From the IMG/VR virus record IMGVR_UViG_3300020213_000005, positions 1-43,262 of that record: 43,262 nucleotides of DNA; one strand, given 5' to 3'. Source of the stretch: a virus. Below, piece after piece: positions 1-43,262 of the stretch. The notes under the pieces were generated by a model. It was not told the DNA's origin. It did not search any database and worked only from the letters and a program-made list of their open reading frames with translations. The position numbers and the translations under genes were made by a program. How positions within the stretch are numbered: position 1 is the stretch's first letter; the number at the start of each line of letters is the position of its first letter.

Positions 1-127
1 CTTGTGCCTCTTCTTGAAATCCATAAGCAGTGCCGCCGTTTAAACGTGGGAAGTTAACGTCCCCTTGAGGATCATCAACGGGCACGCCCATACCGGGCCC
101 TAATCTCAGGGTGACAGGATTTAAACC
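1..127. repeat. Left copy of 127-bp terminal overlap
   Basis: Bases 1-127 are identical to 43136-43262. The overlap lies inside the portal coding sequence and keeps its reading frame when the ends are joined. A length of exactly 127 equals a common maximum assembler k-mer, so this most likely marks a circular contig rather than a biological direct terminal repeat. Confidence 0.95.
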
Positions 128-1816
128 TGATGCAGCACGGTAAAAAAAGAATGGAAGATTTTGAAGTGTACCATAATCAAGTCTTTGATTGTGAATGTAA
201 TCTAATTCGTTACTAAGTCCGTAGAGAATTTCTCCTAGGCCTTTTCCATAAGGTCCTGTCTGAGGGATGAATTTCTTAATAACAAACGGACGTTTAGATC
301 CCGGCCCAACCCGCTCTAAGTAACTGATTCTAATAACGCGCTTTGAGCTATCTTCGACCCAAGCAACAATTTCTTCATCAATACCGTCATCATCGATATC
401 ATATCGAAGATAGGTCTCATAGATGTTATACATCTTAGCTCCAGCTGTAGAGCCTAGCTTGTTGAGACCTGTGGTAAAGTCTTCTAGTTGTTTAGCTGCC
501 GTGTTCAATCGATTGGGCGATTGGTTATTAAGAGAGGGTTCATGTTTAAGAACCTCGTCTACTTGATCTTGGAAGAAGAAGCCAAGTTTAGCCATTTTGA
601 TAAGATCTGATTTCGTGTATTGCTGAGAATGGGCTACCATGTCAGCATCATCAGTATCAGTAGCCTTACGGCCGATGATATAGAGATCTTCTAATTTAAC
701 ACCTTCAAGAATAGGACAATCAAAAAGAAGCTCTTCCTTTTCAATTTCTTTTTCTTCCATGACGGGGTAACCGTCTTCATCTAGTTCGATAGGACGTTTA
801 AGCTCTTCTTGAACATCTGTAAATTTTCGTACATCTTTAAGCCAGTACTGTTTCGTGATCGACGTTCCATCAGCAACGAAATTCCAAATGTCTTGGTCAA
901 CAACATGTTCCCATCCATCGCCTTTGTTAGCGAAGCTTTCGATAACCCAGTTTAAGAGTTCTTCTTTATCTTCTTTAAATGTTTCCGGAACTTTGGTTCT
1001 AGGTTTAAGTGCAAAGGCTGGCTTGATTCCCATGATCGCTTGAAAGATGCGAGAATGCATAGCTTTGACTGATGCAAATGTAGATGGTATGTGAACGTTA
1101 TGTGAGCCTTCGAATGCTGGGTCTAAACCGGCTGATACGAAATCTTGCCATGATTGTCTGTAACTAATGAGGCGCTGTAACCACTGAGTTCTTTCAGTTT
1201 CTTCTAAGAAGACTTGAGAGATAATGTGGTTACCGAGTTTCTTTAAAGCTTCAGGACTATCTGAAGCAAGTTTGGCTAACTTGGTTGGGATTCGGTAACG
1301 CATTTTAAGTGCATGACTCTTCTCAACTTTAGTATCATACTCAACACCAATCACATCCCCATCAGCTCCACGTGCAAGTCCTTTACCTGATACGGGTCGC
1401 GTTCTAGCCATGGATGGTGTGATCTTAGCTAGATCACCTAAATTCTTGATTGATTCTTTAAGAGACGGAGCCTTAAGAAGTTCCGGTTTTGCGCCCACAA
1501 GCTCTGGATTCTTAACCGTTTGGGCTTTTTCGCCTTTAACGTTAATCTTCTCAGTTGAACTTGATATGGAGGCTAGCGAGCCTACTTCGACTTGCGTAGG
1601 AAGGTTTGCGAGTTCGGGGTTTTTAACAAGTTCACCAAGAGCTGATGATCTTACCTTCTGGATTGATTGGTCTACGGAAATTACACTCTCGCCTTTTAGG
1701 CCAGGGTTTCCATGACTGTGCTGACCAATCTTACCGCCCTCATTGGGTTCTTTGTTCCGGTAAAGAGCTGGTAATTTTGGTTTTGGTGGCTTGATGCCTT
1801 TAAATTTATCTGACAT
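1..1816 (-). CDS. Portal protein, N-terminal two thirds (continues at 43135)
   Basis: This is the 5' part of the portal gene, cut by the arbitrary contig end. The ATG at 1816 lies 22 bases after the terL stop, with AAAGGA upstream. The open frame runs off base 1 and continues in frame at the right end (42273-43262), giving about 892 residues in all. The first 150 or so residues are rich in Lys, Pro and Ser and look disordered; a mixed alpha/beta portal-like core follows. The portal forms the dodecameric ring at the capsid vertex through which terminase pumps DNA. Identification rests on position directly after terL and before the scaffold and capsid genes, on size, and on general resemblance to large podovirus portals. 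No single diagnostic motif was used. Confidence 0.8.
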   Translation of the reverse strand, partial: MSDKFKGIKPPKPKLPALYRNKEPNEGGKIGQHSHGNPGLKGESVISVDQSIQKVRSSALGELVKNPELANLPTQVEVGSLASISSSTEKINVKGEKAQTVKNPELVGAKPELLKAPSLKESIKNLGDLAKITPSMARTRPVSGKGLARGADGDVIGVEYDTKVEKSHALKMRYRIPTKLAKLASDSPEALKKLGNHIISQVFLEETERTQWLQRLISYRQSWQDFVSAGLDPAFEGSHNVHIPSTFASVKAMHSRIFQAIMGIKPAFALKPRTKVPETFKEDKEELLNWVIESFANKGDGWEHVVDQDIWNFVADGTSITKQYWLKDVRKFTDVQEELKRPIELDEDGYPVMEEKEIEKEELLFDCPILEGVKLEDLYIIGRKATDTDDADMVAHSQQYTKSDLIKMAKLGFFFQDQVDEVLKHEPSLNNQSPNRLNTAAKQLEDFTTGLNKLGSTAGAKMYNIYETYLRYDIDDDGIDEEIVAWVEDSSKRVIRISYLERVGPGSKRPFVIKKFIPQTGPYGKGLGEILYGLSNELDYIHNQRLDYGTLQNLPFFFYRAASGLNPVTLRLGPGMGVPVDDPQGDVNFPRLNGGTAYGFQEEAQ

Positions 1817-1837
1817 AAACGAAAAAGGTCCTTTTGG

Positions 1838-3304
1838 TTAGAAATCGTCCTTATTAATTATAGCACCCCGCCTCATTAGAGACGGCTGGTTAGTGTCTTT
1901 GTTGTAAGGATTACGGTCTGAGAGGGTTGAGATCACAGATAGGGTTGGTGAATGTATCGGATTAGACATGATCAGGTAGCGAAGACAATCGATAAAATCA
2001 TCGTGTATCTTCTTCGGTTTCTCGTTAACGCCAGCAGCTTCAGGGTGACGAAAGTTCTGCCAGCTGTAGAGCTCCATATCACTTACGAGGTTAACGCAGT
2101 TATCTAGAATGCGAAGTTGATCCTTCTGAAGCAGGAGCTTAATTTTGTTAAGAGAAGCGTCTACATCCTTTTCGGACTTTCTCATAGGGGAGACGCGCAC
2201 GTTGTAGCCGTTCTCTCTGGTCCACTGGTCAAGCTGGGCTACCATAGAGTTACGGTTCCAGTCGCCGGCGGAGCCGGAGTTATCGATACGGCGGCAGACC
2301 ACCCGGTAGTGTTTATCCTTCTCAAGCTTTCTCATGGCTTCGGCTAGGTCGTTTACGGTACCTGAGATCTTAAGTTCATCGAAGATGACAATTTCGTCCT
2401 CCGGTGTGACACCTCCATAGAGCACGCAGTGATCTTTACGGGGATGTGGGTCTAGGGCTACCCAGACGTTCCACTCCTCCGGCCAGCCTTGTTGTTTGAA
2501 GACATGGCGTGGGCGGCTGAAGTCTTTAAAGACCCGACCTTGTAGCATGGCAAACTCGCCGTAGATACGAACTTTTCGTTCTTCCGGCGTCAGGCGGGAT
2601 TCAAAGTCTTTAACGAAATCAGGTGAGAGGTGAGGGTTTTCGTAGGTGGTCCCGGTCACGATACATATGTTCGGGTCCTTCTTAACGAAGAAGGGAATCC
2701 AGAGCTCCTCGTAAAGCCACGGCTCACTGATGGGAGTCCCTGCTAAGACGACAAAGTAGTCCTTGTTGGCTCGTAAACCTCTGAAGGCTGCGATCCATAA
2801 AGAGCGGGGACACGGCTCGTCTAAGAAGAGCGCGTGTAAGTTAGAGCCCTCAAGCTTGGTCGATTCCTGATCGTGGCTGTAGATGGTCGTGGTCGATCCG
2901 TTAGGCCACTCGAACCGTCTAACATTGGATGTCCCCATCTTATTTAGTTTAGGCATGAAGGATGGAGGACACCAACGGCGAAGTTCCGTCACGTAGTCTT
3001 CAGCCTTGTCGAGACCGGGCACGATAAGCCAAGACGAGCTGACGGACGTGGTGTCGCGGTAGGGGTGTGTTCTGGTGTGGGTCCAGATGAGATCTATGGT
3101 GAGTGCTGTGGTCTTACCGAATCCGTTGCCGGAGAACATGGCCCGTATCCTAGCAGGGCTTTCCAGGAAGGCCCGTTGACCAGCATGGGGTTTGAAAGTC
3201 TCAAGGACTTTCTCCTTCTGAAGCAAAGCTTTTTCCTGTAAAAGTCGGAACAGCTCTTCGCGTTCGGTCCTAGAAAGTTTACTCAGGTCGGTCGGGTTTG
3301 ACAT
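1838..3304 (-). CDS. terL: Terminase large subunit
   Basis: ATPase-nuclease motor that packages DNA into the prohead (488 aa, normal for the family). Visible motifs: Walker A SGNGFGKTT at residues 58-66; Walker B with acidic pair LHALFLDEP around 156-164 (D162, E163); a C-terminal RNase H-like nuclease domain beginning with WVALDPH (D285) and ending with an acidic DDFIDCLRYL segment near residue 440. Start MSNPTDLSK at 3304 overlaps the end of terS by 26 bases, and the portal follows 21 bases downstream. The family assignment is firm. The packaging mode (headful or cohesive ends) cannot be read from the sequence. Confidence 0.95.
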   Translation of the reverse strand: MSNPTDLSKLSRTEREELFRLLQEKALLQKEKVLETFKPHAGQRAFLESPARIRAMFSGNGFGKTTALTIDLIWTHTRTHPYRDTTSVSSSWLIVPGLDKAEDYVTELRRWCPPSFMPKLNKMGTSNVRRFEWPNGSTTTIYSHDQESTKLEGSNLHALFLDEPCPRSLWIAAFRGLRANKDYFVVLAGTPISEPWLYEELWIPFFVKKDPNICIVTGTTYENPHLSPDFVKDFESRLTPEERKVRIYGEFAMLQGRVFKDFSRPRHVFKQQGWPEEWNVWVALDPHPRKDHCVLYGGVTPEDEIVIFDELKISGTVNDLAEAMRKLEKDKHYRVVCRRIDNSGSAGDWNRNSMVAQLDQWTRENGYNVRVSPMRKSEKDVDASLNKIKLLLQKDQLRILDNCVNLVSDMELYSWQNFRHPEAAGVNEKPKKIHDDFIDCLRYLIMSNPIHSPTLSVISTLSDRNPYNKDTNQPSLMRRGAIINKDDF

Positions 3305-3749
3305 CTATGACCTCATCAAACAGTTTAGACTTGCGGGGCTTTCTGGCTTTCTTTACGGCTACGGCTTTAACAATAAGGGCTTCGTTCACCAGTGCAGACG
3401 CACCGGATCTGGACATGAGCTGAAGGATCTGTCCGTCGAGATCCTTGTCGGCGAGACGGTTAGCGTCAGCGAAGATCGAGACGGAACGCTCGACCGGCTT
3501 GCCGCCGGTCCTGTTTAAAATCTCAATAGCAGCTTTAAGTTTGACATCATCCTTCTCGCTGTTCATGGCCTCCGCAAGCGTAAGGGCTGCGATGGTCTCA
3601 CTCTTCTTTAAAATCTGTTCAGCCCCACCGTGCGCGAGAGCACAGGCTTTAATGGCCGGCATCAACTGATCATAGAGACGGAGGTTATCCATCGTACGGA
3701 CCATGCGGCTCTCAGTTCCGTTATGAAACGGTCTGGGTTTTCTAGGCAT
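3279..3749 (-). CDS. terS: Terminase small subunit
   Basis: DNA-recognition subunit of the packaging motor (156 aa). I place the start at the ATG at 3749 rather than further upstream because AAGGAAA lies a suitable distance before it and the upstream gene's stop overlaps the start (ATGCCTAG). It has an N-terminal basic segment, a helical region, then KLKAAIEILNRTGGKPVE, a signature I associate with many phage TerS proteins, and a basic C-terminus. It directly precedes and overlaps terL. The pac or cos site often lies in or beside this gene; none could be identified by eye. Confidence 0.75.
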   Translation of the reverse strand: MPRKPRPFHNGTESRMVRTMDNLRLYDQLMPAIKACALAHGGAEQILKKSETIAALTLAEAMNSEKDDVKLKAAIEILNRTGGKPVERSVSIFADANRLADKDLDGQILQLMSRSGASALVNEALIVKAVAVKKARKPRKSKLFDEVIDVKPDRPE

Positions 3750-3933
3750 CTGAGGTTTCCTTATCAGGGGCGACGAGGACCGATTTGACCGCGAAGCGCT
3801 TATTTCCTTTGAAGGCATCCAAGACCGCGAGATAGGCATCACCGCTTTCAAGTGGGCGGCCGTCTTTCTCTACGAGTTTTATAGTGACCAGGGCTGAAGG
3901 TCTAACGGCAACAGTTGTGTTAAATATACTCAT
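3742..3933 (-). CDS. Small hypothetical protein, first gene of the late operon
   Basis: 63 aa protein of unknown function. Start chosen at the ATG at 3933, preceded by GAAAGAGAG; an in-frame ATG at 3990 has no ribosome site. The stop overlaps the start of terS, so the two are probably translationally coupled. It has no cysteines, membrane segment or recognisable motif. It is the first gene of the packaging/virion operon and sits just downstream of a terminator-like hairpin on the same strand. Confidence 0.7.
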   Translation of the reverse strand: MSIFNTTVAVRPSALVTIKLVEKDGRPLESGDAYLAVLDAFKGNKRFAVKSVLVAPDKETSDA

Positions 3934-4000
3934 AGTTCTCTCTTTCAAAAAGACTCCGAAGGCGGAGGTGAGACTGGGAATCGCTAGCATTTCTATTCAT
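3920..4000 (-). CDS. Possible 26-residue leader peptide
   Basis: ATG at 4000 with GAAGGAAA about 8 bases upstream opens a 26-codon frame rich in Arg and Ser. It reads through the terminator-like hairpin at 3954-3967 and stops just inside the next gene (start 3933). The geometry is that of a leader peptide whose translation would open the hairpin or couple to the next start. Support is limited to the ribosome site and position, so it may be fortuitous. Confidence 0.3.
   Translation of the reverse strand: MNRNASDSQSHLRLRSLFERENYEYI
3946..3967 (-). terminator. Terminator-like hairpin in late-operon leader
   Basis: On the minus strand CTCCG-CCTT-CGGAG is followed by TCTTTTT, a short intrinsic-terminator shape, ending only about 13 bases before the first late-operon start at 3933. 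A terminator in front of a 19 kb operon suggests attenuation or antitermination. The 5-bp stem is short, so it may be weak. Confidence 0.5.
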
Positions 4001-4146
4001 CAATCGTTTCCTTCGGAAGATTGCTTAGGCTCCTTTAAAACGACTGCCCCAGCAAACTTGGTTGTTTTTCATATACGGGAAAATTCCAGGTTAGGTACCT
4101 CTCAAAGGCAGAGATGGTGTGGCGGGCCCCGCGTACCCCCCCTATC

Positions 4147-4158
4147 ATTGATATCATT
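4147..4158. promoter_or_regulatory. TGATATCA palindrome, copy 1
   Basis: ATTGATATCATT with perfect palindromic core TGATATCA at 4149-4156, 14 bases before the first sigma-54-type motif. The same 12 bases recur at 4610-4621, a related ATTGATATCCAAT lies at 4524-4536, and a degenerate copy (ATTGAAATCATT) at 4683 precedes the fourth promoter at the same relative position. Repetition beside promoters suggests a regulator binding site. Confidence 0.45.
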
Positions 4159-4171
4159 CAGTTTTTTTTGT

Positions 4172-4243
4172 TGGCATGATTCTTGCATTAACTTTTTGTT
4201 GGCATGATTCTTGCATTAACTTTTTGTTGGCATGATTCTTGCA
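4172..4243 (+). promoter_or_regulatory. Three tandem sigma-54 (RpoN) -24/-12 promoter motifs
   Basis: TGGCATGATTCTTGCA occurs at 4172-4187, 4200-4215 and 4228-4243, an exact 28-base period with the flanking TTTTTGT and TTAAC also repeated. Each copy fits the known RpoN consensus TGGCAYG-N4-TTGCW with GG and GC at the required spacing, reading rightwards. RpoN promoters need an ATP-dependent enhancer-binding protein; none is recognisable in this genome, so a host activator would be needed. Use in vivo is inferred. Confidence 0.65.
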
Positions 4244-4278
4244 AGGGGTGTGGGGTGTGATGTATATAATGGCGGTAG

Positions 4279-4294
4279 ATGGGTTGTAACCCAT
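4279..4294. other. Perfect short inverted repeat
   Basis: ATGGGTT-GT-AACCCAT forms a 7-bp inverted repeat with a 2-base centre about 36 bases downstream of the third sigma-54-type motif. It may be a small operator or the 5' hairpin of a transcript from the tandem promoters. No T-run follows it. Confidence 0.35.
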
Positions 4295-4403
4295 GCTGGA
4301 CCTCTGCTGACGTGTTTAATGGGTAGATATACATACACTTGTTAACGTTAGTAAATCGGGTGGTTGTGTGGTGTGGTGGGGATTGTCTGCATACATGTAG
4401 GGT

Positions 4404-4409
4404 TATAAT
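4404..4409 (+). promoter_or_regulatory. Possible sigma-70 -10 box
   Basis: A perfect TATAAT, but the best -35 candidates (TTGTCT at 15 bases, GATTGT at 17) are poor. It is reported as a weak candidate only. Confidence 0.2.
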
Positions 4410-4523
4410 GCGTTTAAACGGCTGATTTGATTGGATTTTAATTGTATTGGCCATACTATTAATACCTTCCCATCATCTTTAAGGTTATTCTTCGTAGATT
4501 TTAAGTTTTTTGTGCAAAAAGGG

Positions 4524-4536
4524 ATTGATATCCAAT
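4524..4536. promoter_or_regulatory. TGATATC element, variant copy
   Basis: ATTGATATCCAAT matches the ATTGATATCATT elements over the first nine bases and is itself nearly palindromic (its complement reads ATTGGATATCAAT). It lies about 170 bases before the fourth sigma-54-type motif. Confidence 0.3.
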
Positions 4537-4609
4537 TCTCATAATAACACGTGAAACTCCGATAGAGCGTTAATAGTACCTAAAACAACAATAACGGGCC
4601 TTATAACGT

Positions 4610-4621
4610 ATTGATATCATT
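4610..4621. promoter_or_regulatory. TGATATCA palindrome, copy 2
   Basis: ATTGATATCATT, identical to the element at 4147-4158. It lies about 85 bases upstream of the sigma-54-type motif at 4706-4721, within the range typical for enhancer-binding-protein sites at RpoN promoters. That role is an inference from spacing. Confidence 0.4.
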
Positions 4622-4705
4622 GGTTGATTCATAAGTAGTTGATATTACAGGGACCATAAATGCTTCAATATATAACCCGACCATTGAAATCATTCAATTT
4701 TTTGT

Positions 4706-4721
4706 TGGCATTAAAATTGCA
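4706..4721 (+). promoter_or_regulatory. Fourth sigma-54-type promoter motif
   Basis: TGGCATTAAAATTGCA keeps GG and GC at RpoN spacing and TTGCA at -12, with TTAAC following as in the tandem copies. The upstream sequence (attgaaatcattcaatttttt-like) also mirrors that before the first tandem copy, so the unit looks duplicated. A start about 12 bases downstream of the GC would give a roughly 70-base leader before the gene at 4806. Confidence 0.6.
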
Positions 4722-4805
4722 TTAACATACTATATGATGCATGTAATAACAGCCTACTTAGTATACTGATTTTTAAAAGTCATTTTTAGATAGAGGAGAA
4801 ATAAC

Positions 4806-5000
4806 ATGAACTCAAATAAAGACTTTACACAAAACCCAATCACCGACCAAGGTACTAAAACGATCATGGTTAAGTTTAGAGACAAACTCACAGGAGCGTA
4901 TGTTTACGATAAGAAGGTAACCAGAGCATTCCTTGCGAAGATGTATCATGACAGAGCTGTGACTCACGCTCTTAACGGTGTACCGGTTATTGATATCTAG
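4806..5000 (+). CDS. Small hypothetical protein
   Basis: 64 aa, unknown function. GAGGAGAAATAAC precedes the ATG; the same ribosome-site context recurs before 7845 and 8017. The protein is mixed charged with no membrane segment or cysteine. It is the first plus-strand gene after the sigma-54-type motif at 4706 and precedes the alanine-rich paralogue array. Confidence 0.7.
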   Translation: MNSNKDFTQNPITDQGTKTIMVKFRDKLTGAYVYDKKVTRAFLAKMYHDRAVTHALNGVPVIDI

Positions 5001-5020
5001 TTAGCATTAAAAATAGCCCC

Positions 5021-5051
5021 TTGACTTTATCAATAGTATCTGAGATACTAT
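5021..5051 (+). promoter_or_regulatory. Promoter/operator cassette, copy 1
   Basis: TTGACT, 17-base spacer, GATACT with an upstream TG (extended -10). ATAGTATCTGAGATACTAT at 5033-5051 is a perfect 8-bp inverted repeat around TGA that covers the -10, as expected of an operator. The stretch from -35 through the AAGAGGTG ribosome site is nearly identical in four places, so transcription and translation signals were duplicated together. Confidence 0.7.
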
Positions 5052-5068
5052 ATATAAGAGGTGAATAT

Positions 5069-5416
5069 ATGAATACAACGAATAACACTAAAGAAATAAC
5101 CACTAAAGATAAAGTTTGGATTGCTCTTAATCTTATGCCTAGAGGATTAGTTGAAGCTTTTGCTATGGATTGTGCTTCCAGGGCTGCTTCTTATAACCCT
5201 TCTTTCGGTGTTTACGCTGCTTCTGCCGCTTTATCCACTCAAACCCTTAACTCTAACGAATTGGCTTGTATGGCTGCTTATTATGTAGCTACTTCTACGG
5301 CTGACGCTGCTTTAGCCTCTTTATCGAAATCCTCCTATGCTGACATGATTAATGCTGTAGCTAATGAATATGAATTACAATTGAAGTCTATTGCTCAATT
5401 AAACAAAGGAATTTAA
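5069..5416 (+). CDS. Alanine-rich repeat paralogue A (short form)
   Basis: 115 aa. ATG at 5069 follows AAGAGGTG; a TTG at 5021 in the same frame lies in the -35 box and is rejected. A conserved block (KDKVWIALNLMPRGLVEAF then a Cys-Ser-Arg segment) leads to an Ala/Ser/Tyr-rich middle and a conserved tail LQLKSIAQLNKG. It matches the common phage/bacterial alanine-rich family with an FAxxCxxR motif, sometimes labelled putative immunity protein, as I recall it. It lacks the roughly 42-residue N-terminal domain found in copies C-E. Function unknown; probably helical and cytoplasmic. Confidence 0.75.
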   Translation: MNTTNNTKEITTKDKVWIALNLMPRGLVEAFAMDCASRAASYNPSFGVYAASAALSTQTLNSNELACMAAYYVATSTADAALASLSKSSYADMINAVANEYELQLKSIAQLNKGI

Positions 5417-5424
5417 ATAGCCCC

Positions 5425-5455
5425 TTGACTTTATCAATAGTATCTGAGATACTAT
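5425..5455 (+). promoter_or_regulatory. Promoter/operator cassette, copy 2
   Basis: Same cassette as at 5021: TTGACT-N17-GATACT with the 19-base inverted repeat at 5437-5455 over the -10, and AAGAGGTG following. It begins 9 bases after the stop of paralogue A. Confidence 0.7.
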
Positions 5456-5472
5456 ATATAAGAGGTGAATAT

Positions 5473-5916
5473 ATGAATATGAATATGACGAATAAAACTA
5501 AAGAAATAACCGCTGAAGATAAAGTTTTGATTGCGCTTAAGCTTATGCCTAAAGAATTAGTTGCAGCTTTTGCCCTTGAATGCTCCTCTAGAGCTTCTGC
5601 TTATGCGGCTAAGGTTGCTCTTTTAGCTGCTTCTGCTACTTCTTATACTTCTTATGCTATTCATAAAGCTTCTTATTATGCTCAAGCTGCTCTCTCTGCT
5701 TCTGATAAAGCTTCTTATGATGCTCCCACTGCTGCTCAAGCTGCTTATGATGCTGCTTTTTATGCAGCTAAGGTTGCCGCTTATGCTCAAGCTGCTCTCT
5801 CTGCTTCTGATAAAGCTCCTTATGGTGCTACTTATGATGCAGCAGCTATTGCTTCTATTGAAGAGCAGGATCTACAATTGAAGTCTATTGCTCAATTAAA
5901 CAAAGGAATTAAATAA
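5473..5916 (+). CDS. Alanine-rich repeat paralogue B (short form)
   Basis: 147 aa; ATG at 5473 after AAGAGGTG (ATGs at 5479 and 5485 are alternatives). It starts directly at the KTKEITAEDK block, has LMPKELVAAFALECSSR, then a long Ala/Tyr/Ser middle with an internal duplication (YAQAALSASDKA occurs twice), and ends LQLKSIAQLNKG. Like copy A it lacks the N-terminal domain of C-E. An AAGGA within its last codons serves as ribosome site for copy C, so B and C are coupled. Confidence 0.75.
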   Translation: MNMNMTNKTKEITAEDKVLIALKLMPKELVAAFALECSSRASAYAAKVALLAASATSYTSYAIHKASYYAQAALSASDKASYDAPTAAQAAYDAAFYAAKVAAYAQAALSASDKAPYGATYDAAAIASIEEQDLQLKSIAQLNKGIK

Positions 5917-5917
5917 C

Positions 5918-6397
5918 ATGAAAATCAAAGTAAATAGTGATATTATTAAATCATTAACTCCATGTAAAGATAGACTGGTTAATTATCTTAAACATTACAA
6001 TGAGTTAAACTTTGATATTCTAGAATTCCTGGCTCTGGACAAAATAACCACTGAAGATAAAATCTGGGTATCAGTTAGACTCATGCCTGTAAACTTAGTT
6101 GAAAGGTTTGCCCTTGAATGCTCCTCTAGAGCTTCTGCTTATGCGGCTAAGGCTTATACTTATGCAGCTAAGTCTTCTAATTATTATGATGCTTCTGATG
6201 CCGCTGTCGCTGCTTCTTATGCAGCTAAGGCTACCTCTCTCGCTTCTTATGCTCAAGATGCTCCTGATACTCTCACTGCTGCTAAGGCTGCTTCTTATGC
6301 TGCTTCTTATGCTGCTGACGCTGCTGATCTCGCTTCTGCTGAAGAACAGGATTTACAATTGAAGTCTATTGCTCAATTAATCGAAGAAAGTAAATAA
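5918..6397 (+). CDS. Alanine-rich repeat paralogue C (full form)
   Basis: 159 aa, beginning 1 base after B with no promoter of its own. N-terminal domain (residues 1-42, KIKVNSDIIKSLTPC then a DRLVNYLKHYNEL segment), middle block WVSVRLMPVNLVERFALECSSR, then an Ala-rich region in YAAK/SYAA steps, and tail LQLKSIAQLIEES. Bases 5918-6100 are almost identical to the starts of D and E, showing recent duplication or gene conversion. Function unknown. Confidence 0.75.
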   Translation: MKIKVNSDIIKSLTPCKDRLVNYLKHYNELNFDILEFLALDKITTEDKIWVSVRLMPVNLVERFALECSSRASAYAAKAYTYAAKSSNYYDASDAAVAASYAAKATSLASYAQDAPDTLTAAKAASYAASYAADAADLASAEEQDLQLKSIAQLIEESK

Positions 6398-6398
6398 C

Positions 6399-6908
6399 AT
6401 GAAAATCAAAGTAAATAGTGATATTATTAAATCATTAACTCCATGTGAAGATAGACTGGTTAATTATCTTAAACATTACAATGAGTTAAACTTTGATATT
6501 CTAGAATTCCTGGCTCTGGACAAAATAACCACTGAAGATAAAGTTTGGGTATCAGTTAGACTCATGCCTAAAGAATTAGTTCAAAGGTTTGCTATGGATT
6601 GTGCCTCTAGGGCTTCTACTTATGCGGCTAAGTCTGTTAATGCTACTTATGCTGCTCAAGCTGTTTCTCATGCTTCTTATGCTGCTTCTTATCCTGGTCG
6701 CATTGATCTCTTTGCTTATGACGCTGCTTATTATGCTGATCTCGCTGCTTATGATGCTGCTTATGCTTCTGATCTCGCTGCTTATGATGCTTCTTATGCT
6801 CAAGGTGCTTCTGATACTCTCACTGCTGCTACTGCTGATACTGCTTCTGCTGAAGAACGAGAATTGCAATTGAAGTCTATTGCTCAATTAATTGAAGAAA
6901 GTAAATAG
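6399..6908 (+). CDS. Alanine-rich repeat paralogue D (full form)
   Basis: 169 aa, the longest copy, 1 base after C. Same N-terminal domain as C (one visible change, Cys-Glu for Cys-Lys near residue 18), LMPKELVQRFAMDCASR block as in copy A, then repeats of DLAAYDAAYA type and the LQLKSIAQLIEES tail. The mixture of A-like and C-like blocks suggests shuffling between copies. Opposite-frame Leu- or Ser-rich frames across this gene are by-products of the GCT/TAT/TCT codon repeats. Confidence 0.75.
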   Translation: MKIKVNSDIIKSLTPCEDRLVNYLKHYNELNFDILEFLALDKITTEDKVWVSVRLMPKELVQRFAMDCASRASTYAAKSVNATYAAQAVSHASYAASYPGRIDLFAYDAAYYADLAAYDAAYASDLAAYDASYAQGASDTLTAATADTASAEERELQLKSIAQLIEESK

Positions 6909-6912
6909 CTAC

Positions 6913-6943
6913 TTGACATTATCAATAGTATCTGAGATACTAT
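6913..6943 (+). promoter_or_regulatory. Promoter/operator cassette, copy 3
   Basis: TTGACA (consensus -35), 17-base spacer, GATACT, with the inverted repeat ATAGTATC-TGA-GATACTAT at 6925-6943 and AAGAGGTG before the ATG at 6961. The -35 is stronger than in copies 1 and 2. Confidence 0.7.
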
Positions 6944-6960
6944 ATATAAGAGGTGAATGT

Positions 6961-7440
6961 ATGAAAATCAAAGTAAATAGTGATATTATTAAATCATTAC
7001 TTCCTTGCGAAGATAGACTGGTTAATTATCTTAAACATTACAATGAGTTAAACTTTGATATTCTAGAATTCCTGGCTCTGGACAAAATAACCACTGAAGA
7101 TAAAGTTTGGGTCGCGCTTAAGCTTATGCCTAAAGAATTAGTTGCAGCTTTTGCCCTTGAATGCTCCTCTAGAGCTTCTGCTTATGCGGCTAAGGCTTAT
7201 ACTGCTCTCTCTGTTTCTGATAAAGCTTCTTATGCTGCTAAGGGTGCTCTCTCAGCCGCTTATGATGCTCCTCTCACTGCTTCTTATTATGCAGCTGTCG
7301 CTGCTTCTTATGCTGCTTCTTATGCTGCTGACGCTGCTTATCTCGCTGCTTCTTATGCTACTAACGCTGATCGCGCTTATGCTGAAGAACGAGAATTGCA
7401 ATTGAAGTCTATTGCTCAATTAATTGAAGAAAGTAAATAG
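6961..7440 (+). CDS. Alanine-rich repeat paralogue E (full form)
   Basis: 159 aa; ATG at 6961 after AGAGGTGAATGT, not the upstream in-frame start that would read through the promoter. It has the N-terminal domain of C/D, the LMPKELVAAFALECSSR block of copy B, an Ala/Tyr/Ser middle and the LQLKSIAQLIEES tail. It therefore combines a C/D head with a B-like centre. Last member of the array. Confidence 0.75.
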   Translation: MKIKVNSDIIKSLLPCEDRLVNYLKHYNELNFDILEFLALDKITTEDKVWVALKLMPKELVAAFALECSSRASAYAAKAYTALSVSDKASYAAKGALSAAYDAPLTASYYAAVAASYAASYAADAAYLAASYATNADRAYAEERELQLKSIAQLIEESK

Positions 7441-7444
7441 CTAC

Positions 7445-7475
7445 TTGACATTATCAATAGTATCTGAGATACTAT
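7445..7475 (+). promoter_or_regulatory. Promoter/operator cassette, copy 4
   Basis: TTGACA-N17-GATACT with the same 19-base inverted repeat at 7457-7475 and AGAGGTG. Here it drives a different gene, a small membrane protein, showing that the cassette rather than the coding sequence is the mobile or duplicated unit. Confidence 0.7.
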
Positions 7476-7494
7476 ATATAAGAGGTGAATGTAT

Positions 7495-7635
7495 ATGATT
7501 ATCTTGATTTTAATAGCATTAGCAATATTGTTCTTTTACGGACCGGTAGCTTTAATAAAAGCAATCATACTGGTATTTGCGGTAATAGGTTTTTTCTACT
7601 CATTGGGGGTGATTTATGAAAACAAACAACGATAA
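7495..7635 (+). CDS. Small hydrophobic membrane protein
   Basis: 46 aa. ATG at 7495 is 7 bases after AGAGGTG; an in-frame ATG at 7489 is too close to the ribosome site. The sequence is almost wholly hydrophobic with two probable membrane helices (residues 2-15 and 23-40) separated by YGPVALIK, and a short charged end YENKQR. It overlaps the next gene by 20 bases. Two-helix phage proteins of this size include holins, antiholins and exclusion proteins; nothing here decides between them. Confidence 0.6.
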   Translation: MIILILIALAILFFYGPVALIKAIILVFAVIGFFYSLGVIYENKQR

Positions 7636-7843
7636 AACAATCATGGTTTTAATACCAAAACGTGACATGTTTAGTCAATTGAAACTAGTGATGCCTGAAG
7701 AGATCGAAAAGGCTGAAGCTCTCGATCTCTGGTTTATTGATGCTAAGCACAGACTAGCTCAATGCAAGCTCGGCATTGCTAACCTAGAGCGTCTTAACAA
7801 CGAATTTTATAATAATTTAGAAAAGCTTTTTGAGGAGAAATAA
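7616..7843 (+). CDS. Hypothetical helical protein
   Basis: 75 aa, unknown. GGGGGTG lies upstream of the ATG at 7616. Mostly helical by composition, with a charged C-terminal half (LERLNNEFYNNLEKLFEEK) that could form a coiled coil. Its last codons carry the GAGGAG ribosome site of the next gene. Confidence 0.65.
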   Translation: MKTNNDKTIMVLIPKRDMFSQLKLVMPEEIEKAEALDLWFIDAKHRLAQCKLGIANLERLNNEFYNNLEKLFEEK

Positions 7844-7844
7844 C

Positions 7845-8015
7845 ATGAATATCACGACAATAACTGAAGATATGGAATTTGTTATTTACGTAGAGCGAAT
7901 TAAAGCTCTCATTCAATCTACTCAGGATGAGCCAAGTTTGAGAGTGATCTCAAATAAATTTAACTGGGTAGATGATGCATGTAAAACTAGAGAGCTGAAG
8001 ATAAGGGAGAAATAA
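7845..8015 (+). CDS. Small hypothetical protein
   Basis: 56 aa; ATG at 7845 after GAGGAGAAATAAC, preferred over a further-upstream non-ATG start. Acidic and helical, no motif recognised. Its terminal codons provide the AGGGAG site of the gene at 8017. Confidence 0.65.
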   Translation: MNITTITEDMEFVIYVERIKALIQSTQDEPSLRVISNKFNWVDDACKTRELKIREK

Positions 8016-8016
8016 C

Positions 8017-8331
8017 ATGAAACTTTTACTATTATTAGCTATGATTAGCGTTCCAACCCTAACATCTGCTTTTACATCTGATGATTTACTTCATCCCGTT
8101 GCTCACGGTGCTGGAAGTTATCTACTCACCCATGCTGGTCAAGTGGTGTGTAAAAAGATTACAGGTCTCAATAAGACTACATGCTCGATCATTAGTGGTG
8201 TTGTCACTATGGCTATTGGTGTGGCAGTAGAGGCTACACAAGAACAAGCTAAGGGTAACTACAAGAAGGGCCTAGCTTATGATATCAGCGGTGTGATTCT
8301 GGCCGTTGGTGTGATTCACTTAGATTTCTAA
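8017..8331 (+). CDS. Exported or membrane protein, possibly VanZ/YfiM-like
   Basis: 104 aa with a clear signal peptide (KLLLLLAMISVPTLTSAF, probable cleavage after residue 18). The mature part has an HPVAHGAGSYLLTH segment, a glycine-rich hydrophobic stretch GVVTMAIGVAVEATQEQ and a C-terminal YDISGVILAVGV. The order His-gly, E-x-x-Q, then Asp before a final hydrophobic segment recalls VanZ/DUF2279 (YfiM-type) proteins, though the match is loose. A phage envelope protein of this sort could alter the infected cell surface; that is speculation. A terminator follows. Confidence 0.6.
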   Translation: MKLLLLLAMISVPTLTSAFTSDDLLHPVAHGAGSYLLTHAGQVVCKKITGLNKTTCSIISGVVTMAIGVAVEATQEQAKGNYKKGLAYDISGVILAVGVIHLDF

Positions 8332-8360
8332 TAACAATTACATGTTAGTTTTTGTTACAG

Positions 8361-8384
8361 GGCCGCTCACAAAGCGGCCTTTTT
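8361..8384 (+). terminator. Intrinsic terminator
   Basis: GGCCGCT-CACAA-AGCGGCC followed by TTTTT: a perfect 7-bp GC-rich stem with T-run, 30 bases after the gene at 8017-8331. It closes the first plus-strand transcription block. Confidence 0.85.
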
Positions 8385-8386
8385 AC

Positions 8387-8415
8387 TTGATATGCTTAAG
8401 GTTTCAAGCAATAAT
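8387..8415 (+). promoter_or_regulatory. Sigma-70 promoter
   Basis: TTGATA, 17-base spacer, AATAAT (5/6 match at -10), immediately after the terminator. It would drive the lipoprotein, OrfA-like and following gene. Confidence 0.55.
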
Positions 8416-8460
8416 AACGTTGTAATTACATTCGTCGAAGATCTTTGATATGTTGATTAT

Positions 8461-8586
8461 ATGATTACTAGATTAACAATATTAACTCTCTTATTGACAG
8501 GATGTGGTGATTCAGATATTAACTGCACATTGATTGTGAATAAGAATAACGAAAAATGTGTTACTTATAAAGGAGATTTAGAATGA
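8461..8586 (+). CDS. Small lipoprotein
   Basis: 41 aa. Signal peptide ending in lipobox LLTGC, so Cys15 should be lipidated after cleavage; the mature part is only 27 residues with two further cysteines (NCTLIV, KCVTY) that could form a disulfide. The stop overlaps the next start (ATGA). Ribosome site before the ATG is weak. Phage-encoded small lipoproteins commonly act in superinfection exclusion, which is a possibility only. Confidence 0.6.
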   Translation: MITRLTILTLLLTGCGDSDINCTLIVNKNNEKCVTYKGDLE

Positions 8587-8858
8587 AACGAGAACGACGG
8601 ACTTTTACAAAACAATTTAAACAAGAAACTATTAAAACCATCCAGGATAAGCATAAGACTATGAACCAGGTATCTAGAGAGCAAAACATATCACTCCCAT
8701 TACTTAAGCGATGGTTGAACGATGAGATAGCCTCCAATCGCTACTTAGATTATATGGGAGCTAGCTCTTCACCTATTGAGCGAAGAAAGGATTATAAACA
8801 AATGCAGGAGCTCAAGCTCAGACTTGCTGAAATTATGTTCGAAATAGAGAGGATTTAA
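8583..8858 (+). CDS. IS3/IS911 OrfA-like helix-turn-helix protein
   Basis: 91 aa. N-terminal RRTFTKQFKQETIKTI, then a helix-turn-helix (NQVSREQNISLPLLKRWL) and a C-terminal heptad-like ELKLRLAEIMFEIERI, in the order of HTH_Tnp_1 transposase OrfA proteins. No OrfB, DDE domain or terminal inverted repeats are nearby, so it is not a complete insertion sequence. It is probably a domesticated DNA-binding protein, possibly an early regulator. AAAGGAG precedes the ATG, which overlaps the upstream lipoprotein gene. Confidence 0.75.
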   Translation: MKRERRTFTKQFKQETIKTIQDKHKTMNQVSREQNISLPLLKRWLNDEIASNRYLDYMGASSSPIERRKDYKQMQELKLRLAEIMFEIERI

Positions 8859-8860
8859 CT

Positions 8861-9067
8861 ATGCTTGTATATATAACATTCAAGGATAAATGGATAATGC
8901 CGGTTTATTTAGACCAAGATAACGAGAAACTGATTACTTATCTCCACTCAAGATTTAAGGATATTGATTCAATTAACTTCTATCATCTAGATCAGCATGA
9001 CTTCACTCATTTAGCGAACATGTTTCTTTCGTATAATACAAGAGAGCGGCAGATTGCCCCGGATTAG
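8861..9067 (+). CDS. Small hypothetical protein
   Basis: 68 aa, beginning 2 bases after the OrfA-like gene with AGAGAGGA upstream. Beta-strand start (MLVYITFKDKWIMPVYL) then charged helices; no motif recognised. Its last 65 bases overlap, tail to tail, the end of the primase-helicase gene on the other strand. Confidence 0.6.
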   Translation: MLVYITFKDKWIMPVYLDQDNEKLITYLHSRFKDIDSINFYHLDQHDFTHLANMFLSYNTRERQIAPD

Positions 9068-10595
9068 CTCCAGGGTATCGAGCCGCCTCAAGTTTAACAC
9101 GAAGTTCATTTTCGTTATCTTTAGAGCGCTCTAGAATAAAGAAGTTATCAGCATTCATACCCCAAGCAAGTCCTCCGTACGAGGTCTGAATAGATAACCC
9201 ATCTTTTGTTTTAGGTGCTTGGACAACAACGGGGATATGAAGATTAAGAGTATTAGTTAACTTCTTGATATTCTTAGCTAATACTTGGTTCTCTTCAGCA
9301 TCTGTCATCTTTTCTGTCATGAATCCTGCGTGATCTAAGATTAGGTACTCAATACCGTGAGCTCTCTTCATTTCGGTTGCCCACTCCTCAATTTCATGCC
9401 ACGGGGTATAACCGAATCTTCGTAGTATAAAAATATTGTCAAGATAAGGGGATTCTTCGTGAATCCCTCTCACTAAGTCATTGAGATCATTAGCATCTTC
9501 CACTGATCTTATATTAATCTGTCCGGCTATGCTTAATAGGGATGGGAAGATTGATGTGGCAGGATCAGCTTCAAAACTAGCCAGCGCAATCTTCTTGCCG
9601 CTCTTCGCCAAATTGTGTATAAGGTTTTGGATGAACGAGGTTTTACCTGTTTTGGCAAAAGCGTTGATAACTGACATTTCGTTGGGTCTGAGACCTCCAC
9701 CGAGAAGATGATCAACGGAGAGCCATCCCGTGGAATCCCCAACAAGGTTTCGCTGGTCGGAGAGGAAAGAGACCATGTCTCCAATAACTCCTGATAATGT
9801 CTTTGTATCCTTTTCAAGCTCCGTTCGTGTTTGTACTCTAATAAACTCACGACATTCTTCATAACCTCTCCTTGTCAGTAAATCGTTCAGATCCTTTATA
9901 TCATCATGAGGCAGGCTTATAATAACAGCTTTTAAGGGGCCTAATAGCTCCGCTATTGAATTCTTTAACTCTTCGCCACCTAAGTCCTTATCCGGTATCA
10001 CAAAGACGTTCTTAAAGGCTTTTACGTGTTTTGATGCTGATAGTGATAGTCGGTTGGTTTGTGTGGCTAGTATAGTACCCCTAAAACCGGCTACCGCGCC
10101 GGTCAAGGCATCAATCTCACCCTCGACGATAAGAAGTTTGTCGTCGTCCCCTTTGATCCAGAACCCTTCGTTGACAGATCCAGGCTCACTAAGATAGCGG
10201 GGTGACTCACTACCAGTCCTCCGGTACTTAATTCCTACGACTTCTTGGTTAAAATTGGCGGTAACGATGGCAATAGCTTGGTGCTCTGGACTATAGGCAA
10301 TGGGAAGATCAGCGGCCCCGTTAAGACGAGCATCTAAGAAATCCTTTAGTTGAGGACTGTCAGACTTAAGTTTAGATAGGGAGGATTGGTTGAATTCCTT
10401 CTTAGCAATCTCGTCAATCACTTCTAACTCCTCTAAAAACCGTTCTGACAGATCCTTCCCGCTGATTTGACAGTGGTGACAGAAGTAGAGACCGGTCTCG
10501 CTGTTGATGTAGAACTTGCCGTCGGTCCTCCCGTTCTGGGTTAAACTACCGCAGAAGGGACATAGAGCCCGTAACTCCGTTGCCCTTGCGCTCAC
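9003..10595 (-). CDS. T7 gp4-type primase-helicase
   Basis: 530 aa replicative primase-helicase. A Cys4 zinc ribbon (C12, C15, C39, C42) recognises primase sites; a TOPRIM domain follows (VEGEID 157-162, IPDKD 200-204); then a DnaB-like RecA-fold helicase with Walker A AFAKTGKTS (312-320) and Walker B YLILDHAG (D421). It uses GTG as start: a stop codon lies immediately upstream, and the GTG overlaps the stop of the small gene at 10592-10750, implying coupling. It is the only replication gene on the minus strand. Walker and zinc motifs all look intact, so it should prime and unwind. Confidence 0.93.
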   Translation of the reverse strand: MSARATELRALCPFCGSLTQNGRTDGKFYINSETGLYFCHHCQISGKDLSERFLEELEVIDEIAKKEFNQSSLSKLKSDSPQLKDFLDARLNGAADLPIAYSPEHQAIAIVTANFNQEVVGIKYRRTGSESPRYLSEPGSVNEGFWIKGDDDKLLIVEGEIDALTGAVAGFRGTILATQTNRLSLSASKHVKAFKNVFVIPDKDLGGEELKNSIAELLGPLKAVIISLPHDDIKDLNDLLTRRGYEECREFIRVQTRTELEKDTKTLSGVIGDMVSFLSDQRNLVGDSTGWLSVDHLLGGGLRPNEMSVINAFAKTGKTSFIQNLIHNLAKSGKKIALASFEADPATSIFPSLLSIAGQINIRSVEDANDLNDLVRGIHEESPYLDNIFILRRFGYTPWHEIEEWATEMKRAHGIEYLILDHAGFMTEKMTDAEENQVLAKNIKKLTNTLNLHIPVVVQAPKTKDGLSIQTSYGGLAWGMNADNFFILERSKDNENELRVKLEAARYPGANPGQSAALLYYTKETCSLNE

Positions 10596-10750
10596 TTAGC
10601 GTAGCCTTGTAGTTTGATGGAACATCTCCAGCCGCATACTTGAAGAGAGGGCCATGGACGGCCCCTCTTAAGCCGTTCTACTAGAGGTTTGATTTGAAGA
10701 GCAGCTCTTCGGTTGCGTAGTTTTCGCTGGCAGCAATTGCATTTAGTCAT
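10592..10750 (-). CDS. Small zinc-type protein coupled to primase-helicase
   Basis: 52 aa, very basic. Cysteine clusters CNCC (4-7) and CGWRC (39-43) suggest zinc binding. Its TGA overlaps the GTG start of the primase-helicase (GTGA), the classic arrangement for translational coupling. The ribosome site is poor: AGG lies right against the ATG. A good -35 (TTGACA at 10787-10782) lies upstream on this strand. Function unknown. Confidence 0.5.
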   Translation of the reverse strand: MTKCNCCQRKLRNRRAALQIKPLVERLKRGRPWPSLQVCGWRCSIKLQGYAK

Positions 10751-10757
10751 CCTATCA

Positions 10758-10787
10758 AGGCTATCAGGTCTTTGAGTTAGCTGTCAA
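10758..10787 (-). promoter_or_regulatory. Leftward promoter for primase-helicase
   Basis: On the minus strand TTGACA (10787-10782), 15 bases, then TGATAGCCT. The same TTGACAG...TGATA layout occurs rightward at 11274 and 12095, suggesting three co-regulated promoters around the replication genes. Confidence 0.45.
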
Positions 10788-10803
10788 TGGGTGGTTAGAG
10801 GAG

Positions 10804-10831
10804 GGGAGATCACCCTGTTGGGGTGACTCCC
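10804..10831. other. Hairpin with one-base bulge
   Basis: GGGAGATCACCC and GGGTGACTCCC pair over 11 bp with a single bulged A and a 5-base loop. No T-run follows in either direction, so a terminator is unlikely. Confidence 0.5.
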
Positions 10832-10833
10832 TC

Positions 10834-10889
10834 GTTTAGAGGTTTAGAGAGGTTTAGCTCCCTCTTTAGAGGTTTAGAGAGCTGTTTAG
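10834..10889. repeat. Iteron-like TTTAGAG direct repeats
   Basis: The 17-base unit TTTAGAGGTTTAGAGAG occurs at 10835 and 10865 (30-base period, with CTCCCTC before each), and TTTAG occurs six times in 55 bases. Each unit itself is two tandem TTTAGAG steps 8 bases apart. The spacing resembles initiator iterons, but no initiator protein gene was recognised. Confidence 0.6.
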
Positions 10890-10985
10890 ATTTTTAGGCA
10901 CGAGGAAGCTCTGTTGAATCATCCGATTAAACCGCGACCTCTTATGCTAGATTAGATAGCTTTGTCTAGAGTACTTGACTGCATT

Positions 10986-11033
10986 CCCCTCCATCCGTTA
11001 AGGGGCAGCGGCCGGGTCCAATAAGACCCGGCC
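10986..11033. other. Tandem strong hairpins
   Basis: CCCCT/AGGGG (10986-10990 with 11001-11005) is followed by a perfect 9-bp stem GGCCGGGTC/GACCCGGCC (11010-11018 with 11025-11033, loop CAATAA). The GC-rich stem stands out against the AT-rich surroundings and has no T-run on either side. Confidence 0.55.
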
Positions 11034-11072
11034 TGATGATTCATCCGCAAAGGTACTTACAACCAAACGGCA

Positions 11073-11087
11073 GGAGTTACTAACTCC
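11073..11087. other. Perfect 7-bp inverted repeat
   Basis: GGAGTTA-C-TAACTCC. A one-base centre is too tight for an RNA hairpin, so this fits better as a protein-binding palindrome. Confidence 0.4.
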
Positions 11088-11273
11088 CTAGCAATCTTGA
11101 ATCTCTAAACTTATGTTCTATCTTGGACTATACGCTAGGCTGAAAGCTTCCGTGAAAGTTTCCAATCAGTCTAATCAACTCGTCCATGCCTATAACCGCT
11201 GTTTTTGATTAACGTGATAACTGCTCTCGCGGCATAAAATCACCTAACACCTTAATCATATCACAAAACCTCT

Positions 11274-11305
11274 TGACAGGCAAACGAAAATCATGATAAG
11301 GTTAA
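11274..11305 (+). promoter_or_regulatory. Rightward promoter of replication block
   Basis: TTGACA at 11274-11279, 15 bases, then TGATAAGGTTAA. The same downstream motif TGATAAGGTTAA recurs after the TTGACA at 12095. If the -10 is around TAAGGT, transcription would start after 11305, which favours the gene start at 11323 over 11293. Confidence 0.45.
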
Positions 11306-11322
11306 AGAACACATACTGTCAC

Positions 11323-12003
11323 ATGCCAAAGCGCTACGAAAAACCCTTCTCAGACTACGGGCTCGTCTCAATACGGCCGATTGCCGTCGAACAAGACCCC
11401 GCCGGGCTTGGTAAATACAAACGTCTTCGGACCAACCCCATCTACTACGAAAATTCCCTTAAGTACTGCGGCGGCTCTCTTTACCGAGCCGCTCTAGGCT
11501 ACGACATCATATGGAACAAACAAAACGAAGAAGATATGATTTCAGCTCTAGACTTTCTCCTCACATCCTACCGCTTTAAGGAGACCTACTTTACCGAGGA
11601 AATCCGTGCTACGCAGCCGGTTAAGCTCCACGGCGTCAAGTGGAACCGCGGCGTCCCGCCTAAAGATTTCAGTTTCGATATGCAATGGCAGATCACTATT
11701 CACAGTGGGGAGGGCCTCACGGCCCGGATCAACGCCCTTGATAAGCCTCATCGTGTTGATATTGAGCGAGTTAATGGCGAGGTCTTTAGCATATCGCTTA
11801 TCAAGTACCTGCGTTTTCAAGATACACAAATCCTAAGGAGAAAAGATGGCCTCAAACGAAAGACAGAAAAAAATAGATTTCTTAATACGAAAAGATGGGG
11901 CCCTAAATTGGTTGCGGGGTTTAGCAGCAACAAGCCCGCTTCACAAGTGGCTCCTTCAGTGCCTAATCTGCGAGAGGTCGACCGACGGAAAGGCACGCTG
12001 TAA
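11323..12003 (+). CDS. Hypothetical protein with overlong 3' end
   Basis: 226 aa from the ATG at 11323 (MPKRYEKPF); an in-frame ATG at 11293 would add ten residues but lies on the promoter motif. Function unknown. The main part is soluble, mixed alpha/beta, with no motif I recognise. The last 52 residues lie over the next gene, which has a far better ribosome site, and are basic and low in hydrophobics, like an out-of-frame read. The ancestral protein probably ended near 11840 and lost its stop, or the overlap is real. Confidence 0.6.
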   Translation: MPKRYEKPFSDYGLVSIRPIAVEQDPAGLGKYKRLRTNPIYYENSLKYCGGSLYRAALGYDIIWNKQNEEDMISALDFLLTSYRFKETYFTEEIRATQPVKLHGVKWNRGVPPKDFSFDMQWQITIHSGEGLTARINALDKPHRVDIERVNGEVFSISLIKYLRFQDTQILRRKDGLKRKTEKNRFLNTKRWGPKLVAGFSSNKPASQVAPSVPNLREVDRRKGTL

Positions 12004-12082
12004 ACACCATGCCGCAGAATACAACGACGTCTTCTTCAAAGATACCCGTGATTTCCTTGATATTTTCAAGGGACAGATGTAA
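11846..12082 (+). CDS. Small cysteine-containing protein
   Basis: 78 aa. AAGGAG seven to eight bases before the ATG is one of the strongest ribosome sites here. CLIC (39-42) and CKHH (52-55) could bind zinc. The start lies inside the preceding gene in another frame (158-base overlap). Function unknown, at the head of the replication/nuclease block. Confidence 0.65.
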   Translation: MASNERQKKIDFLIRKDGALNWLRGLAATSPLHKWLLQCLICERSTDGKARCKHHAAEYNDVFFKDTRDFLDIFKGQM

Positions 12083-12094
12083 TGCTGATAAGGC

Positions 12095-12123
12095 TTGACA
12101 GCTCTGATAAGAGCTGATAAGGT
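12095..12123 (+). promoter_or_regulatory. Promoter with internal palindrome
   Basis: TTGACA (12095-12100), then TGATAAGGTTAA. The spacer holds the perfect palindrome AGCTCT-GATA-AGAGCT (12100-12115), and GCTGATAAGG is repeated at 12084 and 12113. Layout suggests a regulated promoter for the zinc-finger and nuclease genes. Confidence 0.45.
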
Positions 12124-12130
12124 TAATTAT

Positions 12131-12391
12131 ATGGCTAAAACCCGATGTGATAGTTGTCAGATGGTGAAAACCCCACTTATCTATGTGCGGTTATCGAAGA
12201 AGCTTTGTTCGGGTTGTTGGAAAGCTGAGAAAGCTACTAACAAGTCCCTAATTAGATCGATGATTTATCCGGTCGATAGAGACCCACCGCTTGGATACAA
12301 TTTTATTGTGAACGAATTTTTTACAGACCCATCAAAAGCGCGTAAATACGCGGACTGGGCTTTTATGACGATGAAAGCGACGACAAATTAA
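12131..12391 (+). CDS. Small zinc-ribbon protein
   Basis: 86 aa; ATG at 12131 with AAGG upstream (a TTG at 12095 in frame is the -35 box). CDSC (6-9) and CSGC (26-29) form a four-cysteine zinc site; the C-terminal half is aromatic and basic. Function unknown. It ends 2 bases before the nuclease gene. Confidence 0.65.
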   Translation: MAKTRCDSCQMVKTPLIYVRLSKKLCSGCWKAEKATNKSLIRSMIYPVDRDPPLGYNFIVNEFFTDPSKARKYADWAFMTMKATTN

Positions 12392-12393
12392 TT

Positions 12394-13167
12394 ATGGCTA
12401 ACTATAATTGCTACTTGCTAGACAAAAACGGCGAAGTAACCACTGACCTTAAAAAAGGTGATCTCTACGTTTCAGTATCAACGATTTTAAAAGGGGAAGG
12501 TAAAGATTTCTTGGTGGGCTGGGCTCTGAAAACCTTCGGCCCTCAAGAAGACCCGATGCGCGCCTACAAAAATTATATGGACAGCGTCTCGGATTTAGGA
12601 TCGAGAATTCACGCTTATGTGGAAAAAGACCTGAAAGGAGAAACCATCGATGCAAATTCTATTAGAGAGGACGAGTTACCCGCCATTTCTTCTTTTCACA
12701 CCTGGAAAAATGAACACGATATTAAGCTTATTGCTTCAGAAAGAATCGTATCCAGCCCTAGATACCGTATCGCTGGTACTGTCGATCTTGTTTGTCGTAT
12801 TGACGGCAAGCTTTTTGTGGCCGACTGGAAAACCGGTGGTGTCTACGCTAGCGCTTTTACTCAAATGGCTGCTTATAAAAGTTTCTTGGAAGAAGAACCC
12901 GCTTCACGGCGTATTAAAGGAATTAAAGATGCAGATATTATGGTTTTGCAGTTACCTAGGAACGGCGATCCTCTTAGTATGCATACTATTGATAGCTATC
13001 ACAAAGGACGAGTCAAGATAGAAGACGAACTCGGCGTGTTTCACTCACTGCGCTACATTTGGGCGCAGCGGAATATGAAAGTTAAGAAGTGGGAACCTCT
13101 CATCAAAAATATGCAAGACGTCCTCTCACCTCTTAACGAACGCTTTAAGAAAGCATTCAAACTTTAA
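12394..13167 (+). CDS. PD-(D/E)XK exonuclease, RecB/Cas4-like
   Basis: 257 aa. Motifs in the order of the RecB-type nuclease family: H73 in GSRIHAY, GTVDL (D131), ADWKTGG (D144, K146) and QMAAY (Q157, Y161), with a supporting Glu116. These residues bind the metal and cleave DNA. Many podoviruses carry such an exonuclease near their SSB for recombination, DNA processing or host DNA degradation. Followed 24 bases later by the SSB-like gene. No cysteine cluster, so not a Cas4-type iron-sulfur protein. Confidence 0.85.
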   Translation: MANYNCYLLDKNGEVTTDLKKGDLYVSVSTILKGEGKDFLVGWALKTFGPQEDPMRAYKNYMDSVSDLGSRIHAYVEKDLKGETIDANSIREDELPAISSFHTWKNEHDIKLIASERIVSSPRYRIAGTVDLVCRIDGKLFVADWKTGGVYASAFTQMAAYKSFLEEEPASRRIKGIKDADIMVLQLPRNGDPLSMHTIDSYHKGRVKIEDELGVFHSLRYIWAQRNMKVKKWEPLIKNMQDVLSPLNERFKKAFKL

Positions 13168-13191
13168 CCAAAACAATCGAAGGGAAAAACT

Positions 13192-13536
13192 ATGAAACTA
13201 TTCAAAACAACAACAGTCGCCGTCGGCGAATCTTTCAGCCTCACATTAACAGATGTTGCCGAAGGCAAATTTGGTCCTGCCTTGGTTGGCCTTGTTAACG
13301 GAGAAGAAGTACAGCTTCAAACTTCTGGTAATCTTCGTTTTATGATTGAAGATTTATCCAAGGGCAAGAGAGAGCTTAATAAGGCGTATACTGTTACCCG
13401 AATTGCTGACATCCAATATAAGGGTTACCCGACCACTCAGTATGCGATTACTGATGGTGCAGCCACCCCAGCTGCAGCCCCAGCACAATCAGTTGCTGAT
13501 AAGTTAGCCGCTATCAGAGCTAAGAAAACAGTTTAA
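13192..13536 (+). CDS. Probable single-stranded DNA-binding protein
   Basis: 114 aa with GAAGGGAAA before the ATG. Strand-rich body (VGESFSLTLTDV, LVGLVNGEEVQLQTSGNLRFMI) consistent with an OB fold, then an Ala/Pro linker and a Lys-rich end (DKLAAIRAKKTV). Unlike bacterial SSB it lacks the acidic C-terminal tip. Placement right after the exonuclease supports a ssDNA-binding role. Fold assignment is by eye. Confidence 0.55.
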   Translation: MKLFKTTTVAVGESFSLTLTDVAEGKFGPALVGLVNGEEVQLQTSGNLRFMIEDLSKGKRELNKAYTVTRIADIQYKGYPTTQYAITDGAATPAAAPAQSVADKLAAIRAKKTV

Positions 13537-13539
13537 TAA

Positions 13540-13690
13540 AATTTCTTCGTCAGCCTGTGTTGCTAATAGAGGTCCTCACTGAGCCCACACTCGGTTAAAC
13601 TCTTCAGACGCGGCGATTGAAGAGAAAGAGTTAGAAGTCAAAAGGAACGGGTTTAAAAACCTGCCCTGTTGCTTCTAACTTCTTTTTTTA
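13540..13690 (+). terminator. Structured 150-base segment ending in terminator-like hairpin
   Basis: Hairpin CTCTTCA/TGAAGAG at 13600-13624, then a compound stem GTTAGAAG (13630-13637) with CTTCTAAC (13672-13679) enclosing further pairing (AACGGG with CCCTGTT), followed by seven T (13683-13689). It ends the nuclease-SSB block. The amount of structure upstream of the terminator would also fit a small RNA. Confidence 0.6.
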
Positions 13691-13705
13691 CATAAAGGTT
13701 TTTTT

Positions 13706-14059
13706 ATGGCACAGCCAAATCATACGGTTAATTTAAATCTGCCAGAATTGGTGTTGCTTTTGTCTTATTACTGGACCTCGGTCAATTCTTCAATTGGAGA
13801 CCTCGGTACTGTTGACTATAACGAGACGTTGAATCAGATCGATCAGCAATCTAATATCAAAATATCAGCCTCTCAATTAGAGAATCTTGTCTATCACATG
13901 AAGCAAGTTATCTTTGAGAAATTAAGAATGGCTAAGCCTGATCCTAAAATTAAAAACTACAACAGAATAATGTTACGACTAAAAGCACAAGCGCCTAGTT
14001 TGTTTAAAGAACTTCCTTCAGGTGAAGTAGTTTTCGTTAACTTTCAAGACAGGGACTGA
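13706..14059 (+). CDS. Hypothetical protein
   Basis: 117 aa, unknown. Predominantly helical with an Asn/Gln-rich N-terminal half (ETLNQIDQQSNIKISASQLENL). No cysteine or membrane segment. Follows the terminator-like structure by 16 bases, so it probably depends on read-through or an unrecognised promoter. Confidence 0.6.
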   Translation: MAQPNHTVNLNLPELVLLLSYYWTSVNSSIGDLGTVDYNETLNQIDQQSNIKISASQLENLVYHMKQVIFEKLRMAKPDPKIKNYNRIMLRLKAQAPSLFKELPSGEVVFVNFQDRD

Positions 14060-14061
14060 AG

Positions 14062-14340
14062 ATGGATGATTACGTAAAAAATATATACGATCTTCTCTCT
14101 GAACAAGGCTATCTTTATGACTATATGGGCATCGGTTATAAAAGATCTAAAGGTGAGACTTTTTCGTTCCTGAGTGAACGATCGATTGCTCTTTACCCCG
14201 GTGATGTCAGAGATTTTTTGTTAACCGGACATATTCGTAACAGCAGAATTTTTGATAGTGCTGTGAGAATACCACAAAAACACTTAGGGATTCGATCCCA
14301 CAAAGACGGCCGCGCCGTTCTTATCAAGGGAGTAAAATGA
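14062..14340 (+). CDS. Hypothetical protein
   Basis: 92 aa, unknown. Tyr-rich N-terminus and basic C-terminus; ACTGAAG upstream of the ATG is a weak ribosome site. Its stop overlaps the next start (ATGA). Confidence 0.6.
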   Translation: MDDYVKNIYDLLSEQGYLYDYMGIGYKRSKGETFSFLSERSIALYPGDVRDFLLTGHIRNSRIFDSAVRIPQKHLGIRSHKDGRAVLIKGVK

Positions 14341-14549
14341 TTGACGACGACGAAGACACCGCTGCTCTTATTAACTTTTCAAAGATGCTAGATTGGGATG
14401 AGGTTACCCCTATCAGTACTCCGGTTCCGACTCCTTGGTTGGATTTTTCTAGCTGGCAACCAAAATCTATTAAATGTACCTGTGGGAGTGAAATTGCTTT
14501 CGGAGCAGTCACAACACACTCCACTTGGTGTGATAAAGGAAAAAGATAA
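14337..14549 (+). CDS. Small CxC...HxxxC phage protein
   Basis: 70 aa. Acidic N-terminus (DDDED) and a C-terminal CTCG (47-50) followed by HSTWC (61-65), an arrangement I recall from many small phage proteins and which looks like a zinc site. Overlaps both neighbours by a few bases, so translation is probably coupled to tmk. Confidence 0.6.
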   Translation: MIDDDEDTAALINFSKMLDWDEVTPISTPVPTPWLDFSSWQPKSIKCTCGSEIAFGAVTTHSTWCDKGKR

Positions 14550-15226
14550 TGCATATTGTAATTGAAGGTATCGACGGATCCGGTAAATCAACTCTGGTTA
14601 ATGCTCTTTATGAGCGTGTGCAAGCCGATCATTCCTTCTCTCCATGGATCTATAAGACCAGAGAACCCGGTTCCGATATTGTAGGCCCATGTAATATCAA
14701 ATTTAAACGTAAAGGTTTAGACGTTCGAGAGATCGTTTTAAATGATACAGTTCTCACCCCGTTTCAACGAGAGCTTTTATTCTATGTAGATGCAGATCAG
14801 CATACTCAATTTATTAAGGACCAAGGCCCAGCGATCATTATCAGTGATCGCGGTGTATGGAGCCATTTGGCTTATGCGTACGCAACTCTGAAAACTAAAC
14901 AAATGACCTACGAGCAATACTTGCTCTGTAAAGACCTCATTAAACAAACCTGTTCAAAACCCGATATTATTGTTTATCTTAAGGGAGACAGGGAATTGAT
15001 GAGCACAAGATTAGCAAGCAAGAAAAAAGACGTTATAGAATCCAACGGCCCAGAATTTTTTGATTCCGTCAGTAGTTGTTATGCCGAATTATCTTGCGAA
15101 CCTAAGTACGCAAAATCATTGCTGATTTTAGAGGCTAAAAATAGTACTTCCCATAACACAGAATCTGTAGTAACCTATCTAAAGGAGAACTACACTTATG
15201 AACAACTTAAATCAGGTAGTATATAA
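14549..15226 (+). CDS. tmk: Thymidylate kinase
   Basis: 225 aa. Phosphorylates dTMP to dTDP for DNA synthesis. P-loop EGIDGSGKST (residues 6-15), the TREPG motif (38-42), and SDRGVWSHLAYAY with the catalytic DR pair. The C-terminal part is shorter and less conserved. It overlaps the upstream zinc-type gene by one base and the recombinase by 29 bases. It fits with the HD nucleotidase (21816) in shaping the dNTP pool. Activity on a modified nucleotide cannot be excluded. Confidence 0.85.
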   Translation: MHIVIEGIDGSGKSTLVNALYERVQADHSFSPWIYKTREPGSDIVGPCNIKFKRKGLDVREIVLNDTVLTPFQRELLFYVDADQHTQFIKDQGPAIIISDRGVWSHLAYAYATLKTKQMTYEQYLLCKDLIKQTCSKPDIIVYLKGDRELMSTRLASKKKDVIESNGPEFFDSVSSCYAELSCEPKYAKSLLILEAKNSTSHNTESVVTYLKENYTYEQLKSGSI

Positions 15227-15947
15227 ATATGTCAACCGAAAATCAACTAGTTGGGCTGATTCTACTATACATACTGCTTATGCTAAGCTCTGTGTGGTTG
15301 ATAGCCAGGGACTTGAACCGGAGAGGCTCTACACAGCCCTCAAGACGAGAGGCCTTTCTGACTATACTATTAAGTCCTATTTTATACTTGCGCAATGTTT
15401 TGAAGAAGAAACTAAAAAGACGTCCAAAATCCGGGAATGGTTGCAAAATCATAAACTTAAGTTTAAGAATTGCTACAAGAAAAAACTCCGATCGCTGACG
15501 GAAGAGCAGTTCGATGCGGCTCTTAAAGCCGCCCCTTTACACCTATACAATTTTTTAGTTCTAATGGGAAAAGCAGGCCTTCGGAAGAGTGAAGCTCTTA
15601 ATGTGAGCTGGTCTGATATCAAAGATGGCATGCTTGAAGTTAGAGCCGGCAAGGGCGGTAAACAGCGTTTTGTCCCATTTGATAGGAAATGGTTACGAGG
15701 TGATACTGGTGAGGTGGGAGTCGTCGTAGTTAAAAACCTCCAATACGCAAAGTTCTTCAGTGAGAGTCTGACCGGTTTTACTCCTCACGATTGTCGGGTT
15801 TATTACGCAACTAAGGTCGTTAATATTGTAGGCATGTCAATTGAAGATGCACGAGATCTCTTAGGACATTCAGATATTAAGACGACAGCGAAATATCTTA
15901 GGGCATCTAAAGATAAACAACACCGCTTGATTATGGAAAACTTTTGA
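15198..15947 (+). CDS. Tyrosine recombinase / integrase
   Basis: 249 aa with AAGGAG before the ATG inside the end of tmk. All catalytic residues are visible: R129 (AGLRKSEAL), K155 (GKGGKQRF), H197 and R200 (PHDCR), H224 (LLGHSD) and Tyr233 (KYLRA). A short SAM-like core-binding domain (about 20-95) precedes the catalytic domain. Length is close to XerC/D types with no arm-binding domain. It could integrate the phage or resolve genome multimers; no CI-like repressor or excisionase was recognised. A palindrome pair downstream (16008-16042) is a candidate recombination or operator site. Confidence 0.88.
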   Translation: MNNLNQVVYKYVNRKSTSWADSTIHTAYAKLCVVDSQGLEPERLYTALKTRGLSDYTIKSYFILAQCFEEETKKTSKIREWLQNHKLKFKNCYKKKLRSLTEEQFDAALKAAPLHLYNFLVLMGKAGLRKSEALNVSWSDIKDGMLEVRAGKGGKQRFVPFDRKWLRGDTGEVGVVVVKNLQYAKFFSESLTGFTPHDCRVYYATKVVNIVGMSIEDARDLLGHSDIKTTAKYLRASKDKQHRLIMENF

Positions 15948-15974
15948 GGTAGTGCTTGAGCATGATTAAATTAT

Positions 15975-15984
15975 CCCCCCCCCC
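15975..15984 (+). repeat. C10 homopolymer
   Basis: Ten consecutive C in the short gap after the integrase gene. Such runs slip in replication and in sequencing, so exact length is uncertain. It lies outside coding sequence but could affect spacing of downstream signals. Confidence 0.7.
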
Positions 15985-16007
15985 TACCGGGTAAACTCAG
16001 AATGGAA

Positions 16008-16042
16008 TGACCAAATTTGGTCAATGGTTAATGACCAAATTT
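16008..16042. promoter_or_regulatory. Palindrome and direct repeat downstream of integrase
   Basis: TGACCAAATTTGGTCA (16008-16023) is a perfect 16-bp palindrome, and its left arm plus centre TGACCAAATTT recurs at 16032-16042. It sits between the integrase and the next gene, as an operator, or an attP core would. No host sequence is available to choose between these. Confidence 0.5.
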
Positions 16043-16059
16043 AGAAAGGATAGTTAAAA

Positions 16060-16254
16060 ATGAAAATGCCTAAAGGTTGGAAAAACTTGGTCGGTATATC
16101 TAAAGATGGAGCAGATCTTATGAAGGAGATGGCTGAAGCTTTAGAAAAAGTTGAGGCAATAACAGAGATGACGATGCCTTCCGGGGTTATTTCCCCAACT
16201 CCTTTATACGGAGATGTGCACCCTGTCCTAGTCAAATTTAGAAAGTGGAAATGA
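16060..16254 (+). CDS. Small hypothetical protein
   Basis: 64 aa, with GAAAGGA upstream; ATG at 16066 is an alternative start. A central acidic helix (LMKEMAEALEKVEAI) and a Pro-rich C-terminus. Unknown function, just before the GroES-like gene. Confidence 0.55.
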   Translation: MKMPKGWKNLVGISKDGADLMKEMAEALEKVEAITEMTMPSGVISPTPLYGDVHPVLVKFRKWK

Positions 16255-16278
16255 TTAACAGTAAAAAAAAGGATTCGT

Positions 16279-16653
16279 ATGATTAATAAAAATTTTATTG
16301 AAGAAACAAACAAACTCATAGATTTGTTTAAAACTCGCAAGATCTCGATTCATAACGGAAATCTTATCGTTGTGAAAGTTAAAGCAGACGAAGTGACAAA
16401 GGGCGGTATTATTGTACCCAAAAAAGCCAACGAGATCAAGAACTACCACAACGGGTTAGCACGCATTGTAGCAGTCGCTGATAATGCTGATAGTTGTTAC
16501 GAAGTCGGTGATTATATCATCCACTCACATGAAGCGCGGTACAAGATTTTTGAAGAGGCTTTACGGGAGTTCTTAGGTAGCTTTATTGAGGCGGATATGT
16601 TATTCTCAGTACAGGACAATAACGTCATTTTAAGCATGAAAGAGGTTTTATAA
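16279..16653 (+). CDS. GroES-like co-chaperonin
   Basis: 124 aa. The order of elements matches GroES/Cpn10: GNLIVVKVKADE, a mobile-loop-like TKGGIIVPKK whose IIV would contact GroEL, then NGLARIVAVA, VGDYIIHS, and IEADMLFSVQ at the end. It is slightly longer than GroES and divergent, as T4 gp31 is. Phages use such proteins to adapt host GroEL to fold their capsid protein. It overlaps the lipoprotein gene start by one base. No GroEL gene is present. Confidence 0.8.
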   Translation: MINKNFIEETNKLIDLFKTRKISIHNGNLIVVKVKADEVTKGGIIVPKKANEIKNYHNGLARIVAVADNADSCYEVGDYIIHSHEARYKIFEEALREFLGSFIEADMLFSVQDNNVILSMKEVL

Positions 16654-17174
16654 TGGAAAAGTTTATCACAGGTTTAGTTTTCGTTCTTGGTATGGTTGGT
16701 TGTGGGACTGATTACTATGAGTCTAAAAATTTAGTTGGACCTCAAGGTGAGACAGGAGCAACTGGAGCAACTGGATCAACTGCAGCGCCATGCACCGTGA
16801 TAACAGTATCATCGGCCGGGTTTGCACCAAACGGCGGTGCTTTGATTACCTGCGGTCTTAGCAGAGTACTTGTGCTAAACGGAGCGACAGGTCAAGCAGG
16901 TCAAGCAGGTCAAGCAGGTCAAGTAGGTGAAGATGGTCAAGATGGTCAATCTAGTCCTTATATGATCACAGAGATCGTTGATCCTTGTGGAGATGCTCCG
17001 GGAATTTATGATGAAGTATTAATTCGCATCGGATCTATGTTATTAGCATCGTTTAGTGATAATGCTAACGGTAAAAACACACGATTATCACTTCTTGTAT
17101 CAGGTAACTACGTAACAACGGATGGCTCTAATTGTCACTTTTCAGTGGATAATAACAACAATGTCACCTACTAA
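16653..17174 (+). CDS. Collagen-like repeat lipoprotein
   Basis: 173 aa. Signal peptide ending VLGMVGC, probable lipidation at Cys17; then a Gly-X-Y stretch (GPQGETGATGATGST), a short Cys-containing strand domain, a second Gly-X-Y run with four near-identical GQA/GQV triplets, and a C-terminal domain from ITEIVDPCG to the end. As I recall, this combination is frequent among Bdellovibrionota lipoproteins, so the gene may come from the host lineage. It would be surface-tethered in infected cells. GQA triplets lie in a slippage-prone 9-base repeat. Confidence 0.75.
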   Translation: MEKFITGLVFVLGMVGCGTDYYESKNLVGPQGETGATGATGSTAAPCTVITVSSAGFAPNGGALITCGLSRVLVLNGATGQAGQAGQAGQVGEDGQDGQSSPYMITEIVDPCGDAPGIYDEVLIRIGSMLLASFSDNANGKNTRLSLLVSGNYVTTDGSNCHFSVDNNNNVTY

Positions 17175-17376
17175 ATTGTTCCCAGAACCTAGACTTTTAA
17201 AAATAAACAAGGATGGTTACATACAGTTCACTGCTAAGCAATGGTCCTTTTTGGTTAAAATGACGAAAACGAAAGCTAAGACTGTTAAAGGAAAAATGAA
17301 AGCGGTATCGAAATTTGTTCATCTAGCCATAGGTAATAGGTTAAAAAGATCCAATGAAACTGACTCAAATAGATAA
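17161..17376 (+). CDS. Small basic protein
   Basis: 71 aa from the ATG at 17161 (MSPTKLF), overlapping the lipoprotein gene by 14 bases; an ORF extending to 17122 would overlap more and has no ribosome site. Strongly Lys-rich (KMTKTKAKTVKGKMKAVSK). It may bind nucleic acid. Overlaps the next gene by 23 bases. Moderate doubt that it is expressed. Confidence 0.5.
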   Translation: MSPTKLFPEPRLLKINKDGYIQFTAKQWSFLVKMTKTKAKTVKGKMKAVSKFVHLAIGNRLKRSNETDSNR

Positions 17377-18604
17377 TGCAACTTGCATATACGAGGTAAA
17401 CGGTTTCAAGCTTCTGTGTGATCCGTGGTTAACAGATGGAGCTTTTTACGGATCGTGGGGCCATTATCCACCCCTTGTTACGACTTTTGATTTTGTTAAA
17501 GATGTCGATGCTTTGTTTATCAGCCAGTTAAATCAAGATCGTTGTGATGAAGCTTCTCTTAAGCAGTTTCGTCCTGATATCCCCGTTATCATATTGGATA
17601 GGGAACCGAACTTTTTAAAAAGAAAACTGACAGCATTAGGTTTTACAAACCTGACTCTTGTTAGAGATAAAGAAACCATAACAATAGGCCCTATGGAGAT
17701 CACTATTTATGCCAGTTTCGTTGAACATCCTTTTGATAACATTGATAGTGGAAATCTGCTTGATAGCGCCATTGTGGTTGAAGCCAACGGAAAGACGATC
17801 TTGAATGCGAATGCTAATACACTTGATATTTCAGCTGCAGAAATGCTGTATGATCATCATGGTGCCTTTAGTGTTGTTCAGCTTAAGGATAGTCTTGCTA
17901 GCTCTTATCCCTCTTGTTTTGCTAATCTTAGTGATGAGGAAAAGCTATCAGAAAACAAGAGACTTATTGGCCGGCAATTAACCGCCATGTGTGATGTGGC
18001 GGAAAGCTTAAAAGCTGAGTGGTTTCAACCATTTGCAGGAGACTACCAGCTTATGGGGTCGCTTATTAACAAAAATAAACATCTGGGTTTGGCCGGTAAA
18101 CAGTATAGCGCTTGGTTCATAAGCAACCGCGGTATTAAGCCTTTAATCCTAAACGAGCAAGGATCTATCGATCTTATCACAGGTGATTTAAAAGCCACTT
18201 ATCGGAAGAATATTGAGAGTTATGCAAGTTGGCAAGATCGCGTTAGTTCCTCTAAGTTTGACTACGAAAACGACCCACTTGTTAAGTTTGTGGATTTAAC
18301 TGATTTGATACGAGCAGCAGTTGGTAATGTTAAAAAATATCAGGAGCAGTTTAACTTTTACCCGAAACAAAGTATAGTTTTAAGAGATAAAGAGACTGGC
18401 GAGTCTTATGCATTCAATTTAGGCGGGACCTATGGTCATGAACGTCCTGTGCTTGAGATTAATATGGATAATCGCTTGCTGAAACGTATATTAACAAAAC
18501 AGAGTGATTTTTATACGGCGGATATGGGCTGTCATATAGATTTTAATCGAGAAGGCCCTTATAACCCTTATGTTCATATGATAATGAGTTTCTTTCATGT
18601 TTAG
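17354..18604 (+). CDS. CMP-sialate hydroxylase-like metallo-beta-lactamase-fold protein
   Basis: 416 aa. Blocks match the MBL-fold part of animal CMP-N-acetylneuraminate hydroxylase (CMAH) as I remember it: LLCDPWLTDGAFYGSW near residue 20, DALFIS (52-57), RPDIPV (73-78), a VVEANGKTILN strand and an RQL...FQPFAGDY region. The N-terminal Rieske domain of CMAH is absent. Where the MBL fold has HxHxDH this protein has QLNQDR (58-63), keeping only the Asp, so the usual dinuclear metal site appears lost. It may bind a sugar nucleotide or act without metal. With the Maf-like and NeuB-like genes it suggests a nonulosonic-acid theme. Confidence 0.7.
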   Translation: MKLTQIDNATCIYEVNGFKLLCDPWLTDGAFYGSWGHYPPLVTTFDFVKDVDALFISQLNQDRCDEASLKQFRPDIPVIILDREPNFLKRKLTALGFTNLTLVRDKETITIGPMEITIYASFVEHPFDNIDSGNLLDSAIVVEANGKTILNANANTLDISAAEMLYDHHGAFSVVQLKDSLASSYPSCFANLSDEEKLSENKRLIGRQLTAMCDVAESLKAEWFQPFAGDYQLMGSLINKNKHLGLAGKQYSAWFISNRGIKPLILNEQGSIDLITGDLKATYRKNIESYASWQDRVSSSKFDYENDPLVKFVDLTDLIRAAVGNVKKYQEQFNFYPKQSIVLRDKETGESYAFNLGGTYGHERPVLEINMDNRLLKRILTKQSDFYTADMGCHIDFNREGPYNPYVHMIMSFFHV

Positions 18605-18621
18605 TTTTAAGGAGAGTAAAA

Positions 18622-20439
18622 TTGAAGGATCTATATGCTTGTGATATTGAAACGACCGGTCTTGATAGGTTCACTGATAAGATTCTGTGCATCGGTGTCT
18701 ATTCGCCCTCCCATAAGTTTGTGTTTGATAACACCACTCAGTTTAGTGAGTGGTTAGAGAGGAATCCTCGTGCCCAGTTTATCTTTCATAACGGAAGTTT
18801 CGATATCGGATTTTTACGACATAATAACTTGGACGTTCGTCATCGCTGGTTCTATGACACTCGCTCTATCGCTAGTATACTTACTCCTCGACCTGATAAG
18901 CTCGGACTCGAATTTTTAGCGGAGGCATATCTTGGACAAGTACCTTACAAACTTAATAGAACCAAAATGGCTGAATATAGTAAATCAGAAGTCAGAGACT
19001 ATTGTCTCAAGGACTGTGAACTTACATATAAACTATTCACCTACCTGGAACAACAGCTCAACAACAAGGCCCATGTGTTTTCAGACAATTGGGTTATGCC
19101 CGCAACTAAGCTTTGCTCTGATATGGAATACGATGGAGTCTACATTGATAAAGTAGGACTGGATCGCTATCAAGCCGTAGCAATCATTAAAAGGGACCAG
19201 TTACTAGTTGAGTTAAGAGAGCAAGCTAAGTTAGCTATCGTTTACTACCATGAACTTCAAGTAAAGGAAGTTAATAAACAATATAGGGAGAAATATGAAA
19301 AAGCCAAAGAGAAAACAAAAGACCAGAAAAAATGCCTCAATCGTTACGCCCTTCTTGAGAGTACGGCTGTCAGCCGTCTTGAGCCGTTTAATTGGAATAG
19401 TCCGAAGCAGCTTCAGTGGTTGCTTAAAGACTATTACGCTCTTGATGTCTCGAATAAAGATGGTGAGGATTCTACCTCAGAAGCGGTCCTCAGATCTCTC
19501 GATCATCCGGTGTGTCAAAAGCTCTGCGATTATCGGGAAATTGAAAAACTTGTTGGTACATGTATCCCTGCGCTCACGGAGAATCAAAAACCTGACGGCG
19601 CTGTTCATACGCACTATCATATTGGTGGCACGAGGACAGGACGTCTTTCTAGTTCAGCTCCAAACCTACAACAAATACCAAGACTTCCTGAGTTACGATC
19701 TTATGTGCAAGCTTCTACAAGCGCCCGAGTACTGGCAACTATCGACTATGCCCAAATTGAAGTTAGGATCATCGCTGAGATCACGAAAGAAACGGAGCTG
19801 ATCAATGCGTTCAAAGACAAAATCGACCCCTATTCCGTTATCGCACAAAAGTTACTTAAGATTAATTGCGACGTGCGAGACATTAAGACGAAATTTAAAA
19901 AAGAGAGGGATGTGTGTAAAACTGCCGGACTCTCTATCTTATATGGTACCGGAGCTGCAAAGCTACAGGAGGTCCTTAATAAGGAGCTTAACAAGAGCTA
20001 TAGCGTCTACGATTGTAAAAAGTTCATAGAAGAGTATCGAAATAGTTTCCCAGCCGTAAAAGCATTTAAACAAAAACTAGAGCAATCACTGGCTAACAAG
20101 AAGGTTTATTATAACCTTCTTGGCAGGCCTTTTTCTATTCTTGATAACGAAATGCTTTACATGACAAGCCTTAACACGCTTGTTCAAGGGTCGGCTTCTG
20201 ATATGGTTGTCAAAGCTGCTTTAATGGTGAAACAAAAGTTACAGGAACTAAAAGTAGACTTCAATTTTCGTATGTTAATTCATGATGAAATGGTGATAGA
20301 ATTACCAAAAGATGAAGCAGATCTGTTAGTTACCGAGGTCATAGTTCCCACACTAACAACAGAGCTTGCTAAGGATTTACAGTTGACAGTACCCCTCGAT
20401 GTAGAGTATTCTATTGATAGGAGCTGGCACAAACCATGA
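18622..20439 (+). CDS. Family A DNA polymerase with 3'-5' exonuclease
   Basis: 605 aa replicative polymerase. Proofreading domain: DIETTG (D8, E10), HNGSFD (56-61) and YCLKD (Y127, D131). Polymerase motifs: A DYAQIEVR (D375), B R429...K433...Y441-G, and C HDE (554-556). The 5'-3' exonuclease domain of Pol I is absent, as in T7. The start is TTG at 18622, supported by AAGGAGAG at ideal spacing; no ATG lies between it and the DIETTG motif. In motif B the usual Asn-Phe is Gly-Leu, a variation seen in phage polymerases that can affect dideoxynucleotide discrimination. Confidence 0.95.
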   Translation: MKDLYACDIETTGLDRFTDKILCIGVYSPSHKFVFDNTTQFSEWLERNPRAQFIFHNGSFDIGFLRHNNLDVRHRWFYDTRSIASILTPRPDKLGLEFLAEAYLGQVPYKLNRTKMAEYSKSEVRDYCLKDCELTYKLFTYLEQQLNNKAHVFSDNWVMPATKLCSDMEYDGVYIDKVGLDRYQAVAIIKRDQLLVELREQAKLAIVYYHELQVKEVNKQYREKYEKAKEKTKDQKKCLNRYALLESTAVSRLEPFNWNSPKQLQWLLKDYYALDVSNKDGEDSTSEAVLRSLDHPVCQKLCDYREIEKLVGTCIPALTENQKPDGAVHTHYHIGGTRTGRLSSSAPNLQQIPRLPELRSYVQASTSARVLATIDYAQIEVRIIAEITKETELINAFKDKIDPYSVIAQKLLKINCDVRDIKTKFKKERDVCKTAGLSILYGTGAAKLQEVLNKELNKSYSVYDCKKFIEEYRNSFPAVKAFKQKLEQSLANKKVYYNLLGRPFSILDNEMLYMTSLNTLVQGSASDMVVKAALMVKQKLQELKVDFNFRMLIHDEMVIELPKDEADLLVTEVIVPTLTTELAKDLQLTVPLDVEYSIDRSWHKP

Positions 20440-20705
20440 TTATTAACGTACTAGGACGAGAAGTTGAGATTGAGTATTGTTCTCATGCGAGAATTACCGC
20501 TCTCTCTGAAGACCCAGCGTCTATCGGTTACTTTGATGGTAATAAGATTTATATCAAGGATACGCTTGTCGGGGATCAGAGACAAAGGGTTTTAAAACAC
20601 GAACTTGTACACGCCGTCTTAGCATTTAGCGGATTGACAAATTTACTTGCAGACGAGCTAGAAGAAGCTATAGCGGATGCTATGGAAGGGTTACCTCAAA
20701 TATGA
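20436..20705 (+). CDS. Small HExxH metallopeptidase-like protein
   Basis: 89 aa. HELVH at 55-59 is a zinc-binding HExxH, followed by ELEEAIADAM whose Glu could be the third ligand, the layout of ImmA/SprT-type small peptidases. Overlaps the polymerase end by four bases and the next gene by four. Substrate unknown; it may process a phage or host regulator. Confidence 0.65.
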   Translation: MIINVLGREVEIEYCSHARITALSEDPASIGYFDGNKIYIKDTLVGDQRQRVLKHELVHAVLAFSGLTNLLADELEEAIADAMEGLPQI

Positions 20706-20947
20706 TTTTTAAAGTTACTTTGCTAGTGGTGTTCTTTCTGGTTTTAACCTGCATGGTGGGTTATTTTGATAAACAAATAAGAGTCTTAGAAGACCGCTTA
20801 AATGTTTATCAAGCTTCTTTGAAATTGACTGATGATAGTCTGATGGAGAAGTGCGACCGGAGTGATTTAGATACGCTGGAAGAACGGATAGCAGGTCTTG
20901 AATTTGACTATCAGGATTTGCGGTTTTTAGTGAGAGGGGGGAAATAG
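20702..20947 (+). CDS. Membrane-anchored coiled-coil protein
   Basis: 81 aa. One N-terminal membrane helix (VTLLVVFFLVLTCMVGYF) then a charged coiled coil to the end, likely facing the periplasm or cytoplasm as an oligomer. Shape resembles i-spanins, but it sits in the replication block far from the lysis cassette, so another role is more likely. Confidence 0.55.
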   Translation: MIFKVTLLVVFFLVLTCMVGYFDKQIRVLEDRLNVYQASLKLTDDSLMEKCDRSDLDTLEERIAGLEFDYQDLRFLVRGGK

Positions 20948-20949
20948 TT

Positions 20950-21168
20950 ATGCCTACATATCATTTTGAATGCAAGAACTGTAAAAGAACGACTGAGGAG
21001 TTTTATTCGATGCTTAAGAAGCCGGCTGCTATTGTTTGCCCACATTGTTTAGAAGTGGCTGATACAGTCGTTTTGGGCGGTAACGGGTTTTTGTTAAAAG
21101 GTCACGGTTGGGCTTTCGATCGCTATGCCGGAGACAGTAACTTTAAATTTTCAAAGGACGACAAATGA
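20950..21168 (+). CDS. FmdB-type zinc-ribbon protein
   Basis: 72 aa. MPTYHFEC with CKNC (8-11) and CPHC (30-33), the standard FmdB/CxxC zinc-ribbon layout. Members occur in bacteria and phages, with regulatory roles proposed for some. Overlaps the RuvC-like gene by four bases. Confidence 0.75.
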   Translation: MPTYHFECKNCKRTTEEFYSMLKKPAAIVCPHCLEVADTVVLGGNGFLLKGHGWAFDRYAGDSNFKFSKDDK

Positions 21169-21629
21169 CTGAAACTTTGTTAGCGATAGATCCAGGTAGC
21201 AACTCGATGGGCGTCGCTTTGTTTGAAGCTGGCAGGCTTGTTGCAGCTACCTCCCTTAAAAGTGACAAGATATCGCCGTTAGAACGCCGTTTGGATATGG
21301 CTCATAAAATTAAAGATTTGGTCGATATCTCTCATAAGTTCACCTCAGAGGAGCCTTTGTTATTAGGTCGTAATAATAACGGAATGCAACGTCTTCTCGG
21401 CTACATCGAGCTTATCACTGAAGGTAAAGTAGAGATGATCCACCCGATGACCTTAAAAAAAATAATGGGCTCTGGCAGCTCTGATAAGCTTGATATGGCT
21501 TTAGCAGCCGGTGATATGCTAACAGACACCGAACAAGAGATTATGGCGAAGCTGATAGCGAACGAGGATTTTGACGCTACCGACGCCGTCTGCGTCGGGC
21601 TTGCTTATCTTAAAAAGGTGCGGGTATGA
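21165..21629 (+). CDS. RuvC-like Holliday junction resolvase
   Basis: 154 aa. LLAIDPGSNSMGVALF (Asp9) is the first RuvC catalytic motif; SEEPLLLG supplies a Glu, HPMTLKKIM and DKLDMA follow, and DATDAVCVGLAYL gives the C-terminal acidic pair. It should cut recombination junctions before packaging. Length is close to E. coli RuvC. It lies in a run of overlapping genes with the HD enzyme. Confidence 0.82.
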   Translation: MTETLLAIDPGSNSMGVALFEAGRLVAATSLKSDKISPLERRLDMAHKIKDLVDISHKFTSEEPLLLGRNNNGMQRLLGYIELITEGKVEMIHPMTLKKIMGSGSSDKLDMALAAGDMLTDTEQEIMAKLIANEDFDATDAVCVGLAYLKKVRV

Positions 21630-21835
21630 AATTTATCAAACATATCAGGAATACCGATGTTTGTTTTGAGGTTTTCACTTCGATTGAAAGATCGTCAGGC
21701 GCTCTTCAAGTCACAGGGCTTTGGTGGAATATTGTGATGGGTGATCCTTTTCCGCTTTTAGGTACCAGAGAAACGGTTCAAATTAAAAAAGAAGATAGAC
21801 CAGATTGGAAACCTTATGAACCTCGATCAACTTAA
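21626..21835 (+). CDS. Hypothetical protein
   Basis: 69 aa, overlapping the RuvC-like gene (ATGA) and the HD gene by 20 bases. Strand-rich N-terminal part and an acidic/proline C-terminus; no motif recognised. Confidence 0.55.
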   Translation: MKFIKHIRNTDVCFEVFTSIERSSGALQVTGLWWNIVMGDPFPLLGTRETVQIKKEDRPDWKPYEPRST

Positions 21836-22277
21836 AATGGCCATGAATCTGCATAACGTCCGTCGTTTTCAGACTCACCGTCTTCAAGCCTCTAAATCAG
21901 TCGCAGAACATAGTTTTCGTGTTGCGGCTCTCTATGCTTTTTTCGGTGGTAAAGAGATTTTACCGGCTTTGTTACACGATATTGAAGAATCGATAACCTC
22001 TGATATACCATCTCCGGTCAAGAAGAATTTAAAAGGACTCGAGATCTACGAGGCTATGAGACCTCAATTTGAAGACATTAAAGAGCAGAGACTAGGCAAA
22101 CTTGCAGATAAGTTAGAGCTTGTCTTGGATCTTCGTGAGCAGTTATCTGATGTGGGCCGCCTTCCAAAAGGTCTGATGGATATTTATGAAGCCGAGTTAG
22201 AGCTGGCTTTAGATATAGCTAAAGAGTTAGGTATTGCAAAAGAAGTTAAAAAACTACTAAAGGAGATAAGTCAATGA
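21816..22277 (+). CDS. HD-domain 5'-deoxynucleotidase (YfbR-like)
   Basis: 153 aa. R17/R18, H32 in AEHSFR, H54-D55 in LLHDIEES followed by SDIPSPVK, and D98 in LADKLE match the YfbR family, which dephosphorylates dNMPs. Such phage enzymes adjust the nucleotide pool, sometimes excluding a normal base in favour of a modified one; nothing here shows DNA modification. Co-transcribed with the RuvC-like gene. Confidence 0.82.
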   Translation: MNLDQLKMAMNLHNVRRFQTHRLQASKSVAEHSFRVAALYAFFGGKEILPALLHDIEESITSDIPSPVKKNLKGLEIYEAMRPQFEDIKEQRLGKLADKLELVLDLREQLSDVGRLPKGLMDIYEAELELALDIAKELGIAKEVKKLLKEISQ

Positions 22278-22495
22278 ATTTAATCGTAAATAGCATAACA
22301 GTTCCCAAGGAAAACGTAGTCGTCGGTATCCGTGCAGCGTTGATGGTAGACGATGTTAACGGTAATGTTTTAGTTATTCAAAGCGAAGTAACCCAACTTC
22401 GTATCAAGCTATCAGACCTCGTTGATTTTATCGCTTATCAGAAAGCTGAAGCTGACAGGTCTTCAGGATCTAATGGGGAGGATGTAAATGAGTAA
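22274..22495 (+). CDS. Hypothetical protein
   Basis: 73 aa, overlapping the HD gene (ATGA) and the next gene. Val/Ile-rich strands in the first 45 residues, then a Ser/Gly/acidic tail. Unknown function. Confidence 0.55.
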   Translation: MNLIVNSITVPKENVVVGIRAALMVDDVNGNVLVIQSEVTQLRIKLSDLVDFIAYQKAEADRSSGSNGEDVNE

Positions 22496-22724
22496 AACTC
22501 ATATTTTAAAACAAATCTATAAGACGTTGGCTGTTAAGCTTAACAAGCATCCGACGTATCAAGATTTGAAAAGGATCAGAGTTTCAGAAAGATCTGTCAG
22601 GGATGGTTTTATGACTCTCTCTAATCTTCGTAAAGAAGTCGGAGAAATACCGGGCATTGTGGTCCGTAACCCTGATCTAGAGACCGTTTACCGGTTACTT
22701 AAACAATCAAAAGGATTAAAATAA
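22488..22724 (+). CDS. Hypothetical protein
   Basis: 78 aa, preceded by GGGGAGG. Basic, helical; the RIRVSERSVRDGFMTLSNLRKEVG segment could be a DNA-binding helical bundle. Its last base overlaps the next start. Confidence 0.55.
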   Translation: MSKTHILKQIYKTLAVKLNKHPTYQDLKRIRVSERSVRDGFMTLSNLRKEVGEIPGIVVRNPDLETVYRLLKQSKGLK

Positions 22725-23458
22725 TGCTTAAAAAAATACTGTTAATTCCTGATACCCACAGCCCGTACGAAGACAAGAAAGCCTGGCAGCTTTTGTTAAA
22801 AGCTGGCAAAGCTCTTAAACCGGATATCATAGTTATTCAAGGTGATTTTTTTGATATGTACGCCGCATCGTCTCATAGTAAAGATCCTTCCAGGGCCTTT
22901 CAGCTGGAGATGGAGATTTCAGAAACTAAAAAACGTCTGGCTGAGGTAAAGGCATTAAAGGCTAAAAAGAATATCTTTATTTCAGGTAACCACGAAGACA
23001 GGCTAGAGCGTTATTTAAAAGATAAAGCCCCTGAACTTCATTCCGTTATCTCTATACCGAAATTGCTTGGTATTACAAAAGACTTTATTTATGTTCCCTA
23101 CAAGGAGCACTATCGACTTGGTAAATTAAACCTCACACATGATACCGGAACCGCTGGTCGTTATGCTCACTATAAAGCTTTAGATGCTTTTCAGCATAAT
23201 GTAGCTATCGGCCATACTCACCGTATGGGTTACGCCGTTGAGGGTAATGCTAAAGGTGAGAGACATGTAACAGCCATGTTCGGTTGGTTAGGTGATATCA
23301 ACAAAGTCGATTATATGCACAAAATTAAATCCACCAGAGATTGGAGTCTTGGTTTTGGCATTGGTTATTTGGACGAGAAAACCGGCAATGTGTATCTCGT
23401 CCCGGTTCCCATTATCAACTATACTTGTTTAATTGAAGGTAATTTAATAAGAGTATGA
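22724..23458 (+). CDS. Calcineurin-like metallophosphoesterase
   Basis: 244 aa. Full motif set: IPDTHSP (D10, H12), QGDFFD, SGNHEDR, LTHD and GHTHR, giving the two-metal site of this superfamily. Phage members include protein or cyclic-nucleotide phosphatases and DNA nucleases; substrate cannot be read here. Overlaps the following gene by four bases. Confidence 0.88.
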   Translation: MLKKILLIPDTHSPYEDKKAWQLLLKAGKALKPDIIVIQGDFFDMYAASSHSKDPSRAFQLEMEISETKKRLAEVKALKAKKNIFISGNHEDRLERYLKDKAPELHSVISIPKLLGITKDFIYVPYKEHYRLGKLNLTHDTGTAGRYAHYKALDAFQHNVAIGHTHRMGYAVEGNAKGERHVTAMFGWLGDINKVDYMHKIKSTRDWSLGFGIGYLDEKTGNVYLVPVPIINYTCLIEGNLIRV

Positions 23459-23667
23459 GTAACACCGACAGACAAAATCTTTATGTTAAGAACGTTATCA
23501 GAGATCTGAATATCGATTTAGAATCAGTTATCAATAATAGCGCCTCAGCCTCAGGCTGGTGTCATCTTCATAAAGAAACGCTGTACCTCGCACTTGAAGT
23601 TAAAAGTCTTCGCAAAGAAATAGCTAAGCTTAAAAAAAGCCAGCTGAAAGTAGTTAACGATGAGTGA
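23455..23667 (+). CDS. Hypothetical protein with C-terminal coiled coil
   Basis: 70 aa; the last 30 residues (LEVKSLRKEIAKLKKSQLKV) look like a coiled coil. Overlaps its neighbours by four and eight bases. Unknown function. Confidence 0.55.
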   Translation: MSNTDRQNLYVKNVIRDLNIDLESVINNSASASGWCHLHKETLYLALEVKSLRKEIAKLKKSQLKVVNDE

Positions 23668-25447
23668 TTTAATTCTCCCCAAAGCATATCAAAACCCAAT
23701 TTTGGACGCTAACTTAGAGGCGCTGTTCAAGCGTTATCCCTACGAGCGTTCAAGGCTAGAGCTTCTCCTCTCTCAGCCTGCGGAAGACCGTGCGGTAGCA
23801 GCAGTTACGCTACCGCCGGCCCCTCCGAACACACCAATGCGAGCCATTGTGCTTGCGGGTATCGGTTCTCCTACCTTTTTAGCTGACATTTTAAACGATC
23901 CGGTCAATAGAGAAGATAACTTCATTGTCTATATTGTTGAAAACAATCTTGACTTTCTTCGCTTTTGTTTTCAATACGCAAACCTAACGCAAATCATTAA
24001 CCTCCCTAAAACGGAATGGTTGTTGATGAAGACGGAAGAATCTATTAAACCGGCTTTCTTTAGTATTATGCAGAGAGAGCACGTAGCAGGTATGGCTTTC
24101 AATGTGTTTCTTCTTGAGACGCATATCCCACAACCTCCTGAGGTAAGTGCTTTCTACAAAAAAATTGAGCTTATATACAACGAGACCATTCAGCATGTGA
24201 TGCATAATTTTGGTCGTATTACGGACAGCCTTGACGGGGTTAGGGCATCACTTTTGAATAAAGAAGCCATCTTAAACAACCCTGGCATCGAAGATTTAAA
24301 AGGCGCGTTTCGCCGTAGACCTGCACTGGTTGTAGGGGCCGGTCCTTCTTTAGATTCAGAGTTAGAAAACATCAAAAAACACAACGATAAGTTTGTTGTT
24401 ATTGCAGCTGATGCGGCCCTAAAGCCGCTGTTAAAAGCCGGCATTCGCGTCGATTACATCACCTCAATTGAGAGACTTAACGCTTATCAAAAACCCTTCT
24501 TCGAAGGCCTCGGTAAGATTGAAACCGAGCTGATCGCGTTCCCGGTAATTCAACCAGAGCTTTTCAGCATCTATCCAGGCCCTGCCCGCATTGTTTACCG
24601 AAATTACTCGTTCTTCTCCTATTTTGAAAAGAGCTGGCCTAAAGGTATTCTTAAATGTGGCGGGTCTACCTCCCATCTAGCTATCAGACTAGCGGACTGG
24701 TTCGGTTGTTCTCAGATCTTCCTGATTGGTATTGATAGTAACTACGAAGAAAAAGATGGTCTTTTCCGCTCGCATTGCTCTAATACTGGCTATCAAGAGT
24801 GGGGAGAATTCTTCCCTATAGATGAGTTCCAAAAGACACGACGTCATCAAGGGCCCATGAAAGCCCTTAATAACCTAGGTGAGGAAACCTCAACCAACCT
24901 CACCTACTACCAGTGGATTAAAGAATATACAGGCGAATTAGCAGAGATCGGACAGCGAGCTGTCATAACTAACTGTAGTGCTAAAGGCCTTAGAATTGAA
25001 GGGATTCCGTATAAACCTTTAACGGAGTGCGTTAAACCTTTTGATGATCAACCGGTCGTAAAACCTTTAAGACCTAAGCCGGTCTTCAATAGAACTTTTA
25101 ACCATAAAATCGCGGTTCAGAATTTTGAAGCTTGGTTAAAGCTGGTTCAGTCTGGTATAAATGAATGTGACAATCTTTTAGCACAAGAGGAAATGGATTC
25201 ATCTAGATTTGAAGCACTGATTTATGTATATAATTTTAAGGTTTGTGTAGACCCACTGTTCGTCTCGTTTGTGGTTCAGTGCTGTGCTAAGGAGTATTTC
25301 GAGTTTGAAAACAAGTGGTGGGCCTTATCAAAAGACTGGGCCCATCAAAAGAGAGAGAAAGTTCAGATTACGAAGGAGCGATTTCAGCTTTTCGATGATG
25401 TTATTAAACAATTGTTAGCAATATTTAGGGAGACCAGTAATGTCTAA
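23660..25447 (+). CDS. Maf/DUF115-type glycosyltransferase-like protein
   Basis: 595 aa. The central LVVGAGPSL (223-231), IAADAALKPLL (249-259) and VDYITSIE (264-271), followed by GGSTSHLAIRLADWFGCSQIFLIGID, are the hallmark of DUF115/Maf (motility accessory factor) proteins. Cellular relatives transfer pseudaminic or legionaminic acid to flagellin. The N-terminal 200 residues and C-terminal helices fit the family's length. Context: in the same strand block as the CMAH-like and NeuB-like genes. The phage target could be a virion or cell-surface protein; that is inferred. Overlaps the neighbouring genes by eight bases on each side. Confidence 0.75.
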   Translation: MSDLILPKAYQNPILDANLEALFKRYPYERSRLELLLSQPAEDRAVAAVTLPPAPPNTPMRAIVLAGIGSPTFLADILNDPVNREDNFIVYIVENNLDFLRFCFQYANLTQIINLPKTEWLLMKTEESIKPAFFSIMQREHVAGMAFNVFLLETHIPQPPEVSAFYKKIELIYNETIQHVMHNFGRITDSLDGVRASLLNKEAILNNPGIEDLKGAFRRRPALVVGAGPSLDSELENIKKHNDKFVVIAADAALKPLLKAGIRVDYITSIERLNAYQKPFFEGLGKIETELIAFPVIQPELFSIYPGPARIVYRNYSFFSYFEKSWPKGILKCGGSTSHLAIRLADWFGCSQIFLIGIDSNYEEKDGLFRSHCSNTGYQEWGEFFPIDEFQKTRRHQGPMKALNNLGEETSTNLTYYQWIKEYTGELAEIGQRAVITNCSAKGLRIEGIPYKPLTECVKPFDDQPVVKPLRPKPVFNRTFNHKIAVQNFEAWLKLVQSGINECDNLLAQEEMDSSRFEALIYVYNFKVCVDPLFVSFVVQCCAKEYFEFENKWWALSKDWAHQKREKVQITKERFQLFDDVIKQLLAIFRETSNV

Positions 25448-25829
25448 GTTCATTAATAAAGAGACCAAGTCTTATTTAGAGAGTAAAATGGGCTCAACTC
25501 TACCTCAACAGATTCAAAACATACGGGAGAGAATCGATGTAGACGGGCTTTATTTGGACGGTAAAATAAGTGAGACCAAAGCAACCTTGGATAACAGAAT
25601 AAGCGAGACCAAAACAGAGTTGGGTAACAAGGTAAATTTTGTGTATGGGGCTATTTTACAAATCCAAGAGGAGCTCGGCGGGCTTAATGCTGAGGTATTT
25701 AGTACTGTTCAGGGCCGACAAGTCGATATGTTTAATGATATCCGCGCTTTAAAACGCGCTGTAAAGATTCTTTGTGTCGTATGCGCGGTCCTCCTAGTTG
25801 GAGTAGTATTAACATGGCTGATAAAATAA
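25440..25829 (+). CDS. C-terminally anchored coiled-coil protein
   Basis: 129 aa. Repeated ISETKATLDN/ISETKTELGN segments and a long amphipathic helix, then one C-terminal membrane helix (VKILCVVCAVLLVGVVLTWLI). A tail-anchored topology with the coiled coil inside the cell is likely. Overlaps the Maf-like gene by eight bases. Unknown role. Confidence 0.6.
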   Translation: MSKFINKETKSYLESKMGSTLPQQIQNIRERIDVDGLYLDGKISETKATLDNRISETKTELGNKVNFVYGAILQIQEELGGLNAEVFSTVQGRQVDMFNDIRALKRAVKILCVVCAVLLVGVVLTWLIK

Positions 25830-26071
25830 TAGATATAAATCCGGATAAACGAATTTCTAAGGATTCTTTAGACCGAATCCAGGAGATTGTTAAATCCCTA
25901 TCCGTTGACTCTTTAGATAGTCTTATCATTATCCATAGAAACCGCGGTGAGGGAGCTAGTTTAGAAGCCTACGGTTATGATTGGGATATCCTAGGCAGAT
26001 CACAAGGTTACCTAGAATTCCTACGGGCACAGCTGTTAGAAGAAGACACAGAGATAGAGCAGAATGACTGA
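25814..26071 (+). CDS. Hypothetical protein
   Basis: 85 aa from the ATG at 25814 (MADKIID), with GGAG upstream; it overlaps the preceding gene by 16 bases. Acidic and helical with no motif recognised. Confidence 0.6.
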   Translation: MADKIIDINPDKRISKDSLDRIQEIVKSLSVDSLDSLIIIHRNRGEGASLEAYGYDWDILGRSQGYLEFLRAQLLEEDTEIEQND

Positions 26072-26297
26072 GGCTGAACTTGATACCCAGCTAAAGGCTG
26101 CTACGAATCAGTTTTCAGTCTGGTGGGATAACAAGTTTCCTGATGATAGCGCCCCAAAGAAGCTCTATTACCGCATTAAGTACTTGCAAGGTTATCTAAA
26201 GGCTGTTAAACTGTTTAGAGACGAATCTTTTGTCCAGCACCAAGTAGACCTTATCAGAAAACAATATGGTAAAGGGACGCGTTACAACCCATTTTAA
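26064..26297 (+). CDS. Hypothetical protein
   Basis: 77 aa, AGAGCAG upstream, overlapping the previous gene by eight bases. Aromatic helical protein (FSVWWDNKF...). Unknown. Confidence 0.6.
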   Translation: MTEAELDTQLKAATNQFSVWWDNKFPDDSAPKKLYYRIKYLQGYLKAVKLFRDESFVQHQVDLIRKQYGKGTRYNPF

Positions 26298-26308
26298 GGA
26301 GTCGAAGC

Positions 26309-26521
26309 ATGCCGGTTCACACTATCAAGTTTAACCTGCCAGAAGAGCAAGAAGAGTTAGAGGCGTTTCAAACAGGCGTGCAGGCTCATATTGTTATAGA
26401 GGATGTTTTTAACTACCTCCGATCAAAACTTAAGTATGGTACGCCAAGCAAGACCGAGGCCCGTGTCTATACAGAGTTACGAGATAAACTTTGTGAGCTG
26501 ATGAAACAGCAGGGATTATAG
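26309..26521 (+). CDS. Hypothetical protein
   Basis: 70 aa with AAGGAG before the ATG. Acidic (LPEEQEELEAF) then a helical segment. This shape (strand, acidic loop, helices) is common among small phage proteins; function unknown. Confidence 0.6.
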   Translation: MPVHTIKFNLPEEQEELEAFQTGVQAHIVIEDVFNYLRSKLKYGTPSKTEARVYTELRDKLCELMKQQGL

Positions 26522-26535
26522 TAAGGAGATTTAAG

Positions 26536-26778
26536 ATGCCATACATCACCGATTATGATAAAGCACTGACAGAAGCTGTAGGACCGGCGACGCCTGGCGA
26601 ACTTAACTACGCGATTACACGACTTATTAAACAGTATTTAGCCACTCATTTGATACTTAATTACCAGACAATTAACGACGTCGTAGGCGCCTTAGAAGGC
26701 GCTAAGCTTGAGTTTTACAGAAGAATCGCGGTCCCATACGAGAATGAAAAGATCGTTATCAACGGAGACGTTTACTAA
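26536..26778 (+). CDS. Hypothetical protein
   Basis: 80 aa with AAGGAG before the ATG; its last base overlaps the next start. Helical; no motif recognised. Confidence 0.6.
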   Translation: MPYITDYDKALTEAVGPATPGELNYAITRLIKQYLATHLILNYQTINDVVGALEGAKLEFYRRIAVPYENEKIVINGDVY

Positions 26779-27167
26779 TGCACCGCTGGGGAGATAATAC
26801 CGTAGATTGGGACGGGATAGAGGGCGCTGCAGAGCTAATTAGTTCCTTCAGCCGGCGTTGGGGTAGACTTGGCGGGCAGTCTAAAGAGAAGTACGGCACC
26901 GTTCGTTTTTATGCAATTTTTGGTAACCTCAGTCTTCACACCTTAATCTATCCCGGTTATGCCTATAACCAGTTTCCGAAGTGGCTTTGGGTATTCGATC
27001 TATGCTATATCGGACCTTTCCTGAACGCCGTTTTTGGTGGTGTGTTTACTCGGTGGCAGGCTGTTGTTTACAGACAGGCGTATCAGAAGGCACTCAAAAA
27101 ATGGCCTCACCTGAGAGATGAAATCTTGTCAGCAGCAGATTACGAAGAATTCTTAGAGGGACTATGA
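26778..27167 (+). CDS. Conserved phage protein of the QSKEKYGTVR type
   Basis: 129 aa. The GRLGGQSKEKYGTVRFYAIF segment (residues 29-48) is one I recall from hypothetical proteins in many unrelated phages. The middle is hydrophobic (WLWVFDLCYIGPFLNAVFGGVF) and may touch the membrane; the C-terminus is acidic. Function unknown. Overlaps the NeuB-like gene by four bases. Confidence 0.65.
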   Translation: MHRWGDNTVDWDGIEGAAELISSFSRRWGRLGGQSKEKYGTVRFYAIFGNLSLHTLIYPGYAYNQFPKWLWVFDLCYIGPFLNAVFGGVFTRWQAVVYRQAYQKALKKWPHLRDEILSAADYEEFLEGL

Positions 27168-27835
27168 ACAAAGTTAGACTGATTGCTGAGCTTGGTAGTT
27201 GTCACATGGGCAAGCTTGATCGCATTAAAGAGGCCGTAGATCGCTGTAAAGAATCGGGTATTGATGCTTTAAAGCTTCAGCTGTTTCCAAACGAAGCACC
27301 CTACGTGCCGACTAACATTCACCTGTCGCAAAACATGTTTCAGAGAGCTTTTGAGTATGGGAAGTCGGTAGGACTTCCCGTCTCTGCTAGTGTGTTTGAT
27401 ATGGATTCGCTGATTTTCCTTCAGAATCTAAACCCTGAGTTTATCAAACTTTCGTTCAGTAAGAAGCACTACGCCGACATTTCAGAGGAGATTAACTGGG
27501 TTGAGTCAATGCATTTAAAAGGTATTGAAGCCATTGTTTCGTGTGATGTAATGAGTGATCATAAAATCTCAGCTACGGCCACTAAACTCTACTGTATCCC
27601 TGAGTATCCCGTCCGCTACGAAATTTCGTTCGACGAGCTCTTCCCCCGTTTTGATGGATTCAGTGATCACACTTTAGGTATTAGACAGACTAAGAGAGCT
27701 ATTGATGCTGGTGCTAAGCTCGTTGAGAAGCACGTGAAGCTTGGTTATGAGGACGAGACTTGTCCCGATTCTCGTTTTTCTGTCCCGATCGAAGTATTCG
27801 GACAACTACGAAAATACCGGCCTACTAAGGCTTAA
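27164..27835 (+). CDS. Short NeuB-like sialic acid synthase domain
   Basis: 223 aa TIM-barrel protein matching NeuB: LIAELGSCHMG (E9), DALKLQLF (K37), EFIKLS (K95), the YP pair (148-149), GFSDHTLG (167-170), EKH (188-190) and PDSRFS (D202). NeuB condenses PEP with an N-acetylated hexosamine to give sialic or related nine-carbon acids. It is about 120 residues shorter than cellular enzymes, lacking the C-terminal SAF domain. By my alignment the Ser and Glu of the canonical K-x-x-S-G-E are Phe and Lys. The metal-binding histidines remain. Activity is therefore uncertain. Last gene of the rightward block, overlapping the endolysin gene tail to tail by 11 bases. Confidence 0.78.
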   Translation: MNKVRLIAELGSCHMGKLDRIKEAVDRCKESGIDALKLQLFPNEAPYVPTNIHLSQNMFQRAFEYGKSVGLPVSASVFDMDSLIFLQNLNPEFIKLSFSKKHYADISEEINWVESMHLKGIEAIVSCDVMSDHKISATATKLYCIPEYPVRYEISFDELFPRFDGFSDHTLGIRQTKRAIDAGAKLVEKHVKLGYEDETCPDSRFSVPIEVFGQLRKYRPTKA

Positions 27836-28220
27836 ATATCCTGATGAGCCGTTCTGATCTAATCCCACAATCTAGATGACACCATCCCGGTGTCGAGTCT
27901 GGATCTTCCATCCACAAACCGAAATCCCGTAACAAAGAAGGATGCTCAGCTATCAATATCTTGGTGGTTCCCTCACTGTCGGCTAAATCGACAGCTCTAC
28001 CCATCATGTGAAGACTCTTCTTAGAGCCTCCTACCTTCGCGTTAATCGCAGCAGGACGCCATCCTGAGGTTACTTCCGGTACGGGGTGTTTTAACGCAAT
28101 GAAGAGGTTATTAACGCGTTTAATGAGGTTTTCAGCGTTAGCTCTGACGTCTAACGTGTAGTCTTCAGAATAGAGTTTATGCCTACCCATCAGGTAGGCT
28201 TTTAGAGTTAAAGGTGTCAT
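27825..28220 (-). CDS. Endolysin, M15 peptidase
   Basis: 131 aa single-domain peptidoglycan peptidase. SGWRPAAINAKVGGSKKSLHMMGRAVDL carries the M15 signature with zinc ligands H71 and D78; WCHLD supplies H115. It should cleave the peptide cross-bridges at the end of infection. No signal peptide, so it depends on the holin at 29657. Its start overlaps the upstream small lipoprotein gene. Confidence 0.88.
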   Translation of the reverse strand: MTPLTLKAYLMGRHKLYSEDYTLDVRANAENLIKRVNNLFIALKHPVPEVTSGWRPAAINAKVGGSKKSLHMMGRAVDLADSEGTTKILIAEHPSLLRDFGLWMEDPDSTPGWCHLDCGIRSERLIRIFKP

Positions 28221-28456
28221 CGGACCGCTGGTGGAAGAAAATGCGGTTTAGTCTTAACGACCCGTTTAACACCACAGTCTGGGAGGTAGTACTCGATTCG
28301 ATCTGGGTAGATGAGCATTTGGGTCTCACGGCAAATCTTGCCGTCTTGCTCGATGTGCTGTTGCTCCGTCAGATCAATTATATTGGTAGCCTGAGTGTGC
28401 ATAGTGCAGCCGATCATGCCAAATTGTGCTATTAATACTGATATTAAATGGCGCAT
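28217..28456 (-). CDS. Small lipoprotein in lysis cassette
   Basis: 79 aa. Signal peptide with lipobox-like FGMIGC, so Cys17 is probably lipidated. The mature part has two more cysteines. It lies between endolysin and serine protease and is additional to the o-spanin at 29199. Role unknown; it could be an extra outer-membrane lysis factor or an exclusion lipoprotein. Confidence 0.6.
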   Translation of the reverse strand: MRHLISVLIAQFGMIGCTMHTQATNIIDLTEQQHIEQDGKICRETQMLIYPDRIEYYLPDCGVKRVVKTKPHFLPPAVR

Positions 28457-29202
28457 TAATGAGCACTCAAAAAGGTTTTAATGGTTTCAAGTGGGACCGC
28501 ACTACCCCAGTTGGTTTGATTACTGGATGCGAAAATAACGCCGGTCACATTACCAAAACTGTTAACCATCGCGGAGCCGCTGTTCCCTGGAAAAATAGGG
28601 ATATTAGTTTTTATGGCTTGGTGCTCTAAAACACACATTGGAAAGGGACCAAATAAAGTGGGAACCACGATGGGTTTAAGACGAGGCCCTTTACACTGCT
28701 CGAAGGGAATACCGGTCAGTATATAAACTGTCCCAAGACCTTTTAAATAACCACGACTAAAGTCCATCTCTTCGCCTAAAGGAAAGCCAAGGACGAAATT
28801 CTCGTCTAAGATGGAATACGACGAGGCTAGGGATAGACCGCCGTAGCCTTCAAGTCCCTCAACCAGACACAAATCATTCTCGGTGTAAACTTCGATGACC
28901 CTTCGCGGTATTGATCGACCAGAATGTAGTTTTATCATTAACACTCCGTCTTTCTGAAGATCGCAAACGTGAGCATTGGTTAAAGTGTAGACCCTGCCGC
29001 TGGGAGCTTTCACTTGAAAACCAGTCGCCGAGCCTTGGTGCTCGGCTCCTTCTGGGTTTGAGATGAAGATGGTCTGAGATCCTACCTTATCAATCAAATA
29101 GCTGTTATGGATAGGTCTGGCTGATAATGACACACTGAAAATAGCAATGCCTAACAAGATTAGTTTAAAGTAACCGGTTTTTGATTTTTTGTTGTGTTTC
29201 AT
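28456..29202 (-). CDS. Exported trypsin-like serine protease
   Basis: 248 aa. N-terminal basic stretch and hydrophobic segment (YFKLILLGIAIFSVSLSA) direct export or anchoring. Catalytic triad: H78 in TNAHVC, D110 in ENDLCLV, and S208 in FPGNSGSAM. Fold is chymotrypsin/S1-type without a PDZ domain. It lies in the lysis cassette between o-spanin and a lipoprotein, overlapping the former by four bases, so it is expressed late in the periplasm. It might degrade envelope proteins during lysis, or mature a virion component; the first is better supported by position. Confidence 0.82.
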   Translation of the reverse strand: MKHNKKSKTGYFKLILLGIAIFSVSLSARPIHNSYLIDKVGSQTIFISNPEGAEHQGSATGFQVKAPSGRVYTLTNAHVCDLQKDGVLMIKLHSGRSIPRRVIEVYTENDLCLVEGLEGYGGLSLASSYSILDENFVLGFPLGEEMDFSRGYLKGLGTVYILTGIPFEQCKGPRLKPIVVPTLFGPFPMCVLEHQAIKTNIPIFPGNSGSAMVNSFGNVTGVIFASSNQTNWGSAVPLETIKTFLSAH

Positions 29203-29453
29203 TTAACAGGTGTTGCCAGCTCGTTTAATAGGTTATGAAGCTGCTTGATGTAGGTCTCGGTGTTGACCTCGTTCTTAAGAAGCTGTTTAAAGTTATCAAA
29301 ATCCAAACAAGCATAGCCTTCAGCACATTTGACCAGTATAACCTCTTCCTTAGCGGTTCTCATTGGAAACACTGATTCAGGTTTATTTTGGTTGGTCTTT
29401 ATCCCACAAGCGGAGAAGCTCGTCCATAGTATTAGCAGAGTTAATAGTCTCAT
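29199..29453 (-). CDS. o-spanin (Rz1-like) lipoprotein
   Basis: 84 aa. Signal peptide with lipobox FSAC (Cys16). The gene starts inside the end of the i-spanin gene in another frame (71-base overlap), the typical Rz/Rz1 layout. It would sit in the outer membrane and pair with the i-spanin across the periplasm. Longer than classical Rz1 and with few prolines. Confidence 0.7.
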   Translation of the reverse strand: MRLLTLLILWTSFSACGIKTNQNKPESVFPMRTAKEEVILVKCAEGYACLDFDNFKQLLKNEVNTETYIKQLHNLLNELATPVK

Positions 29454-29670
29454 TTTTCGTCGCTCCCTGTTTCTCTATATGTTGGTTCTTAGCTTCAGCT
29501 GCGCGAAGCCTGGACGATAACGCCCGTTCTACCTCAAGAGCGGCCTTTTCAGCCGCATCTTTAGCGCTTTTAGATCCTTTAAAATAGACGTAAATAAGAC
29601 TAATAAGTACGCCGAAACTCCCTAACACGTATTTATTAAGTACCAAATCCAGTATACTAGAATTTATCAT
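29383..29670 (-). CDS. i-spanin (Rz-like)
   Basis: 95 aa type II membrane protein: one N-terminal membrane helix (VLGSFGVLISLIYVYF) followed by an Ala/Glu/Arg coiled coil. Partner gene 29199 overlaps it out of frame. Together with the o-spanin it fuses inner and outer membranes in the last step of lysis. It overlaps the holin gene by 14 bases. Confidence 0.72.
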   Translation of the reverse strand: MINSSILDLVLNKYVLGSFGVLISLIYVYFKGSKSAKDAAEKAALEVERALSSRLRAAEAKNQHIEKQGATKNETINSANTMDELLRLWDKDQPK

Positions 29671-30037
29671 TTCTGCTACCTAGTTTCTTGATAAGGGTTT
29701 TAAAGATATCATGACCTAAAATAGTATTGCTGTTTTCTAGGATTGATTTGAGTTCAACCAGACTGATAAAACCGGCTACGACTTTGGTGATGGGAACTTC
29801 GTTTTGAAGGACGTATTGTTGAATAAGAAAACCAGAGATGATAGCGATTTGGTAGATTATCATCTTCGATACCGTGCGGCGTAGGGCTGCGGATTTAATT
29901 AGCTCACTTCGTTTAAAGGCTGCCCAGACTCCGGTTACAACATCAATAAGGACTAAAACTCCCACAGTCAGCATAACAGCCTGAATTGGGGCTATTATCA
30001 CGAGAATCAACACACAAATTTTGGCTAGTATTTCCAT
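29657..30037 (-). CDS. Holin, phage_holin_4-like
   Basis: 126 aa with three or four membrane helices. VLIDVVTGVWAAFKRSEL then the SAALRRTVSKMIIY segment and ELKSILENSNTILG match the toxin-secretion/phage lysis holin family. It forms inner-membrane holes that release the endolysin. Its start touches the end of the upstream ejection-protein gene. Confidence 0.85.
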   Translation of the reverse strand: MEILAKICVLILVIIAPIQAVMLTVGVLVLIDVVTGVWAAFKRSELIKSAALRRTVSKMIIYQIAIISGFLIQQYVLQNEVPITKVVAGFISLVELKSILENSNTILGHDIFKTLIKKLGSRNDKF

Positions 30038-31623
30038 TATTTATTCGCCGCTTTGTTAGATCCGATCACGTTAAGACCCTGACCGACAGGAGCTGCTAAA
30101 GGTCCTTTTAAAGGAATCATACCGCGGCCGCTTGAGGCGACATCACCGAGAACGGTCATAGCTGGTTTAACAGGGCTTGCACCTAAATAAGCACCAGCCT
30201 CAGAAGCCAGTGCGCTTGGATTTGGTAGTGGAAAGCCTTTAAGAGCTAAGGCTCCAGTCTTACCGCCGACCTTCTTTAAGACCTCAGCTTTAATAGCTGC
30301 ATTTTGAAAATCTTTTTCGATAAAAGCTGAAAGTTCTGGGGTATAGAGTCTCTTCATCTCCGGAGCGAGTTTATCCATGTCTCCGAGAAGTTTACCTAAA
30401 CGACCTCTTGCAGTAAGATCCCAAGGATCTTGTAGATATTTTAAAGCGTTAGCGGTAAAAGCTTCTGGATCAGAAGAGGACAGTGCTGAATACACTTTAG
30501 ATAATTCGCCGTATTGACCGCTTTTATCTGATTGTTTGAGCGTGCGCGAAACACCTGAGTAGAAATTTTTAGCTATCTTGTCAACATACGGACTATCTCT
30601 GTAAAGACCTTGCTCGTAAACCGTTTGAGAAAGTTGTTTCTTTACGTCGTGAAGAACGCTGAACGGAACTTTACCGGCTCCGTTAGATTCTTTAAAAAGG
30701 TCCTGGCTGATCTTTGTTAAAGCATCATTTAAATCCTTTTTAGCCCCTTGAGCCAAAGCATTTCTACCTGGATTAAATTTATCGATTTTATCGGCTAGCT
30801 CTTCTATGATGGGGTTTATATCAACGGGGGTAAGTGTTCTTGAGGCTAAGTTATCTAAACCTTCGCCTATAGTATTTCGAGATGTTTGAGAGAGCGATTG
30901 GAATTTTGCTCCTACATCATCTATTTGCTGGCCTATTTGTCTGGCTACAGCTGGATCGGATAACGATTTCTCTAAATCATAGGATAAGTTAAAAGATTCT
31001 TTTAAATTTTTAGTAACTGCAGCTGTTCCTTTAGTGAACATTTTAATAGTACCGCCTAGGAGTCCAGCTAAACCGGCTGCTAAAGCTCCTGTTTTTCCTG
31101 CTTCTTTACTAGCATCAGTGAATGATTGATCTTTTGATGCTCCTAAACTGGCAAGAGCTCCAGTGCCGCCTGCGGCGGCCGCCTGTCTGGCTAAACCACC
31201 AACGCCCGTAGCAATAGCAGCTGGCATCATGCCGGCAATCTCGCCTAAGGCTGAGGTGATAGGATTGGCTTCAGCTGCTGCTTGATTCTCTCCTCGAAGA
31301 GTTTCTTTGATATTGGTATAACGGTCGCCTATACCGCGACCGAGAGCTTTATCTGTATCGGTTGGTATTAATGATCCAACTGCTGCTGAAAGTTCGTCTC
31401 CAAAGCCGAGAGAGGCTCCTTGAGCAAGACCGCGGCCTAGAGATTCTGCTTTTGTTGGTACCGCTGGCTCCGCTGGTAAAAGAGCCTCAGCATCAGATGC
31501 AAGAGCTCTTTGATTTTCTTCATCTTTCTGTTTCTGATACATCTCCCAAGGTTTTAGTCCTTCAGCAGGAGCTGTTTTCTTTTCATCTTCTTGTTTTTGA
31601 TACTTTTCCCAAGGACCAGCCAT
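30037..31623 (-). CDS. Probable internal virion/DNA ejection protein (GPWEKYQ type)
   Basis: 528 aa. Begins with two copies of a (G/K)PWE(K/M)YQKQ motif, seen at the N-termini of some podovirus internal proteins, then an acidic linker, then Gly/Ala-rich amphipathic stretches (ALAAGLAGLLGGTIK) able to interact with membranes, then long coiled-coil regions. Position after the tail genes and two other similar proteins suggests it is packaged in the head and ejected with DNA. Specific function inferred. Confidence 0.6.
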   Translation of the reverse strand: MAGPWEKYQKQEDEKKTAPAEGLKPWEMYQKQKDEENQRALASDAEALLPAEPAVPTKAESLGRGLAQGASLGFGDELSAAVGSLIPTDTDKALGRGIGDRYTNIKETLRGENQAAAEANPITSALGEIAGMMPAAIATGVGGLARQAAAAGGTGALASLGASKDQSFTDASKEAGKTGALAAGLAGLLGGTIKMFTKGTAAVTKNLKESFNLSYDLEKSLSDPAVARQIGQQIDDVGAKFQSLSQTSRNTIGEGLDNLASRTLTPVDINPIIEELADKIDKFNPGRNALAQGAKKDLNDALTKISQDLFKESNGAGKVPFSVLHDVKKQLSQTVYEQGLYRDSPYVDKIAKNFYSGVSRTLKQSDKSGQYGELSKVYSALSSSDPEAFTANALKYLQDPWDLTARGRLGKLLGDMDKLAPEMKRLYTPELSAFIEKDFQNAAIKAEVLKKVGGKTGALALKGFPLPNPSALASEAGAYLGASPVKPAMTVLGDVASSGRGMIPLKGPLAAPVGQGLNVIGSNKAANK

Positions 31624-31626
31624 AAA

Positions 31627-32568
31627 TTATTTCTCTTTTACCCAGTTTTTAGGATCAGACTTCTTGCCGCCTGTATATCTGTAGCCATTTTCAACCGTAC
31701 CTAATTCGATACGATTGCCGTGTTGTTCCATGATAGTGTTCTTCGTGCCTTCATCTAATGTCGGGTTAACGAGAAGTTGAGCATCATCTAAAGGAATACC
31801 GAGATTTCGGCTCATTTTGATAGCTGCCTGATCATAGGCTTTTGCCAGCTTTTTCTCGGCAGCGTCATTCATAACAACACCAAGTCGCATGAGATTTGTA
31901 TAATCTTGTTGTGTTAACTTACCCTCGTATTTCTGAGTGGCTCCGCTTATAAGCCAATTTGCTACGGCCGGGTTTTGTACATAGCGGGTAACATCTTGTT
32001 CGGTTAAGACGCCGACTTCGCCTGCTAGACCCTTAGCAATACGGGGTCCAAGCATTGCTAAAGACTGTCCACCGTTTTTGTAGGCATCATCTAACAGCGA
32101 TTTAAGTTGAGGCATTTCGTTTATCACTGAAATAGCTGATTTATAGGTAGGACTGCCTTCAGCGGCTTGTTGATACTTAAAAGCCATTCCCTGGTTAAAC
32201 TGAGACGAAAGTCTGCTTTCTCTTGTGTTAGGACCTTTTTCTTTTTCAGCTTGTATTCGAGCATCTTGAAGTTGTTTTGGATTAGATCCGTGCTCCGTGG
32301 TAACCTCAAACTCACCGCGTGTTGTTCCTGATGATTCTGCTTGTTTTAAAGACTGAGCGAACTTTGGGTTAATCGTTCTAGCTTGTGTGAGCAACTGGCC
32401 GGCATGCTCGGGATCATAACGAGCGATCTCGCCCATAGCCCCTTCATAATCACCTGATTTAAACAGATCAGCTGCCTTCATGGCAGCATCTTGTCGATTA
32501 AGGTCTTGGTTTTGATCGTTTGTTGTTTTATTTAAATTAGCAATTGCTTGTAAACCTTCTACTGACAT
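31627..32568 (-). CDS. Probable ejection/internal virion protein
   Basis: 313 aa, Gln/Asn/Ala-rich helical protein. The segment LAGEVGVLTEQDVTRYV and following helices resemble phage internal/injection proteins. Tightly packed between two other ejection-type genes (gaps of 3 bases). No membrane segment or enzymatic motif. Confidence 0.55.
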   Translation of the reverse strand: MSVEGLQAIANLNKTTNDQNQDLNRQDAAMKAADLFKSGDYEGAMGEIARYDPEHAGQLLTQARTINPKFAQSLKQAESSGTTRGEFEVTTEHGSNPKQLQDARIQAEKEKGPNTRESRLSSQFNQGMAFKYQQAAEGSPTYKSAISVINEMPQLKSLLDDAYKNGGQSLAMLGPRIAKGLAGEVGVLTEQDVTRYVQNPAVANWLISGATQKYEGKLTQQDYTNLMRLGVVMNDAAEKKLAKAYDQAAIKMSRNLGIPLDDAQLLVNPTLDEGTKNTIMEQHGNRIELGTVENGYRYTGGKKSDPKNWVKEK

Positions 32569-32571
32569 ATA

Positions 32572-33396
32572 TTAGCCCCCTCCGCCGCCGCCAGCCATAC
32601 CGGATAGCATGCGCTCGCCTGATTTTTTCTGATCACTACCGCCTGCCATCACGTTACCTAACGAGTTTTGCATGGCATTAATATTTGTTAAGAGACCTGA
32701 GCTCGTTTGAACACCGGCTGCTTTTTGGCCCCGCTCATTTTGATAAATACCAGCTAGACCGGTTCTACCGTTTAATAACGAAAGTTTGTTCTGAAAGGCT
32801 TGTTGACCTAATTGGTTTAAAAAGCCAGATCCTTGCATTCCTGCACTTAATTGACTTAATCCGCGGTTAAAGCTGTTTTGAAAGCTGTTTTCGTTGTTGT
32901 CCGTCTGAGTTTGAATATCAGCTTGAATGCGAGCACCGCGTTCAGCATTGAGACTTAGACCGGCTCTAGTCGCGTCTCCTAAGAAAGCTTGTTGGGTCGC
33001 AATGTCGGCGTTTGGGTTTCGTCCCATAGCAGCTGCTTGAGCTGCGTACTGAGATTGTAAGTCCGCGGTCTGTTGTTTAAGTTGAGCTTGTGCGGGATCC
33101 GTAAATGTTTTATCAATAAGTGCTGTGGCTTTTTCGATATCTCCAGGCTTCGCGTTTTGATCTCTAGCCATAAAGGTTTTGAGACTGTCAACGAATAGTT
33201 TTTCTATCTCTTTAGCTTGTGCCGGATCATACGCGTCTTCTTTAGTAAACTCAGCGTTAATTTTAGCCTCAATGTCCTCAAGCCGTTTTCGTTCTTCAGG
33301 AGGCATTTCAGAGAAGTTTTTAGACTCTAAAACAGATTGCTTACCTCCTACTAAAAAACTGGTTGCTCCGCTAACTGCTTTTTTAACTGCACTCAT
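32572..33396 (-). CDS. Probable ejection/internal virion protein with Gly-rich tail
   Basis: 274 aa, helical and Gln/Ala-rich (LKQQTADLQSQYAAQAAAM), ending in MAGGGGGG. A short hydrophobic patch lies near the N-terminus (SGATSFLVGG). Same strand and spacing as the two following ejection-type genes, consistent with the three-protein ejection sets of podoviruses. Family not identified. Confidence 0.5.
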   Translation of the reverse strand: MSAVKKAVSGATSFLVGGKQSVLESKNFSEMPPEERKRLEDIEAKINAEFTKEDAYDPAQAKEIEKLFVDSLKTFMARDQNAKPGDIEKATALIDKTFTDPAQAQLKQQTADLQSQYAAQAAAMGRNPNADIATQQAFLGDATRAGLSLNAERGARIQADIQTQTDNNENSFQNSFNRGLSQLSAGMQGSGFLNQLGQQAFQNKLSLLNGRTGLAGIYQNERGQKAAGVQTSSGLLTNINAMQNSLGNVMAGGSDQKKSGERMLSGMAGGGGGG

Positions 33397-33397
33397 C

Positions 33398-33787
33398 TTA
33401 AATTCCTTTTATAAATACGAATGAATCCACTGTCTTAAACAAAGGTTCTAACCCGTAAAATTTTAATGCTTTAATACCTTTAAAGTGATCCTTACCAGCT
33501 AGCTCCACAAACGAAATTGCGACTCTTTTACCGGCTTTCAGTGCTTCACTGATAACCTTGTCATGAAGTTCTTTAGCTTTCGTGTGACCCCGAGCTTCTG
33601 GTTTGACATACAAATCGTAGCAAATCACAGCATCGCCCCTAAGCTCGTAACACATAAAACCATCTTTATCTTTGAGGATTTCTCGTCCACAATCGCTCAT
33701 CATAGATTCAAAGTTATCAGAGATCGTCTGAAGCGGAAAATCCGTTTCCTCATAACGCTCTTCTAGATAGTCTTTAAACAAGCTCAT
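33398..33787 (-). CDS. GNAT-type acetyltransferase
   Basis: 129 aa. DLYVKPEARGHTKAKELHDKVI gives the acetyl-CoA-binding loop region (RGHTKA, in place of R/QxxGxG/A) and FYGLEPLFKTVDSFVFIK the C-terminal strands of the GNAT fold. It lies between fibre and ejection genes, overlapping the fibre gene by four bases. Similar genes appear in virion operons of other podoviruses, and may modify a host or virion protein. Confidence 0.68.
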   Translation of the reverse strand: MSLFKDYLEERYEETDFPLQTISDNFESMMSDCGREILKDKDGFMCYELRGDAVICYDLYVKPEARGHTKAKELHDKVISEALKAGKRVAISFVELAGKDHFKGIKALKFYGLEPLFKTVDSFVFIKGI

Positions 33788-34905
33788 ACCTTTACCAGCA
33801 TTCTTACATATTCAGCGTGAATACTGTTTCCACTTGCAGGCTTGGCTCTGTACTCTAAAGAATATGTGTGAGAACCTGGAGGGGGAAAATCAACAAAACG
33901 AATAACGCCGGGAGGAAGTCTTAGCTGACATTGATCCGCCGATGTTTTGATGTCTATTGCCATTCGATATATCGTTAATGCTGTCCCGCCTCTTGAAATT
34001 TGTATATCAGCATAATGTGTGACAGATGAAATGGAGGATTTGAGATACCACCCACTAGTCGCGCTCCCAATGGTGGCAGGATCAGTTCCTATAGCAGTTA
34101 TTTCTACAGGTCCTCCTTTAGCTATAACAGTTAAAGATTGATTTAATACAGCTACAAAGGACGAACTTGTTGTGCTGTCAGTCCCGCTGGATGCAGCTAT
34201 ATAATAACCTGAATTTGAAGTTTCATTTTGTGTTATGTTTACTTTACTCGGGGTTTGCCATGAACCTGTAGAATTATGTGCAACATCTACATAGCCCATA
34301 AGTCTAGGTACTACCGTAACAGCTGCTGTCGAATATAAAACCGAATGAGAATCAGATGTTGCTGTTACTGCGGTTGTGATTACAGATCCACCAAAATCAA
34401 AATCTGATCGAGCTGAAAGGGCTAATTTAACTGCTGCCGCTGCTGTATTATAATAAGCATATACGTAAACTCTAGTTGTAGATGTTGGTGTATAACCTAA
34501 ACTTGCTGAGGCATTTAAACTGATAGTGGTTGAGCCGCTTACTTGAATGGATGTATACGACGCGCTTGTGGTGCCATTTGTAGAGTAATTGAAATCCACT
34601 TTATCGGAACCTGACGGAGCTGATCCTGCTTTAGTGGTTAACGTAACCACCATTACTCCGGATGCCACTGTAGCTTTTAAACCGTAGTTCCTAAGAGCGG
34701 ATGGTCCTTGAGGATCTGGGATGGATTGAAAGGAAGCGGCAATCCCGCTTCCATTACTAAGTAATCCTTGTCCTGAAGTCGATCCTGTGGTCGCTATTGC
34801 AGTATTAGAAATGTCCAGCTGAAGGGTTTGAACGGCCGTATCCAGCATAGCTGCTGTAAGCGCTGCCCCGTCTGCGTAGGTTTTTGTAAATGTATTATTT
34901 GCCAT
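33784..34905 (-). CDS. Tail fibre-like protein
   Basis: 373 aa, Ser/Thr/Ala/Gly-rich and strand-rich. An N-terminal helical segment (DGAALTAAMLDTAVQTLQ) is followed by SALRNYGLKATVASGVMVVTL, a pattern common in phage fibre and baseplate-attached proteins. Likely trimeric and surface-exposed. It could take part in receptor binding together with the protein at 37497. Receptor cannot be inferred. Confidence 0.6.
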   Translation of the reverse strand: MANNTFTKTYADGAALTAAMLDTAVQTLQLDISNTAIATTGSTSGQGLLSNGSGIAASFQSIPDPQGPSALRNYGLKATVASGVMVVTLTTKAGSAPSGSDKVDFNYSTNGTTSASYTSIQVSGSTTISLNASASLGYTPTSTTRVYVYAYYNTAAAAVKLALSARSDFDFGGSVITTAVTATSDSHSVLYSTAAVTVVPRLMGYVDVAHNSTGSWQTPSKVNITQNETSNSGYYIAASSGTDSTTSSSFVAVLNQSLTVIAKGGPVEITAIGTDPATIGSATSGWYLKSSISSVTHYADIQISRGGTALTIYRMAIDIKTSADQCQLRLPPGVIRFVDFPPPGSHTYSLEYRAKPASGNSIHAEYVRMLVKV

Positions 34906-34938
34906 AAATCAATCTATTCCTCTCTATTTTACCATAGC

Positions 34939-36573
34939 CTAGCTGTAGGCTGCTGCATTGTACGGGTTCTGCCTGTCTCCTGAATCCTCGTACTCAAGAA
35001 CCACCCCAAACATCTCAAAGTCCTTGTTTACCGTGTTATGGGTGATGGTGAGTTGAATGGAGCTTCCAACCCCAGCTATATGCTGGAAATAAGGTTTAAC
35101 GCCCTGGATATTACCGAGAATAAGAGTTGATCCAAGTAATGTGGTTCCTAGCACGTTACCTCCGGCAGATCTTTGTTGAACCGTAAAACTATCATTAGAG
35201 ACGCCGTCTATCGTGTACTGGACCGAGAAGGTACTATTATCACGAGCACGAAAAACGAAGATTAGTCGGGTAAAGGCATATTCCTTCAAAGGAATCCCAT
35301 CAGGGAAGATAAACGACGATTTAATAGTCGTCGTAATAGCAGCGCCGAAATCAGCAAGAACTTCCTGATTAAGCTTATTCATGTAACCGCTAGGAGCTCC
35401 GGCATAAAGCTCGTCAGTTCCCAGAGTTCTGTTAAATCGCGTTAACAGAAAATTACAGGGAGTAGAAATCCATCTAAACCATTGTCTTAAGATAACATTG
35501 AAGCCATATACAGTTTCGTAGGTAGCTGATCCCACTCGCTTACAGCTAAAAAGAACACTGTTAAGAGAGGGAACATAGGTTAACGAAATCTGGCTTCGGT
35601 TGGCTGAGTTTACAATCGAGTTATAGTCATACTGAATTGGAAAGCTTAAGAACTCTCCCGGTATAATCGCGGTTGTCGCCATTACCTGACTTAAGGAATG
35701 CATGCCTCGATCTGACATAAAAATAACATCAGTTTCATCTAAAGTCACAACGGCGTTAGGGTTGATAACGCCGATCTGTCTTGAGATGAGAGTGGTTGTC
35801 CAGGTGGTCTGATCTGCTGCAGCGCAGTTAATAACGTACAAATGTCTTCGTTTAGCTACATAGAGTACGCGGTTTCCACCTGTGCCTGGAAACACGGCAG
35901 TTATACCCTCAGGATCTCCGTCGCCGATTCCTACATCTAAAGTAATCGAATTACCGGCAACTATACCTGATGTGAACTTGTTATAAGTACCGACATCACT
36001 AACATAAAGTCTGTCTGGTAGGGCTGGGTTACCTGCGTAGAATCCTCGCTCAACAAATGATGAAATAATCCAAGCTCGACTAAACGGCAGTACGGTTGTA
36101 CCTGCTGGGACCATAGCCACCAAATTTACAGCGGTATTTTGTCCCACCCAAACTCTGGGGACCGCATTAGTATCTTTAAGACCTAAAACCCAGTTGTTAT
36201 TTAAAACTGCTGATGTGACTCCTCCGTGTGCGACTGTAAGAGTGGTGGTAGAAACAAGCTGTGTGAAAGATGTTCCTGCTGGGTTATTAAAACCAACCCT
36301 ACCACCATCTGTAACGACCATAACGCGTTCGCGTTTAACGTTAGAGACCATCGACCAGTAATCGGCCATGTAAACGACGCCGTTTGTGACTGTAGAGAAA
36401 GCAATGGCTGCGGTATTATAACGAGCCTGGCCTCCCCGCTTACGGCGTGAGGCTGAGGTTGTAAAAATAATATTGTCAGCTGTTATCAGATTCTGAGGAT
36501 CTAAAATGATAGGGTCTACGGAGGTGTTTAAACCACCGGCCCAAGGATATAAAGGTTTGTATTGGAGACCCAT
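34939..36573 (-). CDS. Tail tubular / stabilisation protein
   Basis: 544 aa strand-rich protein. It begins PWAGGLNTSVDPIILDPQNLITADNIIF followed by a basic RRKRGG, a signature start of podovirus tail or DNA-stabilisation proteins that I recall. It follows the adaptor gene by 3 bases. Probably builds the short tail tube or nozzle, likely as a beta-propeller. Assignment rests on order and N-terminal pattern. Confidence 0.65.
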   Translation of the reverse strand: MGLQYKPLYPWAGGLNTSVDPIILDPQNLITADNIIFTTSASRRKRGGQARYNTAAIAFSTVTNGVVYMADYWSMVSNVKRERVMVVTDGGRVGFNNPAGTSFTQLVSTTTLTVAHGGVTSAVLNNNWVLGLKDTNAVPRVWVGQNTAVNLVAMVPAGTTVLPFSRAWIISSFVERGFYAGNPALPDRLYVSDVGTYNKFTSGIVAGNSITLDVGIGDGDPEGITAVFPGTGGNRVLYVAKRRHLYVINCAAADQTTWTTTLISRQIGVINPNAVVTLDETDVIFMSDRGMHSLSQVMATTAIIPGEFLSFPIQYDYNSIVNSANRSQISLTYVPSLNSVLFSCKRVGSATYETVYGFNVILRQWFRWISTPCNFLLTRFNRTLGTDELYAGAPSGYMNKLNQEVLADFGAAITTTIKSSFIFPDGIPLKEYAFTRLIFVFRARDNSTFSVQYTIDGVSNDSFTVQQRSAGGNVLGTTLLGSTLILGNIQGVKPYFQHIAGVGSSIQLTITHNTVNKDFEMFGVVLEYEDSGDRQNPYNAAAYS

Positions 36574-36576
36574 AAC

Positions 36577-37494
36577 TCAAGGGTCCTCGCGCATTCCTGA
36601 ATTAAATCCAGGTAAGAACGATCGCCGTCTACCTCGTTTATAAGCAACCACAATCTGAGGGAAATCAAGCTGAGCCTTCGCTTCGCCGTCAATTTTCATA
36701 AGCATGATGTTAAAACTATTTAGACATTCAGAAGCTTTAGCATCATTTCTGTGGTACGAGTAAAGTTTGTACATTCCGTAATGATAAAGGAGCTGTCTTT
36801 CTTGCATGAGAAGAACAGGTTCATCCGCATCAGCGCTTAAAGGAACGATGTTAACTTTGGCGTCGTAGTAAAGTGTGTAAGCCTCGTCAGGATAAGGATA
36901 GATCATCAATCGTTTAGAAGCTGATGTGTTATTTTGACCAAAGATTGTAGCGTAGCGGGCTTTTTCTAGGTTCTGTCCGTAGTTTTCAACGATGTCTCTA
37001 AATTGCTCTGGTCCCACAATAATGAGAGGTTCTTTAGAGTGTTGATGATAGACGCGGTAAACCTCTTTGATCGAGGAATCTAAAATAATACTTTTAACCG
37101 CAACCACACAGTTAGCTGAGGTGTTAGTTGTGCCTAAATAGTTTTGGAGAAGAGTTGCGACTAGTCCTGTCGTTGAGTTGACATCATAGATTTCACTGTA
37201 ACCGGTATTATACAAAATTCGCTCATACGTAGATGAAGGAAAGGTGGTTCCAGCTTTAAAAGTTACGGTGGGCGTACCTTTCGTTACAGTTGCTGTGGCT
37301 TCAGTGGGAGCCGGCAGCTGTGTGTAAAACTGCGTGTCAAGCCATTCTCGTTTTTTACGGAGATTGACTTGCTCATAGCCTTCATTAATCCATCGATTTA
37401 ATTGGGTAATAAGATTCGTTGACGATTGTTCTTTAGCATCGCTAACAACCGCTGATCTAATATTACCAAGTGTTTTATAGGGAGATGATGCCAT
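36577..37494 (-). CDS. Head-tail adaptor-like protein
   Basis: 305 aa. N-terminal helices (LITQLNRWINEGYEQVNLRKKREW), a strand insert (ATATVTKGTPTVTFKAGTTF...), and C-terminal helices with basic tail RGRRRSF. The pattern and its place before the tail tube gene match podovirus head-tail adaptors (T7 gp11/P22 gp4 role). Assembly position inferred. Confidence 0.65.
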   Translation of the reverse strand: MASSPYKTLGNIRSAVVSDAKEQSSTNLITQLNRWINEGYEQVNLRKKREWLDTQFYTQLPAPTEATATVTKGTPTVTFKAGTTFPSSTYERILYNTGYSEIYDVNSTTGLVATLLQNYLGTTNTSANCVVAVKSIILDSSIKEVYRVYHQHSKEPLIIVGPEQFRDIVENYGQNLEKARYATIFGQNNTSASKRLMIYPYPDEAYTLYYDAKVNIVPLSADADEPVLLMQERQLLYHYGMYKLYSYHRNDAKASECLNSFNIMLMKIDGEAKAQLDFPQIVVAYKRGRRRSFLPGFNSGMREDP

Positions 37495-37496
37495 AA

Positions 37497-38927
37497 TTAA
37501 CTGATTCTCACTGCTAAAATACCGCCAGATACTTTGGGCGTCGCGACTGTGTAGGTAGCTTTGGTTTTGGCGTAGTAGGTTGTAGTGCTTGCGACAATAA
37601 CTACAATCATTATTGTTACAGATCTATAAAGACCGGTTCCGTTAGTAACCGACGTTCCCATTTGATTAGTACCTAGGACGTGATCCGTAGTTGTATTACC
37701 GGAGTTAGTAGAAATAGCTAATTCAAAATTCGATGGGCTAACTGTGGCTGTAAGTGGATCTATAACGGCTTGTGCTGTAACTAAATAACGACCTGGGGTA
37801 AGAGAAATTGAGACAAGATTTCCATATTGTGCTGATGTTCCTATGTCTTGAGTGGTTACATAGGAAGACAAGGATTGACCGATACGACCGACCGCAACGG
37901 CGGATGTAGAAGTCTGTCCTACTATTCCGTTCGTCAGAGTTAGAGGCCCTGTTATTAAAGCAGCTGATGTGGATGTTATATTTACAGAATAATTGCCAGT
38001 AAAGGCAGTATTATCAGCCAACAGGGCGTTATTCGTACCTTGTGTTGGAATACTTCCACCAAAAGCTAGATCTCTTGTAATGGTGCTCCCAGCGCCTTTA
38101 GCTTGATCTGCAGATTGAAAGTGTGTTCTAAGTGCAGTGGTAAATGCAACAGCTTCAGTGCTTACCGCAGAACTAAATCCTACTATTTCTGTGGTGGCAG
38201 CAGAAGTTCCAACCATACTTGTTCTAGAAGCTCTTTGAGTAACCCCACTTAAAGGATTTTGTACAGCTGTTGGGCTGTTGTTTAAAATGCTTGAGGTTGA
38301 TATTGCTGATCCACCTAACGCTAATCTACCTACTAGAGCTAGACCTGAACCTGACAATGTAGCAGCTAAAACGCCAGCGGTAGTAATTCCGATGGTTCCA
38401 GACGAAATTCGATAAATGCCTGAAGTAGGATCATTTTGAAAACCAAAGCTTGGCGATGATACAGTGCCGTTAGGTCCTTGAAATACGGATAAACCTATAA
38501 CACCTGCTGAGCTTATATTAAGTCGTTGGATCCCTCCGGTTGAGACACCTATAGTATCAGCGGCGGCATTATAAATACCGGTATCTGGATCATTTTGAAA
38601 ATTAAGTCCTGGTGATGCTGCTGTACCGTCTTGAATTTGAAGACGGACGCGAGCGATTGCGGTAGATGAAAAATTAAATACTTGAATACCACCCGCCGCG
38701 ATATCGATAGCATTACTGGCGGACGAGTAAAGACCGGTTGTTAGACCGCCTAGTTTAAGACTTGGCGATGCTACGGTACCTGAGCCTAGGATCAGAGATG
38801 ATAAAGACCCAACAGACCCAATAAAAAGGCCTGACGAGTTAAATAAAACAGTTTCAGAGCCATCAGCACCTATAGCAAACAGTTTATCAAAAGCTAATTT
38901 TGCAAAATGTGTATATTCGGTAGACAT
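37497..38927 (-). CDS. Tail fibre/spike with head-binding repeats
   Basis: 476 aa. Residues about 50-190 hold three copies of a 45-50 residue repeat of form GTxxSPxLxFxNDPxTGIYxxxxxTIGIxTxGxxxxxI, known from phage tail fibre shafts. The C-terminal half is strand-rich and may be the receptor-binding part. No chaperone-type autoprotease motif was seen. Located between small virion genes and the adaptor. Confidence 0.72.
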   Translation of the reverse strand: MSTEYTHFAKLAFDKLFAIGADGSETVLFNSSGLFIGSVGSLSSLILGSGTVASPSLKLGGLTTGLYSSASNAIDIAAGGIQVFNFSSTAIARVRLQIQDGTAASPGLNFQNDPDTGIYNAAADTIGVSTGGIQRLNISSAGVIGLSVFQGPNGTVSSPSFGFQNDPTSGIYRISSGTIGITTAGVLAATLSGSGLALVGRLALGGSAISTSSILNNSPTAVQNPLSGVTQRASRTSMVGTSAATTEIVGFSSAVSTEAVAFTTALRTHFQSADQAKGAGSTITRDLAFGGSIPTQGTNNALLADNTAFTGNYSVNITSTSAALITGPLTLTNGIVGQTSTSAVAVGRIGQSLSSYVTTQDIGTSAQYGNLVSISLTPGRYLVTAQAVIDPLTATVSPSNFELAISTNSGNTTTDHVLGTNQMGTSVTNGTGLYRSVTIMIVVIVASTTTYYAKTKATYTVATPKVSGGILAVRIS

Positions 38928-38943
38928 TTAGAGACTACCTTTC

Positions 38944-39204
38944 TTATTTCAGATAAATGTAAACTTTAGCCGCATTGGTGATTGTGATATACACACCTCT
39001 GCCGTTTTTAATTGATATCTCTGAATCTGACCAGTTAGCTGTCCCGGCTTGTTGCCATAATGACACACCACCAGAGGCAGTTCCTGATGTTATAAGGGCT
39101 GTCCCGCTCGATGCACCAATATATTTGATAGATTGAATGAAAATAGGACCAACAACACCAGAAGTAGCTGTAAAATATAAAGTATTTGAATTACTTGTTG
39201 GCAT
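38944..39204 (-). CDS. Small strand-rich virion protein
   Basis: 86 aa, nearly all beta-strand and Thr/Ser/Gly-rich (LYFTATSGVVGPIFIQSIKY...). It may be a small head or fibre-associated protein. Similar short all-beta proteins occur beside fibre genes in many phages. Confidence 0.6.
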   Translation of the reverse strand: MPTSNSNTLYFTATSGVVGPIFIQSIKYIGASSGTALITSGTASGGVSLWQQAGTANWSDSEISIKNGRGVYITITNAAKVYIYLK

Positions 39205-39206
39205 GA

Positions 39207-39383
39207 TTATTTGTAACTTCCTGGATTAAATCCTGGGCGCGCAGGTCTGTTTCGTTGAGACGTAGGGCGTAACGATGGGATAGATGGAATACCAGAAGGC
39301 GCTTTTTTAGAGTCCTCTTTAAGTTTTCCAACAGGCATAATAGAACGTTTGGTAGATTTAGAATAGGAGCTTTTGTAGTTCAT
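39207..39383 (-). CDS. Small basic Pro/Ser-rich virion-operon protein
   Basis: 58 aa; ATG at 39383 with AAGGAG at ideal spacing. Rich in Lys, Ser, Arg and Pro, without hydrophobic core, so probably disordered (ends RPARPGFNPGSYK). It falls between the capsid terminator and the next virion genes. Easily missed because of its length. Unknown function. Confidence 0.65.
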   Translation of the reverse strand: MNYKSSYSKSTKRSIMPVGKLKEDSKKAPSGIPSIPSLRPTSQRNRPARPGFNPGSYK

Positions 39384-39431
39384 AACTACTCCTTTTAAGT
39401 TTGAATACTAATAAGTAACCATAGGAAAATA

Positions 39432-39463
39432 AGCTGCCGAGGACATTTAAGTCCCCGGCGTTG
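39432..39463 (-). terminator. Hairpin downstream of capsid gene
   Basis: GCCGGGGAC and GTCCTCGGC (minus strand, 39459-39451 and 39444-39436) form a 9-bp stem with one G-U pair and a 6-base loop, extended by AAGC/GCTT; TTATTTT follows. It is probably a partial terminator or 3' stabiliser setting high capsid expression relative to tail genes. Confidence 0.6.
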
Positions 39464-39477
39464 CTTATAATTAGAGA

Positions 39478-40386
39478 TTAACCTCCGGAGTTACCGAAAA
39501 TACCTCGCCATTCGTCACAGCCAAGAGCTTGTCGATATTGAGCTTTGTAGTACATAACGCCAGCCAATACATCTTCGTCCATTTTCGTGGTCAAAGGTTG
39601 TCTGTCGATAATGCGAAGCCCGTGATCCATAGGATCTGATAACAAAAACCAAGCATCAGCATCAGTAAGGTAGGGAGAACTGATAACAGTAATTCCACCA
39701 TCCGCGCCTAAAGCATTGATATTGTTATTTGCCGTACCAGCCTTGTAAGGCGATTGTACGATTTCAAGAGCATTTTGTCTTTCAGACTCAGAAACCAAGA
39801 GAATTCGTGGTTTAAGAAGCAATTGCTTGCCGCGACCATCTTGAACTGATCGGAAAGCTTGTTCCGCAATAGCGAGCGAGCTATAAGCAAGATCTGCATC
39901 CGTTAAATCATTTGATTGATTTCCAACTTCAGTTGGATGTGAGGCAGAAACGATAGATGCGCCATCCCAAGAAGTTTCTGAACCGAAAGCATTGTTGAAA
40001 ATGTTCATTGCAGAAAAGTTTTGGGTTTCACGTGAAGAACGAGCGAGTGATTTGACCATTTTAGAGATCATATCAAAACGATCATCTTGGATCATTTCAT
40101 CTGAAATTCCGATAGCTTTTGCGAACTTAAGCATTGTGTAAGTTTTGCTATAGGATTGGTTAAAACTATCCTTAGGAGCCTGAGCAGCTTCGCTTACTTG
40201 GCTTAAAAGACCAAGTGAGGTAACGCCAGCTTTTTGAACGATTTCTCGATCAGCGGATTCCATGTTAAATAGTTGTGAGCGTGGGTCTTCAGCTTGCTCG
40301 AATTGATCAAAAAAGATTTGATCGAGGGCCGGAAGTGCATCTACTCCGAAAAAGTTTTTAAAGTTCTGTTGTAAATTAAGTGCCAT
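39478..40386 (-). CDS. Major capsid protein
   Basis: 302 aa. Contains SASHPTEVGNQSNDLTDADL, a KPRILLVSESERQNALEIVQS segment and DADAWFLLSDP, a succession typical of Mu gpT-like HK97-fold head proteins. No N-terminal delta domain or protease gene is seen, in line with a separate scaffold gene (41316). Followed by a terminator-like hairpin. It is a plausible client of the GroES-like protein. Confidence 0.82.
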   Translation of the reverse strand: MALNLQQNFKNFFGVDALPALDQIFFDQFEQAEDPRSQLFNMESADREIVQKAGVTSLGLLSQVSEAAQAPKDSFNQSYSKTYTMLKFAKAIGISDEMIQDDRFDMISKMVKSLARSSRETQNFSAMNIFNNAFGSETSWDGASIVSASHPTEVGNQSNDLTDADLAYSSLAIAEQAFRSVQDGRGKQLLLKPRILLVSESERQNALEIVQSPYKAGTANNNINALGADGGITVISSPYLTDADAWFLLSDPMDHGLRIIDRQPLTTKMDEDVLAGVMYYKAQYRQALGCDEWRGIFGNSGG

Positions 40387-40410
40387 AAAAGTTTATTTCA
40401 TTCCTTCCGA

Positions 40411-40923
40411 TTAAACGCCAGCCGATTGAGCTATTCTACTGTTTAAAGTAACTTCAAGAACTTGATGTGCTCCGAAAGCATTATCAGGTCTAACAGCAAG
40501 ACGAACAAGTCGTACGCCGTTAGTCGCAGTAGCTGCAGTGTTTGTAAGTTTAGCCGCTGAGAGACCTGTGTTAGTATTGGCTGCACCAGATCCGTTAACT
40601 TTAACAATTCTATTAAGATCTGTTAAAGCAAGAACCGCTGTTGGTCCTTGTACTTCGTAGATAGCATTTGGATCATCGCATACTGGAATCTGTCCAATTG
40701 CTGCAATAGTTCCACTGTCAATCATTGATACGCCGACCCATGGTCCGACCGCGACTGCGCTTGTTTCTTTTTTAACTGTTCCTGCTGCGTCTAAAACGAG
40801 CAAATCGCCTTTACCGATTCTGGTAGCATTACTAGCATAGCTGTAATAGCTGACAGATACAGAGGCGCCGCCAGAGGCGGATCTGATAGGCTTAAACCCG
40901 AATGGGGCATTAGCATTTGGCAT
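40411..40923 (-). CDS. Capsid decoration/head-associated protein
   Basis: 170 aa, strand-rich, starting MPNANAPFGFKPIRSASGG, a beginning I recall for small head proteins encoded next to capsid genes. Likely decorates or stabilises the head. No enzymatic motif. Confidence 0.65.
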   Translation of the reverse strand: MPNANAPFGFKPIRSASGGASVSVSYYSYASNATRIGKGDLLVLDAAGTVKKETSAVAVGPWVGVSMIDSGTIAAIGQIPVCDDPNAIYEVQGPTAVLALTDLNRIVKVNGSGAANTNTGLSAAKLTNTAATATNGVRLVRLAVRPDNAFGAHQVLEVTLNSRIAQSAGV

Positions 40924-40940
40924 AATTAAATAACTCCTTG

Positions 40941-41309
40941 TTATTCTTGTGTAAATTCAAATTTTATCTTGCCGCCCTTTTTCCTAAAATCGTGACTATC
41001 ACGCTCTAGTTGGGCCGCTTGGTTTTCAAACAGTAAAGCTGTTTGTCTCTCGCGATTTGCTTGTTTAGCTTCTTGCATCGCCTTATACATATCCATAGGC
41101 ATTTGCGCTAAAATAAGATCTCCGCGTTTGATGGGTTTTCCATCTTTATCTTTAGCAATCTCCCAGTGTTTAGGGTCATAGCCGTCACTCATACCGGCAA
41201 GCTGTTCTTGCGAACGCCATTTATAGCCGTATTTGCTTCGATCCATAACTTGTTCTGGAAAATCCAGTAAATTTCCTTGTTTATAAACTGTACGTTTTTT
41301 GTCTACCAT
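40941..41309 (-). CDS. Head-region hypothetical protein
   Basis: 122 aa between scaffold and decoration genes. Highly charged; a long helical C-terminal half (MYKAMQEAKQANRERQTALLFENQAAQLERD). It could be a head-assembly or internal protein. Family not recognised. Confidence 0.6.
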   Translation of the reverse strand: MVDKKRTVYKQGNLLDFPEQVMDRSKYGYKWRSQEQLAGMSDGYDPKHWEIAKDKDGKPIKRGDLILAQMPMDMYKAMQEAKQANRERQTALLFENQAAQLERDSHDFRKKGGKIKFEFTQE

Positions 41310-41315
41310 AAAATC

Positions 41316-41957
41316 TTATCCTTCGTATTTTTCTTTGTTATCTTTGATACGTTTAGCCAATTTCGTGGGATCAATGCCGAGTTTTGCAAGACCTTTTACA
41401 TTGAAACCTTGAGATGGATCTTTATCTTTCTTTGACTCACGAGGAGTCGAAGAACCTTCAGAGATAATACGACTGCGTCTGGCTTCATCTTTCAACAAAG
41501 ACTGACGAGTTAGTTGTTCGATTTTGCCTAATTCAAGAGCCATCAATCTGGCTGCTTTAAGTGGGCCTTTAGGGTCTTTCCGCATGTTCGTTGAGAACTC
41601 TGCGTCTACAGCTTTATAGAAATTTTCATCGAAAGATTCAGAATCTGGATTCAACTCTGGAAAGGTTTCCAAAGCTACTTGCCAAGCACTGACTTGCTTT
41701 TCATGGGTTAAAGCTGTATCTATGTACTGTTTAACATCCGGTTCTACCTTAACAGCCTCATCAGCTTGTTGAGTTGCCGGCGATACTCTGTTAATAAGAG
41801 TATCTAATTTATCGTTTAATTTTGAGATGCGACGATTAAACTCGCCTTTCAAGTTTTTAATAGACTCTTGACTGTCTGGCGTTGAGGCAACAGCTTGCGC
41901 TACCGCTTCTCCGGCTACTTGACTATTGCTAGTTTCTGTAGTATTTTGATCACTCAT
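41316..41957 (-). CDS. Scaffolding protein
   Basis: 213 aa, acidic Gln/Ser-rich N-terminus, coiled-coil middle (ESIKNLKGEFNRRISKLNDKLDTLINRV), and a basic C-terminus. Typical scaffold composition and place between portal and capsid genes. It should guide prohead assembly and leave before or during packaging. Confidence 0.72.
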   Translation of the reverse strand: MSDQNTTETSNSQVAGEAVAQAVASTPDSQESIKNLKGEFNRRISKLNDKLDTLINRVSPATQQADEAVKVEPDVKQYIDTALTHEKQVSAWQVALETFPELNPDSESFDENFYKAVDAEFSTNMRKDPKGPLKAARLMALELGKIEQLTRQSLLKDEARRSRIISEGSSTPRESKKDKDPSQGFNVKGLAKLGIDPTKLAKRIKDNKEKYEG

Positions 41958-41978
41958 TGTGTTTCGTTCCTTTTGTTT

Positions 41979-42233
41979 TTACGAGTTTCTTAATCTCGAA
42001 CGAGCTTCCTCAATCAGTAATTCTCGCTTGGCTTTTAAACCTTTGAGAGCTTCTAAGGAACCTCGGACTCTTGCATATTCAAATTTCACATCCGACTTAA
42101 CGTCGATTGCTAACATTTTAGAGTGCAAGGACTCTATTAACTCGTCCTCCAGCGCCTGCTGAGCCTTAAAGGCTTCAGAACGCTGAATTTCGTAGAAAAA
42201 CTTAGATTTTAAATCATCTTTCATTTTATCCAT
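41979..42233 (-). CDS. Small helical protein after portal
   Basis: 84 aa, nearly all helix and highly charged, between portal and scaffold. No motif. Possibly a head-assembly helper; unknown. Confidence 0.6.
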   Translation of the reverse strand: MDKMKDDLKSKFFYEIQRSEAFKAQQALEDELIESLHSKMLAIDVKSDVKFEYARVRGSLEALKGLKAKRELLIEEARSRLRNS

Positions 42234-42272
42234 CTACTATTTTATCATGCGGATGCCTGATAGAAGGCTAAA

Positions 42273-43262
42273 CTAGCCTATCTTCGGGTTAAGTTGTCCG
42301 CCTGCTTGTCCTAGATCAGATTGTTGTTGAGCTACGCCGTTGGGCGCTCCTGCTCCTGCTGCTAATTGGCCTGCCAAAGCGGGGTTAGTTAACCCTGATT
42401 GGATTAAGGGGTTTTGAGCCTGAGCTGCTATAGCTGAAGCCATTTGCTCATGATACTGCCTTACTTTAAGGTAAAGAGGTGTATGGTTCTCTGTTAACCA
42501 GCTGAAATCATCTGACTTTTCGAATTCATCGAAGAACGCGAGCTTTTCTTGGTGTCTATCTTTAACAACAAGAGGAGGCTCTACACCTACGATAATCATG
42601 TTGATTTCGTCTTTAGCATTAAATGGGCTGTCTGGACTATCTGCTGGTTTTGTGATATAAGCATCAATATCCCGAATTTCAAACTTCTGTAGTAAGTTCT
42701 TGTAAGCCGCGTAGAGATTCGACTGGTTGGCGATTCCCGTTTGTAGAGCGATCGGGTTAGCTAATTGCTGTATAAGCATCTGGGCTGTTTCGCGTTCAAT
42801 AGCTTTATTAGAGTTGATCGAGTTGGCCGTAAGTTCAAAATCAGCTTGCCATCTAATAGCTTCTCGGTTTTCAAACCGTTTATAGATATCCCCACCATCA
42901 ACGCCTACTACTCGGATAATAGTTCCGAGAGCGAGAAGGTCTTGAAGCTGAAGATCTAAAATCACCAGATTCTTTTTATAGCCTCGTTGATATCGTTTGA
43001 TGTGAATATCGATATTAGCATTAAGCTCGTTAACAAGCGCTGCAGTGCCTGTAGCAGTTCGAGTCGCGCCTTGTTGCTGAATATTGCCGAGTGTAAATTG
43101 AGTAATACCAGACGCATTTTCCGCATAACGTGTTACTTGTGCCTCTTCTTGAAATCCATAAGCAGTGCCGCCGTTTAAACGTGGGAAGTTAACGTCCCCT
43201 TGAGGATCATCAACGGGCACGCCCATACCGGGCCCTAATCTCAGGGTGACAGGATTTAAACC
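42273..43262 (-). CDS. Portal protein, C-terminal part
   Basis: The last 330 codons before the artificial end, in frame with the fragment at 1-1816; the first 42 codons here are the duplicated overlap. Long helical stretches and a Gln/Ala/Gly-rich C-terminus (QLAAGAGAPNGVAQQQSDLG), typical of portal wing/crown and barrel regions. The ATG at 43226 is internal and not a real start. Confidence 0.8.
   Translation of the reverse strand, partial: GLNPVTLRLGPGMGVPVDDPQGDVNFPRLNGGTAYGFQEEAQVTRYAENASGITQFTLGNIQQQGATRTATGTAALVNELNANIDIHIKRYQRGYKKNLVILDLQLQDLLALGTIIRVVGVDGGDIYKRFENREAIRWQADFELTANSINSNKAIERETAQMLIQQLANPIALQTGIANQSNLYAAYKNLLQKFEIRDIDAYITKPADSPDSPFNAKDEINMIIVGVEPPLVVKDRHQEKLAFFDEFEKSDDFSWLTENHTPLYLKVRQYHEQMASAIAAQAQNPLIQSGLTNPALAGQLAAGAGAPNGVAQQQSDLGQAGGQLNPKIG
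43136..43262. repeat. Right copy of 127-bp terminal overlap
   Basis: Identical to 1-127. Removing one copy gives a circular 43,135-base sequence with an unbroken portal gene. Confidence 0.95.

Follow-up and report, generated by a model that had tools for sequence, protein, structure and literature searches.

Five tandem alanine-rich paralogues with constant ends and variable centres in an uncultured tailed phage, remotely related to putative immunity proteins

Polyimmunity loci consist of tandem paralogues in a single orientation, with no toxin genes between them (PMC3482391). Imm5, a mostly alpha immunity protein found beside DYW deaminase and CdiAC toxins, is absent from the prominent homogeneous loci named in the same study (PMC3482391). 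Phages also form tandem arrays: in T4, recombination under defence pressure amplifies tifA in tandem (PMC9391042), and SegB-driven amplification is established (PMC13096335). Our literature search found no paper on Imm-5-like phage proteins or on alanine-rich hypervariable phage genes.

The window analysed here, the whole of a 43,262-base stretch of DNA, is an uncultured tailed-phage record from IMG/VR. Its terminase genes (about 1838–3851) lie on the minus strand, as do the structural and lysis genes past ~27800. Between them, from ~4800 to 27800, runs a long and mostly plus-strand block that encodes an exonuclease, a DNA polymerase, a RuvC-like resolvase, a thymidylate kinase and, on the minus strand within the block, a primase-helicase (9003–10595). 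At the head of this rightward, early-type block, within 5069–7440, stand five intact paralogous open reading frames, all on the plus strand:

4806–5000, plus strand: 64-aa ORF, just before the array
5069–5416, plus strand: copy A, 115 aa, short N-terminus; variable centre 5183–5374
5473–5916, plus strand: copy B, 147 aa, short N-terminus; centre 5593–5871
5918–6397, plus strand: copy C, 159 aa, long N-terminus; centre 6131–6352
6399–6908, plus strand: copy D, 169 aa, long N-terminus; centre 6612–6863
6961–7440, plus strand: copy E, 159 aa, long N-terminus; centre 7174–7395

The copies are separated by gaps of 1–56 nt, with no toxin gene or any other gene in between, so that the array is arranged like the homogeneous polyimmunity loci described by Zhang et al. 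2012 (PMC3482391), which are likewise toxin-free runs of tandem, diverged paralogues in one orientation with short gaps. It differs from them in being phage-borne and in that its assignment to an immunity family is by remote homology alone. With copy E as query, A–D are retrieved at E values of 1e-17 to 1e-55, which, together with the intact frames, bears out the earlier note's recognition of five real tandem paralogues. Further into the block, a 91-aa ORF (8583–8858) weakly resembles a transposase family (phrog_151, E 0.003). Among the window proteins that were scanned, none gave a match to a reverse transcriptase, which a diversity-generating retroelement would have alongside a template repeat with adenine-specific change.

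Two blocks are common to all five copies: an IT-x-x-DK...FAxxCxSR block and, at the other end, an LQLKSIAQL tail that is identical in each. The longer N-terminal block of ~40 residues (PCxDRLVNYLKHYNELNFDILEFLALDK) is found in C, D and E only; A and B begin just upstream of the IT-x-x-DK block. The claim that every copy shares an N-terminal block, a FAxxCxSR block and the tail thus holds for the latter two and has to be narrowed to three copies for the long N-terminal block. Identity in the end blocks reaches 26/29 and 14/14 residues per copy pair, and whole-protein identity among copies is 42–76%.

Expression signals recur along the array. Four near-identical sigma70-type promoter cassettes, of the form TTGAC[AT]-17-GATACT, precede A, B, E and the ORF that follows E, and shuffled sequence yields none:

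5021–5049, plus strand: promoter before A, TTGACT-17-GATACT, with TG before the second hexamer and a near-palindrome at 5035–5049
5425–5453, plus strand: promoter before B, the same cassette, within a 65-nt exact repeat of that before A
6913–6941, plus strand: promoter before E, TTGACA-17-GATACT, with the same near-palindrome
7445–7473, plus strand: fourth cassette, past E and before a small ORF at 7495–7635

C and D have no promoter of their own; the ATG of each lies 1 nt past the stop codon of the preceding copy (B and C, respectively), which makes translational coupling possible. With frames and starts intact throughout and promoters before A, B and E, all five copies look expressible, and their position and promoter type suggest early expression by the host RNA polymerase. 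The fourth cassette may be what remains of a sixth copy since lost; in a second contig, G001, a cassette with this fourth sequence is followed by another array copy. A near-palindrome, AGTATCTGAGATACT, lies over the second hexamer in all four cassettes of the window (5035–5049, 5439–5453, 6927–6941 and 7459–7473) and could be an operator. It was dropped as a candidate conserved operator because two G001 promoters carry a different sequence in its place.

G001 holds an array of its own, in the order A copy, 64-aa ORF, B/C fusion, E/C/D mosaic and the start of a further copy. Its A copy is 96% identical to that of the window at the protein level and its D copy 98% identical in DNA and 99% in protein, in both cases with the centre included. 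The fusion copy begins like B and continues as C, whereas the D-type copy is a mosaic whose start comes from E, the next stretch from C and the remainder from D; the last copy has a C-type beginning and is interrupted by the contig end. These forms show fusion and gene conversion between copies and displacement of A. The G001 homologue of the 64-aa ORF (84% identical) follows the A copy and precedes the B/C fusion instead of standing just before the array, so that A has moved relative to it. Matching A and D copies with different junctions on a second contig also bear on whether the repeats are an artefact of metagenomic assembly in a repeat-rich region. The longest exact repeat inside the array, at 115 nt, is shorter than common read lengths, which makes a pure artefact unlikely and leaves five as the copy number as assembled; overall, we find this explanation scarcely credible.

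The G001 mosaics are also what would be expected had one expressed copy been rewritten by gene conversion from the others. Such a silent-cassette store would consist of one expressed copy with donors that have no promoter or start, and the array does not have this form: frames and starts are intact in all copies, promoters stand before A, B and E, and no single expression site is evident. We judge such a store highly improbable, and the earlier suggestion of a 'diversity store', taken in the sense of silent cassettes, is not supported.

Three contigs (G001, G002 and G003) share array copies with the window at 90–98% DNA identity over at least 200 nt, including a G002 copy that is 94% identical to window D over 396 nt. 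Beyond the array they share little: one to three small genes and, in G001 and G002 only, tail-fibre-like segments (87–94% DNA identity over 51–330 nt). The terminases of G001 and G002 are 22–29% identical to that of the window over short stretches, a remote kinship. Near-identical copies in otherwise unrelated genomes indicate that the array travels between phages, and the phages that exchange it probably infect the same host, to judge from these sequences. A first genome search for a bacterial host gave no match, and a second gave one Hydrogenedentota MAG contig, which is insufficient to name the host. Copy number varies among relatives as well. G006 has two copies; elsewhere among the records searched there is one at most, and a single copy is the usual state, as the earlier note had it. 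Since copy number and content both vary, relatives that all carry the same invariant copies, the outcome that would have spoken against that note, were not what we found. Separately, a tail-fibre-like protein is encoded on the minus strand of the window at 37500–38927, and its segment 37995–38323 is 87–90% identical in DNA to both ends of contig G002, ends that share 652 nt with each other at 96%. The corresponding loci are L045:1–921, L046:2–1486 and L047:3486–5525, and one G002 protein has a K1-lyase C-terminal domain at its end. Such shared segments suggest that phages infecting one host exchange modules.

Tandem copies of a small phage gene produced through recombination are what the array has in common with T4 tifA. 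The copies might accordingly have been selected as a gene-dosage accordion, for more of one inhibitor, and then have drifted. The tifA and SegB precedents (PMC9391042; PMC13096335) and the dosage added by repeated promoters speak for this. However, tifA copies are recent amplifications whereas the array copies are diverged and exchanged between phages; near-identical tandem copies are not seen, identity being 42–76% with rearranged centres. That the copies of one array are strongly diverged while D is 98% identical across phages implies that distinct versions are maintained, and we regard selection for dosage as unlikely.

The centres that distinguish these versions are of Ala/Tyr/Ser type, 64–93 residues long and differently ordered between paralogues, with 23–46 identities per pair. 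Similarity among the centres of B, C, D and E exceeds that of composition-matched shuffles (z 4.7–6.9); by the same measure the centre of A is near noise against the others (z 0.1–3.0). Exact pieces of at least 21 nt recur in the centres, often at different offsets but always in frame, and within the centre of B a 37-nt stretch is duplicated exactly (at 5676 and 5781). The modules consist mostly of NNT codons (GCT, TAT, TCT, GAT). GCT accounts for 127 of the 142 alanine codons in the centres; other genes of this phage use it for 182 of 415. The description of the centres as hypervariable stands between paralogues but does not extend to the A and D orthologues in G001, whose centres are near-unchanged; rapid diversification is not seen in every comparison.

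Residues other than Ala, Ser and Gly recur with a period of 3.5–3.6 residues, as expected of one face of an alpha-helix, and not with a period of 4.0 and only weakly with 3.0 (z about 12 across 25 family members, which are mutually related, so that this is not a strict probability). An AlphaFold model of copy E, from 19 sequences, is a bundle of five helices (residues 45–55, 58–78, 82–101, 106–129 and 136–158) with pLDDT 88, the highest in a range of 67 to 88 across five models, and pTM 0.84. Structure prediction had been suggested beforehand as a check; run on E and on copy A, which has the most different centre and a short N-terminus, it returned the same five-helix order (pLDDT 88 and 73, respectively). 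On these models and the periodicity, the centres look helical. A fold search of the PDB gave no match at E<0.001, and searching solved structures by sequence found none for the window copies.

Change confined to the centre is most strongly supported by three Salmonella phages, 9NA, Solent and Sergei, in which a single-copy relative lies divergent to the gene for the terminase large subunit, as it also does in PDP46. The flanks of this gene in the three genomes are 99.8–100% identical over 1.2–2.4 kb upstream and 1.2–1.5 kb downstream, where 9NA has a single small gap relative to the other two; within the gene, the first 282 nt and the last 47 nt are the same in all three. After the common N-terminus of 93 residues come 109 residues in 9NA, 90 in Solent and 56 in Sergei, in differing order, written in essentially only GCT, GAT, TAT and CGT codons; the Solent and Sergei centres have a 102-nt piece in common. 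Two further pairs, PDP46/536P12 and 97.13/367.14, have similar end blocks and different centres. The Sergei assembly is based on paired Illumina reads of 250 bases (PMC8273493). Short-read assembly makes mis-assembly of repeats possible in any one genome, but simple collapse would not reorder units.

DNA matches between the window and 9NA-like phages fall mostly in GCT-rich repeats and prove nothing alone, and homology was therefore re-tested with the N-terminal block only. This block of the window copies is related to that of the alanine-rich proteins of 9NA-like Salmonella phages and of Vibrio and Shewanella phages (phrog_21347 and phrog_18326), with an hhalign probability of 94.8% (E 5e-8) against the 9NA-type block and an HMM E value of about 1e-5. 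Copies A–E themselves have no match to phrog_21347 or phrog_18326 at E<1; their relatives L012–L014 and L027 do match these profiles. Like the window copies, the proteins of these two families have a variable alanine-rich centre in NNT codons; unlike them, they occur as one copy per genome, and their centres hold more Ala and less Ser.

These data fit a neutral account well enough that we consider it quite possible, about as likely as an inhibitor function: the function would reside in the conserved ends, the alanine-rich helices would be a length-tolerant spacer or bundle, and variation and copies would be by-products of repeat churn. In keeping with this, the centres are written almost entirely in NNT codons such as GCT, a 102-nt piece of the Solent centre makes up much of the Sergei centre, and most records have a single copy; selection for the fold alone could keep the helical periodicity. 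Five diverged and intact copies, repeated promoters and transfer between unrelated genomes exceed what by-products need. Neutral churn accounts for the centres about as well as an inhibitor function does, and less well for five diverged, promoter-bearing, exchanged copies.

Kinship to genes annotated 'putative immunity protein', as the earlier note supposed, was found through intermediates. Copies A–E have no match to Imm5 or to Imm5_like (PF21805; cut-off 25 bits), nor does any frame of the window record match PF21805, and direct searches of the copies against Pfam, NCBIfam, PHROG and PADLOC gave no convincing match. With tblastn, copy E had no match at E<1e-5 among phages and plasmids, perhaps because of low-complexity masking. 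By contrast, the relatives L027 and L052 pass the PF21805 cut-off at 38 and 49.5 bits, and L026 also matches PF21805. Alignment of the window N-terminal block to a set that includes L027 and L052 gives an hhalign probability of 99.9% (E 4e-31). The aligned region comprises this block plus the first conserved helix; the PF21805 match coincides with the helix but not with the block. In a viral fold library, where E values were weak (0.04 and 0.18), an 'Imm-5-like domain-containing protein' ranks second (probability 0.97, E 0.18). The profile search that had been proposed thus makes the link by profile comparison but not by a direct PF21805 match, and we take the window copies to be distantly related to Imm5_like without belonging to it by the curated profile. 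The order of elements agrees with that in the linked members of Imm5_like and Imm5 (PF21805/PF14423), namely a PC-DR-N block, an FxxxCA helix, alanine-rich helices and a C-terminal helix. In contrast to the linked Imm5_like members, the window copies have no YP-DKRPR-A segment, stand in tandem and adjoin no recognised toxin gene.

The sequence comparisons show with high confidence that the array is a horizontally exchanged accessory locus: tandem duplication makes it expand and contract, and in-frame recombination between short modules diversifies it. It encodes several versions of one Imm5-related protein, predicted to be all-helical, whose end helices are constant and whose helical middle varies. 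Such a gene family is already known in single copy; the diverged array appears to be a new form of it. As to function, we tentatively favour an early inhibitor family in which the variable helical face sets the target, a possibility that falls short of probable. Transcribed early by host RNA polymerase from the head of the rightward block, the array would yield proteins that bind and neutralise host-variable protein targets; candidates are toxins or effectors from abortive-infection, contact-inhibition or comparable systems. The ends would serve as the scaffold that all copies have in common, specificity would come from the Tyr/Asp/Ser/Lys face that the alanine-rich helices expose, and five versions would widen the target range, the array acting as the phage equivalent of a homogeneous polyimmunity locus. 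A narrower form, which we hold to be rather doubtful, is phage-borne polyimmunity proper: each Imm5-related copy would neutralise a different host toxin, with a recognition face rewritten by in-frame modules, early action and exchange between unrelated phages of the same host. Against an inhibitor function stand the failure of the window copies to match Imm5 or Imm5_like, the weak E values in the viral fold library, the lack of a PDB fold match at E<0.001 and the near-unchanged centres of A and D in G001; GCT-rich low-complexity DNA, moreover, would change fast even without selection for diversity. The earlier idea of decoys, here taken as mimics of nucleic acid or of a host target, is in keeping with an early-type position, but we found nothing further for it and deem it very unlikely. 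The window copies resemble no known protein or structure, and their net charge, –8 to +1, is far from that of nucleic-acid mimics, a reading that we reject.

The pattern matters beyond this phage: the family is widespread, its centre varies amid fixed surroundings and one phage carries five versions; change in the centre only may mark a contact surface under pressure. The 9NA-like phages offer a cultured system with natural centre variants in genomes that are near-identical around the gene, making it directly testable whether the variable centre sets specificity.

Other relatives add minor observations. Near the alanine-rich gene of L010 are two proteins of 290–311 aa with many G-[DN]-A-x-V repeats of beta-helix type (7063–7995 and 9115–9984). 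In Vibrio phage 2.044.O (L033), two annotated 'CRISPR spacers' lie inside the alanine-rich gene (3324–3397); these are probably coding repeats of that gene and a false CRISPR call. The Vibrio phages SUMAE and VPALA (L037 and L038), with records of 71 and 130 kb, have identical 4.29-kb loci in which the alanine-rich domain forms the C-terminal end of a 606-aa protein. Finally, the family extends to an archaeal virus, Methanosarcina virus MetMV (L042, 2474–3145), whose member has an alanine-rich centre that contains tandem repeats.

Follow-up and report, generated by a model that had tools for sequence, protein, structure and literature searches.

The phage genome described here, read from its sequence, probably directs the attachment of a bacterial sugar resembling sialic acid to a protein, perhaps that of the phage's own capsid. 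Sugars of this kind are made by bacteria and archaea, where they decorate flagella, capsules, and LPS. Two phage proteins, a synthase of the NeuB/PseI family (mini-NeuB) and a transferase of the Maf/DUF115 family (Maf), are the basis of this reading, and we consider it likely that they provide the condensation and final transfer steps of a pseudaminic-like protein O-glycosylation, with the host supplying the rest and the virion being the likeliest target.

The whole stretch of DNA analysed (the window) is a virus record of 43,262 bases, and an exact direct repeat of 127 bases at both of its ends (1..127 = 43136-43262) indicates a circular assembly, so that the record can be taken as a complete genome. 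Its other genes include those for a large terminase, a capsid protein resembling Mu gpT, a primase-helicase, a family A DNA polymerase, and an exonuclease. The original prediction had joined three of its genes, labelled CMAH-like, Maf-like, and NeuB-like, into one nonulosonic acid system. All three open reading frames are real and lie on the plus strand, and they are listed here with a small gene that overlaps the end of the Maf gene:

27164..27835, plus strand: mini-NeuB, a NeuB/PseI-family synthase reduced to its TIM barrel, 223 aa (PF03102)
23660..25447, plus strand: Maf/DUF115 (MptE-like) putative nonulosonic acid transferase, 595 aa (PF01973)
25440..25829, plus strand: small protein, coiled-coil-like, whose C-terminal segment is hydrophobic; overlaps the Maf gene end
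17354..18604, plus strand: probable metallo-beta-lactamase-fold protein (CmlA/SaxA-like), 416 aa, with a degenerate metal motif; placed outside the module

The NeuB-like label of the 27164..27835 product was borne out by both sequence and fold. The protein matches PF03102 with an E-value of 5e-17 (62.6 bits; cut-off 22.1), and a profile built from 20 viral mini-NeuB members recovers solved NeuB, PseI, and SpsE structures in the PDB at 1e-38 to 1e-47. Its AlphaFold model (pLDDT 92.2), when searched with Foldseek, matches the Leptospira NeuB 6NCS at 2e-14 and the C. jejuni PseI 8H2C at 5e-14; the top PDB neighbours of the model are 6NCS, 8H2C, SpsE, and N. meningitidis NeuB (NmeNeuB), with DAHP and Kdo8P synthases ranking later. 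The equivalog cut-offs were missed for both PseI (TIGR03586; 67.1 vs 340.25 bits) and NeuB (TIGR03569; 61.0 vs 399.65 bits), and the two models score the protein about equally.

Profile alignment revealed that mini-NeuB keeps residues E25, K53, Q55, K129, S154, Y186, S213, H215, E234, and H236 of NmeNeuB (1XUU), with which it has the TIM barrel in common, and several of these are listed as active-site residues (PMC6795526). Five of them (K53, K129, S213, H215, and H236, in NmeNeuB numbering) are present in 20/20 viral members, and the residue corresponding to E25 is either E or D. Other NmeNeuB residues are replaced, namely S132 by F, E134 by K, and N184 by P. The meningococcal enzyme additionally has a SAF-type (antifreeze-like) domain that supplies Arg314, which contacts ManNAc (PMC6795526), whereas this arginine is gone from mini-NeuB along with the domain. 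The PEP/metal side of the enzyme therefore seems, from the alignment, to be preserved and the sugar side to be changed; because S132, E134, and N184 are replaced and Arg314 is missing, the enzyme may act on another substrate and cannot be assumed to be active.

The SAF domain (PF08666) was detected in 0/27 NeuB-selected viral records, whereas the same search was positive in 11 of 14 control genomes. A separate downstream open reading frame was considered as its source and rejected, as the frames after mini-NeuB in two near relatives of the window (G001 and G002) are un-SAF-like by eye and PF08666 is absent. Since the domain is missing, we class mini-NeuB as a NeuB-domain variant and not as a canonical NeuB. 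SAF-less NeuB chains are not new in themselves. The Leptospira protein 6NCS, which is the best match by both fold and profile, is a cellular enzyme that is 22% identical to mini-NeuB and about 65 aa longer, and its 290-aa chain, in which the match ends at 264, seems to have no room for such a domain. Short NeuB frames of 243-245 aa, similar in this respect to mini-NeuB and 25-27% identical to it, were also found in contigs of Nitrosopumilus, Nitrosopelagicus, and Pelagibacter (L047-L050) that are probably chromosomal; in the thaumarchaeal contigs the gene lies beside PseB-like and NeuA-like genes, the former occurring in L048-L050 and the latter in L048 and L049.

The Maf-like label of the 23660..25447 product held up equally. 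This protein matches PF01973 with an E-value of 6e-37 (127.4 bits; cut-off 34.6) and gives a partial match to the PseD domain model FlagModPseD of NCBIfam (4e-26; 91.8 bits vs a cut-off of 670), and it would appear to be a distant relative of PseD that falls outside the named family. Its best solved relative is 5MU5 (2e-8), an entry with the PDB title 'Uncharacterized protein' that we take to be the Magnetospirillum Maf. It is genetically linked to genes that make nonulosonic acids, both in the relatives of the window and in the co-occurrence data described below.

Both proteins could in principle belong to some other metabolism, with the DUF115 protein acting as an MptE-like pyrophosphokinase of the pterin/thiamin type and mini-NeuB as a DAHP/Kdo8P-like synthase, but we regard this as improbable. 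The Pfam family of the transferase does carry the name MptE-like, and the MptE structures 8SD5 and 8SBU match the window protein weakly, but both are outscored by 5MU5. Likewise, although DAHP and Kdo8P synthases come next after NeuB in the fold list, NeuB/PseI proteins stand ahead of them there and are the only matches in the PDB to reach the sequence cut-off for the mini-NeuB profile. Among the partner genes, the CTP-transferase of one locus (L005) scores best to Kdo cytidylyltransferases, whereas the partners otherwise comprise PseB, PseH-like, NeuC, and NeuA-type genes.

Two near relatives of the window, both near-complete, were found in IMG/VR, G001 (45 kb) and G002 (47 kb), which share 37 and 38 genes with it, respectively, in largely collinear order; a scan with the DNA polymerase for the wider phage family returned no close relative. 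Maf and mini-NeuB are both kept, in the same order, in G001 and G002. Mini-NeuB is 64% (G001) and 58% (G002) identical to the window protein, ranking 4th of 37 and 7th of 38 shared proteins, and Maf is 54% and 49% identical, ranking 11th and 15th, with identities for both that are similar to those of the terminase and the polymerase. The relatives also carry a PseB gene between the RuvC-like and HD genes, whose products score above the NCBIfam equivalog cut-off (415.8 and 422.5 vs 407.75), and a GNAT gene after Maf, for which the best match in G001 is PseH, below cut-off. Of the five steps PseB, PseC, PseH, PseG, and PseF, of which all but PseG were searched for specifically, PseB and a PseH-like GNAT are the two that turn up in these genomes. 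In the window there is no PF02719 (PseB), PF01041 (PseC type), or PF02348 (PseF/NeuA) and no counterpart of the GNAT that its relatives carry; as it contributes the synthase and transferase only, the host would have to supply the precursor and the CMP activation.

This reduced gene content could also mean that the pair is the remnant of a fuller Pse module, either being lost or only supplementing a host pathway. The missing PseB and GNAT genes are carried by G001 and G002 in the same neighbourhood, and the metal site encoded by the metallo-beta-lactamase gene of the window has already degenerated; however, the frames of the pair are open and full-length, and the high conservation rank of mini-NeuB in both relatives speaks against decay, so that we give this explanation a small probability.

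A pairing of NeuB with Maf across viral contigs, the subject of a test set in advance, was found in both directions and in two lineages when compared with random viral contigs, which sustains that part of the original prediction. With mini-NeuB as the query, 26 loci were recovered from viral contigs (three of them matching over 40 residues only, and several being near duplicates), or 27 records with the window, and the baseline consisted of 50 viral contigs 10-65 kb long that were chosen by means of an arbitrary 14-mer. PF01973 was over cut-off in 8/27 NeuB-selected records vs 0/50 random contigs (Fisher 1e-4), and these eight comprise the window together with every other record of >20 kb in the nearest mini-NeuB group, seven in number. 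Seven further PF01973 matches in the NeuB-selected records fell below cut-off. A second adjacent gene family of distant phages (A5), to which some of the weak MptE tail matches belong, was tried as a DUF115 homologue and rejected (profile comparison probability 0.2%), and all seven sub-threshold matches were accordingly left out of the counts.

PF02348, the NeuA/KdsB type of CMP-sugar synthetase, was over cut-off in 19/27 NeuB-selected records and in 16/36 DUF115-selected contigs vs 0/50 random contigs, in which PF03102 was likewise over cut-off in none, and PF02719 was found in 9/27 NeuB-selected records. In the more distant phages, the neighbouring genes encode NeuC (at equivalog level), a class III aminotransferase, a Gfo/Idh-type oxidoreductase, and a 2-hydroxyacid dehydrogenase.

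The reverse scan, with a profile of short phage DUF115 proteins (family A4) that aligns with the window Maf over 241 columns in hhalign (probability 97%, E 5.5e-11), gave 55 viral loci. NeuB was over cut-off in 28/36 of the longer DUF115-selected contigs, with frames of 199 to 371 aa; after removal of the five that were already NeuB-selected, it was present in 23/31 vs 0/50 random contigs (Fisher 8e-14), although contigs of the same lineage are related by descent, which means that the Fisher values here and above overstate independence and are only a guide. Within the stretch examined, 51/55 DUF115 loci have a gene for a phrog_9953-type major head protein, and in 46/55 the DUF115 gene lies exactly two genes downstream of it on the same strand. 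Because the capsid protein of the window belongs to a family other than the phrog_9953 type, the pair of NeuB and Maf/DUF115 recurs in two capsid-unrelated lineages, the second of which is known only from metagenomes.

Since the major capsid gene of this other lineage is followed, two genes on, by the gene for the homologous transferase, a virion protein is the likeliest target, and the capsid-adjacent DUF115 gives virion glycosylation positional support. The window Maf gene itself stands among the genes of the replication-side strand, 1.7 kb ahead of mini-NeuB and away from the capsid genes, which leaves some room for a host target. In that case the same enzymes would serve to glycosylate flagellin or another surface protein of the host, with masking against re-adsorption or altered motility as the outcome, and we judge this to be unlikely but well worth bearing in mind. 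Cellular Maf proteins, to which nonulosonic acid transfer to flagellin is attributed, act on it in the cytoplasm (PMC13317340), and the window Maf, with its partial PseD match, is of the longer, cellular-like form; against this stand the place of its homologue in the head gene cluster of the other lineage and the finding of no flagellin or pilin family match among the window proteins scanned.

With virion glycosylation as the preferred reading, the pathway would most likely run as follows. Mini-NeuB would condense phosphoenolpyruvate with a host-made six-carbon amino-sugar to give a Pse-like nonulosonate; we infer an amino-sugar of the 6-deoxy-AltdiNAc type because PseB and a PseH-like enzyme are also encoded by the near relatives. 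The nonulosonate would then be activated by a CMP-synthetase of the host, and the phage Maf would move the sugar onto a serine or threonine of a protein. A broader proposal, which we advance tentatively and at somewhat less than even confidence, is that at least two capsid-unrelated phage lineages coat their own virions with a sialic-acid-like sugar by means of a dedicated Maf-family transferase, whose gene belongs to the head cluster in one of the lineages, and a SAF-less synthase, having appropriated the cellular pathway, so that a chemistry of cell surfaces would serve to modify virions.

Phage glycosyltransferases have been described before, as have cellular Pse/Maf pathways. In the cellular O-glycosylation of flagellin (Campylobacter, Aeromonas, and Clostridium), PseB, C, H, G, I, and F act together with Maf; the phage system resembles it in the NeuB/PseI-type synthase, in Maf, and, in the relatives, in PseB at equivalog level and the PseH-like GNAT. 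It differs in that it is carried by a phage, has a synthase without SAF, covers two of the seven steps in the window, is accompanied by no flagellin gene, and has a homologous transferase beside the capsid genes of another phage lineage. A virus-encoded glycosyltransferase has been proposed to modify capsid proteins in Huangdivirus (PMC10848311); that proposal mentions no sialic-type sugar or NeuB gene, whereas in the present case the virus also encodes the sugar synthase.

Our search of the literature, drawn mostly from non-subscription journals and hence weak evidence, returned no account of a phage that pairs the synthase with Maf and none of a phage module for nonulosonic acid synthesis. 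Searches by tblastn of 50,697 phage records gave no match to any of the three window proteins or to the phage DUF115 family, and only three distant matches to mini-NeuB were found in phage records; with DUF115 unmatched and the synthase nearly so, the module largely escapes present phage annotation. As a module of synthase and Maf-family transferase that is capsid-adjacent in dozens of contigs, the system makes virion nonulosonic acids directly testable, and if virions do wear such sugars, the question becomes one of protection, altered adsorption, or evasion of host recognition.

The 17354..18604 gene fared differently from the other two. Its product matches PF13483 weakly, below cut-off, and a two-sequence profile matches SaxA, a diiron monooxygenase, and CmlA. 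The CmlA/diiron monooxygenase branch is related to CMAH, which also has a Rieske domain, and a Pfam scan of the 17354..18604 protein returned no match to a Rieske [2Fe-2S] domain. The metal motif reads ISQLNQDRCD in the window vs ISHLHPDHYD in G002, so that the window copy, with QLNQDR in place of HLHPDH, has lost three of the four HxHxDH residues (metal-binding histidines); its fold model was too poor to use (pLDDT 44.5, for want of relatives). The G002 copy occupies the same place, upstream of the DNA polymerase (beside PolA), while a homologue is absent from G001 and from the 24 other NeuB-selected records, and a scan of viral contigs gave no match with the protein alone and G002 only with the alignment. 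The CMAH-like label thus probably stands for the metallo-beta-lactamase part and fails for the Rieske domain, the HxHxDH motif, and co-occurrence. A single pathway of a CMAH-type hydroxylase, Maf, and NeuB, for which the common strand of the three genes and the CmlA and diiron monooxygenase matches could be cited, is consequently very improbable given the G002-only distribution, the lost metal motif, and the missing Rieske match. The gene was rejected as a module member on these grounds, and the predicted trio reduces to the NeuB/Maf pair, which co-occurrence and folds uphold. As for the small coiled-coil-like protein encoded at 25440..25829, a poorly conserved homologue of it follows Maf in G001.

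Distant relatives of the mini-NeuB (the short NeuB-family synthase encoded at 27164-27835, + strand) were found in only three records of the phage collection (50,697 records):

H1, MH319754.1, Marine virus AG-345-L05
H2, LR756508.1
H3, FPLJ01000048.1, a Moritella viscosa record

One of these records is of marine single-cell origin, and one is that of a 484 kb phage. A short NeuB of about 243 aa is also encoded, together with PseB-like and NeuA-like genes, on Nitrosopumilus/Nitrosopelagicus-type contigs (the probably chromosomal loci L048-L050), with a second NeuB-like frame in L049 at 14595-15428.

Among the viral mini-NeuB loci, a gene downstream of mini-NeuB in L010, L012, L017, L018, L020, L021, and L022 belongs to a separate conserved protein family, A5, which carries the motif GYKEIHIYGVDMAQ and sits in cassettes alongside NeuC-, NeuA-, and mini-NeuB-type genes; homology of A5 to DUF115 was ruled out by profile comparison. 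The 55 viral loci recovered with the phage DUF115 profile (L157-L211), together with G003-G008, represent a phage lineage with a phrog_9953-type capsid, and 46 of these 55 loci place the DUF115 gene second downstream of the one for the major head protein. This lineage may offer a cleaner system for studying the same biology as the Maf/DUF115 and mini-NeuB pair of the window.

The metallo-beta-lactamase-fold gene (17354-18604, + strand), originally predicted to be CMAH-like, lies next to DNA polymerase. Its metal motif is preserved in the relative at L034:3-1148 and lost in the window copy. Three further window genes were annotated:

16653-17174, putative lipoprotein whose repeats (GATGATGST, GQAGQAGQ) resemble those of collagen
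28456-29202, - strand, serine protease of the trypsin type (PF13365, 6e-12), its N-terminus resembling a signal sequence
26536-26778, small gene with 54% identity to the G002 gene at 1886-2134

No counterpart of the serine protease was found in G001 or G002, the two near-relative phage genomes. The G002 homologue of the small gene lies in a different part of the genome, which points to local rearrangement.
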